DNA of 64,000 bases, taken from positions 2,166,437-2,230,436 of the forward strand of contig NZ_JARGZF010000001.1 of the NCBI RefSeq assembly GCF_029222705.1, read 5' to 3'. Below, in pieces: positions 1-64,000 of this stretch. How positions within the stretch are numbered: the first letter of the stretch is position 1; each line of letters opens with the position of its first letter. The translations under genes and the position numbers were made by a program. The notes beneath the pieces are model-generated. The model did not search any database and had not been told where the DNA came from. It saw only the letters and a program-made list of their open reading frames with translations. The DNA comes from Knoellia sp. p5-6-4 (GTDB taxonomy: Bacteria; Actinomycetota; Actinomycetes; Actinomycetales; Dermatophilaceae).

Positions 1-1018
1 GCCAGGCCCACTCTCGGAGGGGGTCGCCGAGGTCTTGCCGCCAGAGACAGCGGATCTGGCGGGGACGGGCCCTCGCCCTCGCCTTCGCGAGGTGGCGCGC
101 CAAGCCACCTGCGGTGCCCCGCAGGTCCGCGGCGCCCCAACGGGCAACCGCAAAGCCCAGCGACGCCAAGCCGCGCTCACGGTCACGCTCGAGCAGCATG
201 CGCTGACCGGTCGTGGAGGGTGAGGGGTCGTCGTCGAAGTCGCCGAGGTACTTGGCCATTCCGTCGGCCTCGCCCACCACACCCAGCTCGAACCACAGGA
301 AGTCCACCCGTCCCACGAGCTGACCGTCGAGGCCGTGGACCCAGACCTGGCTCGCAGGCGTGGGGTAGCCCAGCTCGTGGGCTGCAGCCACCGAGGCCGA
401 CTCGAGCCAGCTCTCCCGTCGGCCGTCAACCAGGGCAATGGCGCGGTCTGCCCGTTGCACTCCGGGCCAACGGGTCTGGAACTCGCGCATGGCCTTGAGG
501 TCTGCCACCGAGGCCAAGCCCTCTCGCACGGCGGTGTCTGCGATGGCCAGTGAGTCCTTCAGCCGGAGCTGGCGCAAGCAGTCGAGCACGGTGCGAGCGC
601 CCTGTGTCACGGGCAGACCGGCACGGGCGGTCAGGTGTGCGGCGGGAGTCTCTGCCTGGAGGACTCGCCGCCAGTCGTCGGGGTAGCTGGTGCGGGACGT
701 CTTCAGCGCCGTCAGGCTGACCTTTCCCAACGGGCCCACCGGGTGAGGCAGGCCAAGGACGACTGCGGCGCTGAGGTGGCTGAGCGTGACATCCGTGAGG
801 GATGCAGCCGCCGCTCGGCAGAGGGCGCGGTGCGAGTCCGCGTGGCCGAGGGGCCGCCAACTGTCCGTCACGGCATACAGGGACGGCGCGATCTTGGTGA
901 GCTCGCCACGGTCGCAAGCGCCGCGGAGCTGGTCAAAGGTCCGTCCGGCTGCCATGGCCTCGCTGGCGAGGAAGGGCTGGGGGAGGGCCTGCCAGACCTC
1001 GAGCCCCGTCCGTCGCAT
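1..1018 (-). CDS. AbiEi-like regulator with nuclease-like C-terminus, partial
   Basis: The minus strand is open from an ATG at 1018 to the window edge (339 residues), so the gene is cut on the left. The N-terminus (LPQPFLASEAMAAGRTFDQL) resembles the winged-helix region of AbiEi-type antitoxin/regulator proteins common in actinobacteria. Around residues 200-255 comes RRESWLESASV, then GRVDFLWFEL and GEADGMAKY. This E...D...ExDGxxK arrangement resembles DUF559/Vsr-like PD-(D/E)xK folds. No obvious toxin partner lies upstream; the neighbour is pstB, separated by a large hairpin. The frame also stays open upstream of 1018, so the start could be earlier. The reading frame is certain; the family assignment is moderate and the function is unknown. 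Confidence 0.72.
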   Translation of the reverse strand, partial: MRRTGLEVWQALPQPFLASEAMAAGRTFDQLRGACDRGELTKIAPSLYAVTDSWRPLGHADSHRALCRAAAASLTDVTLSHLSAAVVLGLPHPVGPLGKVSLTALKTSRTSYPDDWRRVLQAETPAAHLTARAGLPVTQGARTVLDCLRQLRLKDSLAIADTAVREGLASVADLKAMREFQTRWPGVQRADRAIALVDGRRESWLESASVAAAHELGYPTPASQVWVHGLDGQLVGRVDFLWFELGVVGEADGMAKYLGDFDDDPSPSTTGQRMLLERDRERGLASLGFAVARWGAADLRGTAGGLARHLAKARARARPRQIRCLWRQDLGDPLREWAW

Positions 1019-1119
1019 CCCCGCACCGTCGCGGCTGGTGGCGGCACTCGGTGAACACTCCTGCCAGCGTGTGGACGACGAGGTCGACGGCAGCCCACTG
1101 TGGACGGCACCTGAGCCGC

Positions 1120-1188
1120 ACTTCTGGCCACCCGCTCGGCATACTCCCCGAGAATCGGGGGGTCTGTGCCGAGCGAGTGGCCAGAAGT
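1120..1188. terminator. Nested hairpin after pstB
   Basis: Arms 1120-1142 and 1166-1188 pair over 23 bp with one mismatch, and a smaller CCCCG/CGGGG hairpin (1146-1160) is nested in the loop. It lies directly downstream of the minus-strand pstB stop at 1200, so it is best read as the end of the pst operon. There is no clear U-run, as is usual in high-GC actinobacteria. It also sits in the leader of the truncated upstream gene. Confidence 0.75.
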
Positions 1189-1199
1189 CGGAAGGGGGG

Positions 1200-1976
1200 T
1201 TAGCCGAAGCGGCCGGAGATGTAGTCCTCGGTCGCCTTCACGCTGGGGTTGTTGAAGATGCGGTGCGTGTCGTCGATCTCGATGAGCTTGCCGGGCTTGC
1301 CCGTCGCCGCGAGGTTGAAGAACGCGGTGCGGTCCGAGACGCGTGCGGCCTGCTGCATGTTGTGGGTGACGATGACGATCGTGAACTTCGACTTCAGCTC
1401 GTTGATCAGGTCCTCGATCGCGAGGGTGGAGATCGGGTCGAGCGCCGAGCAGGGCTCGTCCATCAGCAGCACCTGCGGCTCGACGGCGATGGCCCGCGCG
1501 ATGCACAGGCGCTGCTGCTGGCCGCCGGAGAGGCCGGCGCCGGGCTTGTTCAGCCGGTCCTTGACCTCGGTCCACAGGTTCGCGCCCCGCAGGGACTTCT
1601 CGACGACCTCGTCGAGCTTCTTCTTGCCCTTGACGCCGTTGAGCTTCAGGCCGGCCGCCACGTTGTCGTAGATCGACATCGTGGGGAAGGGGTTGGGTCG
1701 CTGGAAGACCATGCCGACGGTGCGCCGCACCGCGACGGGGTCGACCCCGGGGGCGTAGAGGTCCTGGTCGTCGAGCATGACCTTGCCCTCGACGCGACCG
1801 CCGGGGATCACCTCGTGCATGCGGTTGAGGGTCCGCAGGAAGGTCGACTTGCCGCAGCCGGAGGGCCCGATGAAGGCGGTCACGGAGCGGGGCTCGACCG
1901 TCATGGTGACGCCCTCCACGGCCTTGAAGGATCCGTAGTAGACGTTCAGGTCGCTGACGTCGATGCGCTTTGCCAT
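1200..1976 (-). CDS. pstB: Phosphate ABC transporter ATPase PstB
   Basis: 258 aa, the usual PstB length. It energises high-affinity phosphate import through PstC-PstA at the inner face of the membrane. Walker [10 protein letters not shown] is at residues 37-45, the ABC signature LSGGQQQR at 149-156, Walker B VLLMDEP at 169-175 and the switch His at 205. The N-terminus ([20 protein letters not shown]) is typical. It is last in the minus-strand order pstS-pstC-pstA-pstB, 43 bp after pstA. PhoU and SenX3-RegX3, which control this system in actinobacteria, are encoded about 29 kb away in this window. Confidence 0.97.
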
Positions 1977-2019
1977 CTGTGCTTTCCGTCTTTCGATGGG
2001 TATGCCGGGGGGCCCGGTC

Positions 2020-2952
2020 TTACTTCTTCACGGAGCCGAAGCGCGCCACGAGGCGGCCGGCGATGTTGAGGAGGAGGACGAGGAGGATCAGCGTCAGGGC
2101 CGCCCCCCACATGCGCTCGACGGCGGCAGCCTGGCCGAGCTCGGTGCGGTCCTGGTTGATCATGGTGGGCAGGGTCGGCATGAGGCCGTTGAAGAGGTCG
2201 ACCGCGATCGACTTCGTGTAGGGGCCGAGGATCAGCAGCGGCGCCGTCTCGCCCATGACCCTGGCCAGGCCCAGGAGCACGCCGGTGACGATGCCGGAGA
2301 ACGCGGTGGGCAGCACGACCTTGGCGATCGTCTTCCACTTCGGTACCCCGAGGGCGTAGGACGCCTCACGCAGCTCGTTGGGCACGAGCTTGAGCATCTC
2401 CTCGGTGGAGCGCACCACGACGGGGATCATGAGCAGCACCAGCGACAGGGAGACGGCGAAGCCGACCCGCTGGAACCCGAATGTCGTCACCCACAGGGCG
2501 TAGATGAACAGGGCTGCCACGATCGACGGGATGCCGGTGAGGATGTCGACCATGAAGCTGACCCATCGGGCGAGCTTCCCGCGGCCGTACTCCACGAGGT
2601 AGATCGCGGTCATCACGGCGATCGGCACGGCGATCAGGGCCGTCACGGCGGCCTGGATGAGGGTGCCCTGGATGGCGTGCACGGCCCCGCCGCCGGCGTA
2701 GCGGGACGTGATGCCACGCTGGGAGTGCGTCCACCACTTCGACTCGAGCAGCAGGTGGGCGCCCTGGCTGATGACGGTCCAGAGGATCCACACGAGCGGG
2801 ATGACCGCGAGCAGGAACGCGAGCCACATGACGACACGGGCGAGCTGGTCGCGCACCGCCCTGCCACGGGACGGGTGACCGAGGCCGGAGCCGAGCAGGG
2901 GCGGACCCGAGCCGGCGGAGCGCCGGTTGACGGAGGTGCTGGTGGTCGTCAT
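2020..2952 (-). CDS. pstA: Phosphate ABC transporter permease PstA
   Basis: 310 aa membrane permease forming the phosphate channel with PstC. After a Ser/Pro/Gly-rich cytoplasmic N-terminus the first membrane helix is near residues 38-60, and about five more follow. The binding-protein-dependent permease motif appears as [20 protein letters not shown], which docks on PstB. The ATG at 2952 overlaps the pstC stop in an ATGA arrangement, implying translational coupling. The frame runs further upstream through pstC in an alternative reading, but only the ATG at 2952 gives a normal PstA N-terminus. Confidence 0.96.
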
Positions 2953-3956
2953 TCGGTGAAGGCCTTCCTGCGCTCGATGACGATGCGCGCGATCGCGTTC
3001 ACGATGAAGGTGAGGACGAAGAGCACCAGGCCTGCGGCGATGAAGGCACCGGTCTTCTGCGGCGAGTCGAACTCGGCCGCGTTGTTGGCGATCCGGGAGG
3101 CGAAGGTCTCCCCGCCGTTGAACAGCGACCAGGTCCAGTCCGAGCCGCGGGCGAGCGTCGAGACGATGAACGTCACGGCGATGGTCTCGCCGAGGGCGCG
3201 GCCGAGGGCGAGCATGGCGGCGCTGATCACGCCGGGACGGCCGAACGGCAGCACTGCCGTGCGGATCATCTCCCAACGGGTGGCGCCGAGCGCGAGGGCA
3301 CCCTCCTTGTGGGCGACGGGCGTCTGCGCGAAGACCTCGCGGGAGAGCGCGGTGACGATCGGCAGCACCATGATGGCGAGCACGATGCCGATGAAGAAGA
3401 TGGTGCCGCCGGAGATGCCCGTCGCCGAGAACAGCGGGAACCAACCCAGCTTGTCCTGCAGGAACTCCTCCGCGGGCAGCACGGCGGCGCGGAAGGTCAG
3501 CACACCCCACAGGCCGTAGACGATCGACGGAACGGCAGCGAGCAGGTCGACGAGGCTCGCAGCCGGGCGCGAGAGCCAGCGCGGGGCGTACTGCGTGATG
3601 AAGAGCGCCACCCCCACCCCGACCGGCACCGCGATGGTCATCGCGATGAGCGAGGAGGCCACCGTGGTCCAGAACAGCTCGACGATGCCGAACCGCGGGG
3701 CGTCGCCGGCCACGGTCCACTCGCGGGAGGTCAGGAAGTTGGCCTCGTTGCGTGCGAGGGCGGGCACGGCCTGCCAGAGCAGGAACACCCCGATGAGGGT
3801 GACGAGACCGATGACGAGCACACCGGCCCCACGGGCCGCTCCGCCGAAGAGGCGGTCGCCGAGGCGGCCTGTGCTCGCCGCGTCGCCGCCCAGGGGGGAT
3901 CCGGGGCTGGGGGGAGGTGTCTCGTCAGCAGCACTGACGCCGGTGATCGTGCTCAC
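2949..3956 (-). CDS. pstC: Phosphate ABC transporter permease PstC
   Basis: 335 aa, the partner permease of PstA. A cytoplasmic N-terminus of about 40 residues rich in Pro, Gly and Ser precedes membrane helix 1 (GVLVIGLVTLIGVFLLWQAV). Later helices include the LLAAVPSIVYGLWGV segment, and the docking loop reads EGALALGATRWEMIRTAVLP. Start ATG at 3956. It is separated from pstS by an 81-bp gap that holds a strong hairpin, and overlaps pstA by 4 bp. Confidence 0.96.
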   Translation of the reverse strand: MSTITGVSAADETPPPSPGSPLGGDAASTGRLGDRLFGGAARGAGVLVIGLVTLIGVFLLWQAVPALARNEANFLTSREWTVAGDAPRFGIVELFWTTVASSLIAMTIAVPVGVGVALFITQYAPRWLSRPAASLVDLLAAVPSIVYGLWGVLTFRAAVLPAEEFLQDKLGWFPLFSATGISGGTIFFIGIVLAIMVLPIVTALSREVFAQTPVAHKEGALALGATRWEMIRTAVLPFGRPGVISAAMLALGRALGETIAVTFIVSTLARGSDWTWSLFNGGETFASRIANNAAEFDSPQKTGAFIAAGLVLFVLTFIVNAIARIVIERRKAFTE

Positions 3957-3990
3957 GTGGGACCTGTGTTTCCTTCGGGGGCTAACGGCA

Positions 3991-4032
3991 GTATGCCGCG
4001 CGGCGGGCTCGGAGCCCCGCCGCGCGGCATAC
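3991..4032. terminator. Intercistronic hairpin between pstS and pstC
   Basis: GTATGCCGCGCGGCGGG pairs perfectly over 17 bp with its complement ending at 4032, around an 8-nt loop. It lies 5 bp after the pstS stop and upstream of pstC, inside the operon. This position suits a partial terminator or mRNA 3'-end protector that keeps PstS more abundant than the permeases (inference). Both arms end in the octamer GTATGCCG/CGGCATAC. Confidence 0.75.
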
Positions 4033-4037
4033 AGGGG

Positions 4038-5159
4038 TCAGGACAGGGCGTCGATGGCAGCGTCGACCTTGGTGCGGACCTCGTCGGGAAGCGGGGCGTA
4101 GCCGATCTCCTCGAGCGAGCTCTGCGTCTTCTGCGAGGAGAAGTGCTTCAGGAACGCCTTGGTGAGGGCGGCCTGCTTGGGGTCATCGCTCTTGGAGCAG
4201 ACGATCTCGTAGGTGACGAGGAGGATCGGGTAGGCCCCGGGCTCCTTGGTGGCGTAGTCGAGCTTCAAGCGCAGGTCGTTGCCCTCGCCCTCCTGCTCGG
4301 CGATGGCCACCGCGTTGCCGACGGACTCGCCGTTGAGCTGAACGGGACCGGAGCCGTTGTCGACCTCGGCGATGCCCAGCTTGTTGTCCTTGGCGTAGGA
4401 CCACTCGGCGTAGGTGATGCCGCCCTCGGTGGCCTTGACCGCGCTCGCCACGCCGGAGGACTTCTCCTTGCCCTCGCCCTTGCCGGTCCAGCTCTTGCCG
4501 GGCTCGGCGGTCCACGCCTTCGGCGCGGCGGCGGCCAGGTACTTGGTGAAGTTCTCGGTGGTGCCCGACTCGTCGGAGCGGAAGAACACCTTGACCGGCG
4601 TGCTGGGCAGCTTGGCGCCAGGGTTGAGCGCGGCGATCGACGCGTCGTTCCAGGCCTTCACCTTGCCGTTGAAGATGTTGGCGATGACCTCGGGCGTGAG
4701 GATCAGCCGGTTCACGCCCGGCAGGTTGTAGGAGACGGCGATCGGGCCGGTCACCATGGGCAGGTTCCAGGCGGGCGAACCGCAGTGCTTCTCGGCCTCG
4801 ACGGACTCGACCTTGCCGTCCTTCTCCTCCGTCTTCAGGGCGGAGTCGGAGCCGGCGAAGTCGACCTGGCCGGCGATGAACTGCTTGATGCCGGCGCCGG
4901 AGCCGGTCGGGTTGTAGTTGACGGTCGCGCCGTCGCACACGGTCTGGAAGCTTGCGATGGCCTCCTCGATCGCGTTCTTCTGGGCGGAGGAGCCCTCGGC
5001 GCTCAGGGTGCCCTCGGCGCACTCGACGGACGAGCCGTCGGTGCTGCCGCCACCCGCGGCGGCGATGTCGGCACTGTTGTCGTCGGAGCCGCAGGCCGAC
5101 AGCACGAGTGAGCCGGCAAGGGCGATGGCCGCGACGGGGCCGAAACGCTGAATCTTCAC
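4038..5159 (-). CDS. pstS: Phosphate-binding lipoprotein PstS
   Basis: 373 aa from a GTG at 5159, preceded by GGAGAGG at good spacing. The signal peptide ends in a lipobox, SLVLSAC (Cys about residue 22), so the protein is a lipoprotein anchored outside the membrane. The PstS core shows AEGSSAQKNAIEEA, the phosphate-loop region NPTGSGAGIKQF and SDESGTTENFTKYL. It captures phosphate for PstCAB and is first in the operon behind a PHO box. An upstream in-frame ATG at 5312 exists, but it would bury the signal peptide. Confidence 0.96.
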   Translation of the reverse strand: MKIQRFGPVAAIALAGSLVLSACGSDDNSADIAAAGGGSTDGSSVECAEGTLSAEGSSAQKNAIEEAIASFQTVCDGATVNYNPTGSGAGIKQFIAGQVDFAGSDSALKTEEKDGKVESVEAEKHCGSPAWNLPMVTGPIAVSYNLPGVNRLILTPEVIANIFNGKVKAWNDASIAALNPGAKLPSTPVKVFFRSDESGTTENFTKYLAAAAPKAWTAEPGKSWTGKGEGKEKSSGVASAVKATEGGITYAEWSYAKDNKLGIAEVDNGSGPVQLNGESVGNAVAIAEQEGEGNDLRLKLDYATKEPGAYPILLVTYEIVCSKSDDPKQAALTKAFLKHFSSQKTQSSLEEIGYAPLPDEVRTKVDAAIDALS

Positions 5160-5256
5160 TGTCGTGAACCTCTCCACAGCATCAAAAGTCAGGGCGGGCG
5201 GAACTGCCCGGCAACTGTGAAGGTAGGAGCGGTGGGTGACGCGCTGGGCGGTGCCG

Positions 5257-5274
5257 GGTGAACGGAGGGTGAAC
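5257..5274 (-). promoter_or_regulatory. PHO box upstream of pstS
   Basis: On the minus strand GTTCACCCTCC is followed directly by GTTCACCCGG, two GTTCACC half-sites exactly 11 bp apart about 100 bp upstream of pstS. This matches the direct-repeat PHO box bound by PhoP/RegX3-type response regulators in Streptomyces and mycobacteria. A weaker third element (GTCACCC) follows. RegX3 in this window is the likely binder. Confidence 0.82.
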
Positions 5275-5366
5275 AGACCCGGGACTTTGCCCCACGTGTG
5301 CGCAGACGCCACCTGAGCCCCAGTTGAACAGCCCGTCAGGATCCGGTCAAGGGCCCCTCGGGGCGA

Positions 5367-6317
5367 TCAGGGCAGGTGGCGCTCGACCGCCACGACCCGG
5401 GCGCCGCGGCCCCTGCCGACGAGGTGGGCCACGAGCACCTCACCCTTGACCATCTTCGCCTCGGCGGCCTCCTCGAGCTGCTTGAGGGCGTCGGGGCCGT
5501 CATCGCTGTCCGCGTCGACGAGGTGACCGAGGCGGTCGAGCAGCTCCGGGAGCACCGGGCCGTGGCTGCACAGCACCGCCGGGGTGCCGCGCTCGAGCAG
5601 GCGCCGCAGGTGGCGGCCGGCCCGCGAGGGGTCCTCCTCGTAGCCCTCCTCCGACAGGCCCTCCCGGAGGCGCAGCGGACGGCCGAGCCGAGCGGCATAC
5701 GGCGCGATGGTGTCGGCGCACCGCACCGACGGCGAGCTGACCAGTCGGCGCACGCCGTAGGCGGCGAGCAGCGGCGCGATCGCCTCGGCGCGCCAGCGCC
5801 CCTGGCGGTCGAGCGGGCGGAGCTGGTCGTCCGGGTCCTTCCACTGCGAGCGTGGGAGAGCCTTGGCGTGCCGCACGAGCGCCAGCGGCCAGGTGGCCAG
5901 CGCTCCGGCGGCGTCGGCCCGCACCAGTGCCCGCAGCTGGTCGCGGTCGCGGGCGTAGTCGAGCAGGTCGTGTGCGGCCGCCACCTCCAGCCAGCGCACC
6001 TCGTCGACCTCGTTGGCCAGCCGGCCGTCGCCGCCCACCACCTCGGCCGCCCAGTAGCGCACCTCCTTGGTGGCCGGCTCGCCGTCGCGGTCGAGGACCG
6101 TGTAGGCCGCGCACGGCAGCGGGCGGCCCAGGCGGACCTCCAGCGCGGTCTCCTCGTGCGTCTCCCGCACGGCTGCCACCGCCCAGTCCTCGCCGGGGTC
6201 GAGCTTGCCCTTGGCCCACGCCCAGTCGTCGTACTTCGGGCGGTGCACCAGCGCCACCTGGAGCTGGCCGCGGCGGCGGCGCCACGGCACCGTGCCGGCA
6301 GCAGGGATCACCCCCAT
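5367..6317 (-). CDS. Nudix hydrolase-histidine phosphatase fusion (MutT1-like)
   Basis: 316 aa with two domains. Residues 1-135 are a Nudix hydrolase whose Nudix box occupies residues 37-59 (GKLDPGED, then RETHEET). Residues 145-316 are a histidine phosphatase with LVRHAKALP (catalytic RH at 149-150) and a second His in LCSHGPVLPEL. This is the architecture of mycobacterial MutT1, which hydrolyses 8-oxo-dGTP/GTP and diadenosine polyphosphates. It lies 28 bp after ppk1 on the same strand, so it is probably the last gene of mshD-ppk1-mutT1. The pairing with polyphosphate kinase suggests nucleotide and phosphate housekeeping (inference). Confidence 0.9.
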   Translation of the reverse strand: MGVIPAAGTVPWRRRRGQLQVALVHRPKYDDWAWAKGKLDPGEDWAVAAVRETHEETALEVRLGRPLPCAAYTVLDRDGEPATKEVRYWAAEVVGGDGRLANEVDEVRWLEVAAAHDLLDYARDRDQLRALVRADAAGALATWPLALVRHAKALPRSQWKDPDDQLRPLDRQGRWRAEAIAPLLAAYGVRRLVSSPSVRCADTIAPYAARLGRPLRLREGLSEEGYEEDPSRAGRHLRRLLERGTPAVLCSHGPVLPELLDRLGHLVDADSDDGPDALKQLEEAAEAKMVKGEVLVAHLVGRGRGARVVAVERHLP

Positions 6318-6345
6318 GACGGCCTCCGGGTGCTCCGCGCCCGGG

Positions 6346-8619
6346 TCAACGCCGGCGGGCCTTGCGACGGCGCTTGGAGTGCATCTCGATCAGGGCCGAA
6401 TGCAGGTCGGGCAGCTGGCCCCCGTCGGCGTCGGTGGTGCGGCGGATCCAGCGGCCGTCGCCGGTGAGCTCCCAGTGGCTGTACTCGCTGCTCATGCCGC
6501 GCGCGACCAGCGAGCAGAGCTCCTCGAGGTGGCGCGGGTCGGTGATGCGCACCAGCGCCTCGACGCGGCGGTCGAGGTTGCGGTGCATCATGTCCGCGCT
6601 GCCGAGGTAGACCTCGGGCTCGCCGCCGCCACCGAAGATGAAGACGCGGGAGTGCTCGAGGAAGCGGCCGAGGTAGGAGTGCACCCGGATGTTCTCCGAG
6701 AGCCCCTCCACGCCGGGTCGCAGCGCGCAGATGCCGCGCACCCAGATATCGACCTTCACGCCCGCCTGGCTGGCCCGGTAGAGGGCGTCGATGACCTGCT
6801 CGTCGACGATGGAGTTGACCTTGATCTGCACCATGCCGCCGTTGCCCGCCGCCAGGTGGTCGATCTCCCCCTCGATCCGCTCGATGAGGCCGGAACGGAT
6901 CGACCGGGGGGCCACCAGGAGCCGCTTGAACTTGCTGCGCGGGGCGATGCCGGACAGCTGGTTGAACAGCCGGGTGAGGTCCTCGCCGACCTGCGGGTCG
7001 GCGGTCAGCAGGCCGAAGTCCTCGTAGAGGCGGGCCGTCTTGGGGTTGTAGTTGCCGGTGCCGACGTGGCAGTAGCGCACCAGCCCGTCGGCCTCCTGCC
7101 GCACGACGAGCGAGAGCTTGCAGTGGGTCTTGAGCCCGACGATGCCGTAGACGACGTGCACACCCGAGTGCTCGAGCTTGCGGGCCCACTTGATGTTGGC
7201 CTGCTCGTCGAAGCGGGCCTTGATCTCGACGACCGCCAGCACCTGCTTGCCGGCCTCGGCGGCGTCGATGAGGGCGTCGACGATGGGGGAGTCGCCGCTG
7301 GTGCGGTAGAGCGTCTGCTTGATCGCCAGCACCTTGGGGTCGGCGGCCGCCTGCTCGATGAAGGCCTGCACCGAGGTCGAGAAGGAGTCGTAGGGGTGCT
7401 GGAGCAGCACGTCCTTGTCGCGGACGACCGAGAGCACGTCGCTGGCCTTGGCCGTCTCCGCCGGCGCGAGGTCGGCGTGGGTCTGCGGCCGGAACGGTGG
7501 GTACCTCAGGTCCGAGCGCTCGAGGTCGGCCACGACGTTGAGGCCGCGCAGGTCGAGGGGCTTGGGCAGCCGGTAGACGTCCTGCTGGGCGACGCCGAGC
7601 TCGCGGATCAGCATGTCGAGCACGTGGCCGTCCATGTCGTCGACCACCTCGAGGCGCACCGGCGGACCGAACCGCCGCCGCGTGAGCTCCTTCTCCAGCG
7701 CGGCCAAGAGGTTCTCGGCGTCGTCCTCCTCGACCTCGAGGTCCTCGTTGCGGGTGACCCGGAAGGTGAAGTGCTCGCGGACCTCCATGCCGGGGAACAG
7801 CATGTCGAGGTGGGCCGCGATGACCTCCTCGAGCGGCACGAACCGGGTGTGCACGTGGTCGGCCAGGGCCGACTCGCCGCCCGGTGGGTCGATGTGCAGC
7901 AGCCGCGGCAGCAGCGGCGGCACCTTGACCCGCGCGAAGTGCTCCTTGCCCGTCTTGGGGTTGGTCAGGGTGATGGCCAGGTTGAGCGACAGCCCGGAGA
8001 TGTAGGGGAAGGGGTGGGCCGGGTCGACAGCCAGCGGGGTGAGCACGGGGAAGACCTGGTCGGTGAACATCCAGGTCAGGTTCTCCCGCTCCTCCTCCGT
8101 GAGCTCGTCCCAGCGGACGATGGAGATGCCCTCGTCCTCCAGGGCGGGCCGCACCCGGTCGCGGTAGATCGCCGACTGCATCGCGTGCAGCTCGTGCGCG
8201 ACGAGGGAGATCTGCTCCAGCACCTCGCGCGGCTCCAGCCCCGAGGCCGACCGCACGGCCAGCCCGGCGGCGATGCGGCGCTTGAGCCCGGCGACGCGCA
8301 CCATGAAGAACTCGTCGAGGTTCGAGGTGAAGATCGCCAGGAACCGCGCCCGCTCGAGCAGCGGCACCGACTCGTCGGCGGCGAGCTGCAGGACGCGCTC
8401 GTTGAACTGCAGCCACGAGATCTCGCGGTCGAGGAACCGGTCGGCCGGCAGCTCGCCCTCCTCGAGGGTGCCGGCCCCCTGCACCGCGCGCATGAACCGG
8501 CCGTTGGCCGCCCGCGGCTGGAAGCGGGTGTTGTCGAGCGGGCTCGCGCTCGCGATCGAGACCTCGGGCTCAGCGGCCCCGGTCTCCTCGGCGCCTGCGG
8601 TGCTCGTGCTCGCGGTCAT
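6346..8619 (-). CDS. ppk1: Polyphosphate kinase 1
   Basis: 757 aa, slightly longer than E. coli Ppk because of an N-terminal extension of about 50 residues. It reversibly makes polyphosphate from ATP. Domain order is an N domain ([14 protein letters not shown]), a head domain, and two PLD-like C domains. The phosphorylated His is in [20 protein letters not shown] at about residue 518, and [19 protein letters not shown] precedes it. The start ATG at 8619 lies 3 bp after the mshD stop, so the two are cotranscribed. Together with pst, phoU and senX3-regX3 it completes a phosphate storage and uptake set. Confidence 0.97.
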
Positions 8620-8622
8620 ACC

Positions 8623-9585
8623 TCATCCTGACACTCGGGCGTCGACGGTGCGCGAATACATCACGTCGACCATGGTGCTGCGAAACCCGAGGCTGGTGTA
8701 GGTCCGAAGGGCCCCGGCGTTGTCGCCGTCCACGTAGAGCACCACCTCCGGCAGGCCCAGGCCGGCGAGGTGGGCCAGGCCCAGGGCGGTGAGCGGCCGG
8801 GCCAGCCCACGACCCTGGTATGCCGGGTGCACCCCGACCACGTACACCTCACCGGCCGTGGCGGCCGGGTCGAGACTCGAGCGCTGCTCCGGGTCGACCT
8901 TGGTCCAGTGGAACGCGGCGACGCGCCCCGGCCCGTCCTCGGCCTCGACGATGATGAAGCCGGCCGGGTCGAACCACGGCTGCGCCATCCGCTCGCGCAG
9001 GTCGTCGTGGGTCAGGCGTCCCTGCTCGGGGTGGTCGGCGAAGGCGGCCGCGTTGGCTTCGAGCCACGCCTGCTCGTCCCGGCCCGGCACGAAGACCCGC
9101 GCGGTGAAGCCGGGCGGCAGTGCGGTCGCCGCCTCGGCGGCGGTGCCCGTGGCGTCGTCGGCGGTCAGGGGTCGCGACATCTTGTGCAGCTCGCGGACGG
9201 GCTCGAGCCCCAGCGCGGCGGCGAACCGCCGGGCGGAGTCGAGGTCGCCGTGGGCCCACACCCTCGCCCGCGGGTGGCGCCTCGCCACCTCCGCCCAGAG
9301 GGCCGACCCGACCCCGTCCCGTCGTGCCGCCGGGTCCACCACGAGCTCGACCGAGGCATCCTCGCCGCCCGCGGCCTGGGCGTACCCGGTCAGCCGGCCC
9401 GCGGCATACGCGAGCACGTGCTCGACCGTGCCCTCCCGTGCCGCCAGCGACAGCAGGGTCTGCTCCGAGAGGGCAGCCACGCCGTCGCCCTCGGCGGCCC
9501 GGGCCGCGAGGGCGCGGACCTCGTCGGCCTGCTGCGGCGAGAGCATCGCGACGGTGGACGGGGCGGGGCGCGCAGACGACGACAC
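8623..9585 (-). CDS. mshD: Mycothiol synthase MshD
   Basis: 320 aa made of two GNAT acetyltransferase domains, the MshD layout. It acetylates Cys-GlcN-Ins with acetyl-CoA, the last step of mycothiol synthesis. The N-terminal GNAT region has ASVELVVDPAARRDGVGSAL; the C-terminal domain has the acetyl-CoA loop VYVVGVHPAYQGRGLARPLT. The start ATG at 9585 precedes MSSSARPAPSTVAMLSPQQA. It leads the mshD-ppk1-mutT1 run. GlnR lies nearby, matching the glnR-mshD adjacency of Mycobacterium, though here a nucleotidase gene separates them. Confidence 0.93.
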   Translation of the reverse strand: MSSSARPAPSTVAMLSPQQADEVRALAARAAEGDGVAALSEQTLLSLAAREGTVEHVLAYAAGRLTGYAQAAGGEDASVELVVDPAARRDGVGSALWAEVARRHPRARVWAHGDLDSARRFAAALGLEPVRELHKMSRPLTADDATGTAAEAATALPPGFTARVFVPGRDEQAWLEANAAAFADHPEQGRLTHDDLRERMAQPWFDPAGFIIVEAEDGPGRVAAFHWTKVDPEQRSSLDPAATAGEVYVVGVHPAYQGRGLARPLTALGLAHLAGLGLPEVVLYVDGDNAGALRTYTSLGFRSTMVDVMYSRTVDARVSG

Positions 9586-9690
9586 GGAAGCATTTCACCA
9601 CGACTGTTCCCTTTGTCGGTTGGCGCCGTTACCGTGCGTTCCGGCCGGTAACCGCCCGGTCGTCGTCACTTCTTCACAAGGGAACGATCC

Positions 9691-11505
9691 ATGACCTCAG
9701 CTCGAAGCCGGCGCCTCACGGGGGTGCTCGCCGTGGCCGCATTGTCGGCCACTGGTCTCGCATTGGCGTCGCCGTCCGTCTCGGCCGTGCAGAACGGCCC
9801 CACGATGGACATCCAGCTCCTGTCGTTCAACGACTTCCACGGCAACCTCGAGCCCCCGTCGGGCTCGAGCGGTCGCCTCGTCACGGGCCATGCCCTCGAC
9901 GACGACGACGTCGACCGGGACGGTGTCACCAACGAGCCGATCGACGTCACCACGAACGTCGGTGGTGTGGAGTTCCTCGCCACGCACCTCAAGGAGCTCC
10001 GCGCCGGCCGTCCCTACACCGCCACCGTGGCCGCCGGGGACATCGTGGGCGCGAGCCCGCTGCTGTCCGCCGCGTTCCACGACGAGCCGACCATCGAGGC
10101 CATGAACGCCCTCGGCCTGGACGTCACCTCGGTGGGCAACCACGAGTTCGACGAGGGCTACAAGGAGCTGCAGCGCCTCGACGCCGGCGGGTGCCTCGAC
10201 GACGGCGACGGCGCCGCCAACCAGGACTCGTGCCCGGGCGGCAAGAGCTTCGCCGGCGCGAACTTCCCGTTCCTCGCGGCCAACGTCACCTACGCCGGCA
10301 CCGACGAGACGATTCTCCCGCCCTACTACGTGAAGAGCTTCAAGGGCGCCAAGATCGGCTTCATCGGCATGACGCTCGAGGCCACCCCCGACATCGTGAC
10401 CCAGGCCGGAGTCGAGGGCCTGGAGTTCAAGGACGAGGTCGAGACGGCCAACGCGCTGGTGCCGATCCTCAAGGAGCAGGGCGTCAACGCCATCGTCGTG
10501 CTGGTCCACGAGGGCGGGTTCCCCACCAGCAAGCAGAGCTGGACCGACCGCAACGGCAAGACCTGGTCGGTCAACGCCGAGTACGACTACACCTGCGACA
10601 ACGGCGGCTCCGTCAGCGGCCCCATCGTCGACATCTCCAAGAACCTGAGCCCGGCCATCGACATGGTCATCTCGGGCCACACGCACAGCCCGTACGTGTG
10701 CAACATCCCCGACCCGGCCGGCCAGCAGCGCATGGTGACCTCGGCGTCCTCCTTCGGCCGCCTCGTCACCGAGACCACGCTGACCTACGACCGGCGCACC
10801 CAGGACATCGTGCGCAGCTCGGTCGAGGGCTCGAACGTGATGGTGACCCGCGACAGGGCGCGCGACGCCGCGCAGACCGAGATCATCACCCGCTACAAGA
10901 CGCTGGTGGCCCCGATCGCGAACCGGGTGATCGGCAACGTGGCCACCGACGTGACCCGCACCGCGAACGCGGCGGGTGAGTCGCAGCTCGGGGACCTCAT
11001 CGCCGACGCCCAGCTGGCCGACCCCTCGGTCGTCACGGGCGGGCAGGAGCCGGTGATCGCCTTCATGAACCCCGGCGGCATCCGCGCCGACCTCGGCGCG
11101 GGCGAGGTCACCTACGAGGAGGCGTTCACGGTCCAGCCGTTCAACAACTACCTCGTCTCGATGGACCTCACGGGGGCGCAGATCAAGCAGCTGCTCAAGG
11201 AGCAGGTGACTGGCGCCAACGCGGCCTCCAACAAGATCCTGCAGGTCTCGCAGGGTTTCTCCTACACGTGGTCGGCCGACGGCACCATCAGCAACGTGAT
11301 GCTGGACGGGGCCGCGGTGGCGGACGGCACGACCTACCGGATCGTGACGAACAACTTCCTCTCCGACGGCGGCGACGGGTTCCCGACCTTCAGGGGCGGC
11401 CAGGACAAGTACTTCGGTGGACTCGACATCGACGCCTTCGCGAACTACCTCGAGGCCAACAGCCCGTACACCCCCGGCGCGCTGACCCGTATCACCAAGC
11501 AGTAG
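9691..11505 (+). CDS. Secreted 5'-nucleotidase / metallophosphoesterase
   Basis: 604 aa. A Sec signal peptide covers roughly residues 1-31 (AVAALSATGLALASPSVSA). The N-terminal calcineurin-like domain shows QLLSFNDFHGNLEP, GDIVGASPL, SVGNHEFDEG and ISGHTHSPYVC, a full dimetal site. The C-terminal 5'-nucleotidase domain carries MNPGGIRADL and the substrate loop NNFLSDGGDGFPTF. It probably releases phosphate from extracellular nucleotides or UDP-sugars. An Asp-rich insert (DGDGAANQDSCPGG) may bind Ca. I found no convincing PHO box upstream. A convergent terminator follows. Confidence 0.93.
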   Translation: MTSARSRRLTGVLAVAALSATGLALASPSVSAVQNGPTMDIQLLSFNDFHGNLEPPSGSSGRLVTGHALDDDDVDRDGVTNEPIDVTTNVGGVEFLATHLKELRAGRPYTATVAAGDIVGASPLLSAAFHDEPTIEAMNALGLDVTSVGNHEFDEGYKELQRLDAGGCLDDGDGAANQDSCPGGKSFAGANFPFLAANVTYAGTDETILPPYYVKSFKGAKIGFIGMTLEATPDIVTQAGVEGLEFKDEVETANALVPILKEQGVNAIVVLVHEGGFPTSKQSWTDRNGKTWSVNAEYDYTCDNGGSVSGPIVDISKNLSPAIDMVISGHTHSPYVCNIPDPAGQQRMVTSASSFGRLVTETTLTYDRRTQDIVRSSVEGSNVMVTRDRARDAAQTEIITRYKTLVAPIANRVIGNVATDVTRTANAAGESQLGDLIADAQLADPSVVTGGQEPVIAFMNPGGIRADLGAGEVTYEEAFTVQPFNNYLVSMDLTGAQIKQLLKEQVTGANAASNKILQVSQGFSYTWSADGTISNVMLDGAAVADGTTYRIVTNNFLSDGGDGFPTFRGGQDKYFGGLDIDAFANYLEANSPYTPGALTRITKQ

Positions 11506-11522
11506 CCGAGCACCCGGCACGC

Positions 11523-11570
11523 ACGACAAGGGTCGCCTCCCGCTCCAGCGGGGGGCGACCCTTGCGTCGT
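11523..11570. terminator. Convergent terminator between nucleotidase and glnR
   Basis: A long stem, ACGAC...AAGGGTCGCC...CCCGCT, folds around a CC loop onto AGCGGG...GGCGACCCTT...GTCGT with a few bulges. It lies between two genes transcribed toward each other (stops at 11505 and 11584), so it probably ends both. Confidence 0.82.
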
Positions 11571-11583
11571 CGGGGGGAGGGGG

Positions 11584-12288
11584 TCAGGCCTGCGCGAGCT
11601 CGTCGGTGTCCTGCTCGAGCGCGCCGGGCACGAACCGGTAGCCGACGTTGCGCACGGTGCCGATGAGCACCTCGTGCTCGGGGCCGAGCTTGGCCCGCAG
11701 GCGCCGCACGTGGACGTCGACGGTGCGCGTGCCGCCGTAGTAGTCGTAGCCCCACACCTCCTGCAGCAGCTGGGCGCGGGTGAAGACCCGGCCGGGGTGC
11801 TGCGCGAGGTACTTCAGCAGCTCGAACTCCTTGTAGGTGAGGTCGAGCAGGCGGCCGCGGACCCGGGCCGAGTAGGTGGCCTCGTCGATGCTGAGGTCAC
11901 CGGAGGTGATGGTCACCTCGCCGGTGTCCTCGCCGTCCTGCAGGCGGCCGAGCGCGAGCCGGAGCCGGGCCTCGACCTCGGCGGGCCCTGCCGAGTCGAG
12001 CAGCACGTCGTCGACGCCCCACTCGGCCGAGAGAGCAGCGAGGCCGCCCTCGGTGAGGACGGCCATCAGGGGGACGGACATGCCGGTCGCGCGCAGCACC
12101 CGGCACAGCGACTTGGCCACCGCCAGCTCCCGCCTGGCGTCGACCAGCACCGCGTCTGCAGGCGGGGCGTCGACGAGCGCGGTGGGCTCGGCCGGGAGGA
12201 TGCGCACCTGGTGGGCCAGCAGGCCCAACGCTGGCAGCACCTCGGCGCTGGGCGCCAGGGCGTTGGTCAGCAGCAGCAGGTGGGCCAT
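11584..12288 (-). CDS. glnR: GlnR-type nitrogen response regulator
   Basis: 234 aa from the ATG at 12288. The receiver-like N-terminus ([11 protein letters not shown]) lacks the normal acidic pocket before the first strand, as in atypical, kinase-independent GlnR. The C-terminal OmpR-type winged helix covers about residues 130-225 ([48 protein letters not shown]). In actinobacteria GlnR activates nitrogen-assimilation genes. Proximity to mshD matches Rv0818-Rv0819. A longer in-frame start at 12336 exists but would add a non-conserved Cys/His-rich leader. Confidence 0.85.
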
Positions 12289-12375
12289 ACCAAGGCAGGA
12301 TAGGTGGTGGCAGGGCCCACAATGGGCGCCACACACATCGTGAGACCTCGTCCCAGACCCAAGGAGAGAGCCGGT

Positions 12376-12636
12376 ATGCCGCCTCAGGCCGCAGCCGCCA
12401 CCGTCACCGTCCGCTACTGGGCGGGCGCCCGCGCCGCCGCCGGCGTCGACAGCGACACCGTCACCGGCTGCGCCACCGTCGGCGACGCCGTGGCCGCGGT
12501 GACCCGGCTGCGGCCGGCGCTCGAGCAGGTGACGGCGGTCAGCTCACTGCTGCTCGAGGGCGTGCCGGCCGGCCGCGACGCCGTGCTCCCGGCGGGTGCC
12601 GTCGTCGAGGTGCTGCCTCCCTTCGCCGGTGGGTGA
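12376..12636 (+). CDS. MoaD/ThiS-family sulfur carrier
   Basis: 86 aa from an ATG at 12376 preceded by AAGGAGAG. It has a ubiquitin-like beta-grasp fold: [14 protein letters not shown] at the start and a C-terminal [10 protein letters not shown] whose GlyGly tail is the thiocarboxylation site. This is the small-subunit layout of molybdopterin synthase. No other moa genes are nearby, so the pathway (molybdopterin or another sulfur transfer) cannot be settled. The start codon sits inside a GTATGCCG octamer. The next gene begins 17 bp after the stop. Confidence 0.87.
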
Positions 12637-12652
12637 TGGGAGGATGGCCCGC

Positions 12653-13546
12653 GTGCCTGACGAACCCGAGACCTCCCACGCGGCTGGAACGGTGAGCCCT
12701 GCAGGGGCGTCGGACGCAGTCCCGATGACCCGGGCCCAGCGGCGCGCCCAGGCCGCCCAGGCAGCCCGGGCGACCCAGACCCTGGTGCTGCCGCCCATCA
12801 CCTCGAGGCGGCCGTTGGCCGTGGCGTCGACGATCGCCTTCAGTGCCCTCATCGCCCTCACCGGCTACGCCCACCCCGTCCTCGTGGCCCTGGCGGTGGC
12901 CCTCGCGGGTCTCGTCATGGCCTGGGGGTGGCCCGCCCTGCTGGGCCTGCCCAGCCGGTTCGGCACGACGGTGGTGCTGGTCATCGGGGCGCTCAGCTGC
13001 ACCCTGGCCGCTGCGCTGTCACCGGTCGAGCCGTTCCTGCGCTGGGTGCCGGCCGCACTCGCCGTCAGCCTCATCGCCGCGTTCCTCCACCAGCTGCTCC
13101 GCCGCGACGGGCGGCCGCGCCTGACCGAGTCGGTGGCCGCCTCGGGAGCGGGGCTGGCCGTCATCGCCAGCGGGGTCTCCTACATCCCCCTGCCCCACAC
13201 GCTCGGCGGGCCCCAGACCCTGGCGGCCGCCATGGCCGGCCTGGGGCTGGCCGCCCTGGCCGACCTCGCGGTGCCCACGACCCGGCTGCGGGCCTGGGCG
13301 CTTCCCCTCGCCATGGTGCTCGGCGGGTTGGCGGGCCTGCTCGCCACGCTCCCGGCCGGTCGGCCCCAGCCGGCCACCGGTGCGCTCATCGGCGTGCTGG
13401 TCGCGGGGACCTCGCACGCCACCCGTCGGGTGCTCGCCGTGCTGCCGTCCATGGTGTCCGCGCGCTCGCAGCTCGTCTCGGGTGCCGCGTCGGTGCTGCT
13501 CTGCGGGGTGGTGGCCTACACCCTCGGGCGCCTCCTCGTCGCCTGA
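12653..13546 (+). CDS. Polytopic membrane protein, unknown function
   Basis: 297 aa from a GTG at 12653, chosen because GGGAGG lies 9 nt upstream; the ATG at 12644 overlaps that ribosome site. About 45 polar residues (DEPETSHAAG, MTRAQRRAQAAQAARATQ) precede about eight hydrophobic helices in pairs, e.g. LAVASTIAFSALIALTGYA, ALAVALAGLVMAWGWPALLG and ASVLLCGVVAYTLGRLLVA. No catalytic motif is visible. It follows the MoaD-like gene closely and may be cotranscribed. Conserved actinobacterial membrane protein; I do not assign a function. Confidence 0.85.
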   Translation: MPDEPETSHAAGTVSPAGASDAVPMTRAQRRAQAAQAARATQTLVLPPITSRRPLAVASTIAFSALIALTGYAHPVLVALAVALAGLVMAWGWPALLGLPSRFGTTVVLVIGALSCTLAAALSPVEPFLRWVPAALAVSLIAAFLHQLLRRDGRPRLTESVAASGAGLAVIASGVSYIPLPHTLGGPQTLAAAMAGLGLAALADLAVPTTRLRAWALPLAMVLGGLAGLLATLPAGRPQPATGALIGVLVAGTSHATRRVLAVLPSMVSARSQLVSGAASVLLCGVVAYTLGRLLVA

Positions 13547-13574
13547 CCCGCTCCCGCGGCATACAAAGTCGTGA

Positions 13575-13946
13575 TCAGTAGACGAGGGCCCGCGCCTGCG
13601 GGGCCATGACCTCCTCGACGAACGCGGCGGCTCCGCGGATCTGCGCGCCGCGCACCAGGTCGGCGTCGGTGAGGTCTCGCCGCGCGGCGCACTGGCCACA
13701 CACGCTCAGGCTGCCGACGGCGAGCACCGCGTCGCGCAGGTCGGACAGGGCAGCGGCGTGGGGGAGCGAGAGCTGCTCCGCCCGTCCGGGCACCGCCACC
13801 CACGACGCCTCGCCGGTCAGCCAGAGGCTCACCTCCACCCCGCTCGCGGCGGCCGTCGCCGCAACGGTCAGGCCCTGGTTGAGACGTTCGAGGGCCTCGG
13901 CACCGCAGGTGACCTTCACGACAAGACGCTGGGGAGGGGTCGGCAT
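13575..13946 (-). CDS. DsrE-family protein
   Basis: 123 aa with the DsrE/DsrF-like fold: strand VVKVTCGAEALERLNQGL, helix TVAATAAASGVEVSLWLTGEAS, and a conserved central segment LSVCGQCAARRDLTDADLV holding a CxxC-like pair (CGQC). DsrE relatives transfer sulfur or bind small ligands. It sits near a MoaD-like sulfur carrier but on the opposite strand, converging with the membrane protein before it. A link to sulfur trafficking is only inference. Confidence 0.82.
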   Translation of the reverse strand: MPTPPQRLVVKVTCGAEALERLNQGLTVAATAAASGVEVSLWLTGEASWVAVPGRAEQLSLPHAAALSDLRDAVLAVGSLSVCGQCAARRDLTDADLVRGAQIRGAAAFVEEVMAPQARALVY

Positions 13947-13970
13947 GGGGCTCAGGCTACGATCACCCTC

Positions 13971-14069
13971 GTGGAAGCCTTCTACATCTCCCTGCTGGTC
14001 CTCACGGTCATCGTGGTCACCTGGTTCGCCGGCTACGTCGTCTACCGACTGCTGAAGACGCCGCGCTGA
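13971..14069 (+). CDS. 32-residue single-helix membrane microprotein
   Basis: GTG at 13971 to TGA at 14067-14069. The product is VEAFYISLLVLTVIVVTW followed by FAGYVVYRLLKTPR: one strongly hydrophobic helix with a Lys/Arg tail, so inside-positive topology. It ends 2 bp before the nitrobindin ATG, and the divergent DsrE gene starts 25 bp upstream. Clean codon usage and tight spacing argue that it is real. No clear Shine-Dalgarno is present; it could be leaderless. Confidence 0.6.
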   Translation: MEAFYISLLVLTVIVVTWFAGYVVYRLLKTPR

Positions 14070-14071
14070 CG

Positions 14072-14572
14072 ATGGGGACGTTCACCCTCGACACGGATCT
14101 TCCTCCTGCCCTCGCCCCGCTCGCCTGGCTGATCGGCGAGTGGGAGGGCGCGGGTGTCGTCGGCTACCCCACGATCGAGTCTGCCCACTTCGGGCAGGAG
14201 ATCAGCGTGACCCACGACGGCCGGCCCTTCCTGGAGTGGCAGAGCCGCACCTGGCTCCTCGACGAGGAGGGCAACAAGGTGCGCCCGCTGGCCCGCGAGC
14301 TCGGGTTCTGGCGGCCGCTGGAGAACAACGAGGTCGAGCTCCTGCTGACCCACCCGACCGGGATCGTGGAGATGTACCACGGCACCACCTCCCCGGCGAA
14401 GATCGAGCTGCGCACCGACAGCGTGATCCGCAGCCCCCACGCCAAGGAGTACAACGCGGCGGCGCGCATGTACGGCCTGGTCAACTCCAACCTGATGTGG
14501 GTCATGGACATGGCGGCCGTGGGCCAACCCCTGCAGAGCCACGTCTCCGCCGAGCTGAAGCGCGTCGGCTGA
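14072..14572 (+). CDS. Nitrobindin / FABP-family heme protein
   Basis: 166 aa, a 10-stranded beta-barrel family. The signature GEWEGAG is near residue 24 (family GxWxGxG) and the C-terminal HVSAELKRVG holds the His that serves as proximal heme ligand in nitrobindins. Mycobacterial and human nitrobindins bind ferric heme and isomerise peroxynitrite. Start ATG at 14072 with no competing start. It is followed 20 bp later by a tyrosine phosphatase. Family assignment is firm; heme use here is inferred from the conserved His. Confidence 0.9.
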   Translation: MGTFTLDTDLPPALAPLAWLIGEWEGAGVVGYPTIESAHFGQEISVTHDGRPFLEWQSRTWLLDEEGNKVRPLARELGFWRPLENNEVELLLTHPTGIVEMYHGTTSPAKIELRTDSVIRSPHAKEYNAAARMYGLVNSNLMWVMDMAAVGQPLQSHVSAELKRVG

Positions 14573-14592
14573 CCCAGAGGCATCGAGGTCGC

Positions 14593-15171
14593 ATGACGGG
14601 GGGCGCGCGAATCCTGACGGTCTGCACCGGCAACATCTGCCGGTCGCCGTTCATGGAGCGTGCCCTGCAGGCCGAGCTCGACCGGTCCTGGGGGCCGGGT
14701 GTGGTCGAGGTGAGCAGCGCCGGCACCGGGGCGCTGGTGGGTGAGGCCATGAACCCGCCCGCCCTCCGGGTGCTCGAGGCGGCTGGCTACTCCGCCGACG
14801 GCTTCGTCGCCCGGGCCCTCAGCCCGCAGCTCGTCGCCGAGTCGGACCTGGTGCTCACCGCGACCCGACGCCACCGCGGACAGGTCGCCCAGCTGCACCC
14901 CCGCGCGCTGCGGTGCACCTTCACGCTGCGCGAGTTCGCCGACCTCGTGTCGGACCTGCCCCGCGAGGCGTATGCCGCGCCGGACGCGGGAGACCACGTG
15001 CGCGCCCTGGTGCAGGCGGCGGCCGCCCGCCGTGGCATGCGCCCTCCGCTCTCCGACGAAGACGCCGATATCGTCGATCCCTACCGCCGCGAGGCCGTAG
15101 TGTTCGACACCATGTCCGCCCAGGTGATGTCCGCGATGCCGCAGGTCGCCGCAGCACTCGGGGCCCGCTGA
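14593..15171 (+). CDS. Low-molecular-weight protein-tyrosine phosphatase
   Basis: 192 aa. The P-loop CTGNICR (residues 11-17, CX5R) followed by SP is diagnostic. The general-acid DPY motif is in EDADIVDPYRREA near residue 162. It removes phosphate from protein tyrosines (Wzb/PtpA class). The natural counterpart, a BY-kinase with a tyrosine cluster, is encoded at 17730-19148. The stop TGA overlaps the next ATG by one base. About 35 residues longer than minimal LMW-PTPs, mainly before the DPY loop. Confidence 0.92.
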   Translation: MTGGARILTVCTGNICRSPFMERALQAELDRSWGPGVVEVSSAGTGALVGEAMNPPALRVLEAAGYSADGFVARALSPQLVAESDLVLTATRRHRGQVAQLHPRALRCTFTLREFADLVSDLPREAYAAPDAGDHVRALVQAAAARRGMRPPLSDEDADIVDPYRREAVVFDTMSAQVMSAMPQVAAALGAR

Positions 15172-16145
15172 TGGGGCGCCGGCTCTCGGGGCCGCTCGGC
15201 CTGGTGGCGCTCGGCGCCTTCCTCGTCGTCGACGTCGCGCTGGTGGGGCTCGCGCTGCGCAGCACCGCCGCCGAGCCGGAGCCCGCCGGGCCCACCAGCA
15301 GCTCGGCAAGGCCCGCGGCGGAGAGCGGGGTCTCCGCCGGCGGTGCGGCTACGGGTTCCCCGGCCTCCGGCACCTCCGACAGCGCTCCGGTCGGCACCGA
15401 CGGGTCCGACGCCCTGGAGCCGGCTCCCCTCACCCTCGGCCTGGTCGCGGTGCGCGAGGACGAGGCGTGGCGCTTCACCGTGGGCTCGTGCGAGGTCGGT
15501 GGGTCCACCCTCGCGACCAGTGACGACGGCGCCCAGACCTGGCAGCCGAGGGTCGCTCCCTTCGACGCGACGGTGCGGGTGCGGGTGCGTGCCGACGGCA
15601 GCGCCTTCGCCATCGGCGGCGACGACGACTGCCGGGCGCAGTTCCGGCAGAGCCGGGACGCGGCCCAGACGTGGGGTCGGCCGACCGTGGTGCCGGGCGC
15701 CTGGTATCGCGACCTCGAGGACGCCACCGTGGTCGGCACGGAGGCCGGAACCCGCGCGCAGCCGTGTGACACCACCGCGGTGGTCGACCTCGCGGTGGGG
15801 GAGGCGTCGGCGCTGGCACTGTGCGGTGACGGGCGGCTGCGCTCGAGCGGCACGGGCAAGCAGTGGTCTGACGCGGGTTCGGTGGAGGGCGCCCTGGCGG
15901 TCGCCCTCGCGGGCGACCGCACGCTGGCGCTGCTCGCCCGGCAGGGCTGCGACGGCCTGGCCGTGGTCGACGTAGCCGACCCGCAGACGGACCTCGGGTG
16001 CGCACCGCTGGACCTCGCCGGGGTCGAGGCCGGCCAGGTGGCCATCGCCGGCACCAGCGACAGCGTGTGGGTGGCGGCCGGAGGTGCGACACTGCGCTCG
16101 TCCGGTGACCTCGCCGAGTGGACCGGCGGCGACCAGCAGGGCTGA
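15171..16145 (+). CDS. Membrane-anchored protein with Asp-box repeats
   Basis: 324 aa. An N-terminal membrane helix (LGLVALGAFLVVDVALVGLAL, split across residues 8-28) is followed by a Ser/Ala/Gly/Pro-rich linker and a beta-rich domain. Two Asp-box-like motifs, TSDDGAQTWQP and QSRDAAQTWGRP, recall sialidase/BNR propellers, though the catalytic residues of sialidases are not evident. Four or more Cys (SCEVG, DDCRAQ, PCDTT, CGDG) may form disulfides outside the cell. The 1-bp overlap with the phosphatase stop indicates one transcript. Function unknown. Confidence 0.82.
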   Translation: MGRRLSGPLGLVALGAFLVVDVALVGLALRSTAAEPEPAGPTSSSARPAAESGVSAGGAATGSPASGTSDSAPVGTDGSDALEPAPLTLGLVAVREDEAWRFTVGSCEVGGSTLATSDDGAQTWQPRVAPFDATVRVRVRADGSAFAIGGDDDCRAQFRQSRDAAQTWGRPTVVPGAWYRDLEDATVVGTEAGTRAQPCDTTAVVDLAVGEASALALCGDGRLRSSGTGKQWSDAGSVEGALAVALAGDRTLALLARQGCDGLAVVDVADPQTDLGCAPLDLAGVEAGQVAIAGTSDSVWVAAGGATLRSSGDLAEWTGGDQQG

Positions 16146-16190
16146 GCGGCTGCCGACGGCCCGACCGCGAGATCGCCGTAGAGTGGCGCT

Positions 16191-16613
16191 GTGGTGCACG
16201 ACATCGGCGAGAAGCTGCGGGCGCAGGGGCGTCGCATGACCCCCCAGCGCCAGCGCGTGCTCGACGCGGTGGCCTCACTCGGCCACGCCACGCCCGACGA
16301 CGTGGTGGCCGCGGTCGCGGTCGACGGGGGGCCCAGGCTGGCCCCGTCGACGGTCTACCGGGCGCTCGACGCCCTGGAGTCGCTCGGGGCGGTGGGCCAC
16401 ACCCACCTCGACCACCGTGCCCCCACCTACCACCTCGCCGACCACGCCGACCACGTGCACCTGGTGTGCCGGGGTTGCGGCAAGGTCGACCAGTGCAGGC
16501 GAGAGACCGCCGAGGCCTTCGTGGGGAATGTTCTGCGCTCGACGGGCTTTGTGGCTGACGTGACCCACATGGCAATCCACGGATGGTGCAGCGAATGCGC
16601 GAGACAGCGGTGA
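16191..16613 (+). CDS. Fur-family metal-dependent regulator
   Basis: 140 aa. Winged-helix DNA-binding half with TPQRQRVLDAVASLGHATPD and STVYRALDALESLGAV (recognition helix), then the metal half HTHLDHRAPTYHLADHADHVH. Two Cys pairs (CRGC and CSEC) form the structural zinc site. It overlaps ygfZ, an Fe-S maintenance gene, by 4 bp (GTGA), which would fit an iron- or redox-responsive role, but Fur versus Zur cannot be decided from sequence. Tandem GTG codons at 16191 and 16194 leave the exact start open. Confidence 0.9.
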   Translation: MVHDIGEKLRAQGRRMTPQRQRVLDAVASLGHATPDDVVAAVAVDGGPRLAPSTVYRALDALESLGAVGHTHLDHRAPTYHLADHADHVHLVCRGCGKVDQCRRETAEAFVGNVLRSTGFVADVTHMAIHGWCSECARQR

Positions 16614-17656
16614 CCACCGCCCCCGACCAGACCTCGGACGCCGGGCGCTCGCCGTTGCTCGACCGCGCCGGCGCCGTCGAGGGCGAGGGCCCCGACGCTG
16701 GCGTGGCAGCCCACTACGGCGACCCGATGCGCGAGCAGCGCCTGCTCGCCGAGGGCCTGGCGGTCGTCGACCTCTCGCACCGCGGCGTCGTCACGGTGAC
16801 CGGGCCCGACCGGCTGAGCTGGCTGCACTCCATCACCACCCAGATGCTCACCGGGCTGGAGCCGAGGCAGTCCCGCGAGTCGCTCGTGCTCAGCCCCAAG
16901 GGCCACATCGAGCACGACCTGCACCTCGTCGACGACGGCGAGACCACCTGGATCACCACCGAGCCCGGCACCGCCGCGCCCTTGGCGGCGTGGCTGGACT
17001 CCATGCGCTTCATGCTGCGGGTGGAGGTGGCCGACGCCACCGCCGACTGGGCGGTGCTGGGCGAGCCGTCGAGCGCCGAGTCGCTCCCCGGCGAGCCCGT
17101 GGCCTGGCGTGACCCGTGGCCGGACCTCGTCGGTGACACCGCGGCATACGGCCCCATCGAGGGGCACCCGGGCGCCGGCCGCACCTGGCGCGAGGTGCTC
17201 GTCCCCCGCGCCGAGCTGTCCGCAGCCGTGGGCGACCGGCCGCTCGCGGGGACGTGGGCCTCCGAGGCGCTGCGCGTGGCCGCCTGGCGCCCCCGGTTGG
17301 GCTTCGAGACCGACCACCGCACCATCGCCCACGAGGTCGACTGGCTGCGCACGGCCGTGCACCTGCACAAGGGCTGCTACCGCGGGCAGGAGACCATCGC
17401 CCGGGTGCACAACCTCGGCCGGCCGCCGCGCCGCGTGGTGTTCCTGCACCTCGACGGTTCGGGGCACACGCTCCCCGAGCGAGGGGAGGCGGTGTATGCC
17501 GGGGGCGAGCGTGCCGTGGGGCACCTGACCTCGGTCGCACGCCACTACGAGGACGGCCCGATCGCCCTCGCCCTGGTCAAGCGCAGCACCGACCCGGCGG
17601 CCGACCTGGTGGCCGGGGGAGTGAGCGCCGGCCAGGAGGTCATCGTCACCCCCTAG
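16610..17656 (+). CDS. ygfZ: YgfZ/GcvT-family Fe-S cluster maintenance protein
   Basis: 348 aa from GTG 16610, which overlaps the regulator stop as GTGA; ATG 16595 is an alternative. The YgfZ signature KGCYRGQE is present near residue 260, preceded by GFETDHRTIAHEVDWL. These folate-binding proteins help repair or assemble certain Fe-S enzymes. The N-terminal GcvT-like half has VDLSHRGVVTVTGPDRLSWL. It ends the LMW-PTP to ygfZ run of plus-strand genes and is followed by a strong convergent terminator. Confidence 0.92.
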   Translation: MTTAPDQTSDAGRSPLLDRAGAVEGEGPDAGVAAHYGDPMREQRLLAEGLAVVDLSHRGVVTVTGPDRLSWLHSITTQMLTGLEPRQSRESLVLSPKGHIEHDLHLVDDGETTWITTEPGTAAPLAAWLDSMRFMLRVEVADATADWAVLGEPSSAESLPGEPVAWRDPWPDLVGDTAAYGPIEGHPGAGRTWREVLVPRAELSAAVGDRPLAGTWASEALRVAAWRPRLGFETDHRTIAHEVDWLRTAVHLHKGCYRGQETIARVHNLGRPPRRVVFLHLDGSGHTLPERGEAVYAGGERAVGHLTSVARHYEDGPIALALVKRSTDPAADLVAGGVSAGQEVIVTP

Positions 17657-17664
17657 CCCCAACG

Positions 17665-17714
17665 CCGTGCGGGGTGCTGCCGAGCGCCACAGCTCTCGGC
17701 AGCACCCCGCACGG
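17665..17714. terminator. Convergent terminator, 20-bp perfect arms
   Basis: Arms 17665-17684 (CCGTGCGGGGTGCTGCCGAG) and 17695-17714 are perfectly complementary around a 10-nt loop. Placed between convergent ygfZ (stop 17656) and the BY-kinase (stop 17730), it should serve both. Confidence 0.9.
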
Positions 17715-17729
17715 GACGTGGTGGCGCGC

Positions 17730-19148
17730 TCAGACCCCGGCGTGCTCCCCGCGGCGGTCCTTCGAGCGCTCCTTGCGCGACTGCGCCGGGAGCTGGGGCG
17801 CGTAGCCCTCGCGGTAGTAGTAGGACTCGGCGTCGGCGCCCTTGGTGGGGATGCGGTTGACGACCAGGCCGAGCACGTTGCCTCCCACGGCCCGCAGGGC
17901 CTCGAGCCCGCGGGTCAGCTGCTCCTTGTGCACGATGTCGCAGCCGACGATGACGACGGTGCCGCCGGTGATGGTGCTCAGCACGGCGGCGTCGGTCACC
18001 GGCAGCAGCGGCGGGGCGTCGATGATGACGTAGTCGAACTTCGCCTCGAGCTCGCGCACGGTGCGTGACATCGCCTCGGAGCCGAGCAGCTCGCTGGGGT
18101 TGGGCGGGATCTGCCCGGCGCCCAGCACCTGGATGTGGGAGTTGCCGAACGGCTGGAGCACGTCGTCGAGGTCGGCCTGGCCGATGAGCACGTTGGTGAG
18201 GCCGACCGAGTTCTCCAGGCCCATGTACTTCAGCATCCGCGGCCGGCGCAGGTCGCCCTCGACGAGGCAGACGCGCGAGCCGGCGGCGGCCATCGAGATG
18301 GCCAGGTTGACCGTGGTGGTGGTCTTGCCCTCGCCGGGCAGGGAGGACGTGAAGGTCATCGAGCGGGGGTGGGTGGCCGCGTCGATGAACTGCAGGTTGG
18401 TGCGCAGGGCGCGGAATGCCTCGGCGCGCGGGCCGTGCGGGTCGGCCTGCACGATGAGCGGGCGCTTGGAGCTGTCGGCGTCGAAGTGGACACCGCCGAT
18501 GACCGTCTCCTCGGTGACGTCCTTGACGTCGCGCTCGGTGCGGATCGAGGTGTCGAGCAGGTCGCGCAGCAGGGCGGCGCCGAGGCCGAGCATCAGGCCG
18601 AGCACCACGCCGAGGGCGACGTTGCGGGCCGGCTTCGGGCTGACCGGCGTGGAGGGGGTCGACGGCGGCCGGACCACCGAGACCTTCACGGGGCTGGCCG
18701 ACCGGTCCGAGACACGCTCGAGCTCGGCCACAGTCTGGGAGAACTGCTTGCCCACGGCGTCGGCGATCCGCGCGGCCTGCTGCGGGTCGGCGTCGTTGAC
18801 CATGACGTCGATGAGCACCGTGTCGAGCGGGACGCTGGCCGAGATCTGCCGGCCCAGGCGGTCGGCGTCGGTCTGGAGGTCGAGCTCGTCGATGACCGGG
18901 TTGAGCACGGTCGGCGTGGTGATGACGTCGGAGTAGGACTTGACCCGCTGCTGGGTGAAGCTGCTGCCCTGGAGGAGCTGGCTCGAGTCGTCGCCGGCAG
19001 AGGTCGAGACGAAGAGCTGGGTGTGCGCCTGGTAGACCTTCGGGCTCCACAGGGTGACCAGCGCTGCGACGGCCACCAGGGCGAGGGTGACGGCCACGAT
19101 GGTGCGCCAGCGCTTCCGGACGACCCGCAGGTAGTCGTGAAGGTCCAC
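17730..19148 (-). CDS. Wzz-type polysaccharide co-polymerase / BY-kinase fusion
   Basis: 472 aa from GTG 19148. Two membrane helices (about 18-38 and 190-210) bracket an external Wzz domain with HTQLFVSTSAG. The cytoplasmic half is a bacterial tyrosine kinase: Walker A SSLPGEGKTTT near residue 270, Walker A' VCLVEGDLRRP, Walker B YVIIDAPP. A C-terminal tyrosine cluster (ESYYYREGYAP) is the autophosphorylation tail. It controls export or chain length of a surface polysaccharide. It stands alone here: no polymerase or glycosyltransferase neighbours. The LMW-PTP at 14593 is the probable opposing phosphatase (inference). Confidence 0.92.
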   Translation of the reverse strand: MDLHDYLRVVRKRWRTIVAVTLALVAVAALVTLWSPKVYQAHTQLFVSTSAGDDSSQLLQGSSFTQQRVKSYSDVITTPTVLNPVIDELDLQTDADRLGRQISASVPLDTVLIDVMVNDADPQQAARIADAVGKQFSQTVAELERVSDRSASPVKVSVVRPPSTPSTPVSPKPARNVALGVVLGLMLGLGAALLRDLLDTSIRTERDVKDVTEETVIGGVHFDADSSKRPLIVQADPHGPRAEAFRALRTNLQFIDAATHPRSMTFTSSLPGEGKTTTTVNLAISMAAAGSRVCLVEGDLRRPRMLKYMGLENSVGLTNVLIGQADLDDVLQPFGNSHIQVLGAGQIPPNPSELLGSEAMSRTVRELEAKFDYVIIDAPPLLPVTDAAVLSTITGGTVVIVGCDIVHKEQLTRGLEALRAVGGNVLGLVVNRIPTKGADAESYYYREGYAPQLPAQSRKERSKDRRGEHAGV

Positions 19149-19225
19149 AGTCCCACTTTCTTTCGTGCGTCTCGCGCGTGTGGCGGGAAAGCCCTCGTGA
19201 TCGCCCCCGCTCAAACTCGGCCCAG

Positions 19226-19243
19226 TGTCCCACAGATGGGACA
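19226..19243. promoter_or_regulatory. Palindrome in divergent BY-kinase/BKACE promoter
   Basis: TGTCCCACAGATGGGACA has perfect 7-bp arms around CAGA. It sits 34 bp before the BKACE start and about 78 bp upstream of the BY-kinase start, in the only intergenic gap between two divergent genes. Its position suits an operator; the binding protein is unknown. Confidence 0.5.
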
Positions 19244-19276
19244 AGTCGCCCACCAGTCGACTGCCATGATGGGGCC

Positions 19277-20128
19277 ATGCCGACCGCTGCTGCCACGAGC
19301 ACTCTCATCACCGTCGCGCCCACGGGCGCCGAGCTGGCCAAGCAGGACTTCCCCCAGCTGCCGACGACGCTCGAGGAGCTGGTCGAGACGGCCCGGTCGT
19401 GCGAGGCGGCCGGCGCGGCCATGATCCACCTGCACATCCGCGACGCCGATCACCGGCCGACCCTCGACCACGGACACCTCAAGGCGGCGGTCGACGCGCT
19501 GCGCGAGCAGACCTCGCTGGTGATCCAGCTGTCCACCGGCGGCAGCGTGCACGACCCGCTCGAGCAGCGCCTCACCGTGCTCGACGCCGAGCCCGACTCG
19601 TGCAGCCTCACCTGCGGCACCACCAACTTCGGCGACGACGTCTTCCTCAACCCCTGGGGCTTCATGTCCGACCTCTACGTCCAGGCCCAGGAGCGCGAGG
19701 TCGTCCCGGAGTTCGAGCTGTTCGACCTCGGGCACGTGCACGCCCTGCGCCGGCTCATCGACACCCACGGGCTGCCGTTCGGGGGCAGGGTGCACGTCGA
19801 TTTCGTGACCAACGTGCCGGGCGGTATGCCGGGCAGCCCGGCCGCGCTGATGGCGGCGGTGCAGATGCTGCCCGCGGAGGTGACGAGCTGGTCGGCCACC
19901 GGGATCGGGCGGGCACACCTGCCCGTCATGGCGGCCGCGCTGGCTGCGGGCGGGCACCTGCGGGTCGGGATGGAGGACAACGTCGTATTCGCGCGGGGCC
20001 GGCAGGTGCAGCACAACCGCGAGCTCGTCGAGCGTGCGGCGCACCTGGCCGAGGTGATGCAGCGTCCGGCGATGGGCGCCGACGACGCCCGTGCCCTGCT
20101 CGGGGTGAAGGACCGCCGCACCCGGTAG
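19277..20128 (+). CDS. BKACE-family (3-keto-5-aminohexanoate cleavage) enzyme
   Basis: 283 aa TIM-barrel. Zn-binding HLHIRD (HxH) is near residue 51, with the early segment ITVAPTGAELAKQDFPQLPT and the late ATGIGRAHLPVMAAAL, RVGMEDN motif typical of BKACE enzymes, which condense beta-keto acids with acetyl-CoA to acetoacetate and a CoA ester. Substrate cannot be told from sequence; no lysine-fermentation neighbours are present, so it is not necessarily the lysine enzyme. Start ATG 19277; an upstream in-frame extension from 19178 would cross the operator palindrome. Confidence 0.88.
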   Translation: MPTAAATSTLITVAPTGAELAKQDFPQLPTTLEELVETARSCEAAGAAMIHLHIRDADHRPTLDHGHLKAAVDALREQTSLVIQLSTGGSVHDPLEQRLTVLDAEPDSCSLTCGTTNFGDDVFLNPWGFMSDLYVQAQEREVVPEFELFDLGHVHALRRLIDTHGLPFGGRVHVDFVTNVPGGMPGSPAALMAAVQMLPAEVTSWSATGIGRAHLPVMAAALAAGGHLRVGMEDNVVFARGRQVQHNRELVERAAHLAEVMQRPAMGADDARALLGVKDRRTR

Positions 20129-20158
20129 GCGGCCACGCGGCACACCGCGCCGGCGCTG

Positions 20159-20187
20159 TCCCTTTATCGGGTGGCCCGATAAAGGGA
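20159..20187. repeat. Palindrome 1 of twin TTTATCGGG pair
   Basis: TCCCTTTATCGGG pairs perfectly (13 bp) with CCCGATAAAGGGA around TGG. It lies 31 bp after the BKACE stop and could act as its terminator. The 9-bp core TTTATCGGG recurs 62 bp downstream in a second palindrome. It is AT-rich against its surroundings. Confidence 0.8.
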
Positions 20188-20218
20188 CCCTTCACCCCGG
20201 GTGCCACCTCGGGTGGAG

Positions 20219-20251
20219 CGCACGTTTATCGGGTGACCCGATAAAAGTGCG
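20219..20251. repeat. Palindrome 2 of twin TTTATCGGG pair
   Basis: CGCACgTTTATCGGG pairs with CCCGATAAAaGTGCG around TGA, with one internal mismatch. It shares the core TTTATCGGG-TGR-CCCGATAAA with palindrome 1 but has different outer arms, so compensatory conservation is centred on the core. Located 69 bp upstream of the XRE-family regulator, it is a candidate autoregulatory operator. Confidence 0.75.
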
Positions 20252-20319
20252 GCAGGTGTGAGGGGGCTCACGCTGTCTTCGGTTTGCATTCTGCTAACTC
20301 CAGCAAGCATGATGGAGGC

Positions 20320-20871
20320 ATGAGGCAGCTACCCCTGGGTAACCACCTGGGTGACTACCTGCGCGAGCAGAGGCAGTCGGCCCGGCTGTCGCTGCGCCAG
20401 CTCGCCGACCTGGCCGGTATCTCCAACCCCTACCTGTCGCAGATCGAGCGCGGGCTCAAGAAGCCGAGCGCAGAGATCCTCCAGCAGCTCGCCAAAGGCC
20501 TGCAGGTCTCCGCCGAGTCGCTCTACGTGCGCGCCGGCATCCTCGACGAACGGCCCCAGGCCGAGCCGCCGGCGACCGACACCCGCAGCGTCATCCAGGC
20601 CGATCCCCGGCTGACCGAGCGGCAGAAGGCCGCGCTGCTCGACATCTACGACTCGTTCGTCGGTGCCGAGGCGGCGCAGGGGAAGGCCGCGGGCGACACG
20701 ACCCGCCGGCGCGGCTCGCGCTCCGGCGCGACGGGCAAGGGCGCGAGATCCGCGACCGCCAAGCCGGGCACCGCCAGGACGACCCGCAAGGCCGCGGTCA
20801 CCACCGCCCGCAAGTCCACCACCACAGACAGCACCACCAAGCGCACCACGACCCCTAACGAAAAGGAATGA
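20320..20871 (+). CDS. XRE-family regulator upstream of hbhA-like gene
   Basis: 183 aa from ATG 20320 (GGAGG is very close). Residues about 7-65 form a Cro/C1 HTH: LGDYLREQRQSARLSLRQLA, GISNPYLSQIERGLKKPSAE. A middle part (DPRLTERQKAALLDIYDSFV) is followed by a Lys/Arg/Thr/Ala-rich tail of about 60 residues. The tail resembles the basic tail of the HbhA-like protein encoded 10 bp downstream. The pair matches Rv0474-Rv0475 order. It may regulate itself and hbhA through the twin palindromes. Confidence 0.88.
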   Translation: MRQLPLGNHLGDYLREQRQSARLSLRQLADLAGISNPYLSQIERGLKKPSAEILQQLAKGLQVSAESLYVRAGILDERPQAEPPATDTRSVIQADPRLTERQKAALLDIYDSFVGAEAAQGKAAGDTTRRRGSRSGATGKGARSATAKPGTARTTRKAAVTTARKSTTTDSTTKRTTTPNEKE

Positions 20872-20881
20872 GGAGATCGCC

Positions 20882-21568
20882 ATGACACTCGTGGCCGACA
20901 TCACCAGGACCGTCACCGAGTCCACCCCCGTCTACGCCGCCGTCGGTGCCACCGACCTCGCTGTGGAGAAGGTGCGCGACGCCCGCGTCCGCGCCGCCGC
21001 AGCCCGCGCCGAGCTCACGGCCGACAGGATCTCGGCCCGGGTCACCAAGCGCGCCACCGAGGTGACCGAGCAGGCGCAGCACGTGCCGGTGCTCGCCCTG
21101 AACCGCAGCCTCGAGCTGGCCAGCAAGGCCGTCGACGGCTACGAGTCGCTGGCCGCCCGCGGTGAGGGCCTGGTCAAGCGCGTGCGCAACCAGAAGGCCA
21201 CCAAGGACCTCGTCGCGCAGGCCGAGACCACCCTCGCGCTCGGCAAGGGCGCCGTCACCACCGTCCGCAAGGCCGCCGGCGACATCGAGCGCTCGGCCAA
21301 GGCCACGCTCACCACCGGCCGCCACCAGGCTGCCTCCGTGGCCGACGTCGCCGTCGACGCCGCCGCCGAGGAGGCCCGCGAGGTCTCGACCGCCGCGACC
21401 GCGTCGGCCAAGCGCACCCGCACCGCTGCCAAGCGGACCGCCACCACCGCGAAGAAGAGCGCGTCGGCCACCCGGTCCTCCGCGAAGCGCACCACCACCA
21501 GCGCCCGCAAGACCGCCTCGGCCGCGAAGAAGGCCGGCGAGGCCGCAGCCAAGAAGGTCGGCGACTGA
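20882..21568 (+). CDS. Heparin-binding hemagglutinin (HbhA)-like protein
   Basis: 228 aa from ATG 20882 after GAGGAGATCGCC. Residues about 1-150 are alpha-helical, coiled-coil-like, rich in Ala, Glu, Val and Arg (AVEKVRDARVRAAAARAEL). The C-terminal 80 residues are repeats of Lys/Ala/Thr/Ser (KRTATTAKKSASA, KKAGEAAAKKVGD), the signature of mycobacterial HbhA, whose tail binds sulfated glycans and is lysine-methylated. In a likely non-pathogen such tails may instead bind DNA or the cell surface (inference). No signal peptide. Operon with the XRE gene. Confidence 0.85.
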   Translation: MTLVADITRTVTESTPVYAAVGATDLAVEKVRDARVRAAAARAELTADRISARVTKRATEVTEQAQHVPVLALNRSLELASKAVDGYESLAARGEGLVKRVRNQKATKDLVAQAETTLALGKGAVTTVRKAAGDIERSAKATLTTGRHQAASVADVAVDAAAEEAREVSTAATASAKRTRTAAKRTATTAKKSASATRSSAKRTTTSARKTASAAKKAGEAAAKKVGD

Positions 21569-21659
21569 CCTGAGCAGCCGCCCGGGAGACCGGGCCACAG
21601 GGCCGGCGCCGCCCACCCCCTCCGGGCGACGCCGGCCGGGCCGGACCCCTCCGGCCCCG

Positions 21660-21698
21660 GAAGGGCCCGCCCACCCAGACCCCGTGGGCGGGCCCTTC
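21660..21698. terminator. Terminator after hbhA-like gene
   Basis: GAAGGGCCCGCCCAC (21660-21674) pairs perfectly with GTGGGCGGGCCCTTC (21684-21698) around a 9-nt loop. A second GGCCGGCG/CGCCGGCC stem at 21601-21637 precedes it. It ends the xre-hbhA unit before the asparaginase gene. Confidence 0.88.
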
Positions 21699-21729
21699 GC
21701 CGTTGTCGGCGGCTCGTTAGGGTGGCGCC

Positions 21730-22728
21730 GTGACCTCGCAGACGCCCCTCGCCGCCACGCAGCTCCCCACGCCGGCCGCCCTGGCCGACGCGCCCGTCCT
21801 GGCCCACGTGGTGCGCGGCGGGTTCGTCGAGTCGGCCCACCGCGCCAGCCTCGCGGCCGTCGACGCCGACGGTTCGACCACCCTCGCGCTCGGAGGTGTC
21901 GACGACCCGGTCTTCCCGCGGTCGTCCAACAAGCCGGTGCAGGCCCTCGCGATGGTGCGCAGCGGGCTGCGGCTCGACCCCGAGCTGCTCGCGCTCGCGT
22001 GCTCCAGCCACTCCGGTGAGGACTTCCACCTCGAGGGCGTGCGCCGCATCCTCGCCGGCGCGGGCCTCACCGACGCCGACCTGCAGAACACCCCGGACCT
22101 GCCCTACGACGCGCAGGAGCAGGACCGCTGGCGTCGCGAGGGCCGCGAGAAGAGCCCCCTCGCCCAGAACTGCTCCGGCAAGCACGCCGCCATGCTGGCC
22201 ACCTGTGTCGTCAACGGCTGGGACACCGCCACCTACCGCGACCCGGCGCACCCGCTCCAACAGGCCATGGAGCAGGCCCTGGCCGACCTGAGCGGTGAGC
22301 CGGTGGCGGCGATGGCGGTCGACGGCTGTGGCGCCCCCGTCATGGCGGTGAGCGTGGCCGGGCTCGCACGCGCGTTCGGCCGCCTCGCCTCGGCGGAGGC
22401 GGGCACCCACGAGCGCACGGTCGCCGACGCGATCCGCAGCCACCCGGCATACCTCGGCGGCAGCCGCCGTGACGTCAGCGCCCTCGTCGAGGGCACCCCC
22501 GGCCTCATCGCCAAGGACGGCGCCGAGGCCGTGTATGCCGTGGGGCTGGCCGACGGGCGCGGCGTCGCGCTCAAGGTCGCCGACGGGGGGCAGCGCGCCC
22601 GCCCGGTCATCCTCGCCGCCGCCCTGCGCCGGCTGGGTGTCGAGTCACCGGCACTCGACGCGCTCGAGAAGGCCCCGGTGCTCGGGCACGGCGAGCCGGT
22701 GGGCGCCGTCGTCGCGGTCGGGCTGTAG
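21730..22728 (+). CDS. Asparaginase (thermolabile, PF06089 type)
   Basis: 332 aa from GTG 21730. Belongs to the Rhizobium-type asparaginase family: HVVRGGFVESAHRASLAAVD, RSSNKPVQALAM, ACSSHSGEDFH, CSGKHAAML and AVDGCGAPVMAVSV are the conserved blocks, including the Ser-Lys and Cys residues seen at the active site of that class. It hydrolyses L-asparagine to aspartate and ammonia. No signal peptide, so cytoplasmic. dtd follows 9 bp downstream, suggesting cotranscription. Confidence 0.9.
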   Translation: MTSQTPLAATQLPTPAALADAPVLAHVVRGGFVESAHRASLAAVDADGSTTLALGGVDDPVFPRSSNKPVQALAMVRSGLRLDPELLALACSSHSGEDFHLEGVRRILAGAGLTDADLQNTPDLPYDAQEQDRWRREGREKSPLAQNCSGKHAAMLATCVVNGWDTATYRDPAHPLQQAMEQALADLSGEPVAAMAVDGCGAPVMAVSVAGLARAFGRLASAEAGTHERTVADAIRSHPAYLGGSRRDVSALVEGTPGLIAKDGAEAVYAVGLADGRGVALKVADGGQRARPVILAAALRRLGVESPALDALEKAPVLGHGEPVGAVVAVGL

Positions 22729-22737
22729 GGCCGTCCG

Positions 22738-23163
22738 ATGAGGGCAGTGCTCCAGCGGGTCACCCGTGCGTCGGTGACCGTCGACGGCGAGACCGTTGGC
22801 GCGATCGAGCGGCCCGGGCTGGTGGCGCTGGTCGGGGTGACCCACGACGACGGGCCCGAGCAGGTCGCAGCCATGGCCCGCAAGATCAGCGAGCTGCGCA
22901 TCCTGCGCGACGAGCGGTCGGTGCTCGACGAGGGCGCCCCGGTGCTCGTGGTCAGCCAGTTCACCCTCTACGCCGACACGAAGAAGGGGCGACGGCCGTC
23001 GTGGAACGGCGCGGCGCCGGGTGACGTCGCCGAACCGGTGGTGGACGCCGTCGTCGCGGCCCTGCGCGAGCGGGGCGTCGAGGTCGCCACCGGGAGCTTC
23101 GGGGCGATGATGGAGGTCAGCCTCGTGGGCGACGGGCCGGTCACGCTCGTGGTGGACGTCTGA
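22738..23163 (+). CDS. dtd: D-aminoacyl-tRNA deacylase
   Basis: 141 aa, about the usual DTD length. It removes D-amino acids (and glycine) mischarged on tRNA. Family blocks are [20 protein letters not shown], the catalytic SQFTLYAD (Ser-Gln-x-Thr) and [14 protein letters not shown]; the dimer-forming [20 protein letters not shown] closes the protein. Start ATG 22738, 9 bp after asparaginase. Confidence 0.95.
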
Positions 23164-23192
23164 GCTCGTGCTGACACCGTAGGCTTTGCCGT

Positions 23193-23519
23193 ATGAACTT
23201 CATCGGCTCCGCGCAGAGCACCGTGGCGCTCCTCCTCGGCCTCGCCGCCCTGGCCCTCGAGGTGTTCGCGTTCATCGACGCCCTGCGCCACCGCCCGGAC
23301 GCCTATGTCGCTGCGGGTAAGCGCACCAAGCAGTTCTGGCTGATCGTCACCGGGGTCAGCGCGCTGGTGGGCTTCGTCACCTTCTTCTCACCGCTCAACC
23401 TCTTCGGCATCCTCGCAGTCGTCGGCGCCGGCATCTACCTCGCCGACGTGCGCCCCGCGCTGCAGCAGGTGAGCGGCCGCGGGCGTGGCTCGTCCCAGGG
23501 CCCCTACGGCCCGTGGTGA
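23193..23519 (+). CDS. DUF2516 small membrane protein
   Basis: 108 aa with three or four hydrophobic helices (VALLLGLAALALEVFAFIDAL, FWLIVTGVSALVGFVTFF, LNLFGILAVVGAGIYLADV) and a Gly/Ser-rich tail. It corresponds to the conserved actinobacterial family next to hbhA in Mycobacterium (Rv0476). Start ATG 23193. No known function. Its presence keeps the xre-hbhA-DUF2516 neighbourhood, although asparaginase and dtd are inserted here. Confidence 0.85.
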   Translation: MNFIGSAQSTVALLLGLAALALEVFAFIDALRHRPDAYVAAGKRTKQFWLIVTGVSALVGFVTFFSPLNLFGILAVVGAGIYLADVRPALQQVSGRGRGSSQGPYGPW

Positions 23520-23582
23520 CGCCCGGCGGGGGACATCGGGCACAATCAGCGGCCGTTGCCGCACCGGCCATCAAGGGGAGTC

Positions 23583-23948
23583 ATGTCTGACCGTCAGGAC
23601 CCGCGCGGGGAGATCTTCACCGTCGAGCGCCCGTGGGGGCAGTTCCAGCAGTTCGTCTCGAACGAGCCGGTGACCGTCAAGGTCATCACCGTCGAGCCGG
23701 GGCACCGCCTGTCGCTGCAGACGCACGAGCACCGCGGCGAGATGTGGCAGGTCCTTGACGTGCCGATCGAGGTCACTGTGGGTGAGCGCACCTGGGCGGC
23801 CGAGCCCGGCGAGACGGTCTGGGTCCCGGCGCACACCGTGCACCGCATGGCCAACAAGAGCGACCAGCCCGGCCGGCTGCTCGAGATCGCCTTCGGCGAC
23901 TTCGACGAGGCAGACATCGTCCGGCTCGAGGACGACTACGCACGCTGA
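23583..23948 (+). CDS. Cupin, mannose-6-phosphate isomerase type II-like
   Basis: 121 aa from ATG 23583 with AAGGGGAGTC in front. It is the isolated cupin half of GMP/PMI enzymes: RPWGQFQQFVSNEP, VKVITVEPGHRLSLQTHEHR and the second cupin box WVPAHTVHRMAN supply the metal-binding His and Glu. It could isomerise mannose-6-phosphate to fructose-6-phosphate or epimerise sugar nucleotides. Its 3' end overlaps the convergent methyltransferase by 13 bp. Confidence 0.87.
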   Translation: MSDRQDPRGEIFTVERPWGQFQQFVSNEPVTVKVITVEPGHRLSLQTHEHRGEMWQVLDVPIEVTVGERTWAAEPGETVWVPAHTVHRMANKSDQPGRLLEIAFGDFDEADIVRLEDDYAR

Positions 23949-24742
23949 CCCCTTGGCGCGACCGCGTCCCAGGCGACGGTGAGCTCCCCGAGCCGCCAGC
24001 GGCTCGCGCCGTCGAGCAGCGGCCAGCCCTCCTCACGCAGCGCGTTCGCCATGGCGAGGAAGCGCTGCCGCACCCCGAACGAGCCATGGTGGGCGCTGTG
24101 GGACCAGGCCCGGTCGAGCGCCGCCAGGTAGCCGTGCACGCCCTCGCCCTCGACGTTGCGGTGGATCAGCGCCTTCGGCAGCCGCTCGGCGATCTCGGAC
24201 GGCGCTTCGAGGCCGCGCAGCCGCCACGAGAAGGTCAGTGAGCGCGGGCCCGAGCGGTCGACCGCGACCCACGTGCTGCGCCGCCCCAGCTCGTCACAGG
24301 TGCCGTCGACAAGGAGCCCGTCCTCGGCCAGCCGCTGCTGCACCTGCGCCCAGGCTGCGTGCACGTCAGCCTCGTCGTACTGCCGCAGCACGTTGAAGGC
24401 GCGCACCACCGTGGGCCGGACGCCCGCCTCGAGCGGCACCTCGAAGCCGCCGAGCCCGAAGCGGAGCCCCGGTCGCGTGAGCGGCCGCGCAGCCGCCACC
24501 CGCTCGGGGTCGATCTCGATGCCGACGACCTGCACGTCGGGTCTCACCCGGCGCAGCCGGTCGTGGAGCTCGACGGCGGTCACAGGCGAGGCGCCGTAGC
24601 CGAGGTCGACGACCACCGGGGCGTGCCGGTGCCGGCGCAGCCGCCAGGCTTGCGGCCCCGCGAGCCACCGGTCGACCCGGCGCAGGCGGTTGGGGTTGGT
24701 GGTGCCGCGGGTGATGGTGCCCACCGGCCGCTGCCTCGCCAC
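23936..24742 (-). CDS. Class I SAM-dependent methyltransferase-like protein
   Basis: 268 aa. Motif I is VVVDLGYGASPVTAVEL near residue 44 and the acidic end of strand 2 is VVGIEIDPERVAAA, both typical of Rossmann methyltransferases. It also has EDGLLVDGTCDELG and a conserved C-terminal part (PKALIHRNVEGEGVHGYL). Substrate unknown. Convergent, 13-bp overlap with the cupin gene. Start ATG 24742, with the downstream-oriented hypothetical gene diverging 57 bp away. Confidence 0.82.
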   Translation of the reverse strand: MARQRPVGTITRGTTNPNRLRRVDRWLAGPQAWRLRRHRHAPVVVDLGYGASPVTAVELHDRLRRVRPDVQVVGIEIDPERVAAARPLTRPGLRFGLGGFEVPLEAGVRPTVVRAFNVLRQYDEADVHAAWAQVQQRLAEDGLLVDGTCDELGRRSTWVAVDRSGPRSLTFSWRLRGLEAPSEIAERLPKALIHRNVEGEGVHGYLAALDRAWSHSAHHGSFGVRQRFLAMANALREEGWPLLDGASRWRLGELTVAWDAVAPRGQRA

Positions 24743-24798
24743 GCCCGCAGGGTACGGGGCGCCCTGCTGAGGGCGCGTCCCGGTCCTAGGGTTGGACC

Positions 24799-25572
24799 GT
24801 GGCCCGGCCCAAGCGTGACATCAGCAAGAGCATGCTCGCGCTCGTGCTGTCGCTGAGCGCGCTCGCGGCCCTCGGCCTCAGCTCGTGGGTTCCCGGCTGG
24901 CTCGGGCGCGACAGCGGCATGGCCGATGTCGAGCCCGGGATGCTGCAGATCGACGAGCAGGCCCGCGGCATCGCGACGCTGGGCGGCGGCGTCACCGCGT
25001 CGCTCTACGAATCAGGGCTGCGGCTCAGCCACGGCGACGACATCCTCAGCGAGACCGTGCTGCGCGGGTCGCTCGTCTCCGCCGTCGTCGGGACCGTCGA
25101 GGGCAGTGGCAACGACACCACGGAGAGGATCGAGCGCGAGTACAACCACCTGCGCATCACCGACCTGCGCTTCCTCCCCGGTCGGGCGACCTACCTCGGC
25201 GAGGTCTCTGACGGGGAGGTGAGCCTGCCGATGGAGCTGCGCATCGAGCTCGCTGGACCGGTGGTGCGCGTCGGCGTGAGCGTGCCGCAGGCAAGTGGTG
25301 TCGTGGTCCACCTCGCCCACAAACCCGCGACCACCGGCCTGCCGCCTGTGCTGCCGTTCCGCAACCTGCGCCGCAACGCCTACTGGCTGCCCGCGGAGAC
25401 CGGCCGCAGCGACCCCGCCTTCACCACGGTGCTGGGCACGGACGTCGCGATCGGGCCGGCAGGTGTGGTCCGTGGGGTGGACCAGCGATCGACGGGTCGC
25501 CTCGACGTGCACGTCTGGTCCGAGGCCGCGGTCCTGACGGTGTCGTCCCGTCCCGACCCGCGCCCGCAGTGA
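24799..25572 (+). CDS. Membrane-anchored protein, unknown function
   Basis: 257 aa from GTG 24799. A basic N-terminus (MARPKRDISKS) and one hydrophobic helix (ALVLSLSALAALGLSSWVPG) anchor a mostly beta extracytoplasmic domain without Cys. I do not recognise a family. Segments such as TERIEREYNHLRITDLRFLP and PVLPFRNLRRNAYWLPAE look well structured. It precedes mshA by 89 bp on the same strand. Confidence 0.75.
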   Translation: MARPKRDISKSMLALVLSLSALAALGLSSWVPGWLGRDSGMADVEPGMLQIDEQARGIATLGGGVTASLYESGLRLSHGDDILSETVLRGSLVSAVVGTVEGSGNDTTERIEREYNHLRITDLRFLPGRATYLGEVSDGEVSLPMELRIELAGPVVRVGVSVPQASGVVVHLAHKPATTGLPPVLPFRNLRRNAYWLPAETGRSDPAFTTVLGTDVAIGPAGVVRGVDQRSTGRLDVHVWSEAAVLTVSSRPDPRPQ

Positions 25573-25661
25573 CTCGTGCCCGCAGTGGACCATGTCCGCA
25601 GTGACCCATGACGCAGGCGCAGGCGGCAGGCCGGCCCCTGCTCCCGTGGGACAATCGGGAG

Positions 25662-26969
25662 ATGCCCCTGTGTGACACCCTCGGCCGGGTCGCCATGCTC
25701 AGCGTGCACACCTCGCCCCTCGAGCAGCCGGGCACCGGCGATGCGGGGGGACTCAACGTCTACGTCGTCGAGGTCGCCCGCCAGCTCGCCCGCCGCGGCG
25801 TCGAGGTGGAGGTCTTCACCCGCACCACCACCGCAGAGCTCGACCCCGTGGTGGAGCTGACCCCGGGGGTGCTGGTGCGGCACGTCCCCGCGGGCCCCTA
25901 CGAGGGCCTGGGCAAGGAGGACCTGCCCGGCCAGCTCTGCGCCTTCGCTGCCGGTGTCATGCGCACGGCTGCCCACGCCCCCGAGGGCTACTACGACCTG
26001 GTGCACTCCCACTACTGGCTCTCCGGCCAGGTGGGGTGGCTCGCGCACGACCGCTGGAACGTGCCGCTCGTGCACACGATGCACACCATGGCGCGGGTCA
26101 AGAACGCCCACCTCGCCGAGGGCGACAGCCCCGAGCCGCCGGGGCGCGAGATCGGGGAGGCGCAGGTGGTCGAGGCCGCCGACCGCCTCATCGCGAACAC
26201 CGACAAGGAGGCCGACGAGCTGGTCGGCCTCTACGGCGCCGACCCCGACAAGGTCGTCGTCGTCCCGCCCGGCGTGGACCTGTCGCTCTTCACCCCCGGC
26301 GACCAGCGCGAGGCACGGGCCCGGGTGGGCCTGACCCAGGACGCCAAGCTGCTCCTGTTCGTCGGGCGCATCCAGCCGCTGAAGGCGCCCGAGGTGCTCG
26401 TCAAGGCGGCAGCCGAGCTGCTGGGACGCCACCCGCAGTGGCGCGGCCAGCTCGTCGTGGCGGTCCTGGGCGGCCCGAGCGGCTCCGGCCTGGCACACCC
26501 GCACTCCCTCGAGGACCTCGCCCGCGACCTCGGGATCGCCGCCGACGTGCGGTTCGTCAAGCCCGTGCCGCGCGCCGAGCTGGCCTGGTGGTACCGCGCC
26601 GCAGACCTCGTCGCGGTGCCCTCGCACAGCGAGTCGTTCGGCCTCGTCGCCGTCGAGGCGCAGGCGTGCGGCACGCCGGTCGTCGCGGCCGACGTGGGTG
26701 GCCTGCCGACGGCTGTCGGCGACGCGGGGGTGCTGGTCGACGGACACGACCCGCGGCGCTGGGCGGACAGCCTCGAGGCCCTGCTGCTCGACCCCGACCG
26801 GCGCGCCGAGCTCTCCGAGCAGGCCGTGCGCCACGCCGGGCAGTTCGGCTGGGAGCGCACGACCGACCGCCTCCTCGACGTCTACCACCAGGCCTGCCGG
26901 GAACGCACTCCTTCGCCCATCGGCGACGCGGCCGCCCTGCACGGGATCCCCGCGGCGGTGGTCCCGTGA
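25662..26969 (+). CDS. mshA: D-inositol-3-phosphate glycosyltransferase MshA
   Basis: 435 aa from ATG 25662; an in-frame ATG at 25608 would add 18 residues. It transfers GlcNAc from UDP-GlcNAc to inositol-3-phosphate, the first mycothiol step. GT4 features: [20 protein letters not shown] at the N-terminus, [44 protein letters not shown], and [20 protein letters not shown] with the donor-binding Glu pair. It overlaps the ybjN gene by 4 bp, as in Mycobacterium (Rv0486-Rv0487). Confidence 0.95.
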
Positions 26970-27460
26970 GCACCGCCGCCTCCCTGGCGCAGGTCGTCGA
27001 GGACCACCTCGCCGAGTCGGACATCCCGTGGGAGCAGGGCGCGCGCGAGGGCGAGTTCGTGGTGACCCTCCCTGGCGAGAAGAAGCTCAAGACCGTGGCC
27101 TCGCTGGTCGTCACCGAGTCGACGCTCTCGGTCTCGGCGTTCGTCATCCGCAACCCGGACGAGAACCACGAGCAGTTCTACCGCTACCTGCTCCGCAAGA
27201 ACCTGCGGCTGCCCGGCCTGGCCTACGCCATCGACAAGTCCGGCGACGTCTACGTCACCGGGCGCGTCCCGGCCGCCGGTGTCGACGCCCACTACCTCGA
27301 CCAGCTGCTCGGCGCCCTGCTGCAGGCCGCAGACGCCCACTTCAACGAGCTGCTCGCCATCGGCTTCCTCAGCTCCATGAAGAAGGAGTGGGCCTGGCGC
27401 GTCTCGCGCGGCGAGTCCACCCGCAACCTCGAGGCGTTCCGGCACCTGCTCGAGGGCTGA
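26966..27460 (+). CDS. YbjN-domain protein
   Basis: 164 aa from GTG 26966 (GTGA overlap with mshA). It has the YbjN fold related to type III secretion chaperones: [58 protein letters not shown]. The family is conserved beside mshA and gpm in actinobacteria (Rv0487) but has no proven function; a chaperone-like role is possible. Confidence 0.88.
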
Positions 27461-27483
27461 GGGGCCCCGCTAGCCTTGGCGCC

Positions 27484-28227
27484 ATGACGGCATACACCCT
27501 CGTCCTGCTGCGCCACGGCCACTCCGACTGGAACGCCAAGAACCTCTTCACCGGCTGGGTCGACGTCGACCTCAACGACCTGGGCCGCGCGGAGGCGGTC
27601 CGCGGCGGCGAGCTGCTCAAGGAGAAGGGCGTCCTGCCGGACATCGTGCACACGTCCGTGCTGCGCCGGGCGATCAACACCGCCAACCTCGCCCTCGACG
27701 CCTGTGACCGCCACTGGATCCCGGTGCGCCGCGACTGGCGTCTCAACGAGCGGCACTACGGCGCGCTGCAGGGCCTCGACAAGGCGGCGACCCGCGAGAA
27801 GTACGGCGACGAGCAGTTCATGCTGTGGCGCCGCTCGTTCGACACCCCGCCGCCGCCCATCGAGGTCGGCGCCGAGTACGACCAGTCCGGCGACCCGCGC
27901 TACGCCGGCATCGAGGTCCCGCGCACCGAGTGCCTCAAGGACGTCATCACCCGGTTCATGCCCTACTGGGAGGGCCCGCTCCAGGACGACCTGCGCACCG
28001 GCCAGACCGTGCTCGTCGTCGCCCACGGCAACAGCCTGCGCGGCCTGGTCAAGCACCTCGACGGCATCAGCGACGAGGACATCGCGGCGCTCAACATCCC
28101 GACCGGCCAGCCGCTGGTCTACACCCTCGGCGAGGACTTCATGCCGACCAAGCCCGGTGAGTACCTCGACCCCGAGGCCGCCGCCGAGGCCGCCGCCGCA
28201 GTGGCCGCCCAGGGTCAGCGCCGCTGA
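27484..28227 (+). CDS. gpmA: 2,3-bisphosphoglycerate-dependent phosphoglycerate mutase
   Basis: 247 aa. Interconverts 3- and 2-phosphoglycerate in glycolysis. The phospho-His motif [10 protein letters not shown] is at residues 8-17 (LVLLRHGHS), with the Arg/Glu block [19 protein letters not shown] and second His [15 protein letters not shown]. An Ala/Glu-rich tail ([13 protein letters not shown]) extends the C-terminus. Start ATG 27484. It is followed by a perfect hairpin terminator. The mshA-ybjN-gpm order matches Mycobacterium; the sigma and phoU genes are then inserted before senX3. Confidence 0.96.
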
Positions 28228-28250
28228 GGCGCCCACCCCCACAACGGGAC

Positions 28251-28287
28251 AGGCCCGGTATGCCGCGCACGCGGCATACCGGGCCAG
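28251..28287. terminator. Hairpin between gpm and convergent membrane gene
   Basis: CAGGCCCGGTATGCCGCG-type left arm pairs with CGCGGCATACCGGGCC around a short loop (stem about 28254-28284). It contains the octamer on both arms and lies between convergent genes ending at 28227 and 28324. Confidence 0.85.
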
Positions 28288-28323
28288 CTCGTCTTCCCGG
28301 GGCCCGGACCGGGGGGCTGTCGG

Positions 28324-29739
28324 CTACCCGCCGGGCTGGAGGTCGAACGGGTCACCCGCGTTCGGCAGCTCGATCGGGAACGTGCCCAGCGAGCGGCCCG
28401 ACGCGTCGTAGGGCTCGACGGAGTAGTGCTGCCTCCACTGCGCGTCGGCGAGGTCGACCCGCGCCCGGCCCGCGCTGAGCACCGCGCCGGAGTCCGGCCA
28501 CAGGCTGGGGGCCGAGGACACCAGCGCCACTGAACCCGCTCCCGGCGCGAAGATCTCGAGCACCGCGCCGGAGCCCGGGGCGCGGAGGCCTCCGACGACC
28601 ACCGGCCGGTTCGCCGCCGTGGAGGCGTCGATAGGGACCGCGCTGGCGAGCTCGGTCGCGGAGCCGGACCCACCGGCGTACGACGACACGAGGAGCACCG
28701 ACCGCAGGACGCCGCCACCGGGGAGGGTGGTGTCGCCGACGTAGAGGGTGTGGGTCGTGCCGGCCGCCGTGGCGTCGGTGACTCCCGACGCCCCCGCGAC
28801 CACGGCGTCGAGCGGGCCCGAGTAGCGCGTGGTCGTGGCCACCTGGTCGGCGTCCAGCCCGAGGCGCTGGCCCACCGACTCGCTCACCCCCTGCTCAGCC
28901 CGCTGCCGGAACACCTTGCCAGCGCAGTTCATGCAGATCCCCGCCCCCTCGGGCATCGGCTGCCCCGTGGGCACGGTGCCCGCCGTGAGGGTGACCGGGC
29001 CGTCGTGCCCCGCCACCTGCACGCGGTTGAGCGACAGGGGTGCCCGGGGCTGAGCCGTGCCCAGGCCGCCGGTCAGGCGCAGTGGCTCCCAGGTCCGCGA
29101 GACGGTGCCGTCGGGGCTGATCTCCACCCCGTCGGACAGCTGGGCCTCGCGCTCGCTGGGCCGGGTCAGCACGACGAGCCGTCCGCCGCCGTCCGCCCCC
29201 TCGCGGAAGACCACCGCGTCCGGCGAGGCTGCGGGCTCCTCGTGCTGCAGCGCGAGCTGGTCGGCTGCCGCGCCGCGCGGGCCGGAGGCGACCTTGAGCA
29301 TGCCCTCGGGCATCGCCGGGTCCTGCGACGGCGCCCAGAAGACGACGACCCGGTTGCGGGTCAGGTCCTCGGCGTAGAGCGCGTTGCCCTCGGGTGCGAC
29401 CGCCGTCGTGACCGCCTCCACGAAGGCGGCGTCGCCGGCGAGCCCCCCGCGAGTGGGCCACGTCCGCATCGACCGCCACAGGGCCGGGTCCTTCGGCACC
29501 GGGGCGACGGTCTCGTCGCGCCCCGCCGGGGGAGCCGTGCGGTCCTGGCCGTGACTGAGCAGCGGCACGGCCACCGCCACGGCGGCCACGGCGGCCACGG
29601 CGCCGGCAGCGACGCTGCGGCGACGGCGCCGGCCGGCCGCGATGGCTCGGGCCACCCGTTCGTAGGGGTCGTCGGCGCCCACCGCGACATCGTCGGCGCG
29701 GACCGCGAGGGCCTCGCGCAGCTGGCTCTCGATGCTCAT
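28324..29739 (-). CDS. Membrane-anchored partner of ECF sigma factor
   Basis: 471 aa. A cytoplasmic N-terminus (MSIESQLREALAVRADDVAV, then RRRRRS) precedes one membrane helix (VAAVAAVAVAVPLLS, about 45-60) and a large extracytoplasmic domain that I do not recognise; it holds a CMNCAGK pair that could bind metal or form a disulfide. It overlaps the sigma gene by 4 bp (ATGA) and so is likely its cognate regulator, but no zinc-anti-sigma motif (HxxxCxxC) is visible in the cytoplasmic part. Confidence 0.82.
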   Translation of the reverse strand: MSIESQLREALAVRADDVAVGADDPYERVARAIAAGRRRRRSVAAGAVAAVAAVAVAVPLLSHGQDRTAPPAGRDETVAPVPKDPALWRSMRTWPTRGGLAGDAAFVEAVTTAVAPEGNALYAEDLTRNRVVVFWAPSQDPAMPEGMLKVASGPRGAAADQLALQHEEPAASPDAVVFREGADGGGRLVVLTRPSEREAQLSDGVEISPDGTVSRTWEPLRLTGGLGTAQPRAPLSLNRVQVAGHDGPVTLTAGTVPTGQPMPEGAGICMNCAGKVFRQRAEQGVSESVGQRLGLDADQVATTTRYSGPLDAVVAGASGVTDATAAGTTHTLYVGDTTLPGGGVLRSVLLVSSYAGGSGSATELASAVPIDASTAANRPVVVGGLRAPGSGAVLEIFAPGAGSVALVSSAPSLWPDSGAVLSAGRARVDLADAQWRQHYSVEPYDASGRSLGTFPIELPNAGDPFDLQPGG

Positions 29740-30257
29740 GACAGGCTCCTCTCGCCCAGGCTGCGGGTCCCGGTGAGGACCGAGCGCAGCCGGGCCAGGC
29801 CGCGCGAGGCCTGGCTCTTCACCGAGCCGGTCGACATCCCGAGTGCCGATGCCGTCTCGGCCTCGGACAGGTCGTCGAAGTACCGCAGCACGATCACGGC
29901 CCGCATCCGCGGAGGGAGCTGGAGCACCGCGCGGGCGAGCTCGTCGCGCGTGTCAACGGCGTCGAAGCGGTCGGCGGGGTCGCGGTCGACGTGGGCCGGG
30001 ATCTCGCCCAGGATCTCCGCGACCCGGCGACGCCGCCACCACGAGGTGGACTCGTTGACGAGCGCCGCCCGGGTGTAGGCGTAGGGCGACTCCGCGCTCG
30101 CGATGTGCGACCAGCGCCGGTGCACCTTCACCAGCGTCTGCTGCACGAGGTCCTCGGCTCGACCGCGGTCGCCCGTGAGGAGGTAGGCGGTCCGCACCAG
30201 CGCGGGCCACCGCGCCTGCACGAACCGGCGGAACTCCTCTTCCGCTCCCGCATCCAT
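29736..30257 (-). CDS. SigE-family ECF RNA polymerase sigma factor
   Basis: 173 aa from ATG 30257 with GGAAGG 7 nt upstream. Region 2: EEEFRRFVQARWPALVRTAY, then RAEDLVQQTLVKVHRRW. Region 4: ALGMSTGSVKSQASRGLARL, preceded by LPPRMRAVIVLRYFDDLSEA. This is the Streptomyces SigE-family type common in actinobacteria and usually encoded with a membrane protein, as here. The controlling signal is unknown. Confidence 0.92.
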   Translation of the reverse strand: MDAGAEEEFRRFVQARWPALVRTAYLLTGDRGRAEDLVQQTLVKVHRRWSHIASAESPYAYTRAALVNESTSWWRRRRVAEILGEIPAHVDRDPADRFDAVDTRDELARAVLQLPPRMRAVIVLRYFDDLSEAETASALGMSTGSVKSQASRGLARLRSVLTGTRSLGERSLS

Positions 30258-30356
30258 CCGCTGCCTTCCCGCCGGTGTGGTCCCTGTGACTGAAGAGACG
30301 ACGGCAAGCATGGCGGAGGTTGAGAGCGCGCAGCGCCTTTCCCGGAACACGCGACA

Positions 30357-30392
30357 GGCCCGGTATGCCGTGTGCACGGCATACCGGACCTG
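30357..30392. terminator. Hairpin downstream of phoU
   Basis: AGGCCCGGTATGCCGTG pairs with CACGGCATACCGGACCT (one mismatch) around a tight loop. It lies after the phoU stop (30427, minus strand) and upstream of the sigma gene, so it ends phoU. Its stem repeats the octamer on both arms and resembles the gpm terminator at 28251. Confidence 0.85.
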
Positions 30393-30426
30393 TCCACCTC
30401 CGCGAGGCGGTGACGGCGCGACCGGG

Positions 30427-31119
30427 TCAGTCGGTCGCGTCGTCCTCCTGCTCCTCGTGGTCCATGCTCGTGATTCCCTCGTCCCACTCGCCGGTGACGA
30501 GGTAGATGACGCGGTGGGAGACCGTGACCGCCCAGTCGGCGAAGCGCTCGTAGTAGCGGCTGATCAGGGCGAGGTCGACGGCGGACTGCACGCCGTACTT
30601 CCACGGGCCCTCCATGAGCCGGTTCAGCAGCTCGCGGTGCAGGTCGTCCATGGCGTCGTCGTCGCGGTCGAGCTCCGCAGCGGCCTTGACGTCCTTGGAC
30701 GCGATCACCGAGCCGGCCTTGGCGACGATCTCGCCGGCGACGTTGCCCATCTGCACGATCTCGGAGCGCACCTCCGCGGGCACGGCCGTGTCCGGGTAGC
30801 GCAGGCGGGCCACCTTGGCGATGTGGCGGGCCAGGTCGCCCATGCGCTCGAGGTCGGAGCTCATCCGCATGCCCGTGACGATGATGCGCAGGTCGGTGGC
30901 GACGGGGTTCTGCCGGGCGAGCAGGTCGATGGCGAGCTCGTCGATCGCCTCGCGCATCGCGTCGACGGCCTTGTCGCCGTCGATGACCGTCTGGGCCAGC
31001 TGGATGTCGGCATCCAGCAGGGCGGTGGTGGCGCGCGACATGGCGGAGCCGACCAGTCTGGTCATCTCGACGAGCTGGTCGGAGATCTTGTCGAGGTCCT
31101 CGTGGAACGCGTGGCGCAT
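30427..31119 (-). CDS. phoU: Phosphate-specific transport regulator PhoU
   Basis: 230 aa, nearly all helical, with two PhoU three-helix bundles. Metal-binding motifs are in LDRDDDAMDDLHRELLNRL and the N-terminal EDLDKISDQLVEMTRL region, while IIVTGMRMSSDLERMGDLAR is the family signature in the first bundle. It links the Pst transporter to the SenX3-RegX3 kinase and dampens the Pho response when phosphate is plentiful. It diverges from senX3 across 153 bp holding a possible PHO box. Confidence 0.95.
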   Translation of the reverse strand: MRHAFHEDLDKISDQLVEMTRLVGSAMSRATTALLDADIQLAQTVIDGDKAVDAMREAIDELAIDLLARQNPVATDLRIIVTGMRMSSDLERMGDLARHIAKVARLRYPDTAVPAEVRSEIVQMGNVAGEIVAKAGSVIASKDVKAAAELDRDDDAMDDLHRELLNRLMEGPWKYGVQSAVDLALISRYYERFADWAVTVSHRVIYLVTGEWDEGITSMDHEEQEDDATD

Positions 31120-31201
31120 GGGTGCTTGTCGTCCTTGGGTCGCAGGGTCGTCGCCAGGTGGTGGCAGCCGGGGTTCGTCGGTGCGAGGGTTGCACGGGGC
31201 C

Positions 31202-31239
31202 GTGAACGTGTGGGGGCCCCGAGATGAACATATGGGAAC
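31202..31239. promoter_or_regulatory. Possible PHO box in phoU/senX3 divergent promoter
   Basis: Reading the minus strand, GTTCCC (31234-31239), GTTCAT (31224-31229) and GTTCAC (31202-31207) occur at 10- and 22-bp spacing, near the 11-bp phase of PHO boxes. The match is weaker than at pstS. A shared site would let RegX3 autoregulate and control phoU (inference). Confidence 0.4.
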
Positions 31240-31272
31240 CCCGCAGCAGGGGACACCCCGCCGTGCTCATTC

Positions 31273-32481
31273 ATGCAGTTTTCTCTGCGTACATTGAGTC
31301 TCGTGGACGTGGGAACCGCCGCCGTGCTGTCCGGCTTCGCCGGGCTCGTCATCGGCGTGTTCGCCGTCCTCGCCGTCCGGTACTCCGAGCGGCAGATGCA
31401 CGAGGTGCCCGAGCCGGAACAGCCACCGGCACTGCCCGCAGGTGTCGGCGCCGTTCTCGCGGTGCTGCGCTCGAGCGCCATCGTCGTCGACTCCTCCGAC
31501 GCCGTGATCACCACTTCGCCGGCCGCGGTGTCCTACGGGCTGGTCCGCGGGCAGGAGCTCGCGCACGCCGAGCTGCGGGAGCTGGCCAGGCAGGTGCGCC
31601 GTGACGGAGTGATCCGCGAGGCCGAGCTCGAGCTGTCGCGCGGACCGCTCGGCCGCGGTCGCGTCTTCATGCAGGCTCGGGTGGCGCCGCTCGGGAGCAG
31701 CCAGGTGCTCCTGCTGCTCGACGACCGCAGCGAGGCACACCGCCTCGAGGAGGTCAGGCGTGACTTCGTGGTCAACGTCAGCCATGAGCTGAAGACCCCC
31801 GTGGGCGGGATCGGGCTGCTCGCCGAGGCGGTGGCCGATGCCAAGGACGACCCCGAGGCGGTGGAGCGGTTCGCGCGGCGGATGCAGGTCGAGGCGGCCC
31901 GGCTGAGCCAGCTGGTCAAGGAGATCGTCGACCTCTCGCGCCTGCAGGTCGCCGACGTGCTGCACGAGCCCCGCCTGGTCGACATCAGCTCCGCCGTGCA
32001 CGAGGCGCTCGAGCGTTCGCGCGTGGAGGCCGACGCCCAGAAGATCGAGCTGGCCGAGGCCGCCGAGCCCGACCTCAAGGTCTTCGGTGACGAGGAGCTG
32101 CTGGTCACCGCGGTGCGCAACCTCATCGGCAACGCCATCGCCTACTCCGACCAGGGGACCCGGGTGGCCGTGGGGGTCCGCCGGGCCGGGAATGCCGTCG
32201 AGATCAGCGTGGCCGACCGTGGGCACGGCATCCCCGAGAGCGAGCAGGACCGCATCTTCGAGCGCTTCTACCGGGTGGACGCGGCACGGTCGCGGACGAC
32301 CGGTGGCACTGGGCTCGGCCTGGCGATCGTCAAGCACATCTGCGCCAACCACGGCGGTGACGTCACCGTCTGGAGCCGCGAGGGCCGCGGCTCCACCTTC
32401 ACCATCCGCCTCCCCGCGGCTGTCGACCGCTCTGGGGAGAACGGCCCGACCCACGACCCGCAACGAGAGGCCGCCGAATGA
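31273..32481 (+). CDS. senX3: Phosphate-sensing histidine kinase SenX3
   Basis: 402 aa. Two N-terminal membrane helices are close together (about 12-37), so almost no external sensor exists, as in SenX3. A PAS-like region (SSAIVVDSSDAVITTSP) follows, then the HisKA motif NVSHELKTPVGG with His171, and the ATPase with N box NLIGNAIAYSD, G1 DRGHGIPE and G2 GGTGLGLAIVKH. ATG 31273 gives the helix pair; the downstream regX3 overlaps by 4 bp. Confidence 0.95.
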   Translation: MQFSLRTLSLVDVGTAAVLSGFAGLVIGVFAVLAVRYSERQMHEVPEPEQPPALPAGVGAVLAVLRSSAIVVDSSDAVITTSPAAVSYGLVRGQELAHAELRELARQVRRDGVIREAELELSRGPLGRGRVFMQARVAPLGSSQVLLLLDDRSEAHRLEEVRRDFVVNVSHELKTPVGGIGLLAEAVADAKDDPEAVERFARRMQVEAARLSQLVKEIVDLSRLQVADVLHEPRLVDISSAVHEALERSRVEADAQKIELAEAAEPDLKVFGDEELLVTAVRNLIGNAIAYSDQGTRVAVGVRRAGNAVEISVADRGHGIPESEQDRIFERFYRVDAARSRTTGGTGLGLAIVKHICANHGGDVTVWSREGRGSTFTIRLPAAVDRSGENGPTHDPQREAAE

Positions 32482-33161
32482 CCCGCATCCTGGTGGTGGA
32501 GGACGAGGTCTCGTACTCCGACCCGCTGTCCTACCTGCTGAAGAAGGAGGGCTACGAGGTCTCGGTCGCGGAGACCGGCACCGAGGCGCTCGAGGAGTTC
32601 GACCGGGCCGGAGCCGACCTGGTGCTGCTCGACCTGATGCTCCCGGGGCTCACCGGCACCGACGTGTGCCGGGCGCTGCGGCAGCGCTCGGCCGTGCCGG
32701 TCATCATGCTCACCGCCAAGGACAGCGAGATCGACAAGGTCGTCGGCCTGGAGATCGGCGCCGACGACTACGTCACCAAGCCGTACTCGTCCCGCGAGCT
32801 GCTGGCCCGGATCAAGGCGGTCCTGCGCCGGCGCGCCGAGCCCGAGGAGCTCCTGCCGGCGACGCTGGAGGCCGGCCCGGTGCGGATGGACGTCGAACGC
32901 CACGTGGTGACGGTCAACGGCGAGCAGGCCTCCATGCCGCTGAAGGAGTTCGAGCTGCTGGAGATGCTCCTGCGCAACACCGGGCGGGTGCTGACCCGGA
33001 TGCAGCTCATCGACCGGGTCTGGGGCAGCGACTACGTCGGCGACACCAAGACCCTCGACGTCCACGTGAAGCGGCTGCGGGCCAAGATCGAGCCGGACCC
33101 CGGGAACCCGCGGCACATCGTGACCGTGCGCGGGCTGGGCTACAAGTTCGAGGCGGACTGA
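32478..33161 (+). CDS. regX3: Pho response regulator RegX3
   Basis: 227 aa OmpR-family regulator. Receiver with acidic pocket VVEDE (residues 6-10), phospho-acceptor Asp52 in LLDLMLPGLTG and the switch segment VIMLTAKDSE. The winged helix includes MPLKEFELLEMLLRNTGRVL and the recognition helix region DTKTLDVHVKRLRAKIE. It binds PHO boxes such as that at pstS. Its ATG overlaps the senX3 stop (ATGA), so the two are coupled. Confidence 0.96.
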   Translation: MTRILVVEDEVSYSDPLSYLLKKEGYEVSVAETGTEALEEFDRAGADLVLLDLMLPGLTGTDVCRALRQRSAVPVIMLTAKDSEIDKVVGLEIGADDYVTKPYSSRELLARIKAVLRRRAEPEELLPATLEAGPVRMDVERHVVTVNGEQASMPLKEFELLEMLLRNTGRVLTRMQLIDRVWGSDYVGDTKTLDVHVKRLRAKIEPDPGNPRHIVTVRGLGYKFEAD

Positions 33162-33192
33162 ACCGAGGCCGACTGAGCCGGCGAGGGGACGG

Positions 33193-33666
33193 TTAGGGGG
33201 CGAGGGTCTCGTAGTAGCCCTCGGGCGTGACCACCGGCACCTCCACGATGTTGCTGCCGGCGGCCTGGGTGCTCACCTGCAGCGTGGCCACCGCGCCCGG
33301 CTTGGCCGTCACGGGCGTCAGCGTGACCGGAGTCTGCGTGGACAGGGACTCGTCGGCGTAGGCCGGCACCTGGATGCTCGCGTTCGCGCCTCCCTCGCCG
33401 GCGAAGGTGACGGTCACCGGCTCACCGGCACGGTTGACCACATGACCCGAGAGGGTGCCCGCGCCGCCCTCGGTCTCCGACACGACCACGAGGTTGCGGA
33501 TCTGCACCTGCTCGAGGTCGACCGGCACGCCGTCGCCGGGGATGTACGGCTCGTCGGTCTGGATCGGGTTGGTCACCTGGCACCCGGCCAGCCCGAGCGC
33601 GGCCGCGGCAGCTGCCAAGGGCACGAGACGGCGGGCGGCACGGGCGGGAGAAAGGGTTCGGCGCAT
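33193..33666 (-). CDS. Small lipoprotein, unknown function
   Basis: 157 aa from ATG 33666. A basic start (MRRTLSPARAARR), a hydrophobic Ala/Leu stretch and lipobox LGLAGC (Cys about residue 28) mark a lipoprotein. The mature part is small, beta-rich and Val/Thr-rich, with VVSETEGGAGTLSGHVVNRA resembling a copper-chaperone-like or Ig-like beta sandwich, but the ligand residues of such proteins are absent. It converges with regX3 and diverges from carD. Confidence 0.85.
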   Translation of the reverse strand: MRRTLSPARAARRLVPLAAAAAALGLAGCQVTNPIQTDEPYIPGDGVPVDLEQVQIRNLVVVSETEGGAGTLSGHVVNRAGEPVTVTFAGEGGANASIQVPAYADESLSTQTPVTLTPVTAKPGAVATLQVSTQAAGSNIVEVPVVTPEGYYETLAP

Positions 33667-33832
33667 CACGGGTGACAGCGTACCGGGGACCGCTTTCGCT
33701 GCGCGCACCCGTGCGCGTTGCACGACACGGTCGCGTCTGTCAAGAGCGTCCCACGAAGGAAATTCCAGCGAAAAGAGGCTCTGACCTGCGGAAACGTCGA
33801 AGGCTCAAGTTCCTCTGGAGGGCGCGTCGTGT

Positions 33833-33838
33833 TATTCT
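33833..33838 (+). promoter_or_regulatory. Possible carD -10 element
   Basis: TATTCT lies 28 bp before the carD start in a locally AT-richer stretch (GTGTTATTCTGG), and a ribosome site AAAGGGG follows at 33849-33855. No good -35 is visible. It is a guess at the promoter from composition and position only. Confidence 0.35.
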
Positions 33839-33865
33839 GGAGGTCGCGAAAGGGGAAAACAGCAC

Positions 33866-34348
33866 ATGGTTTTCAAGGTCGGCGAAACGGTCGTGTACCC
33901 GCACCACGGGGCTGCACTGATCGAAGAAATCAACACCCGCACGATCAAGGGCGAGGACAAGCTCTACCTGAAGCTCAAGGTGGCTCAGGGTGATCTGACC
34001 ATCGAGGTCCCTGCCGAGAACTGCGATCTCGTGGGCGTCCGCGACGTCGTCGGCCAGGACGGGCTCGACAAGGTCTTCGAGGTCCTCCGCGCTCCGCACA
34101 CCGAGGAGCCCACCAACTGGTCGCGCCGCTACAAGGCGAACCTCGAGAAGCTGGCCTCCGGCGATGTCATCAAGGTGGCCGAGGTCGTCCGCGACCTGTG
34201 GCGCCGTGACAAGGACCGCGGCCTGTCCGCCGGTGAGAAGCGCATGCTGGCCAAGGCTCGCCAGATCCTCGTCTCCGAGCTGGCCCTGGCGGAGAAGACC
34301 AACGAGGACAAGGCCGAGGCCATCCTCGACGAGGTCCTCGCCTCCTGA
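33866..34348 (+). CDS. carD: CarD-family RNA polymerase-binding regulator
   Basis: 160 aa. The N-terminal RNAP-interaction Tudor-like domain starts [20 protein letters not shown] and the C-terminal helical DNA-binding part holds RWKANLEK-like ([14 protein letters not shown]) and the conserved Trp in [16 protein letters not shown], which wedges the promoter bubble in mycobacterial CarD. It stabilises open complexes, notably at rRNA promoters, and is essential in mycobacteria. The stop overlaps the presumed ispD start. Confidence 0.96.
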
Positions 34349-35028
34349 GCGTCGCTGTCGTCCTCGTGGCAGGAGGACAGGGCACTCGGCTCGGCGCTGC
34401 TGAGCCCAAGGTATTTGTCACGCTGAACGGCGAGCCGCTGCTCGGGCATGCCCTGAGCCGCGCGCTCGCCGTTCGTGCTGTCGGCCACGTGGTGGTGGTC
34501 GCGCCGCAGACCCACCTCCAGGCGGCCCGGGCGGTCGCCGACGGCACGACCCGGCCCGAGGCCGTCGACGTCGTGGTGGGGGGCGCCGAGCGCACGGCCT
34601 CGGTCGCCGCGGGTCTGGCGGCGCTGCGCCCTGACGACGACGTCGTCCTGGTGCACGACGCGGCCCGGGCGCTCGCGCCGGCCGAGCTCTTCGAGTCGGT
34701 CATCGCCGCGGTCGAGGCGGGCAACCCGGCCGTGGTGCCAGGACTCCCGGTCGCCGACACGGTCAAGACGGTCGACGGCGACGGCCGGGTGCGCGGAACG
34801 CCCGATCGTGACCACCTGCGGGCGGTGCAGACGCCCCAAGGGTTCACGCGCACGCTGCTCCAGAGGGCGCACGCCGGCGGCGCGTCGGCCAGCGACGACG
34901 CCGGGCTGGTCGAACGTCTCGGCGAGCCCGTCGTCGTCGTGCCCGGCGACCCCCGCGCCATGAAGGTGACCACGCCCCACGACCTGGCGGTCGCGGCGGT
35001 CTACCTGCGCGAGGAGCTCCGGGGCTAA
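34345..35028 (+). CDS. ispD: 2-C-methyl-D-erythritol 4-phosphate cytidylyltransferase IspD, CTG start
   Basis: 227 aa if started at CTG 34345. Makes CDP-methylerythritol in the MEP isoprenoid pathway. The nucleotide-binding start [20 protein letters not shown] needs codons before the first GTG (34366), which would cut the first beta strand. No ATG or GTG exists in frame at the right place, but CTGA overlaps the carD stop just as ATGA would, with GAGG about 10 nt upstream. Downstream motifs: [44 protein letters not shown]. The stop overlaps the convergent GNAT stop. Confidence 0.88.
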
Positions 35029-35642
35029 CCGGGGCGGCGGGCCGTGCGCTCGTGCTCCTTCAGCACGGCGCACACCTCGTCCCACGGGGCCACGGGGTCG
35101 CGAGGCAGGTCGGGCTCGAGCACCGAGTGCCAGCCGTCGAGCATGCGGCCCTTGTGGTCGAGCAGGGCCGGGACGAGCTGCGGCACCGGGAAGCCGTTGC
35201 GCCAGGCGGCCTTGTAGCTCGCGTAGTTGCCCACATTGGCCTGCCAGGCCACGAGCTCCCACCCGAGGTCGGTGAAGGCGTGGTCGACGACCAGGCCCAC
35301 GGCCTCCGACATCACGCCGAGGCCGCGCACGCGCGGGTGGGTGACGAACCCGATGTTGCCGCTGCTGTGGCCCGGCTCGCGGCTCCACGCCCGGAGGTCG
35401 ATGGTGCCCGCGTAGGCGCCTTCGCGCTCGATGGCCCAGGAGACCTGCTTCTGGGACGGCTGCATGATCTCGGCGAGGTACTCCCGGCCCATGTCCTCGG
35501 TGTAGGGCGTGGGCACGGTCGTCCACCGGATGCTGTCGGGGTCGGCGCAGCGCTCGAGGATCGGCCCGAGGTCGGCGTCCACGTGCGGGCGCAGGGTCAC
35601 GGTGGGGCCGGTGAGGACGGGGATCGCCATGGGCTCGCTCAT
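35025..35642 (-). CDS. GNAT-family N-acetyltransferase (RimJ/RimL type)
   Basis: 205 aa from ATG 35642; a second ATG 12 nt later is also possible. It has the RimJ/L layout: TLRPHVDADLGPILERCADP, ISFVTHP-like segment NIGFVTHPRVRGLGVMSEAV (acetyl-CoA loop), and ANVGNYASYKAAWRNGF. It acetylates an unknown N-terminus or small amine. Convergent with ispD, the stops overlapping in CTAA. It interrupts the ispD-ispF run that is contiguous in Mycobacterium. Confidence 0.87.
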   Translation of the reverse strand: MSEPMAIPVLTGPTVTLRPHVDADLGPILERCADPDSIRWTTVPTPYTEDMGREYLAEIMQPSQKQVSWAIEREGAYAGTIDLRAWSREPGHSSGNIGFVTHPRVRGLGVMSEAVGLVVDHAFTDLGWELVAWQANVGNYASYKAAWRNGFPVPQLVPALLDHKGRMLDGWHSVLEPDLPRDPVAPWDEVCAVLKEHERTARRPG

Positions 35643-35745
35643 GCGGCTGCAGGCTACGGCGTGGCGCTGGGTGGTGCGACCAGGTTTCCTACTGTCTGCC
35701 GGAAACCCGGCCGGCCCGGTCGCCAGCCGCCATGCTGTGCTCTGT

Positions 35746-36287
35746 GTGCGCGGCGGGGGCCTGACCAGGCGGGTGTGCTTCACCCTCGCCCTGGCGACCC
35801 TGTGCGCCCTCACCGGGTGCGCCGACGGGCCTTCGCCCGCCGAGAAGGGCGCTGCGGCGCTCGCCGCCCTCGGGGCGCCCTCCGCGTCCTGCGGCTCGGT
35901 CGTGTCGTCGTGCACCTCGACCCGGCGAAGGACCCCACCTCGGCGACGGTCGCATGGCGCCGCACGGTGCCGGCTGGGGAGCTCCCTCAGGCCTGTGCCG
36001 AGGTGCGGGCCTGGGCCGAGCAGGCCCAGACCCGCTTCGGCCTGGCCGTCGCGGGCCGCGAGGTCGAGCAGTCCTGCCTCGAGGGTGTGCCGCAGGCACC
36101 CGTGGACGACGACCTGCGCATCGTTGGCTCGGGCGCCAGTGCGTATGCCGCCGTGCCCGGCGCGCCGGGTCGGCAGCGCCACATGTTCTGGGCCTACGCC
36201 CGCTCGGAAGGCCCCACGGCGTCGGCTGCGGAGCTGCGACGGGACTCCCTGCTGACCTCGGTCACGTACGACCACGCAGCCGACTGA
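35746..36287 (+). pseudogene. Frameshifted lipoprotein
   Basis: Two frames share one protein. From GTG 35746 the first frame gives a signal peptide with lipobox CALTGC and then ADGPSPAEKGAAALAALGAP. Near 35890-35910 it degenerates into Arg/Ser/Pro-rich shadow sequence, while a second frame takes over as VVVHLDPAKDPTSATVAWRR and continues sensibly to the stop at 36287 (GVPQAPVDDDLRIVGSGASA). A one-base indel in between explains both. Either a disrupted gene or a sequence error; function unknown. The second frame alone could start at GTG 35910 but would lack export. Confidence 0.7.
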
Positions 36288-36326
36288 TCGGCTGGTGGTT
36301 GGATGACGCCCATGAGGCACACCGGT

Positions 36327-36806
36327 ATGCCGCGGGTGGGCGTGGGCGTCGACGTGCACGCCTTCGCACCAGAGGGCAGCGCGCGCGAGCTGTGGGTGGC
36401 CGGGCTGCTCTGGCCTGGGGAGCGCGGGCTCGAGGGCCACTCGGACGCCGACGTGGCCGCGCACGCCGCCTGTGACGCACTGTTCTCGGCCGCCGGCATC
36501 GGTGATCTCGGCGCGCACTTCGGGACCTCGCGGCCGGAGCTGGTCGGGGCATCAGGTGTCGCGCTGCTCGCGGAGGCGGCTCGTCTGGTCCGTGAGGCCG
36601 GCTTCGAGATCGGGAACGTCGCGGTTCAGGTCGTCGGCAACCGCCCCAAGATCGGCACGCGTCGCGAGGAAGCCCAAGCCGCCCTCGAGGCGGCGTGCGG
36701 CGCACCGGTGTCGGTCAGCGGCACCACCACCGACGGGCTCGGCCTCACCGGCCGTGGTGAGGGAGCCGCGGCGATCGCGACCGCCCTGGTCCACCCGGTC
36801 GGCTGA
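36327..36806 (+). CDS. ispF: 2-C-methyl-D-erythritol 2,4-cyclodiphosphate synthase IspF
   Basis: 159 aa from ATG 36327 (in a GTATGCCG octamer, GAGG 9 nt upstream); ATGs at 36303 and 36312 would add 5-8 residues. Metal site Asp/His in [11 protein letters not shown], then [17 protein letters not shown] and the family signature region [10 protein letters not shown]. The C-terminal [19 protein letters not shown] is typical. It cyclises CDP-ME-2-phosphate in the MEP pathway after IspD. Terminator follows 14 bp downstream. Confidence 0.95.
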
Positions 36807-36819
36807 CGACCGCCAGGGA

Positions 36820-36848
36820 GAGGGGCCGGTGCGGTGCACCGGCCCCTC
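36820..36848. terminator. Terminator after ispF
   Basis: GAGGGGCCGGTGC pairs perfectly (13 bp) with GCACCGGCCCCTC around a GGT loop, between the convergent ispF and His-tailed membrane gene (stops 36806 and 36876). Confidence 0.9.
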
Positions 36849-36875
36849 GTGGCGCAGGGCCGCGTCGCCTGGGCC

Positions 36876-37271
36876 TCAGTGGGCGTGGGGCCCGGCGTGG
36901 GCGTGGGGCCCGGCGTGGGCGTGGACCAGCCCGGCGTGGTCGGCGACCTCGAAGGCGTAGACCAGCAGGATCGAGCCCATGAAGACCGCGAGGAGGAGCT
37001 CGGCGGCGGCCGTCTCGGCCAACAGCAGCGCGGCCAGGCCCAGGCCCATCGACACGATCGCTGCCACACCCTCACCGGCCCCGACGCGGTCGTCGGCGTT
37101 GCCGCTCTGGAGCACCAGGAAGGCGATGGCTCCCAGCACGAGGCCGACCGCGGACATGCCGCGCGCGTCCTCGATGAAGGGCATCTCGTCGTACACCAGG
37201 TAGCCGACGTACGGCACCGCGATGGCCACGATGAGCAGGGAGGCAATGGCGTCCCGGAATGTCAGCTTCAT
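36876..37271 (-). CDS. Small membrane protein with His-rich repeat tail
   Basis: 131 aa from ATG 37271 after a strong GGAAGGAGG. Four helices ([68 protein letters not shown]) end in [16 protein letters not shown]. The tail is encoded by tandem 18-bp units at 36879-36925 and has seven His, which would bind Ni, Zn or Cu. I do not recognise the family. It stands alone between ispF and mscR. Confidence 0.82.
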
Positions 37272-37491
37272 CAGTACACCTCCTTCCAACGGCCTCAGGC
37301 TGCACCCACCCCGTGCCGCCGGGGAGAGCCGAAGGGCCCCTCTCCGGGCGTTGTGTTGGTTCCGCGGGTGGAGCAGGTGTTCCGAGCCCCGAGAGGCGGT
37401 CGGCCTCGGCCCCGCTGCGTCCGCGCCGGGGCTCGGCACGGGCCGTAGGGTGGCGGCATACCGACCCCTGGCCCCGCCCGAGGAGGACCGC

Positions 37492-38577
37492 ATGCCCCAG
37501 ACCGTCAAGGGAGTCATCGCCCGCAGCAAGGACGCCGACGTCGAGGTGGTCGACGTCGTGGTGCCCGACCCGGGCCCGGGTGAGGCCGTCGTCAAGGTGC
37601 ACACCTGCGGGGTGTGCCACACCGACCTGCACTACAGGCAGGGCGGTATCAACGACGAGTTCCCCTTCCTGCTCGGCCACGAGGCGGCCGGCATCGTCGA
37701 GGCGGTCGGCGAGGGCGTGACCGACGTGGCGCCCGGCGACTTCGTCATCCTCAACTGGCGAGCGGTCTGCGGCCAGTGCCGCGCCTGCCAGAAGGGCAAG
37801 CCGTGGTACTGCTTCGCCACGCACAACGCGAAGCAGAAGATGACCCTCACCGACGGCACCGAGCTGAGCCCGGCGCTGGGCATCGGGGCGTTCATCGAGA
37901 AGACCCTCGTCGCCGCGGGCCAGTGCACCAAGGTCGACCCCGAGGCCGACGCCGCCGCGGTCGGCCTGCTCGGCTGCGGCGTGATGGCCGGCTTCGGCGC
38001 GGCCGTCAACACCGGCGGCGTGGGCATGGGCGACTCGGTCGCGGTCATCGGCTGTGGCGGCGTGGGCAACGCGGCCATCGCGGGCGCCCGGCTCGCGGGA
38101 GCGACGACCATCGTGGCTGTGGACATCGACGACGAGAAGCTCGACGCCGCAAGGCGTTTCGGCGCCACCCACACGGTCAACAGCGCCAGGACCGACCCGG
38201 TGGAGGCCATCAAGGCGGCGACCGGGGGGTTCGGCGCCGACGTCGTGGTCGAGGCGGTCGGACGGCCCGAGACCTACGAGCAGGCGTTCTACGCCCGCGA
38301 CCTCGCCGGCACCGTGGTGCTGGTCGGCGTCCCGACGCCCGAAAAGCAGGTCACCCTGCCGATGCTCGAGATCTTCGGCCGCGGCGGCGCGCTGAAGTCG
38401 AGCTGGTACGGCGACTGCCTGCCCAGCCGCGACTTCCCGATGCTGGTCGACCTCTACCGCCAGGGCCGCTTCGACCTCGACGCGTTCGTCACCGAGCGCA
38501 TCGCCCTCGGTGACGTCGAGAAGGCCTTCGAGAAGATGGAGCGCGGCGAGGTGCTCCGCTCGGTGGTGGTCCTGTGA
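37492..38577 (+). CDS. mscR: S-(hydroxymethyl)mycothiol dehydrogenase MscR
   Basis: 361 aa medium-chain alcohol dehydrogenase. Catalytic zinc ligands are Cys39 and His63 ([16 protein letters not shown]); the structural zinc loop is [19 protein letters not shown]-binding is [19 protein letters not shown]. The overall sequence, [13 protein letters not shown] and a trailing MBL hydrolase gene match the mycothiol-dependent formaldehyde dehydrogenase pair (Rv2259-Rv2260). It oxidises S-hydroxymethyl-mycothiol, detoxifying formaldehyde. Start ATG 37492 with AGGAGGA in front. Confidence 0.93.
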
Positions 38578-39245
38578 GCGGTACCGTCGGTATGCCGGAC
38601 CTCGCACCCTCCAAGGGCGGCGTGCGGGTCGACCGGCTGGTCACCTCGGGCACCTTCGAGCTCGACGGCGGCTCCTGGGAGGTCGACAACAACGTCTGGA
38701 TCGTGGGCGACGACAAGGAGTGCGTGGTCATCGACCCGGCACACGACGCCCGCCGGATCGTGAAGTCGATCCCGCGTGAGCGGAAGGTGGTGGGGGTGCT
38801 GTGCACCCACGCGCACAACGACCACATCAACGGCGTCGGTGAGGTCTGCGACGCCACCCGTGCGCCGGCATACCTGCACCCGGAGGACCGGGTGCTGTGG
38901 GACCAGCTCTACCCGGTGACCCCCGACCGCGAGCTTCGCGACGGCGATGTCATCACTGTCGGCGACGTCGACCTGCACGTCATCCACACCCCGGGGCACT
39001 CCCCGGGGGCCTGCTGCTTCTACGCGCCAGCGCTCGGCGTGCTCTTCAGCGGGGACACCCTGTTCAGCGGCGGACCCGGCGCGACGGGGCGCTCCTACAG
39101 CGACTTCCCCACGATCATCGACTCGATCCGCGACAAGCTGCTGAGCCTGCCCGACGAGACGGTGGTGCTGACGGGTCACGGCGACTCGACCGTGATCGCG
39201 GCGGAGGCGCCACACCTGCAGGAGTGGGTCGACCGCGGCCACTGA
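38574..39245 (+). CDS. MBL-fold hydrolase linked to mscR
   Basis: 223 aa from GTG 38574 (GTGA overlap with mscR); ATG 38592 is an alternative. The zinc motif [10 protein letters not shown] (HxHxDH) is near residue 79, followed by [29 protein letters not shown] and LTGHGDST. This is the glyoxalase-II-like hydrolase paired with mscR; it probably cleaves the formyl- or related mycothiol thioester. Translational overlap supports a shared pathway. Confidence 0.9.
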
Positions 39246-39257
39246 GCCCGAGCCTTC

Positions 39258-39330
39258 CTGCAGCAACCTCTGCTAGCAGGAGTTGCTGCCGGGCGCCCAC
39301 GTTGCTGCATGCCCCTGCGGCAGCAACGTC
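39258..39330 (+). repeat. Four-arm GCAGCAAC/GTTGCTGC repeat in cysS leader
   Basis: GCAGCAAC occurs at 39260-39267 and 39320-39327, and its complement GTTGCTGC at 39282-39289 and 39301-39308. Neighbouring arms form two hairpins (the second has perfect 10-bp arms ACGTTGCTGC/GCAGCAACGT), and other pairings are equally possible. It lies 92-160 bp upstream of cysS and just after the MBL gene, so it is either a doubled terminator or an attenuator. Confidence 0.7.
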
Positions 39331-39421
39331 TGCTGAGCCAGCGCCGAGCGATGGGCTTGGGGCCGGGTGCGCCTGCTGCTCGTTTAGTCCGGGGAAGGCA
39401 CCCGCGGGTAACCTTGCGCGC

Positions 39422-40864
39422 GTGAGCCTCCGCCTGTTCGACACCGCCGCGCGCGAGCTGCGCGACTTCACCCCCCTGGTGCCCGGTCAGGTGGGGATCT
39501 ACATCTGTGGGCTCACGACCCAGAGCGCCCCGCACATCGGTCACGTCCGCTTCGCCGTCGCCTTCGACGTGCTGCGCCGGTGGCTCGAGGGCCGTTACGA
39601 CTACCGGGTCACCCTGGTGCGCAACGTCACCGACATCGACGACAAGATCCTGGCCAAGTCCGCGGAGGCCGGCGAGCCGTGGTTCGCGCTGTCGTACCGC
39701 AACGAGATCGAGACGGCCCGGGCGCTCGACCTGCTCGGCGTGCTGCCTCCCACCTACGAGCCCCGCGCCACCGGTCATGTGCCCGAGATGGTCGAGCTCA
39801 TGCAGGTGCTCATCGAGAAGGGCCACGCCTACCCGGCTCCCGACGGCAGCGGTGACGTCTACTTCGACGTGCGCAGCTTCCCGGAGTACGGCTCGCTGAC
39901 CCACCAGAAGATCGAGGACATGGCGGCGGCCGAGGACGCGGACCCGCGTGGCAAGCGCGACCCCCGCGACTTCGCCCTGTGGAAGGGCCGCAAGGAGACC
40001 GAGCCGGTGAGCGCCTCCTGGCCCACCCCCTTCGGTGTGGGACGTCCGGGCTGGCACCTCGAGTGCTCGGCGATGGCCCGCAAGTACCTCGGCGACGCCT
40101 TCGACATCCACGGCGGCGGCGTCGACCTGCGCTTCCCCCACCACGAGAACGAGCAGGCCCAGTCGCGCGCCGCGGGGCTGGACTTCGCGAACTTCTGGCT
40201 CCACAACGCCTGGGTCACCGTCGCCGGCGAGAAGATGAGCAAGTCGCTCGGCAACTCGCTCGTCGTCAGCGAGGTCACGAAGGTCGCCCGCCCGCTGGCG
40301 GTCCGCTACTACCTCACGGCGGCGCACTACCGATCGACGATCGAGTACCACGAGGGCTCCCTCCAGGAGGCCGACACCGCGGTCGAGCGCATCGACGGCT
40401 TCCTGCGCCGGGCGATCCGCTCGCTGAACGGCAGCGCCGACAACACCCCCGACCACAGCCGCGTCCCGGAGGCCTTCGCGGAGGCGATGGACGACGACCT
40501 CAACGTCTCGGGTGCGCTCGCGGTGGTGCACGAGACAGTGCGCGCGGGCAACACGGCGCTCGACGACGGCGACGACGAGGGCGTGGCGGAGGCCTTCGCC
40601 CAAGTCGTGGCGATGACCGACCTGCTCGGCGTCAACCCCCTCGACCCGCGCTGGGAAGGTGGCGCCTCCAACGGCGGCAACGAGGCCCAGTTGGCCCTCG
40701 ACGCCCTCGTCGGGGCGCAGCTCGAGGCGCGCGCCGCGGCCCGGGCGGCCCGCGACTTCGCGACCGCCGACGCCATCCGCGACCAGCTGAACGCGGTCGG
40801 CATCCACATCGAAGACACCGCCTCGGGTGCGACCTGGTCGCTCGCCCGGCGCACCGAAGGCTGA
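39422..40864 (+). CDS. cysS: Cysteine--tRNA ligase
   Basis: 480 aa from GTG 39422. Class I motifs: HIGH as [10 protein letters not shown] near residue 36 and KMSKS as [10 protein letters not shown] near residue 270. Zinc ligands include CGLTTQ (Cys29 region), WHLECSAM, and HHENEQAQS. It charges tRNA-Cys. Cys is also needed by MshC in mycothiol synthesis. Start chosen because [16 protein letters not shown] matches the family. rlmB starts 9 bp after the stop. Confidence 0.96.
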
Positions 40865-40873
40865 GAGGCACAC

Positions 40874-41863
40874 ATGGCAGGCAACTCCCAGCGCCGAGGG
40901 GCGATCCGCAAGGGCGCCTCCAAGAAGGGCGCCACCGTCGGCTCGGGCGGTCAGCGCCGCCGCGGGCTCGAGGGCAAGGGCCCCACGCCCAAGGCCACCG
41001 AACGGCCGCACCACAAGGCGCACAAGATGGCCAAGGCCGCGGCCAAGCGCGGCGCACCCGCCCCGGGCCGGGCCGGGCAGGGTCGTCCGTCGGGCGGCCG
41101 CCGCTCCAAGGGCTCCAGCGAGATGGTGGCCGGGCGCAACGCGGTCGTCGAGGCGCTGCGGGCGAACGTCCCGGTGACCACGCTCTACGTCGCCGGCCGG
41201 ATCGACGCCGACGACCGCGTCCGCGAGGCCCTCAAGACGGCGACCGAGCGCAGCATCCCCATCCTCGAGACGCCCCGCGGGGAGCTCGACCGGCTCACCG
41301 ACGGAGCCGTGCACCAGGGCCTGGCCGTCCAGGTCCCGCCGTACGAGTACGCGCACCCGTCGGACCTGGTCGACCCCGAGGCGCCTGGCATCCCGCTGGT
41401 CGTGGCCCTCGACGGCATCACCGACCCGCGCAACCTCGGCGCGATCATCCGCTCGGTCGCGGCCTTCGGCGGTCACGGGGTCGTCGTCCCCGAGCGGCGG
41501 TCGGTGGGCATGACCGCCAGTGCCTGGAAGACCTCGGCGGGTGCCGCCGCGCGGGTGCCGGTCGCCTTGGCCTCCAACCTCACCCGCAGCCTCGAGGACT
41601 TCCGCAAGGCCGGATTCTTCATCCTCGGTCTCGACATGGACGGCGACGTGACTCTGCCGGAGCTGGCGCTCGCCACCGAGCCGCTCGTGGTCGTGGTGGG
41701 CTCGGAGGGCAAGGGCCTGTCGCGCCTGGTGGGCGAGACGTGTGACCAGATCGTCTCGATCCCCATGTCGTCGGCCGTCGAGTCGCTCAACGCGGGCATC
41801 GCGACGGGCGTCACCCTCTACGAGATCGCCCGGCGACGCGCGGCCGGGGCAACCCGCTCATAA
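40874..41863 (+). CDS. rlmB: 23S rRNA (guanosine-2'-O-)-methyltransferase RlmB
   Basis: 329 aa. A basic Lys/Arg/Gly-rich N-terminal extension (about 80 residues) leads to the L30e-like substrate-binding domain ([17 protein letters not shown]) and a SPOUT methyltransferase knot: [34 protein letters not shown] and [18 protein letters not shown]. It methylates G2251 or the equivalent. Start ATG 40874, cotranscribed with cysS as in Mycobacterium (Rv3580c-Rv3579c). Confidence 0.95.
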
Positions 41864-41929
41864 GGGGAGAATTCCGCTAGCGTTCGGTGCAGTCGCGCCC
41901 AAGGGGGAGCGCCAGCGAAAGGGAACCGC

Positions 41930-42325
41930 ATGTCCGACTCCGGCTCCACGCCGCCTCCGCCGCCCGGTGGCGGGGGTTACCCGCCGCCTCCCGGTGGTGG
42001 CGGCTACTCCGCACCGCCGCCCGCCCCGGGCTACGTCGAGGGATCCGGCCCGATGGGTCCCCGCGAGCACCCCAAGGGCACTCTGATCCTCATCCTCGGC
42101 ATCCTGTCGATCGTCTGCGTCCAGCTGCTCGGCCCGGTCGCGTGGATCATGGGCAACAACGCGATCCGCGAGATCGACGCTAACCCTGGCGCCTACTCCA
42201 ACCGTGGCACGGTCAACGCGGGCCGGATCTGCGGCATCATCGGCACCATCTTCCTGGTGCTCGGCCTCATCACGTGGGTCATCCTCATCGCCACCGGCGC
42301 GATGACGGCGAACTCCAACGCCTGA
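41930..42325 (+). CDS. DUF4190 small membrane protein
   Basis: 131 aa. A Pro/Gly-rich cytoplasmic N-terminus with repeats (PPPPGGGGYPPPPGGGGYS) precedes two membrane helices (GTLILILGILSIVCVQLLGP and IIGTIFLVLGLITWVILIAT) with the DUF4190 core AWIMGNNAIREIDANPG between. Function unknown; related proteins are common beside cysS-rlmB in actinobacteria. A 15-bp perfect terminator follows. Confidence 0.87.
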   Translation: MSDSGSTPPPPPGGGGYPPPPGGGGYSAPPPAPGYVEGSGPMGPREHPKGTLILILGILSIVCVQLLGPVAWIMGNNAIREIDANPGAYSNRGTVNAGRICGIIGTIFLVLGLITWVILIATGAMTANSNA

Positions 42326-42364
42326 CGCCCGGCGCAGCCCCAGGGCTGTTGCCACCGGCCGCGT

Positions 42365-42414
42365 CGATCGCGCCCCGCGCCCGCCTCACGAGGCGGTCAC
42401 GCGGGGCGCGATCG
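42365..42414. terminator. Terminator with 15-bp perfect arms
   Basis: CGATCGCGCCCCGCG (42365-42379) pairs exactly with CGCGGGGCGCGATCG (42400-42414), and an inner CCGCCTC/GAGGCGG stem sits in the loop. Ends the DUF4190 gene 40 bp downstream of its stop. Confidence 0.9.
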
Positions 42415-42461
42415 TCTCCGGGGCCTGACGTCCTCGCCACCGACATCGACCAAGGAGAGTC

Positions 42462-43052
42462 ATGAGCACTCCGTACCCGCCGCCCCCCGGGCACCAGGGC
42501 CACCCCGGCATGCCCGGGGGCTACCCCGGTATGCCGCCCGCGTCCGGGCCGATGCCGACCTCGCCACCGCCGGCCGGCCAAGCGAACCTCGCGCGCCCGC
42601 AGTCGGCCACCAACGCCGTGCGGCTGATGTGGGCCGGTGCAGGCCTGAGCGTCGTCAGCCTTCTCCTGACGCCGGCAAGCGACGACGTGATGCGGCGGTC
42701 CATCGAGGACGCCATGGCCGGGCAGCCGGAAAGCCTCACGCCCCAACAGATCGACGGGTTCGTCACCCTGGGCGTGGCGATGGGCATCGTCTTCGGCATC
42801 ATCGCTCTGGCTCTGTGGCTGTTCATGGCATGGGCCAACGGGAAGGGCCGCAGCTGGGCCCGGATCGTGGCGACGGTGCTGTTCGCCCTCAACGCGGTCT
42901 TCCTGCTCGCCAGCCTGCCCCAGGTGGGCGCCATGCCACTGGCCTTCGCGGTGTCCGCGCTGACGACCCTCGTGGGGGCGCTGGCGGTCTACTTCCTGTG
43001 GCGCAAGGACTCGAGCGACTGGTTCGAGGCCCAGTCGATGCCGCGCTACTGA
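42462..43052 (+). CDS. Pro-rich four-helix membrane protein
   Basis: 196 aa from ATG 42462 with AAGGAGAG upstream. A Pro/Gly/Met-rich N-terminus (PYPPPPGHQGHPGMPGGYPG) precedes four helices (LMWAGAGLSVVSLLL, LGVAMGIVFGIIALALWLFM, IVATVLFALNAVFLLA, AVSALTTLVGALAVYFLW). Like its DUF4190 neighbour it appears to be a small actinobacterial membrane protein of unknown role. A terminator separates the two. Confidence 0.82.
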   Translation: MSTPYPPPPGHQGHPGMPGGYPGMPPASGPMPTSPPPAGQANLARPQSATNAVRLMWAGAGLSVVSLLLTPASDDVMRRSIEDAMAGQPESLTPQQIDGFVTLGVAMGIVFGIIALALWLFMAWANGKGRSWARIVATVLFALNAVFLLASLPQVGAMPLAFAVSALTTLVGALAVYFLWRKDSSDWFEAQSMPRY

Positions 43053-43077
43053 GGGGCGGCCCGAGCGCGCAGGCGGT

Positions 43078-44340
43078 TCAGCCCTCTCCGATCTCGTCGC
43101 CGAGCATGGCCACGACCGGCATCTCGACGGTGTCGACGCCGAGCACCGACTTCTCGTCCGGCTTGCCCGGCAGCACCGTCGCGACGTAGTCCTTGATGGC
43201 ATCCTCGATGGGCACGTCGTGGTTGGCCTTCTCCGACATGTACCAGCGGTGCTCGAGCACCTCGTGGAAGATCTCGGCGGGCTCCAGCTTGGCGGTGTAC
43301 TCGCGCGGGACGGTGCGCGTGACCGGCTCGTAGATCTTGGCCAGCCAGTCGTGGGCGACGATCTCCTCGTCCTCTCCCTGGCGGTCCTGGGAGGCACGGA
43401 AGGAGTCGAGGTCGTTGAGTAGCCGCCGGGCCTGGTTCTCCTCGACATCGAGGCCGGTGAGGCGCAGCAGGCGGCGGGAGTGGTGGCCGGCGTCGACGAC
43501 CTTCGGCTGGATCTGGATCGTGGTGCCGCCGATGTCGGTCGAGATGGCCAGTTCGTCGACGTCGAAGCCCAGCTCGTTGAGCCGGCGGATCCGCTCGTCG
43601 ACGCGCCAGCGGTCACCCTTCTCGAAGCGCTCGAGGCCGGTGAGCTCCTCCCACAGGTCGGTGTAGCGCGTCACGATCCGGTTCGACGTCTCGATCGGGT
43701 CGGCGGCCTCGTGGAGCAGCCCCCCGGCCTCGAGGTCCATCAGCTCGCCGGCGATGTTGACCCGGGCGATCTCGAGGTCGTGCGCGCGCTGCCCCGCGGT
43801 CAGGCTGGGGTGCAGCTCGCCCGTCTCGGCGTCGACCAGGTATGCCGCGAACGCGCCGGCGTCGCGCCGGAACAGGGTGTTTGACAGGGAGACGTCTCCC
43901 CACCAGAACCCCTCGAGGTGGAGGCGCACGAGCAGCACGGCAAGCGCGTCGATGAGGCGCTTGGCGGTGTCGGGGCGCAGGGTCTGGCTGAACAGCGCGC
44001 GGTAGGGGAGCGAGAACTGCAGGTGGCGGGTGATGAGGCAGCCGTCGAGGGCCGTGCCGTCCTCCTGCTCGCGGCCGCTGACGATGCCGAACGGCTCCAC
44101 GCAGGGAAGGTCGAGGCGGCCGAGCGCCCGGAGCAGGTGGTACTCGCGGAAGGCGATGTCGGTCTTGATCTCCTTGACCGCCAGCACCCGGTGCGAGAGT
44201 CGGACGAAGCGCACCACGTGCCGGGAGATGCCCCGAGGCAGGGCGGCGAGGTGCTTCTCCGGCCACGTCTCGAGGGGCAGGTGCCACGGCAGGTCGAGCA
44301 GGGCCGGATCGGGACGGGCTGCGGAGATCTCGAGTGCCAC
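43078..44340 (-). CDS. DUF4032 / LPS-kinase-like protein
   Basis: 420 aa. The first half resembles a lipopolysaccharide-kinase (Kdo/WaaP-like) fold: VRFVRLSHRVLAVKEIKTDI (Lys), FREYHLLRALGRLDLPCVEP, and the catalytic-loop-like LHLEGFWWGDVSLSNTLFRR (Asp and Asn). The second half is the DUF4032 domain. It probably phosphorylates or binds an unknown substrate; it is widespread in actinobacteria and uncharacterised. Start ATG 44340. Confidence 0.86.
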   Translation of the reverse strand: MALEISAARPDPALLDLPWHLPLETWPEKHLAALPRGISRHVVRFVRLSHRVLAVKEIKTDIAFREYHLLRALGRLDLPCVEPFGIVSGREQEDGTALDGCLITRHLQFSLPYRALFSQTLRPDTAKRLIDALAVLLVRLHLEGFWWGDVSLSNTLFRRDAGAFAAYLVDAETGELHPSLTAGQRAHDLEIARVNIAGELMDLEAGGLLHEAADPIETSNRIVTRYTDLWEELTGLERFEKGDRWRVDERIRRLNELGFDVDELAISTDIGGTTIQIQPKVVDAGHHSRRLLRLTGLDVEENQARRLLNDLDSFRASQDRQGEDEEIVAHDWLAKIYEPVTRTVPREYTAKLEPAEIFHEVLEHRWYMSEKANHDVPIEDAIKDYVATVLPGKPDEKSVLGVDTVEMPVVAMLGDEIGEG

Positions 44341-44362
44341 GCAGCCATCGTGGCAGATGCGA

Positions 44363-44395
44363 GGAGGGCGGCACCCCTCACGGGTGCCGCCCTCC
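44363..44395. terminator. Terminator downstream of msiK-like gene
   Basis: GGAGGGCGGCACCC pairs perfectly over 14 bp with GGGTGCCGCCCTCC around CTCAC. It lies after the minus-strand stop at 44456 and just before the DUF4032 start at 44340, so it ends the ATPase transcript. Confidence 0.88.
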
Positions 44396-44455
44396 CACGA
44401 TGCGGTCGGTGGTCAGTCGCCGGTTGTGCGAGCGCCTGGCCACCGGGCGGTCGTG

Positions 44456-45574
44456 TCAGTCGCCGAGGCGGTTGCCGTTCTCCACGTCGAACATGTGGAC
44501 GTGGCCCTCCTTGGGGGCGAGGTAGACGGTCTCACCCTTCTGCGGGGGGCGACGGCCGTCGACGCGGGCGATGAACGGCCGCTGCGGCAGGTCGGCGCCG
44601 GACTCGTCGTAGTCCTGGTGCTGCTTGGCCTCGTGGGCGGTGCCGTAGATGTAGGCGTCAGCGCCCAGCTCCTCCACGACGTCGACGACGACGGGGATGC
44701 CCTGGCCCTCGGTGGTGAGGTTGAGGTCCTCGGGGCGCACGCCCATGGTGACGCTCTGGCCGTGGGCCTCCTTGAGGTGCTCGCGCGCGACCGGGTAGGT
44801 GCCGGTGCCGAGCTTCACGCCGCCGTCGACCACCGGCACGTCGAGCAGGTTCATGGCGGGGGAGCCGATGAAACCGGCCACGAAGACGTTGTTCGGGTGG
44901 TCGTACATGCGGCGCGGGGTGTCGCACTGCTGCAGGATGCCGTCCTTGAGCACCGCGACGCGGTCGCCCATGGTCATGGCCTCGATCTGGTCGTGGGTGA
45001 CGTAGACCGTGGTGACGCCGAGGCGGCGCTGCAGCGAGGCGATCTGGGTGCGGGTCTGCACGCGGAGCTTGGCGTCGAGGTTCGACAGCGGCTCGTCCAT
45101 GAGGAACACCTGCGGCTGGCGCACGATGGCCCGGCCCATGGCGACGCGCTGGCGCTGGCCGCCGGAGAGGGCCTTCGGCTTGCGCTCGAGGTAGGGCTCG
45201 AGGTCGAGGATCTTCGCCGCCTCCTGGACGCGCTTGTTGATCTCGCTCTTGTCGACGCCGGCGATCTTCAGGGCGAAGCCCATGTTGTCGGCGACGGACA
45301 TGTGCGGGTAGAGCGCGTAGTTCTGGAAGACCATGGCGACGTCACGGTCCTTCGGGGAGAGGTTGGTGACGTCGCGGTCACCGATCCAGATCTTGCCCTC
45401 GTTGACCTCTTCGAGGCCGGCGAGCATGCGCAGGGACGTCGACTTGCCGCACCCGGAGGGGCCGACCAGGACGAGGAACTCCCCGTCCTCGATGTCGATG
45501 TTGAGCTTGTCGACCGAGGGGGTGTCGTTGCCCGGGTAGATCCGGGTCGCTTCGTCGAACTTGACTGTGGCCAT
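44456..45574 (-). CDS. msiK: Sugar ABC transporter ATPase (MsiK/UgpC type)
   Basis: 372 aa from ATG 45574 (GGAAGG upstream); an in-frame ATG at 45595 is less likely. CUT1-type ATPase: Walker [10 protein letters not shown] near residue 40, signature LSGGQRQR, Walker B VFLMDEPLSNLDAKLR, His in VYVTHDQIEAM. The C-terminal regulatory MalK-like domain has NVFVAGFIGSPAMNLLD and MGVRPEDLNL. MsiK proteins power several sugar transporters in actinobacteria; divergent orientation to malEFG suggests it energises maltodextrin import here. Confidence 0.92.
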   Translation of the reverse strand: MATVKFDEATRIYPGNDTPSVDKLNIDIEDGEFLVLVGPSGCGKSTSLRMLAGLEEVNEGKIWIGDRDVTNLSPKDRDVAMVFQNYALYPHMSVADNMGFALKIAGVDKSEINKRVQEAAKILDLEPYLERKPKALSGGQRQRVAMGRAIVRQPQVFLMDEPLSNLDAKLRVQTRTQIASLQRRLGVTTVYVTHDQIEAMTMGDRVAVLKDGILQQCDTPRRMYDHPNNVFVAGFIGSPAMNLLDVPVVDGGVKLGTGTYPVAREHLKEAHGQSVTMGVRPEDLNLTTEGQGIPVVVDVVEELGADAYIYGTAHEAKQHQDYDESGADLPQRPFIARVDGRRPPQKGETVYLAPKEGHVHMFDVENGNRLGD

Positions 45575-45880
45575 GGCGTCGTTGCCTTCCTTCACCGGCA
45601 GGAACGTGCCGGACGATCCGTTGTAAAGGGTGGTGCACCTGCGGGCGTCGGTGCCCGCGGGTGGCGTCAGTCTGTCCTACGACGCGACATTTGGCCACAA
45701 CCGGTCCACCATGGGGCGGCGGAGCCGGGGCACGGGTCGGCGGCTGCTGCGGAGCGCAGGAGTTACCGAATCGTGTGCAAGAACTTGCAGCACTAGGGCC
45801 AGTCTTGCTGAAAGTTCTTGCTATCTTCCTGCCACCGTCAGGGCCGCAAGGACGCGCCCTGCGCACACCAAGGAGAATTC
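45575..45880. promoter_or_regulatory. Divergent msiK/malE control region
   Basis: This 306-bp gap has no gene. Its malE-proximal part contains GCAAGAACTTGC (45777-45788), CTTGCAG (45784-45790), CTTGCTG (45804-45810) and CTTGCTA (45817-45823). CTTGCAG-type repeats are the known targets of MalR/Reg1 regulators at Streptomyces amylase and mal promoters, and the LacI-family gene at 51756 closes the same cluster. The left part (45600-45760) shows no recognisable signal. A GGAG ribosome site precedes malE. Confidence 0.68.
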
Positions 45881-47200
45881 ATGCACAAGCGTGCCTTCGG
45901 CGCAGCGGCCGTGACGGGTGTCGCCGCGCTGCTCATGAGCGCCTGCGGCGGTGGCGGCGAGGCCGCCTCCCCCTCGGCCTCGACCAGCTCGGCCTCCGAG
46001 ACCACCACCGCTGCCCCGGCGCCCACCCCGACCGGCACCGAGGCCCCCGTCCGTGACGCCGCGGCCGACCTCGTGATCTGGACCGACGCCGACCGTGCGC
46101 CGATCCTGACGAAGTACGCCCAGGAGTTCGGGGCGGAGAACGGCGTCAAGGTCGCCGTCCAGATCTCGGTCGACCTGCGTGAGCAGTTCAAGGACGCCAC
46201 CAAGGTCGGCAAGGGCCCGGACGTCATCGTGGGCGCCCACGACTGGCTGGGTGAGCTCGTGCAGAACGGTGCCGTCGCCCCGATCCAGGTCTCCGCCGAC
46301 GTCGCCGGCAAGTTCTCCGAGAACTCCATCGCCGCGACCAAGTTCAACGGCCAGACCTACGGCGTGCCCTACGCCGTGGAGAACATCGGCCTCATGCGCA
46401 ACACCGAGCTGGCCCCCACCGCCCCGAAGACGATGGACGAGCTCGTCAAGATGGGCAACGACGCCAAGGCCAAGTCCGGCGGCAAGGTCACCAACGTGCT
46501 CATCCAGGCCGTCGGCAAGACCGGCAACGCCTACTACAGCTACCCCTACCTGAGCGCGTTCGACGGTGGCATCTTCGCCACCAAGGCCAACGGCGACTAC
46601 GACGCCAACAAGGTGATCGTCAACAGCCTCGGCTCGGTCAAGGGCGCCCAGGTCCTTGCGGACCTCGGCAAGAAGAAGATCCTGTCGACCAACGTCGGCG
46701 ACGACAACGCCGAGGGCCTGTTCACCAGCGGCAAGGCGCCGTTCTTCATCACCGGCCCCTGGTCGGTGCCGAACGCCAAAAAGGCCGGCATCAAGTACGA
46801 GATCACCAGCCTGCCCTCGCTGGCCGGCGGTGGCCAGATGCAGCCGTTCCTCGGCGTCCAGATGTTCTACGTCTCGGCCAAGGCCAAGAACGCCGTGCTG
46901 GCGCAGGAGTTCGTCACCAACTACGTCCCCCGCAAGGACGTCCAGCTCGCGCTCTTCGAGCAGGGTGGCCGCCCGCCGGCCCTGAAGGAGGCCTACGACG
47001 AGGTCGCCGCCAAGGACAAGGACGTCAAGGCGTGGTTCGAGGCCGGCAAGGACGGCAAGCCCATGCCGAACATCCCCGCCATGAACTCGGTCTGGGGCCC
47101 GCTCGGCCAGGCTGCTGCCGACGTCATCTCCGGCAAGGACGCCAAGGCCCGCTTCGACGCGGCCCAGAAGGAGATCGTGGCGAACATCGCCAAGGGCTGA
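45881..47200 (+). CDS. malE: Maltodextrin-binding lipoprotein MalE
   Basis: 439 aa from ATG 45881 after AAGGAGAATTC. Signal peptide with lipobox LLMSAC (Cys about 21), then a Ser/Thr/Pro-rich linker (SASTSSASETTTAAPAP). The family 1 solute-binding core has DLVIWTDADRAPILTKYAQE, GPDVIVGAHDWLGEL, YGVPYAVENIGLMRNTEL and FITGPWSVPNAKKA, typical of maltose/maltodextrin binding. First gene of malEFG-GH13-malR; followed by a long perfect hairpin. Confidence 0.93.
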   Translation: MHKRAFGAAAVTGVAALLMSACGGGGEAASPSASTSSASETTTAAPAPTPTGTEAPVRDAAADLVIWTDADRAPILTKYAQEFGAENGVKVAVQISVDLREQFKDATKVGKGPDVIVGAHDWLGELVQNGAVAPIQVSADVAGKFSENSIAATKFNGQTYGVPYAVENIGLMRNTELAPTAPKTMDELVKMGNDAKAKSGGKVTNVLIQAVGKTGNAYYSYPYLSAFDGGIFATKANGDYDANKVIVNSLGSVKGAQVLADLGKKKILSTNVGDDNAEGLFTSGKAPFFITGPWSVPNAKKAGIKYEITSLPSLAGGGQMQPFLGVQMFYVSAKAKNAVLAQEFVTNYVPRKDVQLALFEQGGRPPALKEAYDEVAAKDKDVKAWFEAGKDGKPMPNIPAMNSVWGPLGQAAADVISGKDAKARFDAAQKEIVANIAKG

Positions 47201-47229
47201 TGCTCTCCCGAGCAGTTCCCGCATGACGT

Positions 47230-47267
47230 ATGCCGGGTGGTCACCACCCGTGGTGACCACCCGGCAT
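47230..47267. terminator. Intercistronic hairpin malE-malF, 18-bp perfect arms
   Basis: ATGCCGGGTGGTCACCAC (47230-47247) and its exact complement (47250-47267) flank two bases. It sits 29 bp after the malE stop and 115 bp before malF. Same place and style as the pstS-pstC hairpin, so it probably lowers permease expression relative to the binding protein or stabilises malE mRNA. Confidence 0.85.
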
Positions 47268-47274
47268 GCCGCTT

Positions 47275-47304
47275 CACCACCGCACCACCGCACCACCGCA
47301 CCAC
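47275..47304 (+). repeat. 8-bp tandem repeat CGCACCAC
   Basis: Three full units of CGCACCAC (47281-47304) preceded by a partial unit (CACCAC at 47275). It lies between the malE-malF hairpin and the malF ribosome site (AGGAG at 47371). Being a run of short identical units it may vary in copy number. Confidence 0.75.
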
Positions 47305-47382
47305 CTCGGGCCCCGCGCCCGTCCGCCACCAACGCCGCTGGCCCACCACCGGAGCAGCGGCCGCCGTCCCAGGAGAGCGCCC

Positions 47383-48966
<1,584 letters not shown>

Positions 48967-48967
48967 C

Positions 48968-49894
48968 ATGTCGACCGGAGTGCAGACCACCGTCCCGACC
49001 GTCACGCCGGAGGCCCGGCGCCGTCCGGAGCGGTCCGGTACCCGCACCGTCGGCGGTGGCAGCATGTGGTGGCGCTACGTGCTCGTGGCCGTCGTCCTGG
49101 TGTGGGCGCTGTTCCCCGTCATGTTCCTCATCTCCGCCGCGCTGAACCCGGCCGGCACGCTGTCGACGAGCTCGCTCATCCCGACGGAGTTCTCGCTGGC
49201 CAACCTCGAGACGCTGTTCAACGACGCGTCGCGCCCCTACGCGACCTGGTACCGCAACTCGCTGGTCATCGGCCTCGTCGGGGCCTTTGCCCAGACCTTC
49301 ATCGGCGCCTGCGCCGCCTACGCGTTCTCGCGCATGCGCTTCGCGGGCCGACGTCCCGGCCTGCTGGCGCTGCTGCTGCTCCAGCTGTTCCCGGCCTTCC
49401 TGGCCTTCGTGGCGATCTACGTCACCTTCGCGGCCATCGGCGACATCATCCCCGCCATCGGCCTCAACACTGTCTGGGGCCTGCTGCTCGTCTACCTCGG
49501 CGGCGCGATGGGCGCCAACGTGTGGCTCCTCAAGGGCTACTTCGACACCGTGCCCCGCGAGCTCGACGAGGCCGCCAAGGTCGACGGTGCCAGCCACGCA
49601 CGCATCTTCTTCACCATGACGCTGCGCCTGGTCATGCCGATCCTCGTCACCGTCTTCATGCTCGGGTTCGTCGGCCTCTACAGCGAGTTCATCCTCGCGA
49701 GCATCTTCCTGCGCGACGTCGACAGCCAGACCCTCAGTGTCGGGCTCTACAGCATGACCGTGGGCAACGAGCGCAACCGCCTCTTCGGCCAGTTCGCCAC
49801 CGGCGCCCTGCTGGCCTCGCTGCCGGTGGTGCTGCTCTACCTCGGGGCGCAGCGCTACCTCGTCGGCGGTCTCACCCAGGGCTCGGTGAAGTGA
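48968..49894 (+). CDS. malG: Maltodextrin permease MalG
   Basis: 308 aa with six helices; the permease motif reads LDEAAKVDGASHARIFFTMT, and YLGGAMGANVWLLKGYFDT precedes it. Basic N-terminus (RRPERSGTRTVGG) then YVLVAVVLVWALFPVMFLIS. It partners MalF. Its stop overlaps the GH13 GTG by 4 bp (GTGA), so uptake and hydrolysis are coupled. Confidence 0.93.
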   Translation: MSTGVQTTVPTVTPEARRRPERSGTRTVGGGSMWWRYVLVAVVLVWALFPVMFLISAALNPAGTLSTSSLIPTEFSLANLETLFNDASRPYATWYRNSLVIGLVGAFAQTFIGACAAYAFSRMRFAGRRPGLLALLLLQLFPAFLAFVAIYVTFAAIGDIIPAIGLNTVWGLLLVYLGGAMGANVWLLKGYFDTVPRELDEAAKVDGASHARIFFTMTLRLVMPILVTVFMLGFVGLYSEFILASIFLRDVDSQTLSVGLYSMTVGNERNRLFGQFATGALLASLPVVLLYLGAQRYLVGGLTQGSVK

Positions 49895-51759
49895 GCGCCT
49901 CCGACGCAGCCCTCGACCCTCGCTCCAACGCACGCCACGACCTGCTCGCCCAGCCGCACCACGACGGCTCGGCGCTCTACGTCTCCAACCCGCACCCGGC
50001 GCTCGGCGAGACCGTCACCGTCCGCGTCCGCGTGCCGAAGGAGGCGGACGTCACGGCCGTCCACGTGCGGCTCACGCCCGACGCCGAGCCGTTCTTCGTC
50101 GACGCGGTCATCGAGCGCGAGACTGCGAGCGACACCTGGTGGGTGGCCGACATCGTCGTGCACAACCCCGTCACCAACTACCGGTTCATCCTCGAGGGCG
50201 GCCCCACGGCATACCAGTGGTTGAACGGCACGGGGGTGCACCACCGCGACGTGCCGGATGCCGCGGACTTCCGTCTCACCGCCTTCGGTGCCCCGCCCGC
50301 CTGGGCGAGCGGAGCCGTCGTCTACCAGATCTTCCCCGACCGGTTCGGCCGCTCGGCCGGCCAGGACGAGCGCGAGGTGCCCGACTGGGCCGTGCCGCGC
50401 GGCTGGGACGAGCCGGTGCTGCTCGAGCAGGACGTCATCGCGACCCAGCTCTACGGGGGTGACCTCGACGGCATCGTCGAGCACCTCGACCACCTCGAGC
50501 GGCTCGGGGTCAACGTCGTCTACCTGACGCCGTTCTTCCCCGCACGCTCCAACCACCGCTACGACGCGTCGAGCTTCGACCACGTCGACCCGGTGCTCGG
50601 CGGCGACGAGGCCCTCGCCCGGCTCGTCGACGCCTGCCACGCGCGGGGGATGCGCGTGCTCGGCGACTTCACCACCAACCACACCGGCGACGCGCACCAG
50701 TGGTTCGTCACGGCCCAGCAGGACCCCGAGAGCGAGGAGCACGGCTACTACTTCTGGGAGGACGGCGACTACGTCGCCTGGCTCGGCGTGAAGTCGCTGC
50801 CGAAGCTCAACTACGACAGCGACGCCCTGCGCCACCGCGTCTTCGAGGACGAGGCCGGGGTGGTGCGCCGCTGGATCACCGGTGACAGCCCGCTCGACGG
50901 CTGGCGGGTAGACGTGGCCAACATGACCGGCCGCTACCGCGGGCAGGACCGCAACGCCGAGATCGCCCGGCAGATGCGGCTGGCCATGGAGGAGGCTGCC
51001 CCCGACGCGCTGCTGGTCGGCGAGCACTGCCACGACTACACGCAGGACGCCCAGGGCGACGGCTGGCACGGCGTGATGAACTACGCCGGCTTCACGCGGC
51101 CGGTCTGGACGTGGCTGCGGGCGCGCGGCCACGCGCCGAAGTTCCTCGGCTCCCCGCTGATGGTGCCGCGGCTCGGCGGCCACTCGGTGATGGAGACGAT
51201 GCGCGAGTTCACGGCGATGGTGCCGTGGAGCACGGTGCGGCACAGCTTCAACCTCGTCGGCTCGCACGACACCACCCGCATCCGCACCCTCGTCGACGAC
51301 GTCCGCCATGTCGAGGTGGCAGCGGGGCTGCTCTTCACCCTGCCGGGCATCCCGATGTTCACGTACGGCGATGAGATCGGCATGGAGGGGGAGTTCGGCG
51401 AGGACGGCCGTCGTCCCATGCCGTGGGACGAGCAGCATTGGGACGCAGCGCTGCTGGGGGCCTACCGCGGCCTCATCGCCGCTCGCAACGAGTCGGTGGC
51501 CCTGCGCGAGGGTGGTATGCGCTGGGTGCACGCCGACGACGACGCGCTCGTGTTCCTGCGCGAGTCGCCCACCGAGGTGGCGCTGGTGCACTGCGCCCGT
51601 CACGCACACGACGCCGTCCACATCACCACGTCCCGCCTGCCGGGCATCGAGGCCGGAGTTGCCAGATACGGTGACGCCCCGGTTTTCGGTGAGGGCAGAA
51701 TGAGCCTGCAGGCAGACGGCCCGCAGGTCTCGGTGTGGACATGGCAGGTGAGTGAGTGA
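49891..51759 (+). CDS. GH13 cyclomaltodextrinase/neopullulanase-like amylase
   Basis: 622 aa from GTG 49891; no signal peptide, so cytoplasmic. An N-terminal CBM34-like beta domain (about 1-125) leads to the GH13 barrel: VVYQIFPDRFGRS, region I DFTTNHTG, region II GWRVDVANMT (Asp nucleophile), region III LLVGEHCHDYT (Glu acid/base), region IV NLVGSHDTTRI. It hydrolyses imported maltodextrins. The C-terminal domain is short. It overlaps the LacI gene by 4 bp. Confidence 0.92.
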   Translation: MSASDAALDPRSNARHDLLAQPHHDGSALYVSNPHPALGETVTVRVRVPKEADVTAVHVRLTPDAEPFFVDAVIERETASDTWWVADIVVHNPVTNYRFILEGGPTAYQWLNGTGVHHRDVPDAADFRLTAFGAPPAWASGAVVYQIFPDRFGRSAGQDEREVPDWAVPRGWDEPVLLEQDVIATQLYGGDLDGIVEHLDHLERLGVNVVYLTPFFPARSNHRYDASSFDHVDPVLGGDEALARLVDACHARGMRVLGDFTTNHTGDAHQWFVTAQQDPESEEHGYYFWEDGDYVAWLGVKSLPKLNYDSDALRHRVFEDEAGVVRRWITGDSPLDGWRVDVANMTGRYRGQDRNAEIARQMRLAMEEAAPDALLVGEHCHDYTQDAQGDGWHGVMNYAGFTRPVWTWLRARGHAPKFLGSPLMVPRLGGHSVMETMREFTAMVPWSTVRHSFNLVGSHDTTRIRTLVDDVRHVEVAAGLLFTLPGIPMFTYGDEIGMEGEFGEDGRRPMPWDEQHWDAALLGAYRGLIAARNESVALREGGMRWVHADDDALVFLRESPTEVALVHCARHAHDAVHITTSRLPGIEAGVARYGDAPVFGEGRMSLQADGPQVSVWTWQVSE

Positions 51760-52772
51760 AGGCACGGCTGGCTGACATCGCCGCGCACGCGGATGTCAGC
51801 GAGGCGACCGTCAGCCGGGTGCTCAACGGCAAGCCCGGCGTGGCGGAGTCGACCCGGCAGGCCGTGCTGACCGCACTCGACGTCCTGGGCTACGACCGGC
51901 CCTCCCGCCTGCGGCGCAAGAGTGCGGGGCTCGTCGGGCTCATCGTGCCCGAGCTGACCAACCCGATCTTCCCGATGTTCGCCCAGATCATCGAGACGGC
52001 GTTGGCCCGGCTGCGGTTCACCCCCGTGCTCTGCACGCAGACGCCGGGCGGGGTGCACGAGGACGAGTACGTGCAGATGCTGCTCGACCGCGGAGTCGCC
52101 GGGATCATCTACGTCAGCGGCCAGCACGCCGACACCACAACGGATCCCGAGCGCTACGAGAAGCTCCGCGAACGCGGGCTGCCCATCGTGCTCGTCAACG
52201 GCTACCACGAGGGCATCGACGCGCCGTTCATCTCGAACGACGACGTGGCCTCGATGGAGCTGGCCCTCACCCATCTGGTGGCTCTGGGGCACAAGGAGAT
52301 CGGCCTGGCCATCGGCCCCGACCGCTACGTGCCCGTCATCCGCAAGATCACCGGCTACCGCAACTCGATGAAGTCGTTGCTCGGTCGCGACGACGCCGAG
52401 CCCCTCATCGAGAAGACGATGTTCTCGGTCGAGGGCGGCGACACCGCGGCCACCCGCCTGATCGAGAAGGGCTGCACCGCAGTGGTCTGCGGCTCCGACC
52501 TCATGGCGCTCGGCGCGATCCGGGCGGCCCGGCGGATGGGCCTCGAGGTGCCCGACGACTTCTCGGTCGTCGGCTACGACGACTCGCCGCTCATCGCGTT
52601 CACCGACCCACCGCTGACGACGATCCGCCAGAGCGTGCAGGCCATGAGCGAGGCCGCGGTGCGGGCCCTGCTCGACGAGATCGCGGGGGAGCCGGCCCCG
52701 CGGGCGGAGTACATCTTCCGTCCCGAGCTGGTGGTGCGCGGTTCGACCGGCGCGGCCCGCCCACGCTCCTGA
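51756..52772 (+). CDS. malR: LacI-family maltodextrin regulator (MalR)
   Basis: 338 aa from GTG 51756. HTH residues 4-23 (RLADIAAHADVSEATVSRVL) with the LacI hinge (LNGKPGVAESTRQAVLTAL), then a periplasmic-binding-type effector domain (LVGLIVPELTNPIFPMFAQI, PDDFSVVGYDDSPLIAFTDP). It is the last gene of the malEFG cluster and is expected to bind the CTTGCAG-type sites before malE. Inducer probably maltose or maltotriose (inference). Confidence 0.9.
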   Translation: MKARLADIAAHADVSEATVSRVLNGKPGVAESTRQAVLTALDVLGYDRPSRLRRKSAGLVGLIVPELTNPIFPMFAQIIETALARLRFTPVLCTQTPGGVHEDEYVQMLLDRGVAGIIYVSGQHADTTTDPERYEKLRERGLPIVLVNGYHEGIDAPFISNDDVASMELALTHLVALGHKEIGLAIGPDRYVPVIRKITGYRNSMKSLLGRDDAEPLIEKTMFSVEGGDTAATRLIEKGCTAVVCGSDLMALGAIRAARRMGLEVPDDFSVVGYDDSPLIAFTDPPLTTIRQSVQAMSEAAVRALLDEIAGEPAPRAEYIFRPELVVRGSTGAARPRS

Positions 52773-52776
52773 CCGG

Positions 52777-53556
52777 TCAGCTCGACGTGGCCTCGCGGCG
52801 GAGCGCGAGGAGCAGGCGCAGGGCCTCGGCGACCTGCTCGGAGGTCTCGACCCGGTGGCGCGCCGCCGTGTCGCCCTCACCGACCTTGACGCTCACGTCG
52901 GGCCCGCGCATGACCTCGAAGGCGTGCTCGTCGGTGACGTCGTCCCCGAAGTAGAGGACGGCCTCGGCGCCCACCTTCTCCTGCAGCGCCAGCAGCGCGG
53001 TGCCCTTGTCGGCGGTGACGACCGACATCTCCACGACGTTCTTCCCCTGGAGCACCTTCACCCCGGTATGCCGCCCGGCCACCTCCAGCGCGGACCGCAC
53101 CGCCGCTTCGGCGACGGCCTCCTCCTCGCCGCGGGTGTGCAGGACGGTGGCCGCAGGCTTGTGCTCGAGCCGCACCCCGGGGTGCTCCTCGACCACGCCG
53201 TGCAGGTCGCCGGTCAGACGCTCGAGGAGCTTCCGCTGGTCGGTCGTCAGGTCGTGCGGGTCGTCGTCGTGGCTGCTCTGGGCGCCGTGGCTCCCGATGC
53301 GCGTGACCGGGCTGCCGTCCTCCAGGCCGGTCAGCTCGGTCAGCGCGTCGAGGTCGCGCCCGGACACCACGGCGGTGTGGGTGCGGGGGAGGCCCGCGAG
53401 GGCGACGAGGTCGTCGATGGTGCCCGGGAGCGGGCGGGCGTCCATCGGGTTCTTCACGAAGGGCGCGAGCACGCCGTCGAAGTCGGTGGCGACCAGCACC
53501 TCCGGAAGCCGGGCGAAGGCATGGAGGGCTGCGCTCAGCTCGGCGGGCACCGACAT
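52777..53556 (-). CDS. otsB: Trehalose-6-phosphate phosphatase OtsB
   Basis: 259 aa from ATG 53556. HAD-type phosphatase: VATDFDGVLAPFV (motif I, DxD), HTAVVSGRDLDAL (motif II), GDDVTDEHAFEVM (motif III/IV). It dephosphorylates trehalose-6-phosphate. Its ATG overlaps the otsA stop (TGATG), and it converges with malR 4 bp away. Confidence 0.94.
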   Translation of the reverse strand: MSVPAELSAALHAFARLPEVLVATDFDGVLAPFVKNPMDARPLPGTIDDLVALAGLPRTHTAVVSGRDLDALTELTGLEDGSPVTRIGSHGAQSSHDDDPHDLTTDQRKLLERLTGDLHGVVEEHPGVRLEHKPAATVLHTRGEEEAVAEAAVRSALEVAGRHTGVKVLQGKNVVEMSVVTADKGTALLALQEKVGAEAVLYFGDDVTDEHAFEVMRGPDVSVKVGEGDTAARHRVETSEQVAEALRLLLALRREATSS

Positions 53557-55079
53557 CAGCGGGAGACCCCTGCGTGCTCGGCGTGGTGCCGCTGCTCGGC
53601 CACGCTGTCGGCGGCGGCGTGCGCGTCGTCGGCCCGCTGCTCGCGGGTCGTGCGTGCCGGCCTGGCCGGGGCGTACTCGAGCGCCTCGAGGAACCGGGCA
53701 GCCCAGCGCTGCACGTCGTGGTCGGCGACGCGCCGACGCATGGCCTTCATGCGGCGGCGGCGCTCCGAGTCCGGGGCGGTCAGGGCGGTCATGATCGTCT
53801 GCTTGAGCCCGGCGATGTCGTGCGGGTTGCAGACGTAGGCCTGGTGCAGCTCGTGCCACGCACCGGTGAACTCCGAGAGCACCAGTGCGCCACCCCCGTC
53901 GTGACGGCAGGCCACGTACTCCTTGGCCACGAGGTTCATCCCGTCGCGCAGGGGCGTGACCAGAAGGACGTCGGCGGCGAGGAACATCGCCGCCATCTCG
54001 TCGCGGGGATAGGAGTGGTGCAGGTAGTGGACCGCGGCGGAACCGATGTCGCCGAACTCGCCGTTGACCCGGCCGACCTCCTTCTCGACCTCCTCGCGCA
54101 GCTCGCGGTAGGCGTCGACCCGCTCGCGGCTGGGGGTGGCCACCTGCACGAAGACCTGGTCGGGGGGCGCGACGGCGCCGTCCTCGAGCAGCTCGGCGTA
54201 GGCCTTGAGCCGGTGCCGGATGCCCTTGGTGTAGTCGAGCCGGTCGACGCCGAGGAAGATCGTCTCGGGGTTGCCGAGCGACTCGCGGATCTCCTTGGCC
54301 CGCTGGACGACCTCGGGGGTGCGCGCCAGCTCCTCGAGGCCGCGGAAGTCGACCGAGATGGGGATGGCGCTGGCCCGCACGACACGGGTCGCACCGTCGT
54401 CGAAGGTCGCGGTGACGGTGTCGCCCCTGGTGTTCAGGCCCAGCAGCTGACGGCAGGCGCGCAGGAAGTTGTGCGCGTCAGCGACGCGCTGGAAGCCGAG
54501 GAAGTCCGCCCCCAGCAGCCCCTCGACGAGCCGGCGACGCCACGGCAGCTGGGCGAACAGCTCGACCGGCGGGAAGGGGATGTGGTTGAACCAGCCGATC
54601 TTCACGTCCGGCCGCATCTCGCGGACCATCGAGGGGACGAGCTGCAGCTGGTAGTCGTGGACCCACACGGTGGCGTTCTCGGCGGCGACCTCGCAGACCG
54701 CCTCGGCGAAGCGCCGGTTGACCCGTTCGTAGGCGTGCCACCAGTAGCGGTGGAAGCTGGCCGGCACGATCACGTCGTGGTAGATCGGCCACAGGGTGTC
54801 GTTGCTGAAGCCCTCGTAGTAGTCGGCCACCTCCTCCTCGGACAGGGGCACCGGCCGCAGGTACATGCCGTCCTCGTCGAACGGCTCGGGGGCGTCGCCG
54901 GACTCCCCGGCCCAGCCCACCCAGGCGCCGTCGCGGCCGCGCATGACCGACTCCATGGCGGTCACGAGACCCCCCGGGCTGCGGCGCCACTCGATGCCGC
55001 CGTCAGGCAGGACCACGCGGTCGACGGGCAGGCGGTTGGCGGCGACGACCAGGTCGAAGGTGCGGGTGCTGCCGGACAC
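53556..55079 (-). CDS. otsA: Trehalose-6-phosphate synthase OtsA
   Basis: 507 aa from GTG 55079 (GGAG 8 nt upstream); an in-frame ATG at 55151 adds 24 unlike residues. GT20 motifs: LVVAANRLPVDRVVLPDGGI, HDYQLQLVPSMVREM, GWFNHIPFPP, FLGVDRLDYTKGIRHRLKAY and LRDGMNLVAKEYVA. It condenses UDP- or ADP-glucose with glucose-6-phosphate. About 35 His/Ala/Gln-rich residues extend the C-terminus. Operon with otsB. Located beside the maltodextrin cluster, so trehalose and maltodextrin use could be linked. Confidence 0.94.
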   Translation of the reverse strand: MSGSTRTFDLVVAANRLPVDRVVLPDGGIEWRRSPGGLVTAMESVMRGRDGAWVGWAGESGDAPEPFDEDGMYLRPVPLSEEEVADYYEGFSNDTLWPIYHDVIVPASFHRYWWHAYERVNRRFAEAVCEVAAENATVWVHDYQLQLVPSMVREMRPDVKIGWFNHIPFPPVELFAQLPWRRRLVEGLLGADFLGFQRVADAHNFLRACRQLLGLNTRGDTVTATFDDGATRVVRASAIPISVDFRGLEELARTPEVVQRAKEIRESLGNPETIFLGVDRLDYTKGIRHRLKAYAELLEDGAVAPPDQVFVQVATPSRERVDAYRELREEVEKEVGRVNGEFGDIGSAAVHYLHHSYPRDEMAAMFLAADVLLVTPLRDGMNLVAKEYVACRHDGGGALVLSEFTGAWHELHQAYVCNPHDIAGLKQTIMTALTAPDSERRRRMKAMRRRVADHDVQRWAARFLEALEYAPARPARTTREQRADDAHAAADSVAEQRHHAEHAGVSR

Positions 55080-55273
55080 AGGATCATCTCCAAGGTGCTG
55101 CGGGTGCGGGCACGCGCTGAGGTCCCCAGGCACGTGCGAAGGTTTCCTCAACCCTATGCCGAGCCTTCCTGACCTGCACCAACGACAGATGTCCTAGCCG
55201 TCCCCCGCGTGCTGCCTCCCGTCCTGCCACAGTTTCCCTAGCGCCGTCCCCCGGTGCGGTCTACCGTCGGACC

Positions 55274-55702
55274 ATGAAGATCTCGGATGTTGTGCGCCGC
55301 AAGGGCGACACGGTGGTCACGGTGCGACCCGACGACACGGTCCAGCAGCTGCTCGCGCTGCTCGGCGAGCATCGCATCGGTGCGCTGGTGGTCAGCGAGG
55401 ACGGCGAGCACGTCGCCGGCATCGTCAGCGAGCGGGACGTCGTCTGGCGGCTGGCGTCCGACGGCGCCAGCATCCTGGAGGCGACGGTCAGTGACATCAT
55501 GACCACCGACGTCAAGACCTGCGACTTCGAGGACCACCTCGAGGACCTCGCCCTCACCATGACCGAGATGCGCATCCGGCACGTGCCCGTGGTGGTCGAT
55601 GGCAAGCTGCGCGCCATCGTCAGCATCGGCGACATCGTCAAGAACCGCATCGACGAGCTCCAGTCCGAGCGCGACCAGCTGGTCGGCTACATCCAGCAGT
55701 GA
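55274..55702 (+). CDS. Two-CBS-domain protein
   Basis: 142 aa from ATG 55274: tandem CBS domains, MKISDVVRRKGDTVVTVRPD with EDGEHVAGIVSERDVVWRLA, then VSDIMTTDVKTCDFEDHLED with VPVVVDGKLRAIVSIGDIVK. Such stand-alone CBS proteins bind adenine nucleotides (AMP/ATP/SAM). Stand-alone gene before the Ser/Thr kinase; partner unknown. Confidence 0.92.
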   Translation: MKISDVVRRKGDTVVTVRPDDTVQQLLALLGEHRIGALVVSEDGEHVAGIVSERDVVWRLASDGASILEATVSDIMTTDVKTCDFEDHLEDLALTMTEMRIRHVPVVVDGKLRAIVSIGDIVKNRIDELQSERDQLVGYIQQ

Positions 55703-55745
55703 GCCGCTCTGACGGCTGACAGGGAGTCGGCCTAACGTAGGCGCC

Positions 55746-57446
55746 ATGACGACGGAGGCGATCGGCGGCGGCGACGGCTCAGTCGGCCTGCCCGGGAGCG
55801 GGCGCGTGGGCCCCTACCGCCTCGTGCAGCAGCTGGGCGAGGGCGGCATGGGCGTCGTCCACCTCGCGCTCGACCGCAGCGGCCGCGCCGTCGCGCTGAA
55901 GCTGCTGCGTCCGCACATCGCCCACGACTCCGACGCGCGGTCCAGGCTCGCGCGCGAGGTGGAGGTGCTGGGCCGCGTGCAGGACCCGCGGGTGGCGGCG
56001 GTCATCGACGCCGACCTCGACGGCGAGCGGCCCTACGTCGTGACCCGCTACGTGCCCGGGCCCTCGCTCGACGAGGTGGTCAAGGAGCAGGGGCCGCTCA
56101 CCGGCCAGGACCTGTTGCGCCTGGGCCGGGGGCTCGCTGCGGCGCTCGACGCCATCCACGCCGCGGGCGTCGTGCACCGCGACCTCAAGCCGGCCAACGT
56201 CCTGCTGCTCGACGGCGACCCCGTCGTCATCGACTTCGGCATCGCCCACATCGCCGACGACGTGCGCCTCACCATGACCGGCCTGGTCATGGGCACGCCG
56301 GGCTACCTCAGCCCCGAGGTGGTCGAGGGTGCGCAGGTCACCGAGGCCACGGACTGGTGGGGCTGGGCAGCCACCCTCGCCTTCGCAGCCTCGGGCACGC
56401 CACCGTTCGGGCGCGGCCCCATGGACGTCGTGCTGAGCCGGGTCAGCCGCGGGGAGGCCGACCTCTCCGGCGTCGACCCGCGGCTTTCGCCGCTGCTGTA
56501 TGCCGCGCTGTCCCCGGACCCGCGCCGGCGCCCCGACGCCGACGAGGTCGTCGAGGGGCTGGAGCGCTACGCCGCCGGCAAGCCGGCCACGAGGGCGCTG
56601 CCCGCGGCGGCGCCTGCGCGGCATACCCAGGTCATCGACCAGCGGGCGACCCGGGCGTGGGAGGAGCCGCCCGCACTGGGCCCGCTGTCCCTGCCCGTCG
56701 ACCACGAGCCCTACGAGTGGCAGGCGCCGGTGGACGACCGCAGCGTGCTCGCCCACTGGGACCCACCGCAGGCGCAGTCCGACGAGGTCTCCGACTGGCA
56801 GGCGGCGTGGGACGCCGACCCCAGCGAGCCCGACCCGCGCATCGGGCGCCCGCAGCGCAGCGGCACGCTGCTCGCGCTGCTGCTCGGCGTCGTCGCCGTC
56901 ACGGCCACCTGGCCCGTCGTCGGTGCGGTCCTGGTCGTGCTCTGGTGCTGGACCGCCCGCACGGCGGAGCGCTCGGTGACGTCTCTGGTGATGCGGCGCC
57001 ACCACCGGGGCCGGCGGCGCAGCGACGTGCCGCTGGCCGTGGCGGCCAGCCCCTGGCACCTGGTCGTGGGGGCCCTGGGGACGCTCGGCGGCCTCCTGCT
57101 GCCGCTCCTGGTCGGGGTCTCTGCGGTCTTCAGCACCGCGCTCGCGACCGTTGCCGTGACCGGGGGCTCGCCGGAGCCCAACGCCGCCGTGCCCATCGCC
57201 GTGGGTGGCCTGCTCGCTGCCCTCGTGGCGTGGTGGGGACCAGGGGGAGCAGCCCTGCGTCGTGGCACCCGCAGCGCCGTGCGCGGCCTCGCCCCGGGCG
57301 CCCGGGGCGCGCAGGTGGCGGTGCTGCTCGGCCTGGTCGTGGCGGCCGGGCTCGCCCTGTGGTCCTACCAGCGCGCCGGCGCTCCGTTCTGGTGGCCGTG
57401 GCAGGCGCCCTCGGAGATCTGGGCAGGGGTGGGCCCGCCCCGATGA
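55746..57446 (+). CDS. Membrane Ser/Thr protein kinase (PknB-like)
   Basis: 566 aa. Kinase domain residues about 20-280: glycine loop LGEGGMGVVHLA, VAIKL-like VALKLLRPH (Lys), catalytic loop VVHRDLKPANVLLLDGD, DFGIAHIADD (DFG) and GTPGYLSPEVVEGAQ. The second half has several hydrophobic helices (LLALLLGVVAVTATWPVVGA, VVGALGTLGGLLLPLLVGVS), unlike the PASTA-bearing PknB. It lacks an extracellular sensor of note. Adjacent 11 bp later is a ThrE-type exporter, perhaps cotranscribed. Confidence 0.91.
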   Translation: MTTEAIGGGDGSVGLPGSGRVGPYRLVQQLGEGGMGVVHLALDRSGRAVALKLLRPHIAHDSDARSRLAREVEVLGRVQDPRVAAVIDADLDGERPYVVTRYVPGPSLDEVVKEQGPLTGQDLLRLGRGLAAALDAIHAAGVVHRDLKPANVLLLDGDPVVIDFGIAHIADDVRLTMTGLVMGTPGYLSPEVVEGAQVTEATDWWGWAATLAFAASGTPPFGRGPMDVVLSRVSRGEADLSGVDPRLSPLLYAALSPDPRRRPDADEVVEGLERYAAGKPATRALPAAAPARHTQVIDQRATRAWEEPPALGPLSLPVDHEPYEWQAPVDDRSVLAHWDPPQAQSDEVSDWQAAWDADPSEPDPRIGRPQRSGTLLALLLGVVAVTATWPVVGAVLVVLWCWTARTAERSVTSLVMRRHHRGRRRSDVPLAVAASPWHLVVGALGTLGGLLLPLLVGVSAVFSTALATVAVTGGSPEPNAAVPIAVGGLLAALVAWWGPGGAALRRGTRSAVRGLAPGARGAQVAVLLGLVVAAGLALWSYQRAGAPFWWPWQAPSEIWAGVGPPR

Positions 57447-57456
57447 CGAGCCGCCG

Positions 57457-58965
57457 ATGACGGATGTTGCCGAGGGCCCTGCCAGCCAGTCGAGCCTGCC
57501 GGAGCGGCGGGCCCTGCCGCGCCGTCCGCGGGTGCCGCGGGGCCTGTGGCGGGGCGAGGAGCTCACCGAGACCCTGCCGATCGCCGACTCCCTGCGCCTG
57601 ACGCCCTACCGCAACCCCCGCGTGCTCGCCGCCGCCGCGGAGGAGCGGGAGGCCCGGGCCTCGCTCGACCTGGCGCTGCGGGTGGGGGAACTGATGCTGC
57701 GCTGTGGGGCGGGCGCGCCGCAGGTCGAGTCGAGCGTCACCGCCGTCGCCGCCGCGGCCGGCCTCGACAACCTCGAGGTCGACATCACCCTGCAGTCGCT
57801 GCTCGTGCAGTGCACGACCAGCTCGGGCGGCCAGATCACCATGCTGCGCGTCGTGCGCTCGGCGACGCGCGACTTCGCCCGGCTCGTCGCCGTGCACGAG
57901 TTCGTCGAGAACCTCGTGGCCGGCAGCTACGACCGTGAGGCGGCCGCGGCGCGGTTGCGGGAGATCCGGCGGATGCCACGGTTCTGGCCGCGCTGGGTGG
58001 TGCACGGCTCGATGGGGGTGCTGTCCGCCGCGGTCGCGATCATGCTCGGCGCCTCGCTGTCCGCCTCGCTCGTCGCAGGCGTCTCGGCCGTCTTCGTCGA
58101 CAGCACAGCCCGCAGGCTGGGGGCGCGGGGCCTGCCCGAGTTCTACCAGTGCGCGATCGGCGGGTTCATCGCCACGGCCATCGCGTGGGGCGCGTTCTCC
58201 GTGGGGGCGGCCGGCGCGCTGCCGGTGAGCTCTGCGGACTTCGCCTACATCGTGGCGGGCGGCATCGTGGTGCTCCTGCCCGGGCGGACGGTCGCCTCGG
58301 CATTCGAGGACGTCATCTCGGGCTACTCGGTGACAGGAGCCGGCCGCATGTTCGGCGTGCTCCTCACCACGGCGGGCATCATCCTGGGCGTCGCCGCCGC
58401 GCTGTCGATGACGCTGAAGCTGACGGCTGCCCTCGACCTGTCGCTGGCCTCGCCCAGCATCCTCGAGCTGAGGGCGACCGACGCGCCGGTGGTGCTCGGT
58501 GTGCTCGGTGCCATCGTCGTCGGCCTGGCGGGCGCCGTCTCGCTGCGCTCGCGGCGCGAGCTGGTCCTGCCGACAGGCCTGCTCTGCGGGGCAGGGGTGG
58601 GACTGTCGCTGGTCGTGAGCCTCGTGCCCGGCCTCGGAGCGCTGACGGCAGCAGGCCTGGCCAGCATCGCCCTCGGGTTCGTCGGGCGGCTGGTGGCGCT
58701 GCGGATGGGGGCACCGGCCATGGTGCTCGTCGTGCCCGCGTCCTACGGCCTCCTGCCGGGTCTGGCCATATTCCGGGGTCTCTACGAGATGGTGACGCAC
58801 GCGTCGGCAGACGCCGGCAGCCTCTCCCTCCAGGGCGGCATCACGACGCTGTTGGGGGCGTTCGCGGTCCTGCTGGCCATCGCCACCGGGACCACGCTCG
58901 GTGAGCTCCTCGGCGCGCCGTTCGACCACCGGATGGTCCAGAAGCGCCGGGCCCGACGGCGGTGA
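57457..58965 (+). CDS. ThrE-type threonine/serine exporter
   Basis: 502 aa from ATG 57457. N-terminal domain with LDLALRVGELMLRCGAGAPQ VES-type motif (GAGAPQVESSVTAVA), HEFVENLVAG, and about ten helices in two repeats (DUF1212 and DUF3815-like): GVLSAAVAIMLGASLSASL, AYIVAGGIVVLLPGRTVASA, PAMVLVVPASYGLLPGLAIF. Corynebacterium ThrE exports threonine and serine; substrate here inferred. Follows the kinase gene by 11 bp. Confidence 0.9.
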   Translation: MTDVAEGPASQSSLPERRALPRRPRVPRGLWRGEELTETLPIADSLRLTPYRNPRVLAAAAEEREARASLDLALRVGELMLRCGAGAPQVESSVTAVAAAAGLDNLEVDITLQSLLVQCTTSSGGQITMLRVVRSATRDFARLVAVHEFVENLVAGSYDREAAAARLREIRRMPRFWPRWVVHGSMGVLSAAVAIMLGASLSASLVAGVSAVFVDSTARRLGARGLPEFYQCAIGGFIATAIAWGAFSVGAAGALPVSSADFAYIVAGGIVVLLPGRTVASAFEDVISGYSVTGAGRMFGVLLTTAGIILGVAAALSMTLKLTAALDLSLASPSILELRATDAPVVLGVLGAIVVGLAGAVSLRSRRELVLPTGLLCGAGVGLSLVVSLVPGLGALTAAGLASIALGFVGRLVALRMGAPAMVLVVPASYGLLPGLAIFRGLYEMVTHASADAGSLSLQGGITTLLGAFAVLLAIATGTTLGELLGAPFDHRMVQKRRARRR

Positions 58966-59175
58966 CGTCGCGGCGCGACACCGCGCCCGCGGCATACCCG
59001 GTCAAAACCTGCCGAGGCGGGCCGCCAAAAGATCACGAACGGATTACGGCGAACTGCTTGTCGCGATTCGACAACCCCCGGTACCGTCTTCGCTTGGCAC
59101 CGATTGCCGCCGGGTTCAGCGCCTTTCTCCCGGGTCTCACAACTTCACACAGCACACCCAAGCACGCACACCCGC
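58966..59175 (+). other. Upstream part of the rpf leader
   Basis: 210 bp between the ThrE-type gene and the riboswitch. It must hold the rpf promoter, since the ThrE gene is unlikely to be its only source of transcription. A GGCATAC octamer (58991) and AT-richer stretch (AACGGATTACGGCGAACTGC) are visible, but I see no convincing -35/-10 pair. Confidence 0.4.
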
Positions 59176-59349
59176 AGCGCCTAACCTCGTCCGGCGGGTG
59201 TTTCGCCGGGAGATCCCCGGGCAGGACGAGGGTGGGGGAACCAACTCGGCCCGCTCCGGCGGGCCTTGGGGTGAAGCCGGTCCGCCGGCCGGGCGCCTGA
59301 CAGCCCGAACCCGACAGCTCACCTCTTCGGCGCACGTCAGGAGAGGATC
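59176..59349 (+). ncRNA. c-di-AMP riboswitch (ydaO-yuaA) of rpf
   Basis: The leader ends just before rpf. It carries the ydaO signature blocks: GGGGGAACCAA, a GC stem, UUGGGGUGAAGCCGG, then CCCGAACCCGACAGCUCACC followed by a CGGCG stem and the ribosome site GGAGAGG. These match the c-di-AMP riboswitch aptamer known upstream of rpf genes in Streptomyces and relatives, which shuts off expression when c-di-AMP is high. The site is 8 bp from the start codon, so the expression platform probably masks the ribosome site. Confidence 0.9.
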
Positions 59350-59356
59350 CCCGCGC

Positions 59357-60082
59357 ATGTTCTATGCCCCGAAGCACTCCGCTCGGAAGCAGAGCCCCGT
59401 CCGCCGGCGCATGGCCGGCGTCGCTGTTGCCGGAGTCGCCACCGTCGGCGCCGGCCTCGCCACCGCCTCCGGCGCCCAGGCCGGCACCGTCTGGGACCGC
59501 CTCGCCAGCTGCGAGAGCGGCGGCCGGTGGAACATCAACACCGGCAACGGCTACTACGGCGGCCTTCAGTTCTCGTACAGCACGTGGAAGGCGTTCGGCG
59601 GCCAGCGCTACGCCTACACCGCCGACCGCGCGAGCAAGGCCCAGCAGATCATGGTCGCCCAGAAGGTCCTCCAGGTGCAGGGCCCCGGCGCCTGGCCGCA
59701 CTGCAGCGTCGTCGCGGGCCTCACCCGCACCAACGGCGGTGCCGTCAACGCGGGCTCGACCGTGGCTGCCTCGCGGTCGAGCGCACGCACCGCGGTCCCG
59801 GCCCGCTCCACCAGCTCGACGGGGAAGCTGGCCGTCGACGGCATCCGCGGCCCCCTCACCAACGCCGCCATCGAGCGCTGGGTCGGCGGCTCGGTCAACG
59901 GCAGCCTCTCGCGCACCGACATCCAGCGCCTGCAGCGCCGGGTCGGCTCGGCTCCCGACGGCATCATCGGCCCCAAGACGGTGCGCGCCCTGCAGACCAC
60001 GATCGGCGCACCCCGCACCGGCGCCCGCTACCTCGACCGCGACACCGTCCGCGCCCTGCAGCGCTACCTGAACGCTCGCTGA
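59357..60082 (+). CDS. Resuscitation-promoting factor with PG-binding-like domain
   Basis: 241 aa from ATG 59357. Sec signal peptide (about 1-42, GVATVGAGLATASGAQA). The Rpf domain, residues 43-118, has the lysozyme-like core DRLASCESGGRWN with the conserved Glu53 and disulfide Cys52, then YYGGLQFSYSTWKAF. A Ser/Thr/Ala linker follows, then a DGIRGPLTNAAIERWVGG and LQRRVGSAPDGIIGPKTVRAL pair of peptidoglycan-binding-like repeats. It cleaves peptidoglycan glycan during growth or resuscitation. Regulated by the preceding c-di-AMP riboswitch. Confidence 0.93.
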   Translation: MFYAPKHSARKQSPVRRRMAGVAVAGVATVGAGLATASGAQAGTVWDRLASCESGGRWNINTGNGYYGGLQFSYSTWKAFGGQRYAYTADRASKAQQIMVAQKVLQVQGPGAWPHCSVVAGLTRTNGGAVNAGSTVAASRSSARTAVPARSTSSTGKLAVDGIRGPLTNAAIERWVGGSVNGSLSRTDIQRLQRRVGSAPDGIIGPKTVRALQTTIGAPRTGARYLDRDTVRALQRYLNAR

Positions 60083-60098
60083 CGCCTCGCGCGCTGGC

Positions 60099-60142
60099 CG
60101 AACGGGGTCCTGCCCACCTCATCGTGGGCAGGACCCCGTTCG
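60099..60142. terminator. Terminator after rpf, 19-bp perfect arms
   Basis: CGAACGGGGTCCTGCCCAC (60099-60117) pairs exactly with GTGGGCAGGACCCCGTTCG (60124-60142) around CTCATC. It lies 17 bp after the rpf stop. Confidence 0.92.
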
Positions 60143-60229
60143 TATGCCGTGCGCCGACCCTGTGGGTTGCGGGCACCGGCGGGTGTGCCGGGTACGATTT
60201 CGGCGATCCCGCGGCATCGGTGCGGGCTC

Positions 60230-60302
60230 GCCGGCGTGGCGCAATTGGCAGCGCACCTGTCTTGTAAACAGGTGGTTAGGGGTTCGAGTCCCCTCGTCGG
60301 CT
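60230..60302 (+). tRNA. tRNA-Thr (TGT)
   Basis: 73 nt. Acceptor arm GCCGGCG pairs with CGTCGGC (one G-U); the anticodon stem CCTGT/ACAGG closes the loop CTTGTAA with anticodon TGT, reading ACA (Thr). The T arm GGGGTTCGAGTCCCC is perfect and the D arm is GCGC/GCGC. CCA is not encoded. It stands alone between rpf and a minus-strand gene. Confidence 0.97.
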
Positions 60303-60396
60303 CTCTGGCCAGCGACGAGGTGCCTCCCCGCGCCCGCTGGGACCGGCCCACCGGGCTCCCCCGGATGCTGGTGCAGCACGGGACGGGCGATGAAAC

Positions 60397-61104
60397 TCAG
60401 CCGAGCTGCTGCCGGTGGGCGGTGTTGATCCGCTCGGCGAGGGCAGCGAGCTTGGTGTTGGTCCGGCTCGAGGCGCTGCGCAGGATGGCGAAGGCCTCCT
60501 CGTCATCGACCGAGTGGGCGGCCATCAGCAGCCCGACCGCCTTCCCGATCTCACGGTTGCTGTCCAGTCCCCGGCGCAGGCTCTCGACACTGGACAGGTG
60601 CTCGGCGGCCGCGAGCGCCACCGAGGTGAAGGCCGCCAGCATGGCGCCGACACCGACCGACTCCTCGGTCAGGGCTCCCGGGGTGTCGGAGAAGATGTTC
60701 AGGGCTGAGCGTCCGCCGGCTCCCTGCTGGAGCCTGAACCCGAGCATGCCGCGGATCGGCGTCCTGCTCAGCGTGAGCTCGGCGAGGACGGGCCACGTCG
60801 ATGACGAGGCGATGTCCTCGTCGCGTTGGACGGAGTCCCCGACGATGCTGTCGAGGCACGGCCCCTCCTGTGCCTCGCTCTCCAGGCTGTCCATGAGGCG
60901 CGCCACGGCATCACTGGCCGCGAGCGTGCGCAGCCGCATGCCCTTCTCCAAGGTGGAGATGCAGGCGTGATCGGCTCCCGGCACGATGTCGAGCGCTGCG
61001 CGGCAGATGGCGTCCAGGACCTCTTGGGAGCTGGATCCGGTGTAGACGAGCTCGGCGAGGGAGGCGAACGCCTCAGTGGACTCGCGGGGGATGGGCTCCT
61101 GCAT
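60397..61104 (-). CDS. GAF-ANTAR RNA-binding regulator
   Basis: 235 aa from ATG 61104. GAF domain about 10-155 (LAELVYTGSSSQEVLDAICR, ADHACISTLEKGMRLRTLAA), ANTAR domain at the C-terminus (about 170-225: SLRRGLDSNREIGKAVGLLM, then AFAILRSASSRTNTKLAALA). ANTAR proteins bind dual-hairpin RNAs and prevent termination. The GAF may sense a ligand. Target RNAs are not identifiable nearby. A 14-bp hairpin lies behind its start, terminating the next upstream operon. Confidence 0.92.
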   Translation of the reverse strand: MQEPIPRESTEAFASLAELVYTGSSSQEVLDAICRAALDIVPGADHACISTLEKGMRLRTLAASDAVARLMDSLESEAQEGPCLDSIVGDSVQRDEDIASSSTWPVLAELTLSRTPIRGMLGFRLQQGAGGRSALNIFSDTPGALTEESVGVGAMLAAFTSVALAAAEHLSSVESLRRGLDSNREIGKAVGLLMAAHSVDDEEAFAILRSASSRTNTKLAALAERINTAHRQQLG

Positions 61105-61148
61105 GCGTCCAGTATCTCCGGCCAGCACGGTCGAACTGCGCGGAACCA

Positions 61149-61191
61149 CCCCTTGGACCCGGACCGTCGAGGACGGCCCGGGTCCAAGGGG
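61149..61191. terminator. Terminator of small-gene operon
   Basis: CCCCTTGGACCCGG (61149-61162) pairs perfectly with CCGGGTCCAAGGGG (61178-61191), with an inner CCGTC/GACGG stem. It follows the minus-strand stop at 61199 and precedes the GAF-ANTAR start. Confidence 0.85.
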
Positions 61192-61198
61192 GCAGGTA

Positions 61199-61444
61199 CT
61201 AGGCAGCCCCGGGCCGGGGCGCGACCGCGGCTCCTCCGCAGGGCTCCGCCGGCCCGCTGCCGTCGTGCCCGCTGCCGTCGTGCCCGCTGCCGTCGTGCCC
61301 GTGAGACGTCTTCTCGGCATGGGCCTCGATGGACACCTGGGCCGTCCAGACGTGACCGTGGTTGCAGGCGAACAGCACCTCCCCGCCGCTGACGAAGATG
61401 CTCAGGTCGCCATCGTCGTCGGTGTGCTTCATCCGCGTGGTCAT
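61199..61444 (-). CDS. MKHTDDDG-family small protein A, His/Gly/Asp-rich tail
   Basis: 81 aa from ATG 61444, which overlaps the upstream membrane-protein stop (ATGA). The first 40 residues (MKHTDDDGDLSIFVSG, then VLFACNHGHVWTAQVSIE) match protein B at 62111 at 28 of 36 positions. The tail holds three HDGSG repeats and other His, suggesting metal binding. No membrane helix or signal. I do not recognise the family. The conserved C-x-x-GH could be half of a zinc site. Confidence 0.72.
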   Translation of the reverse strand: MTTRMKHTDDDGDLSIFVSGGEVLFACNHGHVWTAQVSIEAHAEKTSHGHDGSGHDGSGHDGSGPAEPCGGAAVAPRPGAA

Positions 61445-61842
61445 GGCGCGGCCGCGGCGTGTGCGCCGTGGGAGCGCGACAACCCGAACGCGTCCGGGTA
61501 GAGCGTCTGGGCCTTGCTCAGCAGGTCCTGCTCGCGGCTGGTGCTCAGCACGCCCTCGAGCTTCTGCTGGGTCCGCTTGACCTCGGTCATGGCCTGGGCG
61601 GCCTTGGCCTCGGCGTGCTCGCGACCGGCGGCTCCGAACCAGTAGCCGAGCGCGGTGGTGAGCAGCGGCAGGACGACCAGCAGGACGTCCTTGGCCCGCT
61701 GGTAGGTGTCGAGCACGTGCCCTTGGCCGTCCCACGTGGGGACCGACGAGATCTGGCCTGCGACGGCCAGGAGCCAGTAGGCGGTGATGACGAAGAGGAT
61801 TCCCGTGATCATCGCCCTGATGTACATCGCTGTTCTTTCCAT
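61441..61842 (-). CDS. Two-helix membrane protein with coiled coil
   Basis: 133 aa from ATG 61842 (GGGGGTGCC before it). Two hydrophobic segments (MITGILFVITAYWLLAVAG and LLVVLPLLTTALGYWFGAA) are followed by a helical, charged segment (EHAEAKAAQAMTEVKRTQQK) resembling a coiled coil. Unknown family. Overlaps protein A by 4 bp in an operon. Confidence 0.78.
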   Translation of the reverse strand: MERTAMYIRAMITGILFVITAYWLLAVAGQISSVPTWDGQGHVLDTYQRAKDVLLVVLPLLTTALGYWFGAAGREHAEAKAAQAMTEVKRTQQKLEGVLSTSREQDLLSKAQTLYPDAFGLSRSHGAHAAAAP

Positions 61843-61894
61843 GGCACCCCCCTGGTTGCACGCTCAAGGCTGCACCCACTTCAGTAGGCCGTAA

Positions 61895-61912
61895 CTCATG
61901 CAAATGCATGAG
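61895..61912. promoter_or_regulatory. AT-rich palindrome upstream of the small operon
   Basis: CTCATGCAAATGCATGAG has perfect 7-bp arms around AAAT. It lies 53 bp upstream of the membrane-protein start in the lowest-GC stretch of the window (61890-61970, AATTTTTGGTATCAGTGCC). It is a good operator candidate. No -35/-10 pair can be assigned. Confidence 0.55.
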
Positions 61913-62110
61913 GGACGGTCAATTTTTGGTATCAGTGCCTTCGTTTGAGTTTCTTCCTGTCCCTTTGAGGGCTCTTGTGTCGAGAGTCTGCCCGGTGGTC
62001 GCGGTCGCGCTGAGACGCGGCGCGCGGTGCGGCACGGGTGCGCGGCGCGGCATACACGCAGCCCTTCGACGAGAAGGCGGGTCCCCCTGGACGGTGTGCT
62101 CGGACGTGCG
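61913..62110. other. Non-coding gap between small operon and protein B
   Basis: The first 60 bp are AT-rich and look like promoter DNA; the rest is high-GC with no conserved ORF, repeat or terminator that I can see. A GGCATAC octamer is at 62049. The minus-strand transcript of protein B must end in or run through this stretch. Confidence 0.4.
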
Positions 62111-62365
62111 TCAGTCGAAGCCCAGCGCCCTCGGCAGGGCCGGGCCGAAGCGGCGGACCAGCTCGGCATAGCGCTCGTGCTCCACGGACAGCTCCTCGAG
62201 CTCGTCCTCGGTCTCACCCACGTCGGTGTCCGGGTGCCGCGTCGGCCCCACGCCGGGCTCGATGGAGACCGGCGCGGTCCACGCGTGGCCCCTGTCGCAG
62301 GCGAACAGCACGAGGTCCCCGCTGACGAACACGCTCAGCTCGCCGTCGTCGTCGGTGTGCTTCAT
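62111..62365 (-). CDS. MKHTDDDG-family small protein B
   Basis: 84 aa from ATG 62365. It shares MKHTDDDGELSVFVSGDLVL and FACDRGHAWTAPVSIE with protein A. The tail is acidic and helical (GETEDELEELSVEHERYAEL) rather than His-rich, so the shared 36-residue head carries different C-terminal modules. No signal or membrane helix. Unknown family; probably a duplicate of A. Confidence 0.75.
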   Translation of the reverse strand: MKHTDDDGELSVFVSGDLVLFACDRGHAWTAPVSIEPGVGPTRHPDTDVGETEDELEELSVEHERYAELVRRFGPALPRALGFD

Positions 62366-62531
62366 CGGGGACACCACAGAAGACTGCTCCGCACCACCTC
62401 CTGCGCGCACCCAGCAAAATGCGCAGGCACTGTCGCCGCGAGGCGAGCCGGTCTACCCTTGGTCCTGCGGGCGCATGGCCCGTTCGGTCGAGGCGTACTA
62501 GGCCTAAGCGCGCAGAACAGGGGAGGTCGTC

Positions 62532-62765
62532 ATGGCGGAGGCAGCCGCGGAAGCCGCTCCCCAGCCTCGCTCCCGACTCCACGACCGTCTGGCCGGATGG
62601 TGGTCGCACTGGCTGGGCCGGCACGCGCCGCTGATGGACGACCCGGGGCTGGGTCGCCTCGACCGCTTCGACGGGGTCGCGCCCGGCAGCGAGAGCCCCG
62701 CGCGACGCGACCGTCTCGGCGGGTCCGGCGCTTCCCCGGACCTCCCGGGCAGGAGCACCCGCTAG
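62532..62765 (+). CDS. Small basic/acidic protein, uncertain
   Basis: 77 aa from ATG 62532 with GGGGAGGTCGTC in front. The product (LHDRLAGWWSHWLGRHAPLM) has an amphipathic Trp-rich segment, then a Gly/Arg/Asp/Ser tail. No family recognised. The ribosome site is good, but length and composition alone cannot prove it is translated. CapA follows 53 bp later. Confidence 0.45.
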   Translation: MAEAAAEAAPQPRSRLHDRLAGWWSHWLGRHAPLMDDPGLGRLDRFDGVAPGSESPARRDRLGGSGASPDLPGRSTR

Positions 62766-62818
62766 CCGCATGACCTCTGGCCCTGCGCAGATCCGCCCGG
62801 GGCACGTAGTCAGGAGGC

Positions 62819-63949
62819 ATGGCGGCAGGAGGCATGGCGGCGGAGCTCCGACTCGTCCTGGCCGGCGACGTCATGACGGGCCGGGGGATCGACCAGGTGC
62901 TGCCTCACCCCGTACCGCCCGAGCTGCACGAGGACTACGTGCACGATGCCCGGACCTACGTCGCCCTCGCCGAGCGCGTCAACGGCGCGATCCCGCGGGC
63001 CGTCGAGCCCACCTGGCCCTGGGGTGAGGCCCTGGCGGCCATGGACGGTTTCGGCCCGGCGGTGCGGATCCTGAACCTCGAGACCAGCGTCACCGAGAGC
63101 GCGGACTGGGCCCGCGGCAAGGCCGTCACCTACCGGATGAGCCCGGCCAACCTCGACGTCGTCGCCGTCGCCCGAGCGGACGTGTGGGCGCTGGCCAACA
63201 ACCACGTGCTGGACTACGGCCGGTCCGGCCTGCTGGAGACCCTGCGCGTCCTGGCCGGCGCCGGCCTGCGCACGGCCGGTGCCGGGCAGGACGAGCGCGA
63301 CGCCTGGCGGCCGGCCGTCGTCGAGTGCGGCGGAGGCCAGCGGGTGGTCGTGGTCTCGGTCGGCGACACCTCCAGCGGGGTGCCCCCGCAGTGGGCTGCC
63401 GGGCCGGGACGGCCGGGTGTGGCGCTGCTGCCCGACCTCGGCCGGGGGACGGCTCACCGGGTGGCCGAGCGGCTGCTCGAGGGCGGCCGCCCCGGCGACC
63501 TGCGCGTCGTGTCGATCCACTGGGGAGGCAACTGGGGCTACGAGGTCCTGCACGAGCACCGTCGTTTCGCCCACGCCCTGGTGGACGCCGGGGTGCACGT
63601 CGTCCACGGGCACTCCTCGCACCACCCGCGGCCCATCGAGGTCTACCGGGGAGGGCTGGTGCTCTACGGGTGCGGTGACCTGGTCAACGACTACGAGGGC
63701 ATCGGCGGCTTCGAGGCCTACCGCGACGACCTGCGGGCGCTGTACCTCGCCCGCCTCGACCCGGGCGCCGCCGGGGTGCTCGGGCTGAGGCTCGTGCCCC
63801 TGGTCGTGCGGCGGTTCCGGCTCGAGCGGGCGTCCCCCGACGACACCCGCTGGCTCGGCGACACCCTCAGCCGGGCCGGGCGCTCTGTGGGGACCGCCCT
63901 CGGCGTGGCCGAGGAGGCGGACGGCCCGGTCCTGGACGTGCGCTGGTGA
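62819..63949 (+). CDS. CapA-family metallophosphoesterase-like protein
   Basis: 376 aa from ATG 62819; ATG 62834 is equally well served by AGGAGGC. The PGA-capsule (CapA) fold: LVLAGDVMTGRG, LNLETSVTESADW, WALANNHVLDYGRSGLLETL, VSIHWGGNWGYEV and GHSSHHPRPIEVY are the conserved metal-binding blocks. No signal peptide, unlike classical CapA, so it may be a cytoplasmic relative. Family sure, role unknown. Confidence 0.88.
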   Translation: MAAGGMAAELRLVLAGDVMTGRGIDQVLPHPVPPELHEDYVHDARTYVALAERVNGAIPRAVEPTWPWGEALAAMDGFGPAVRILNLETSVTESADWARGKAVTYRMSPANLDVVAVARADVWALANNHVLDYGRSGLLETLRVLAGAGLRTAGAGQDERDAWRPAVVECGGGQRVVVVSVGDTSSGVPPQWAAGPGRPGVALLPDLGRGTAHRVAERLLEGGRPGDLRVVSIHWGGNWGYEVLHEHRRFAHALVDAGVHVVHGHSSHHPRPIEVYRGGLVLYGCGDLVNDYEGIGGFEAYRDDLRALYLARLDPGAAGVLGLRLVPLVVRRFRLERASPDDTRWLGDTLSRAGRSVGTALGVAEEADGPVLDVRW

Positions 63950-64000
63950 CCGAGGCCGTCTGCTTCTGGACACCTGTGCGACCCTTGAGCTGCCCCCACA
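63950..64000. other. Right window edge
   Basis: 51 bp with no stop, start, hairpin or ribosome site that I can interpret. The next gene lies outside the window. Confidence 0.4.

Follow-up and report, generated by a model that had tools for sequence, protein, structure and literature searches.

Lineage-restricted paired small genes with a common head and a coupled membrane gene in Knoellia sp. p5-6-4

The window analyzed here, a stretch of 64,000 nucleotides of Knoellia sp. p5-6-4 (contig NZ_JARGZF010000001.1), contains two small genes, designated A and B, whose products share an N-terminal head and end in different tails, and a gene for a membrane protein, designated P, which lies between them. 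Judged by sequence comparison, this is a lineage-restricted, undescribed gene pair with a coupled membrane gene, and the clear relatives were confined to the window genome and Pedococcus cremeus (contig NZ_FOHB01000004.1), members of one genus. The sequence-only reading had proposed a hitherto undescribed family of small proteins that differ in their tails and are encoded next to a membrane gene, and the proteins indeed proved to be unnamed in the libraries searched. Our tentative reading, to which we assign a probability of about 0.3, is that A and B are a lineage-restricted pair of metal-knuckle proteins, with A working together with P as a membrane anchor. The features are listed in Table 1.

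Table 1. Location of the genes and sequence elements in the window, and their counterparts in P. cremeus
Feature	Coordinates	Strand	Description	P. cremeus
A	61199..61444	-	81 aa; head and His/Gly/Asp tail	L013:4864-5064
Minisatellite	61252..61301	-	15-bp unit, 3.3 copies; encodes HDGSG repeat in tail of A
P	61441..61842	-	133 aa; two predicted membrane helices	L013:4427-4867, 80 % identical
Palindrome	61889..61918		AT-rich; upstream of P; core 61895-61912
Conserved block	61917..61933	-	GATACC(A/G)AAAATTGACC; upstream of P	conserved
B	62111..62365	-	84 aa; head and acidic helical tail	L013:4001-4255, 86 % identical
S	62532..62765	+	77-aa open reading frame between B and CapA	51 % identical
CapA	62819..63949	+	CapA / PGA_cap (PF09587); divergent from B	same place

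Distribution, gene order and coding character

Exact peptide seeds of B were scanned against a collection of 84,980 species genomes and matched 209 stretches, two of which encoded something similar. One lay in P. cremeus (87 % identity over B residues 1-83); the other, in Chitinophaga, covered 18 residues inside a protein and was taken as chance. A profile of the head matched 29 of 396 genomes of the order at E <= 0.1 (two clear, the remainder at E >= 0.0105), 14 of 184 genomes of the family at E <= 0.1 (two clear, the remainder at E >= 0.0096) and 18 of 394 genomes of the class at E <= 0.05, where the window genome alone was clear (the remainder at E >= 0.0018) and the second clear genome, taken to be that of P. 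cremeus and missing from that list, had probably not been drawn; the order and class sets are samples, and the genomes of the separate searches overlap. Of the genus Pedococcus, for which the NCBI taxonomy has seven named species, the collection contains two genomes, and narrowness within the genus is thus beyond its scope. Searches with P gave matches in 3 of 396 genomes of the order at E <= 0.01 and in 6 of 184 of the family at E <= 0.1, with two clear in each; the five sub-threshold matches (one in the order search and four in the family search) included one inside a long open frame (L049). Head and membrane gene, whose co-occurrence had been put forward as a check, were both present in both genomes clearly having either. 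The head was neither absent from other genomes nor found only as non-coding repeats, the two findings that would have spoken against the family, and it occurred in one other species only.

With full-length B as query, 186 family genomes gave matches in six at E <= 0.01: two were clear (the window genome and that of the same genus) and four were weak, at E 3.6e-4 to 0.004. The weak matches spanned query residues 24-80, 4-74, 35-80 and 34-77, the second span taking in the head, and lay in open frames of 191 (with an internal stop), 832, 846 and 211 aa; none of these sites appeared in the list of head-profile matches from the 184 family genomes.

The conserved block of genes comprises B, P and A together with S and CapA, and in P. 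cremeus these run in the order CapA (-), S (-), B (+), P (+), A (+); the window shows the same arrangement inverted. By comparison of the two species, A, B and P are genes and not repeats, because this order recurs in P. cremeus at 64-86 % identity and with dN/dS of 0.14 for B and 0.22 for P. The values underlying these ratios were dN 0.080 and dS 0.575 for B, in which 7, 6 and 26 changes fell at codon positions 1, 2 and 3, and dN 0.124 and dS 0.560 for P. The CapA proteins are 75 % identical (dN 0.166, dS 0.622). The S protein (RLAGWWSHWLGRHAPLMDDPGLGRLDRFDGVA) had no match in Pfam or NCBIfam. A search of 38 relatives with the CapA protein gave matches at E <= 1e-40 in two, each belonging to this genus, and a close relative of this neighbor gene is therefore also lineage-restricted in that sample.

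The shared gene order runs on past CapA (FUSC and beyond) and ends after A. A gene for a GAF-ANTAR protein (60397-61104, minus strand) comes immediately after A in the same direction; it was rejected as a core part of the operon, as A of P. cremeus is followed by a convergent 382-aa open reading frame without a Pfam match. Positions 53556-60303 hold genes for a glycosyltransferase of family 20 (trehalose-phosphate synthase type), a CBS-domain protein, a Ser/Thr kinase, a ThrE exporter and an Rpf-like transglycosylase with a peptidoglycan-binding domain, and a tRNA-Thr(tgt).

The AT-rich palindrome noted earlier upstream of P is real, with a core of CTCATGCA-AA-TGCATGAG and arms that reach 14 nt at 86 % complementarity, but as a control element it was neither conserved nor recurrent. 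The corresponding sequence upstream of P in P. cremeus is not a palindrome, and a genome search that allowed up to 2 mismatches placed the 18-bp pattern three times (once exactly, twice with 2 mismatches) and its control, the pattern read backwards, once; with one exact copy in the genome and no palindrome in P. cremeus, an operator or regulon signal was rejected. The block that is conserved in both species contains TTGACC, which may act as a promoter-like -35 box, and the palindrome lies just downstream of this block.

Library searches returned no name for A, B or P. The window copies of A and B had no match in Pfam up to E 10, and the only matches in NCBIfam and PHROGs were non-significant (A at E 0.064 and B of P. 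cremeus at E 0.39, respectively). PADLOC assigned no family to A, B or P of either species, no match was found in phage and plasmid records for B (E <= 1) or P (E <= 10), scanning viral contigs with seeds from the head and from P gave no relative, and a literature search for 'KHTDDDG' gave no match. Small genes, a narrow distribution and a two-helix membrane protein are what would be expected if the cassette were a selfish or defence element (a toxin-antitoxin pair, a phage remnant or an effector with two membrane helices), and P weakly resembles Rz-like spanin profiles in PHROGs (phrog_2975, E 0.012), being likewise a membrane helix followed by a coiled coil. These searches of defence, phage, plasmid and viral data count against such an element, as does the collinear neighborhood on the CapA side, and we consider it unlikely. 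The weak spanin match arises because it covers the membrane helix and the coiled coil; its E-value is not significant, no lysis genes were identified among the neighbors, and the neighbors scanned are housekeeping and envelope genes. On these results P does not class as a phage spanin.

Heads, tails and the membrane protein

The head common to A and B had been counted at 28 identical positions of 36, and this count was reproduced. Searched against its own genome, B retrieved A at E 1.5e-14, so the likeness of the heads is not chance; A as query gave two further matches there, at E 0.015 and 0.29. The Asp run, the Cys and the GH singled out from the window sequence are invariant in all four heads (A and B of the two species), and conservation extends beyond the 36 residues to His44 of B. 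The C-x3-H motif and a further His 21 residues past the Cys are invariant and aligned without gaps in all four, and position +23 after the Cys is D, D, H or E, so that a fourth ligand is not invariant. Each head has one Cys, and the acidic run DDDG is conserved as strongly as the C/H pair. The A-A and B-B pairs are each identical at 31 of 36 positions and the A-B pairs at 26-28 of 36; heads of like genes are thus the closer ones, and these pairwise identities, taken without a tree, suggest that the head was duplicated before the species split.

The start of A is fixed by its overlap with the stop codon of P, which reads ATGA in the window and GTGA in P. cremeus. The protein does not begin at MKHT; translation starts at 61444 (MTTRMKHT), and the second Met is Leu in P. 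cremeus. The His/Gly/Asp repeat tail of A is present in the window, but it is the product of the minisatellite and is absent from A of P. cremeus, whose tail lacks the HDGSG repeat yet is still His-rich; the tails of the two species contain 5 and 4 His. The two A proteins are 64 % identical over 66 aligned residues, with dN 0.347, dS 0.547 and dN/dS of about 0.63, and on this comparison the constraint on A is located in the head, with the tail loosely kept.

The acidic tail described for B is retained in P. cremeus at 41 of 48 positions. Translation of B may in fact begin three codons earlier, at a GTG found in both species. The structure prediction proposed for the head was available for B as a low-confidence AlphaFold model (four rows, mean pLDDT 68.5, pTM 0.32), which has three strands (10-15, 18-23 and 28-32), with C23 and H27 at a strand turn, and then a helical tail (53-80). 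A Foldseek search of the PDB with this model (pLDDT 68.5) gave 436 matches at E <= 10, of which the best had E 0.5 and none reached E <= 0.001.

As had been read from the window, a two-helix membrane protein lies between A and B and is coupled to A, the ATGA overlap joining the two genes. The hydrophobic stretches of P were located by 19-residue windows starting from 4-17 and 51-55, and the charges flanking the helices suggest that both ends of the protein are inside. The C-terminal helix is long and has the conserved end LLSKAQxLYPDAFGL; in the AlphaFold model (two rows, pLDDT 63.8) a helix at 71-114 follows the hydrophobic stretches.

Candidate functions of the cassette

Of the two roles first suggested, metal and stress, the sequence points to metal. 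Metal binding by the head is plausible, being predicted from the C-x3-H motif, the further His, weak matches to zinc-finger proteins and the turn in the model. Under the metal-knuckle reading, A and B would be paralogous small cytosolic proteins in which the common segment of 44-46 residues folds as a minimal hairpin for a metal, probably zinc; its three beta strands would place C23 and H27 (B numbering) in the turn, and the site would be completed by H44 together with an acidic or His residue at position 46. P would be a membrane protein with a cytoplasmic helix; A would be produced together with P and most likely dock on it, and its His-rich tail would add metal ligands. B would carry its own helix instead and act as a free or exchangeable partner, and together A and B would retain or sense metal at the membrane, their genes lying beside the CapA-type envelope gene. 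Gene order is what points to the docking of A on P, the A/B exchange and the envelope link, which we infer on that basis.

The head supplies three invariant candidate ligands (C23, H27 and H44) and a variable fourth, and the model in which they are placed has a pLDDT of 68.5. It could equally well be read as a metal-free beta hairpin serving as a protein-protein docking module, with A and B as two adaptors for P and the single Cys and His serving folding or redox. The lone Cys of each head and the varying fourth ligand fit this alternative, and so do the DDDG run, as conserved as the C/H pair, and the lack of a match of A or B to zinc families at a significant E-value. Against it, C-x3-H-x-W in a strand turn together with the invariant His44 is typical of zinc hairpins, and the tail of A contains His in both species; we regard the metal-free hairpin as possible, though well short of probable.

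Small lineage-restricted genes are common. If the metal-knuckle reading is true, a metal-hairpin gene was duplicated in one lineage and acquired two different tails, one copy being coupled to a membrane anchor, which would offer a clean small case for testing the origin of new domain combinations. Three protein families unnamed in the libraries searched (the head, P and S) are added to the lineage-restricted genes of actinobacteria.

Comparison of the head with zinc-binding families

Zinc-finger proteins made up 7 of the 27 non-self loci among the weak head matches in the order and 5 of 16 loci in the class (L088, L089, L093, L094 and L095), shares that stand without a control for the background rate. 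The order loci were RbpA (L019, L020), DUF4379 (L025, L039), DUF7455 (L042) and CheB-linked knuckles (L022, L031); Pfam confirmed the names of L019, L039 and L042, and the others were read from sequence. L022, L031, L089 and L094 are what we take to be a CheB-linked zinc ribbon, and L022 matched no Pfam family up to E 1. Two further loci, L083 and L084, presumably ValRS- and metallo-hydrolase-like, matched the DDDG end of the head, which was taken as chance. Among PDB sequences, 10 chains matched the head at E <= 10; the best was a glycosyl hydrolase (E 0.077), ahead of the chains with an RbpA stretch, 2m6o (labelled uncharacterized; E 0.11), 8hvr (0.59) and 8dy7 (0.60). Overall the head resembles a zinc-hairpin-like turn, and its resemblance to any one family is weak and below significance.

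The RbpA core of Streptomyces binds zinc, and the C-terminal sigma-interaction part of RbpA is of the type RTHWDMLLERR. A first C-x3-H zinc knuckle in a beta hairpin, a trait of RbpA, was found in the head sequence and in the low-confidence model. Like the RbpA core (PF13397), the head has a strand-turn-strand with C-x3-H, an aromatic residue and S-x-E downstream over 22-26 aligned columns, and the alignment to the first half of the core is gapless (VLFACxxGHxWTAxvSIE against VEYACExGHxFxxPFSVEA). The best two non-self matches in the order were RbpA of another genus (L019 at E 0.0105 and L020 at 0.0108), and a third RbpA-like gene gave a weaker match in the class (L093, E 0.029). Comparison of the head with 25 RbpA sequences by hhalign gave a probability of 45 % (E 2e-4 for a single comparison); these were the 25 of 30 loci that yielded sequence through a motif filter (5 were dropped), and they contain the filter motif HWDML by construction. 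On these grounds A and B might be cut-down RbpA relatives that contact the transcription machinery while P tethers them to the membrane. Plain column shuffles never attained the RbpA score (0 of 200 in both shuffle runs), but with C..GH.W held fixed 2 of 200 did so for the head and 1 of 200 for the extended head, and DUF4379 scored as high or higher. A and B also lack the C-terminal part and the second Cys knuckle (CxC/CxxC) of RbpA, the head has an acidic N-terminus (DDDG), neither protein matched RbpA in Pfam up to E 10, thus falling below the Pfam cut-off, and the genome of the window already has two ordinary RbpA genes, all of which makes a shortened RbpA improbable. More improbable still is the idea that A and B are RbpA-core-like docking domains of a membrane-tethered polymerase factor that carries an envelope or metal signal to transcription. 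Such domains would bind the polymerase clamp, or some other partner with a zinc domain, and would alternate between a state anchored on P, represented by A, and a free coiled-coil state, represented by B.

Of the 39 genomes sampled from the order, 28, among them that of the window, carried two RbpA matches, and the second Cys knuckle was absent from some RbpA copies in two genera (L019 and L020; L073 and L074). RbpA is described in PMC6151718 as having a beta-sandwich core.

The DUF4379 treble clef (PF14311) shares SG-x4-(F/W)-x-C-x2-GH-x-W with the head, with hhalign probabilities of 72-95 % depending on the rows used. Because the CheB set and the first DUF4379 set were picked for having matched the head, their scores carry an upward bias; two further DUF4379 sets, of 3 and 11 rows, came from a family search with a Cys/His motif filter, and with the extended head and C..GH.W held fixed their scores were reached by 1 of 200 (three-row set) and 4 of 200 (eleven-row set) shuffles. 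The head did not reach the Pfam cut-off for DUF4379, and a search of the window's genome for the family found none at E <= 0.001. DUF4379 has its own C-x2-C about 19 residues on, whereas the head stands as a single unit in which H-x-(D/H/E) occupies +21/+23. DUF7455 (PF24254) has an earlier Cys pair, which the head lacks; in its one member compared by eye, L042, the strand-and-turn sequence LLFCAHHGHAF stands against VLFACNHGHAW of the head.
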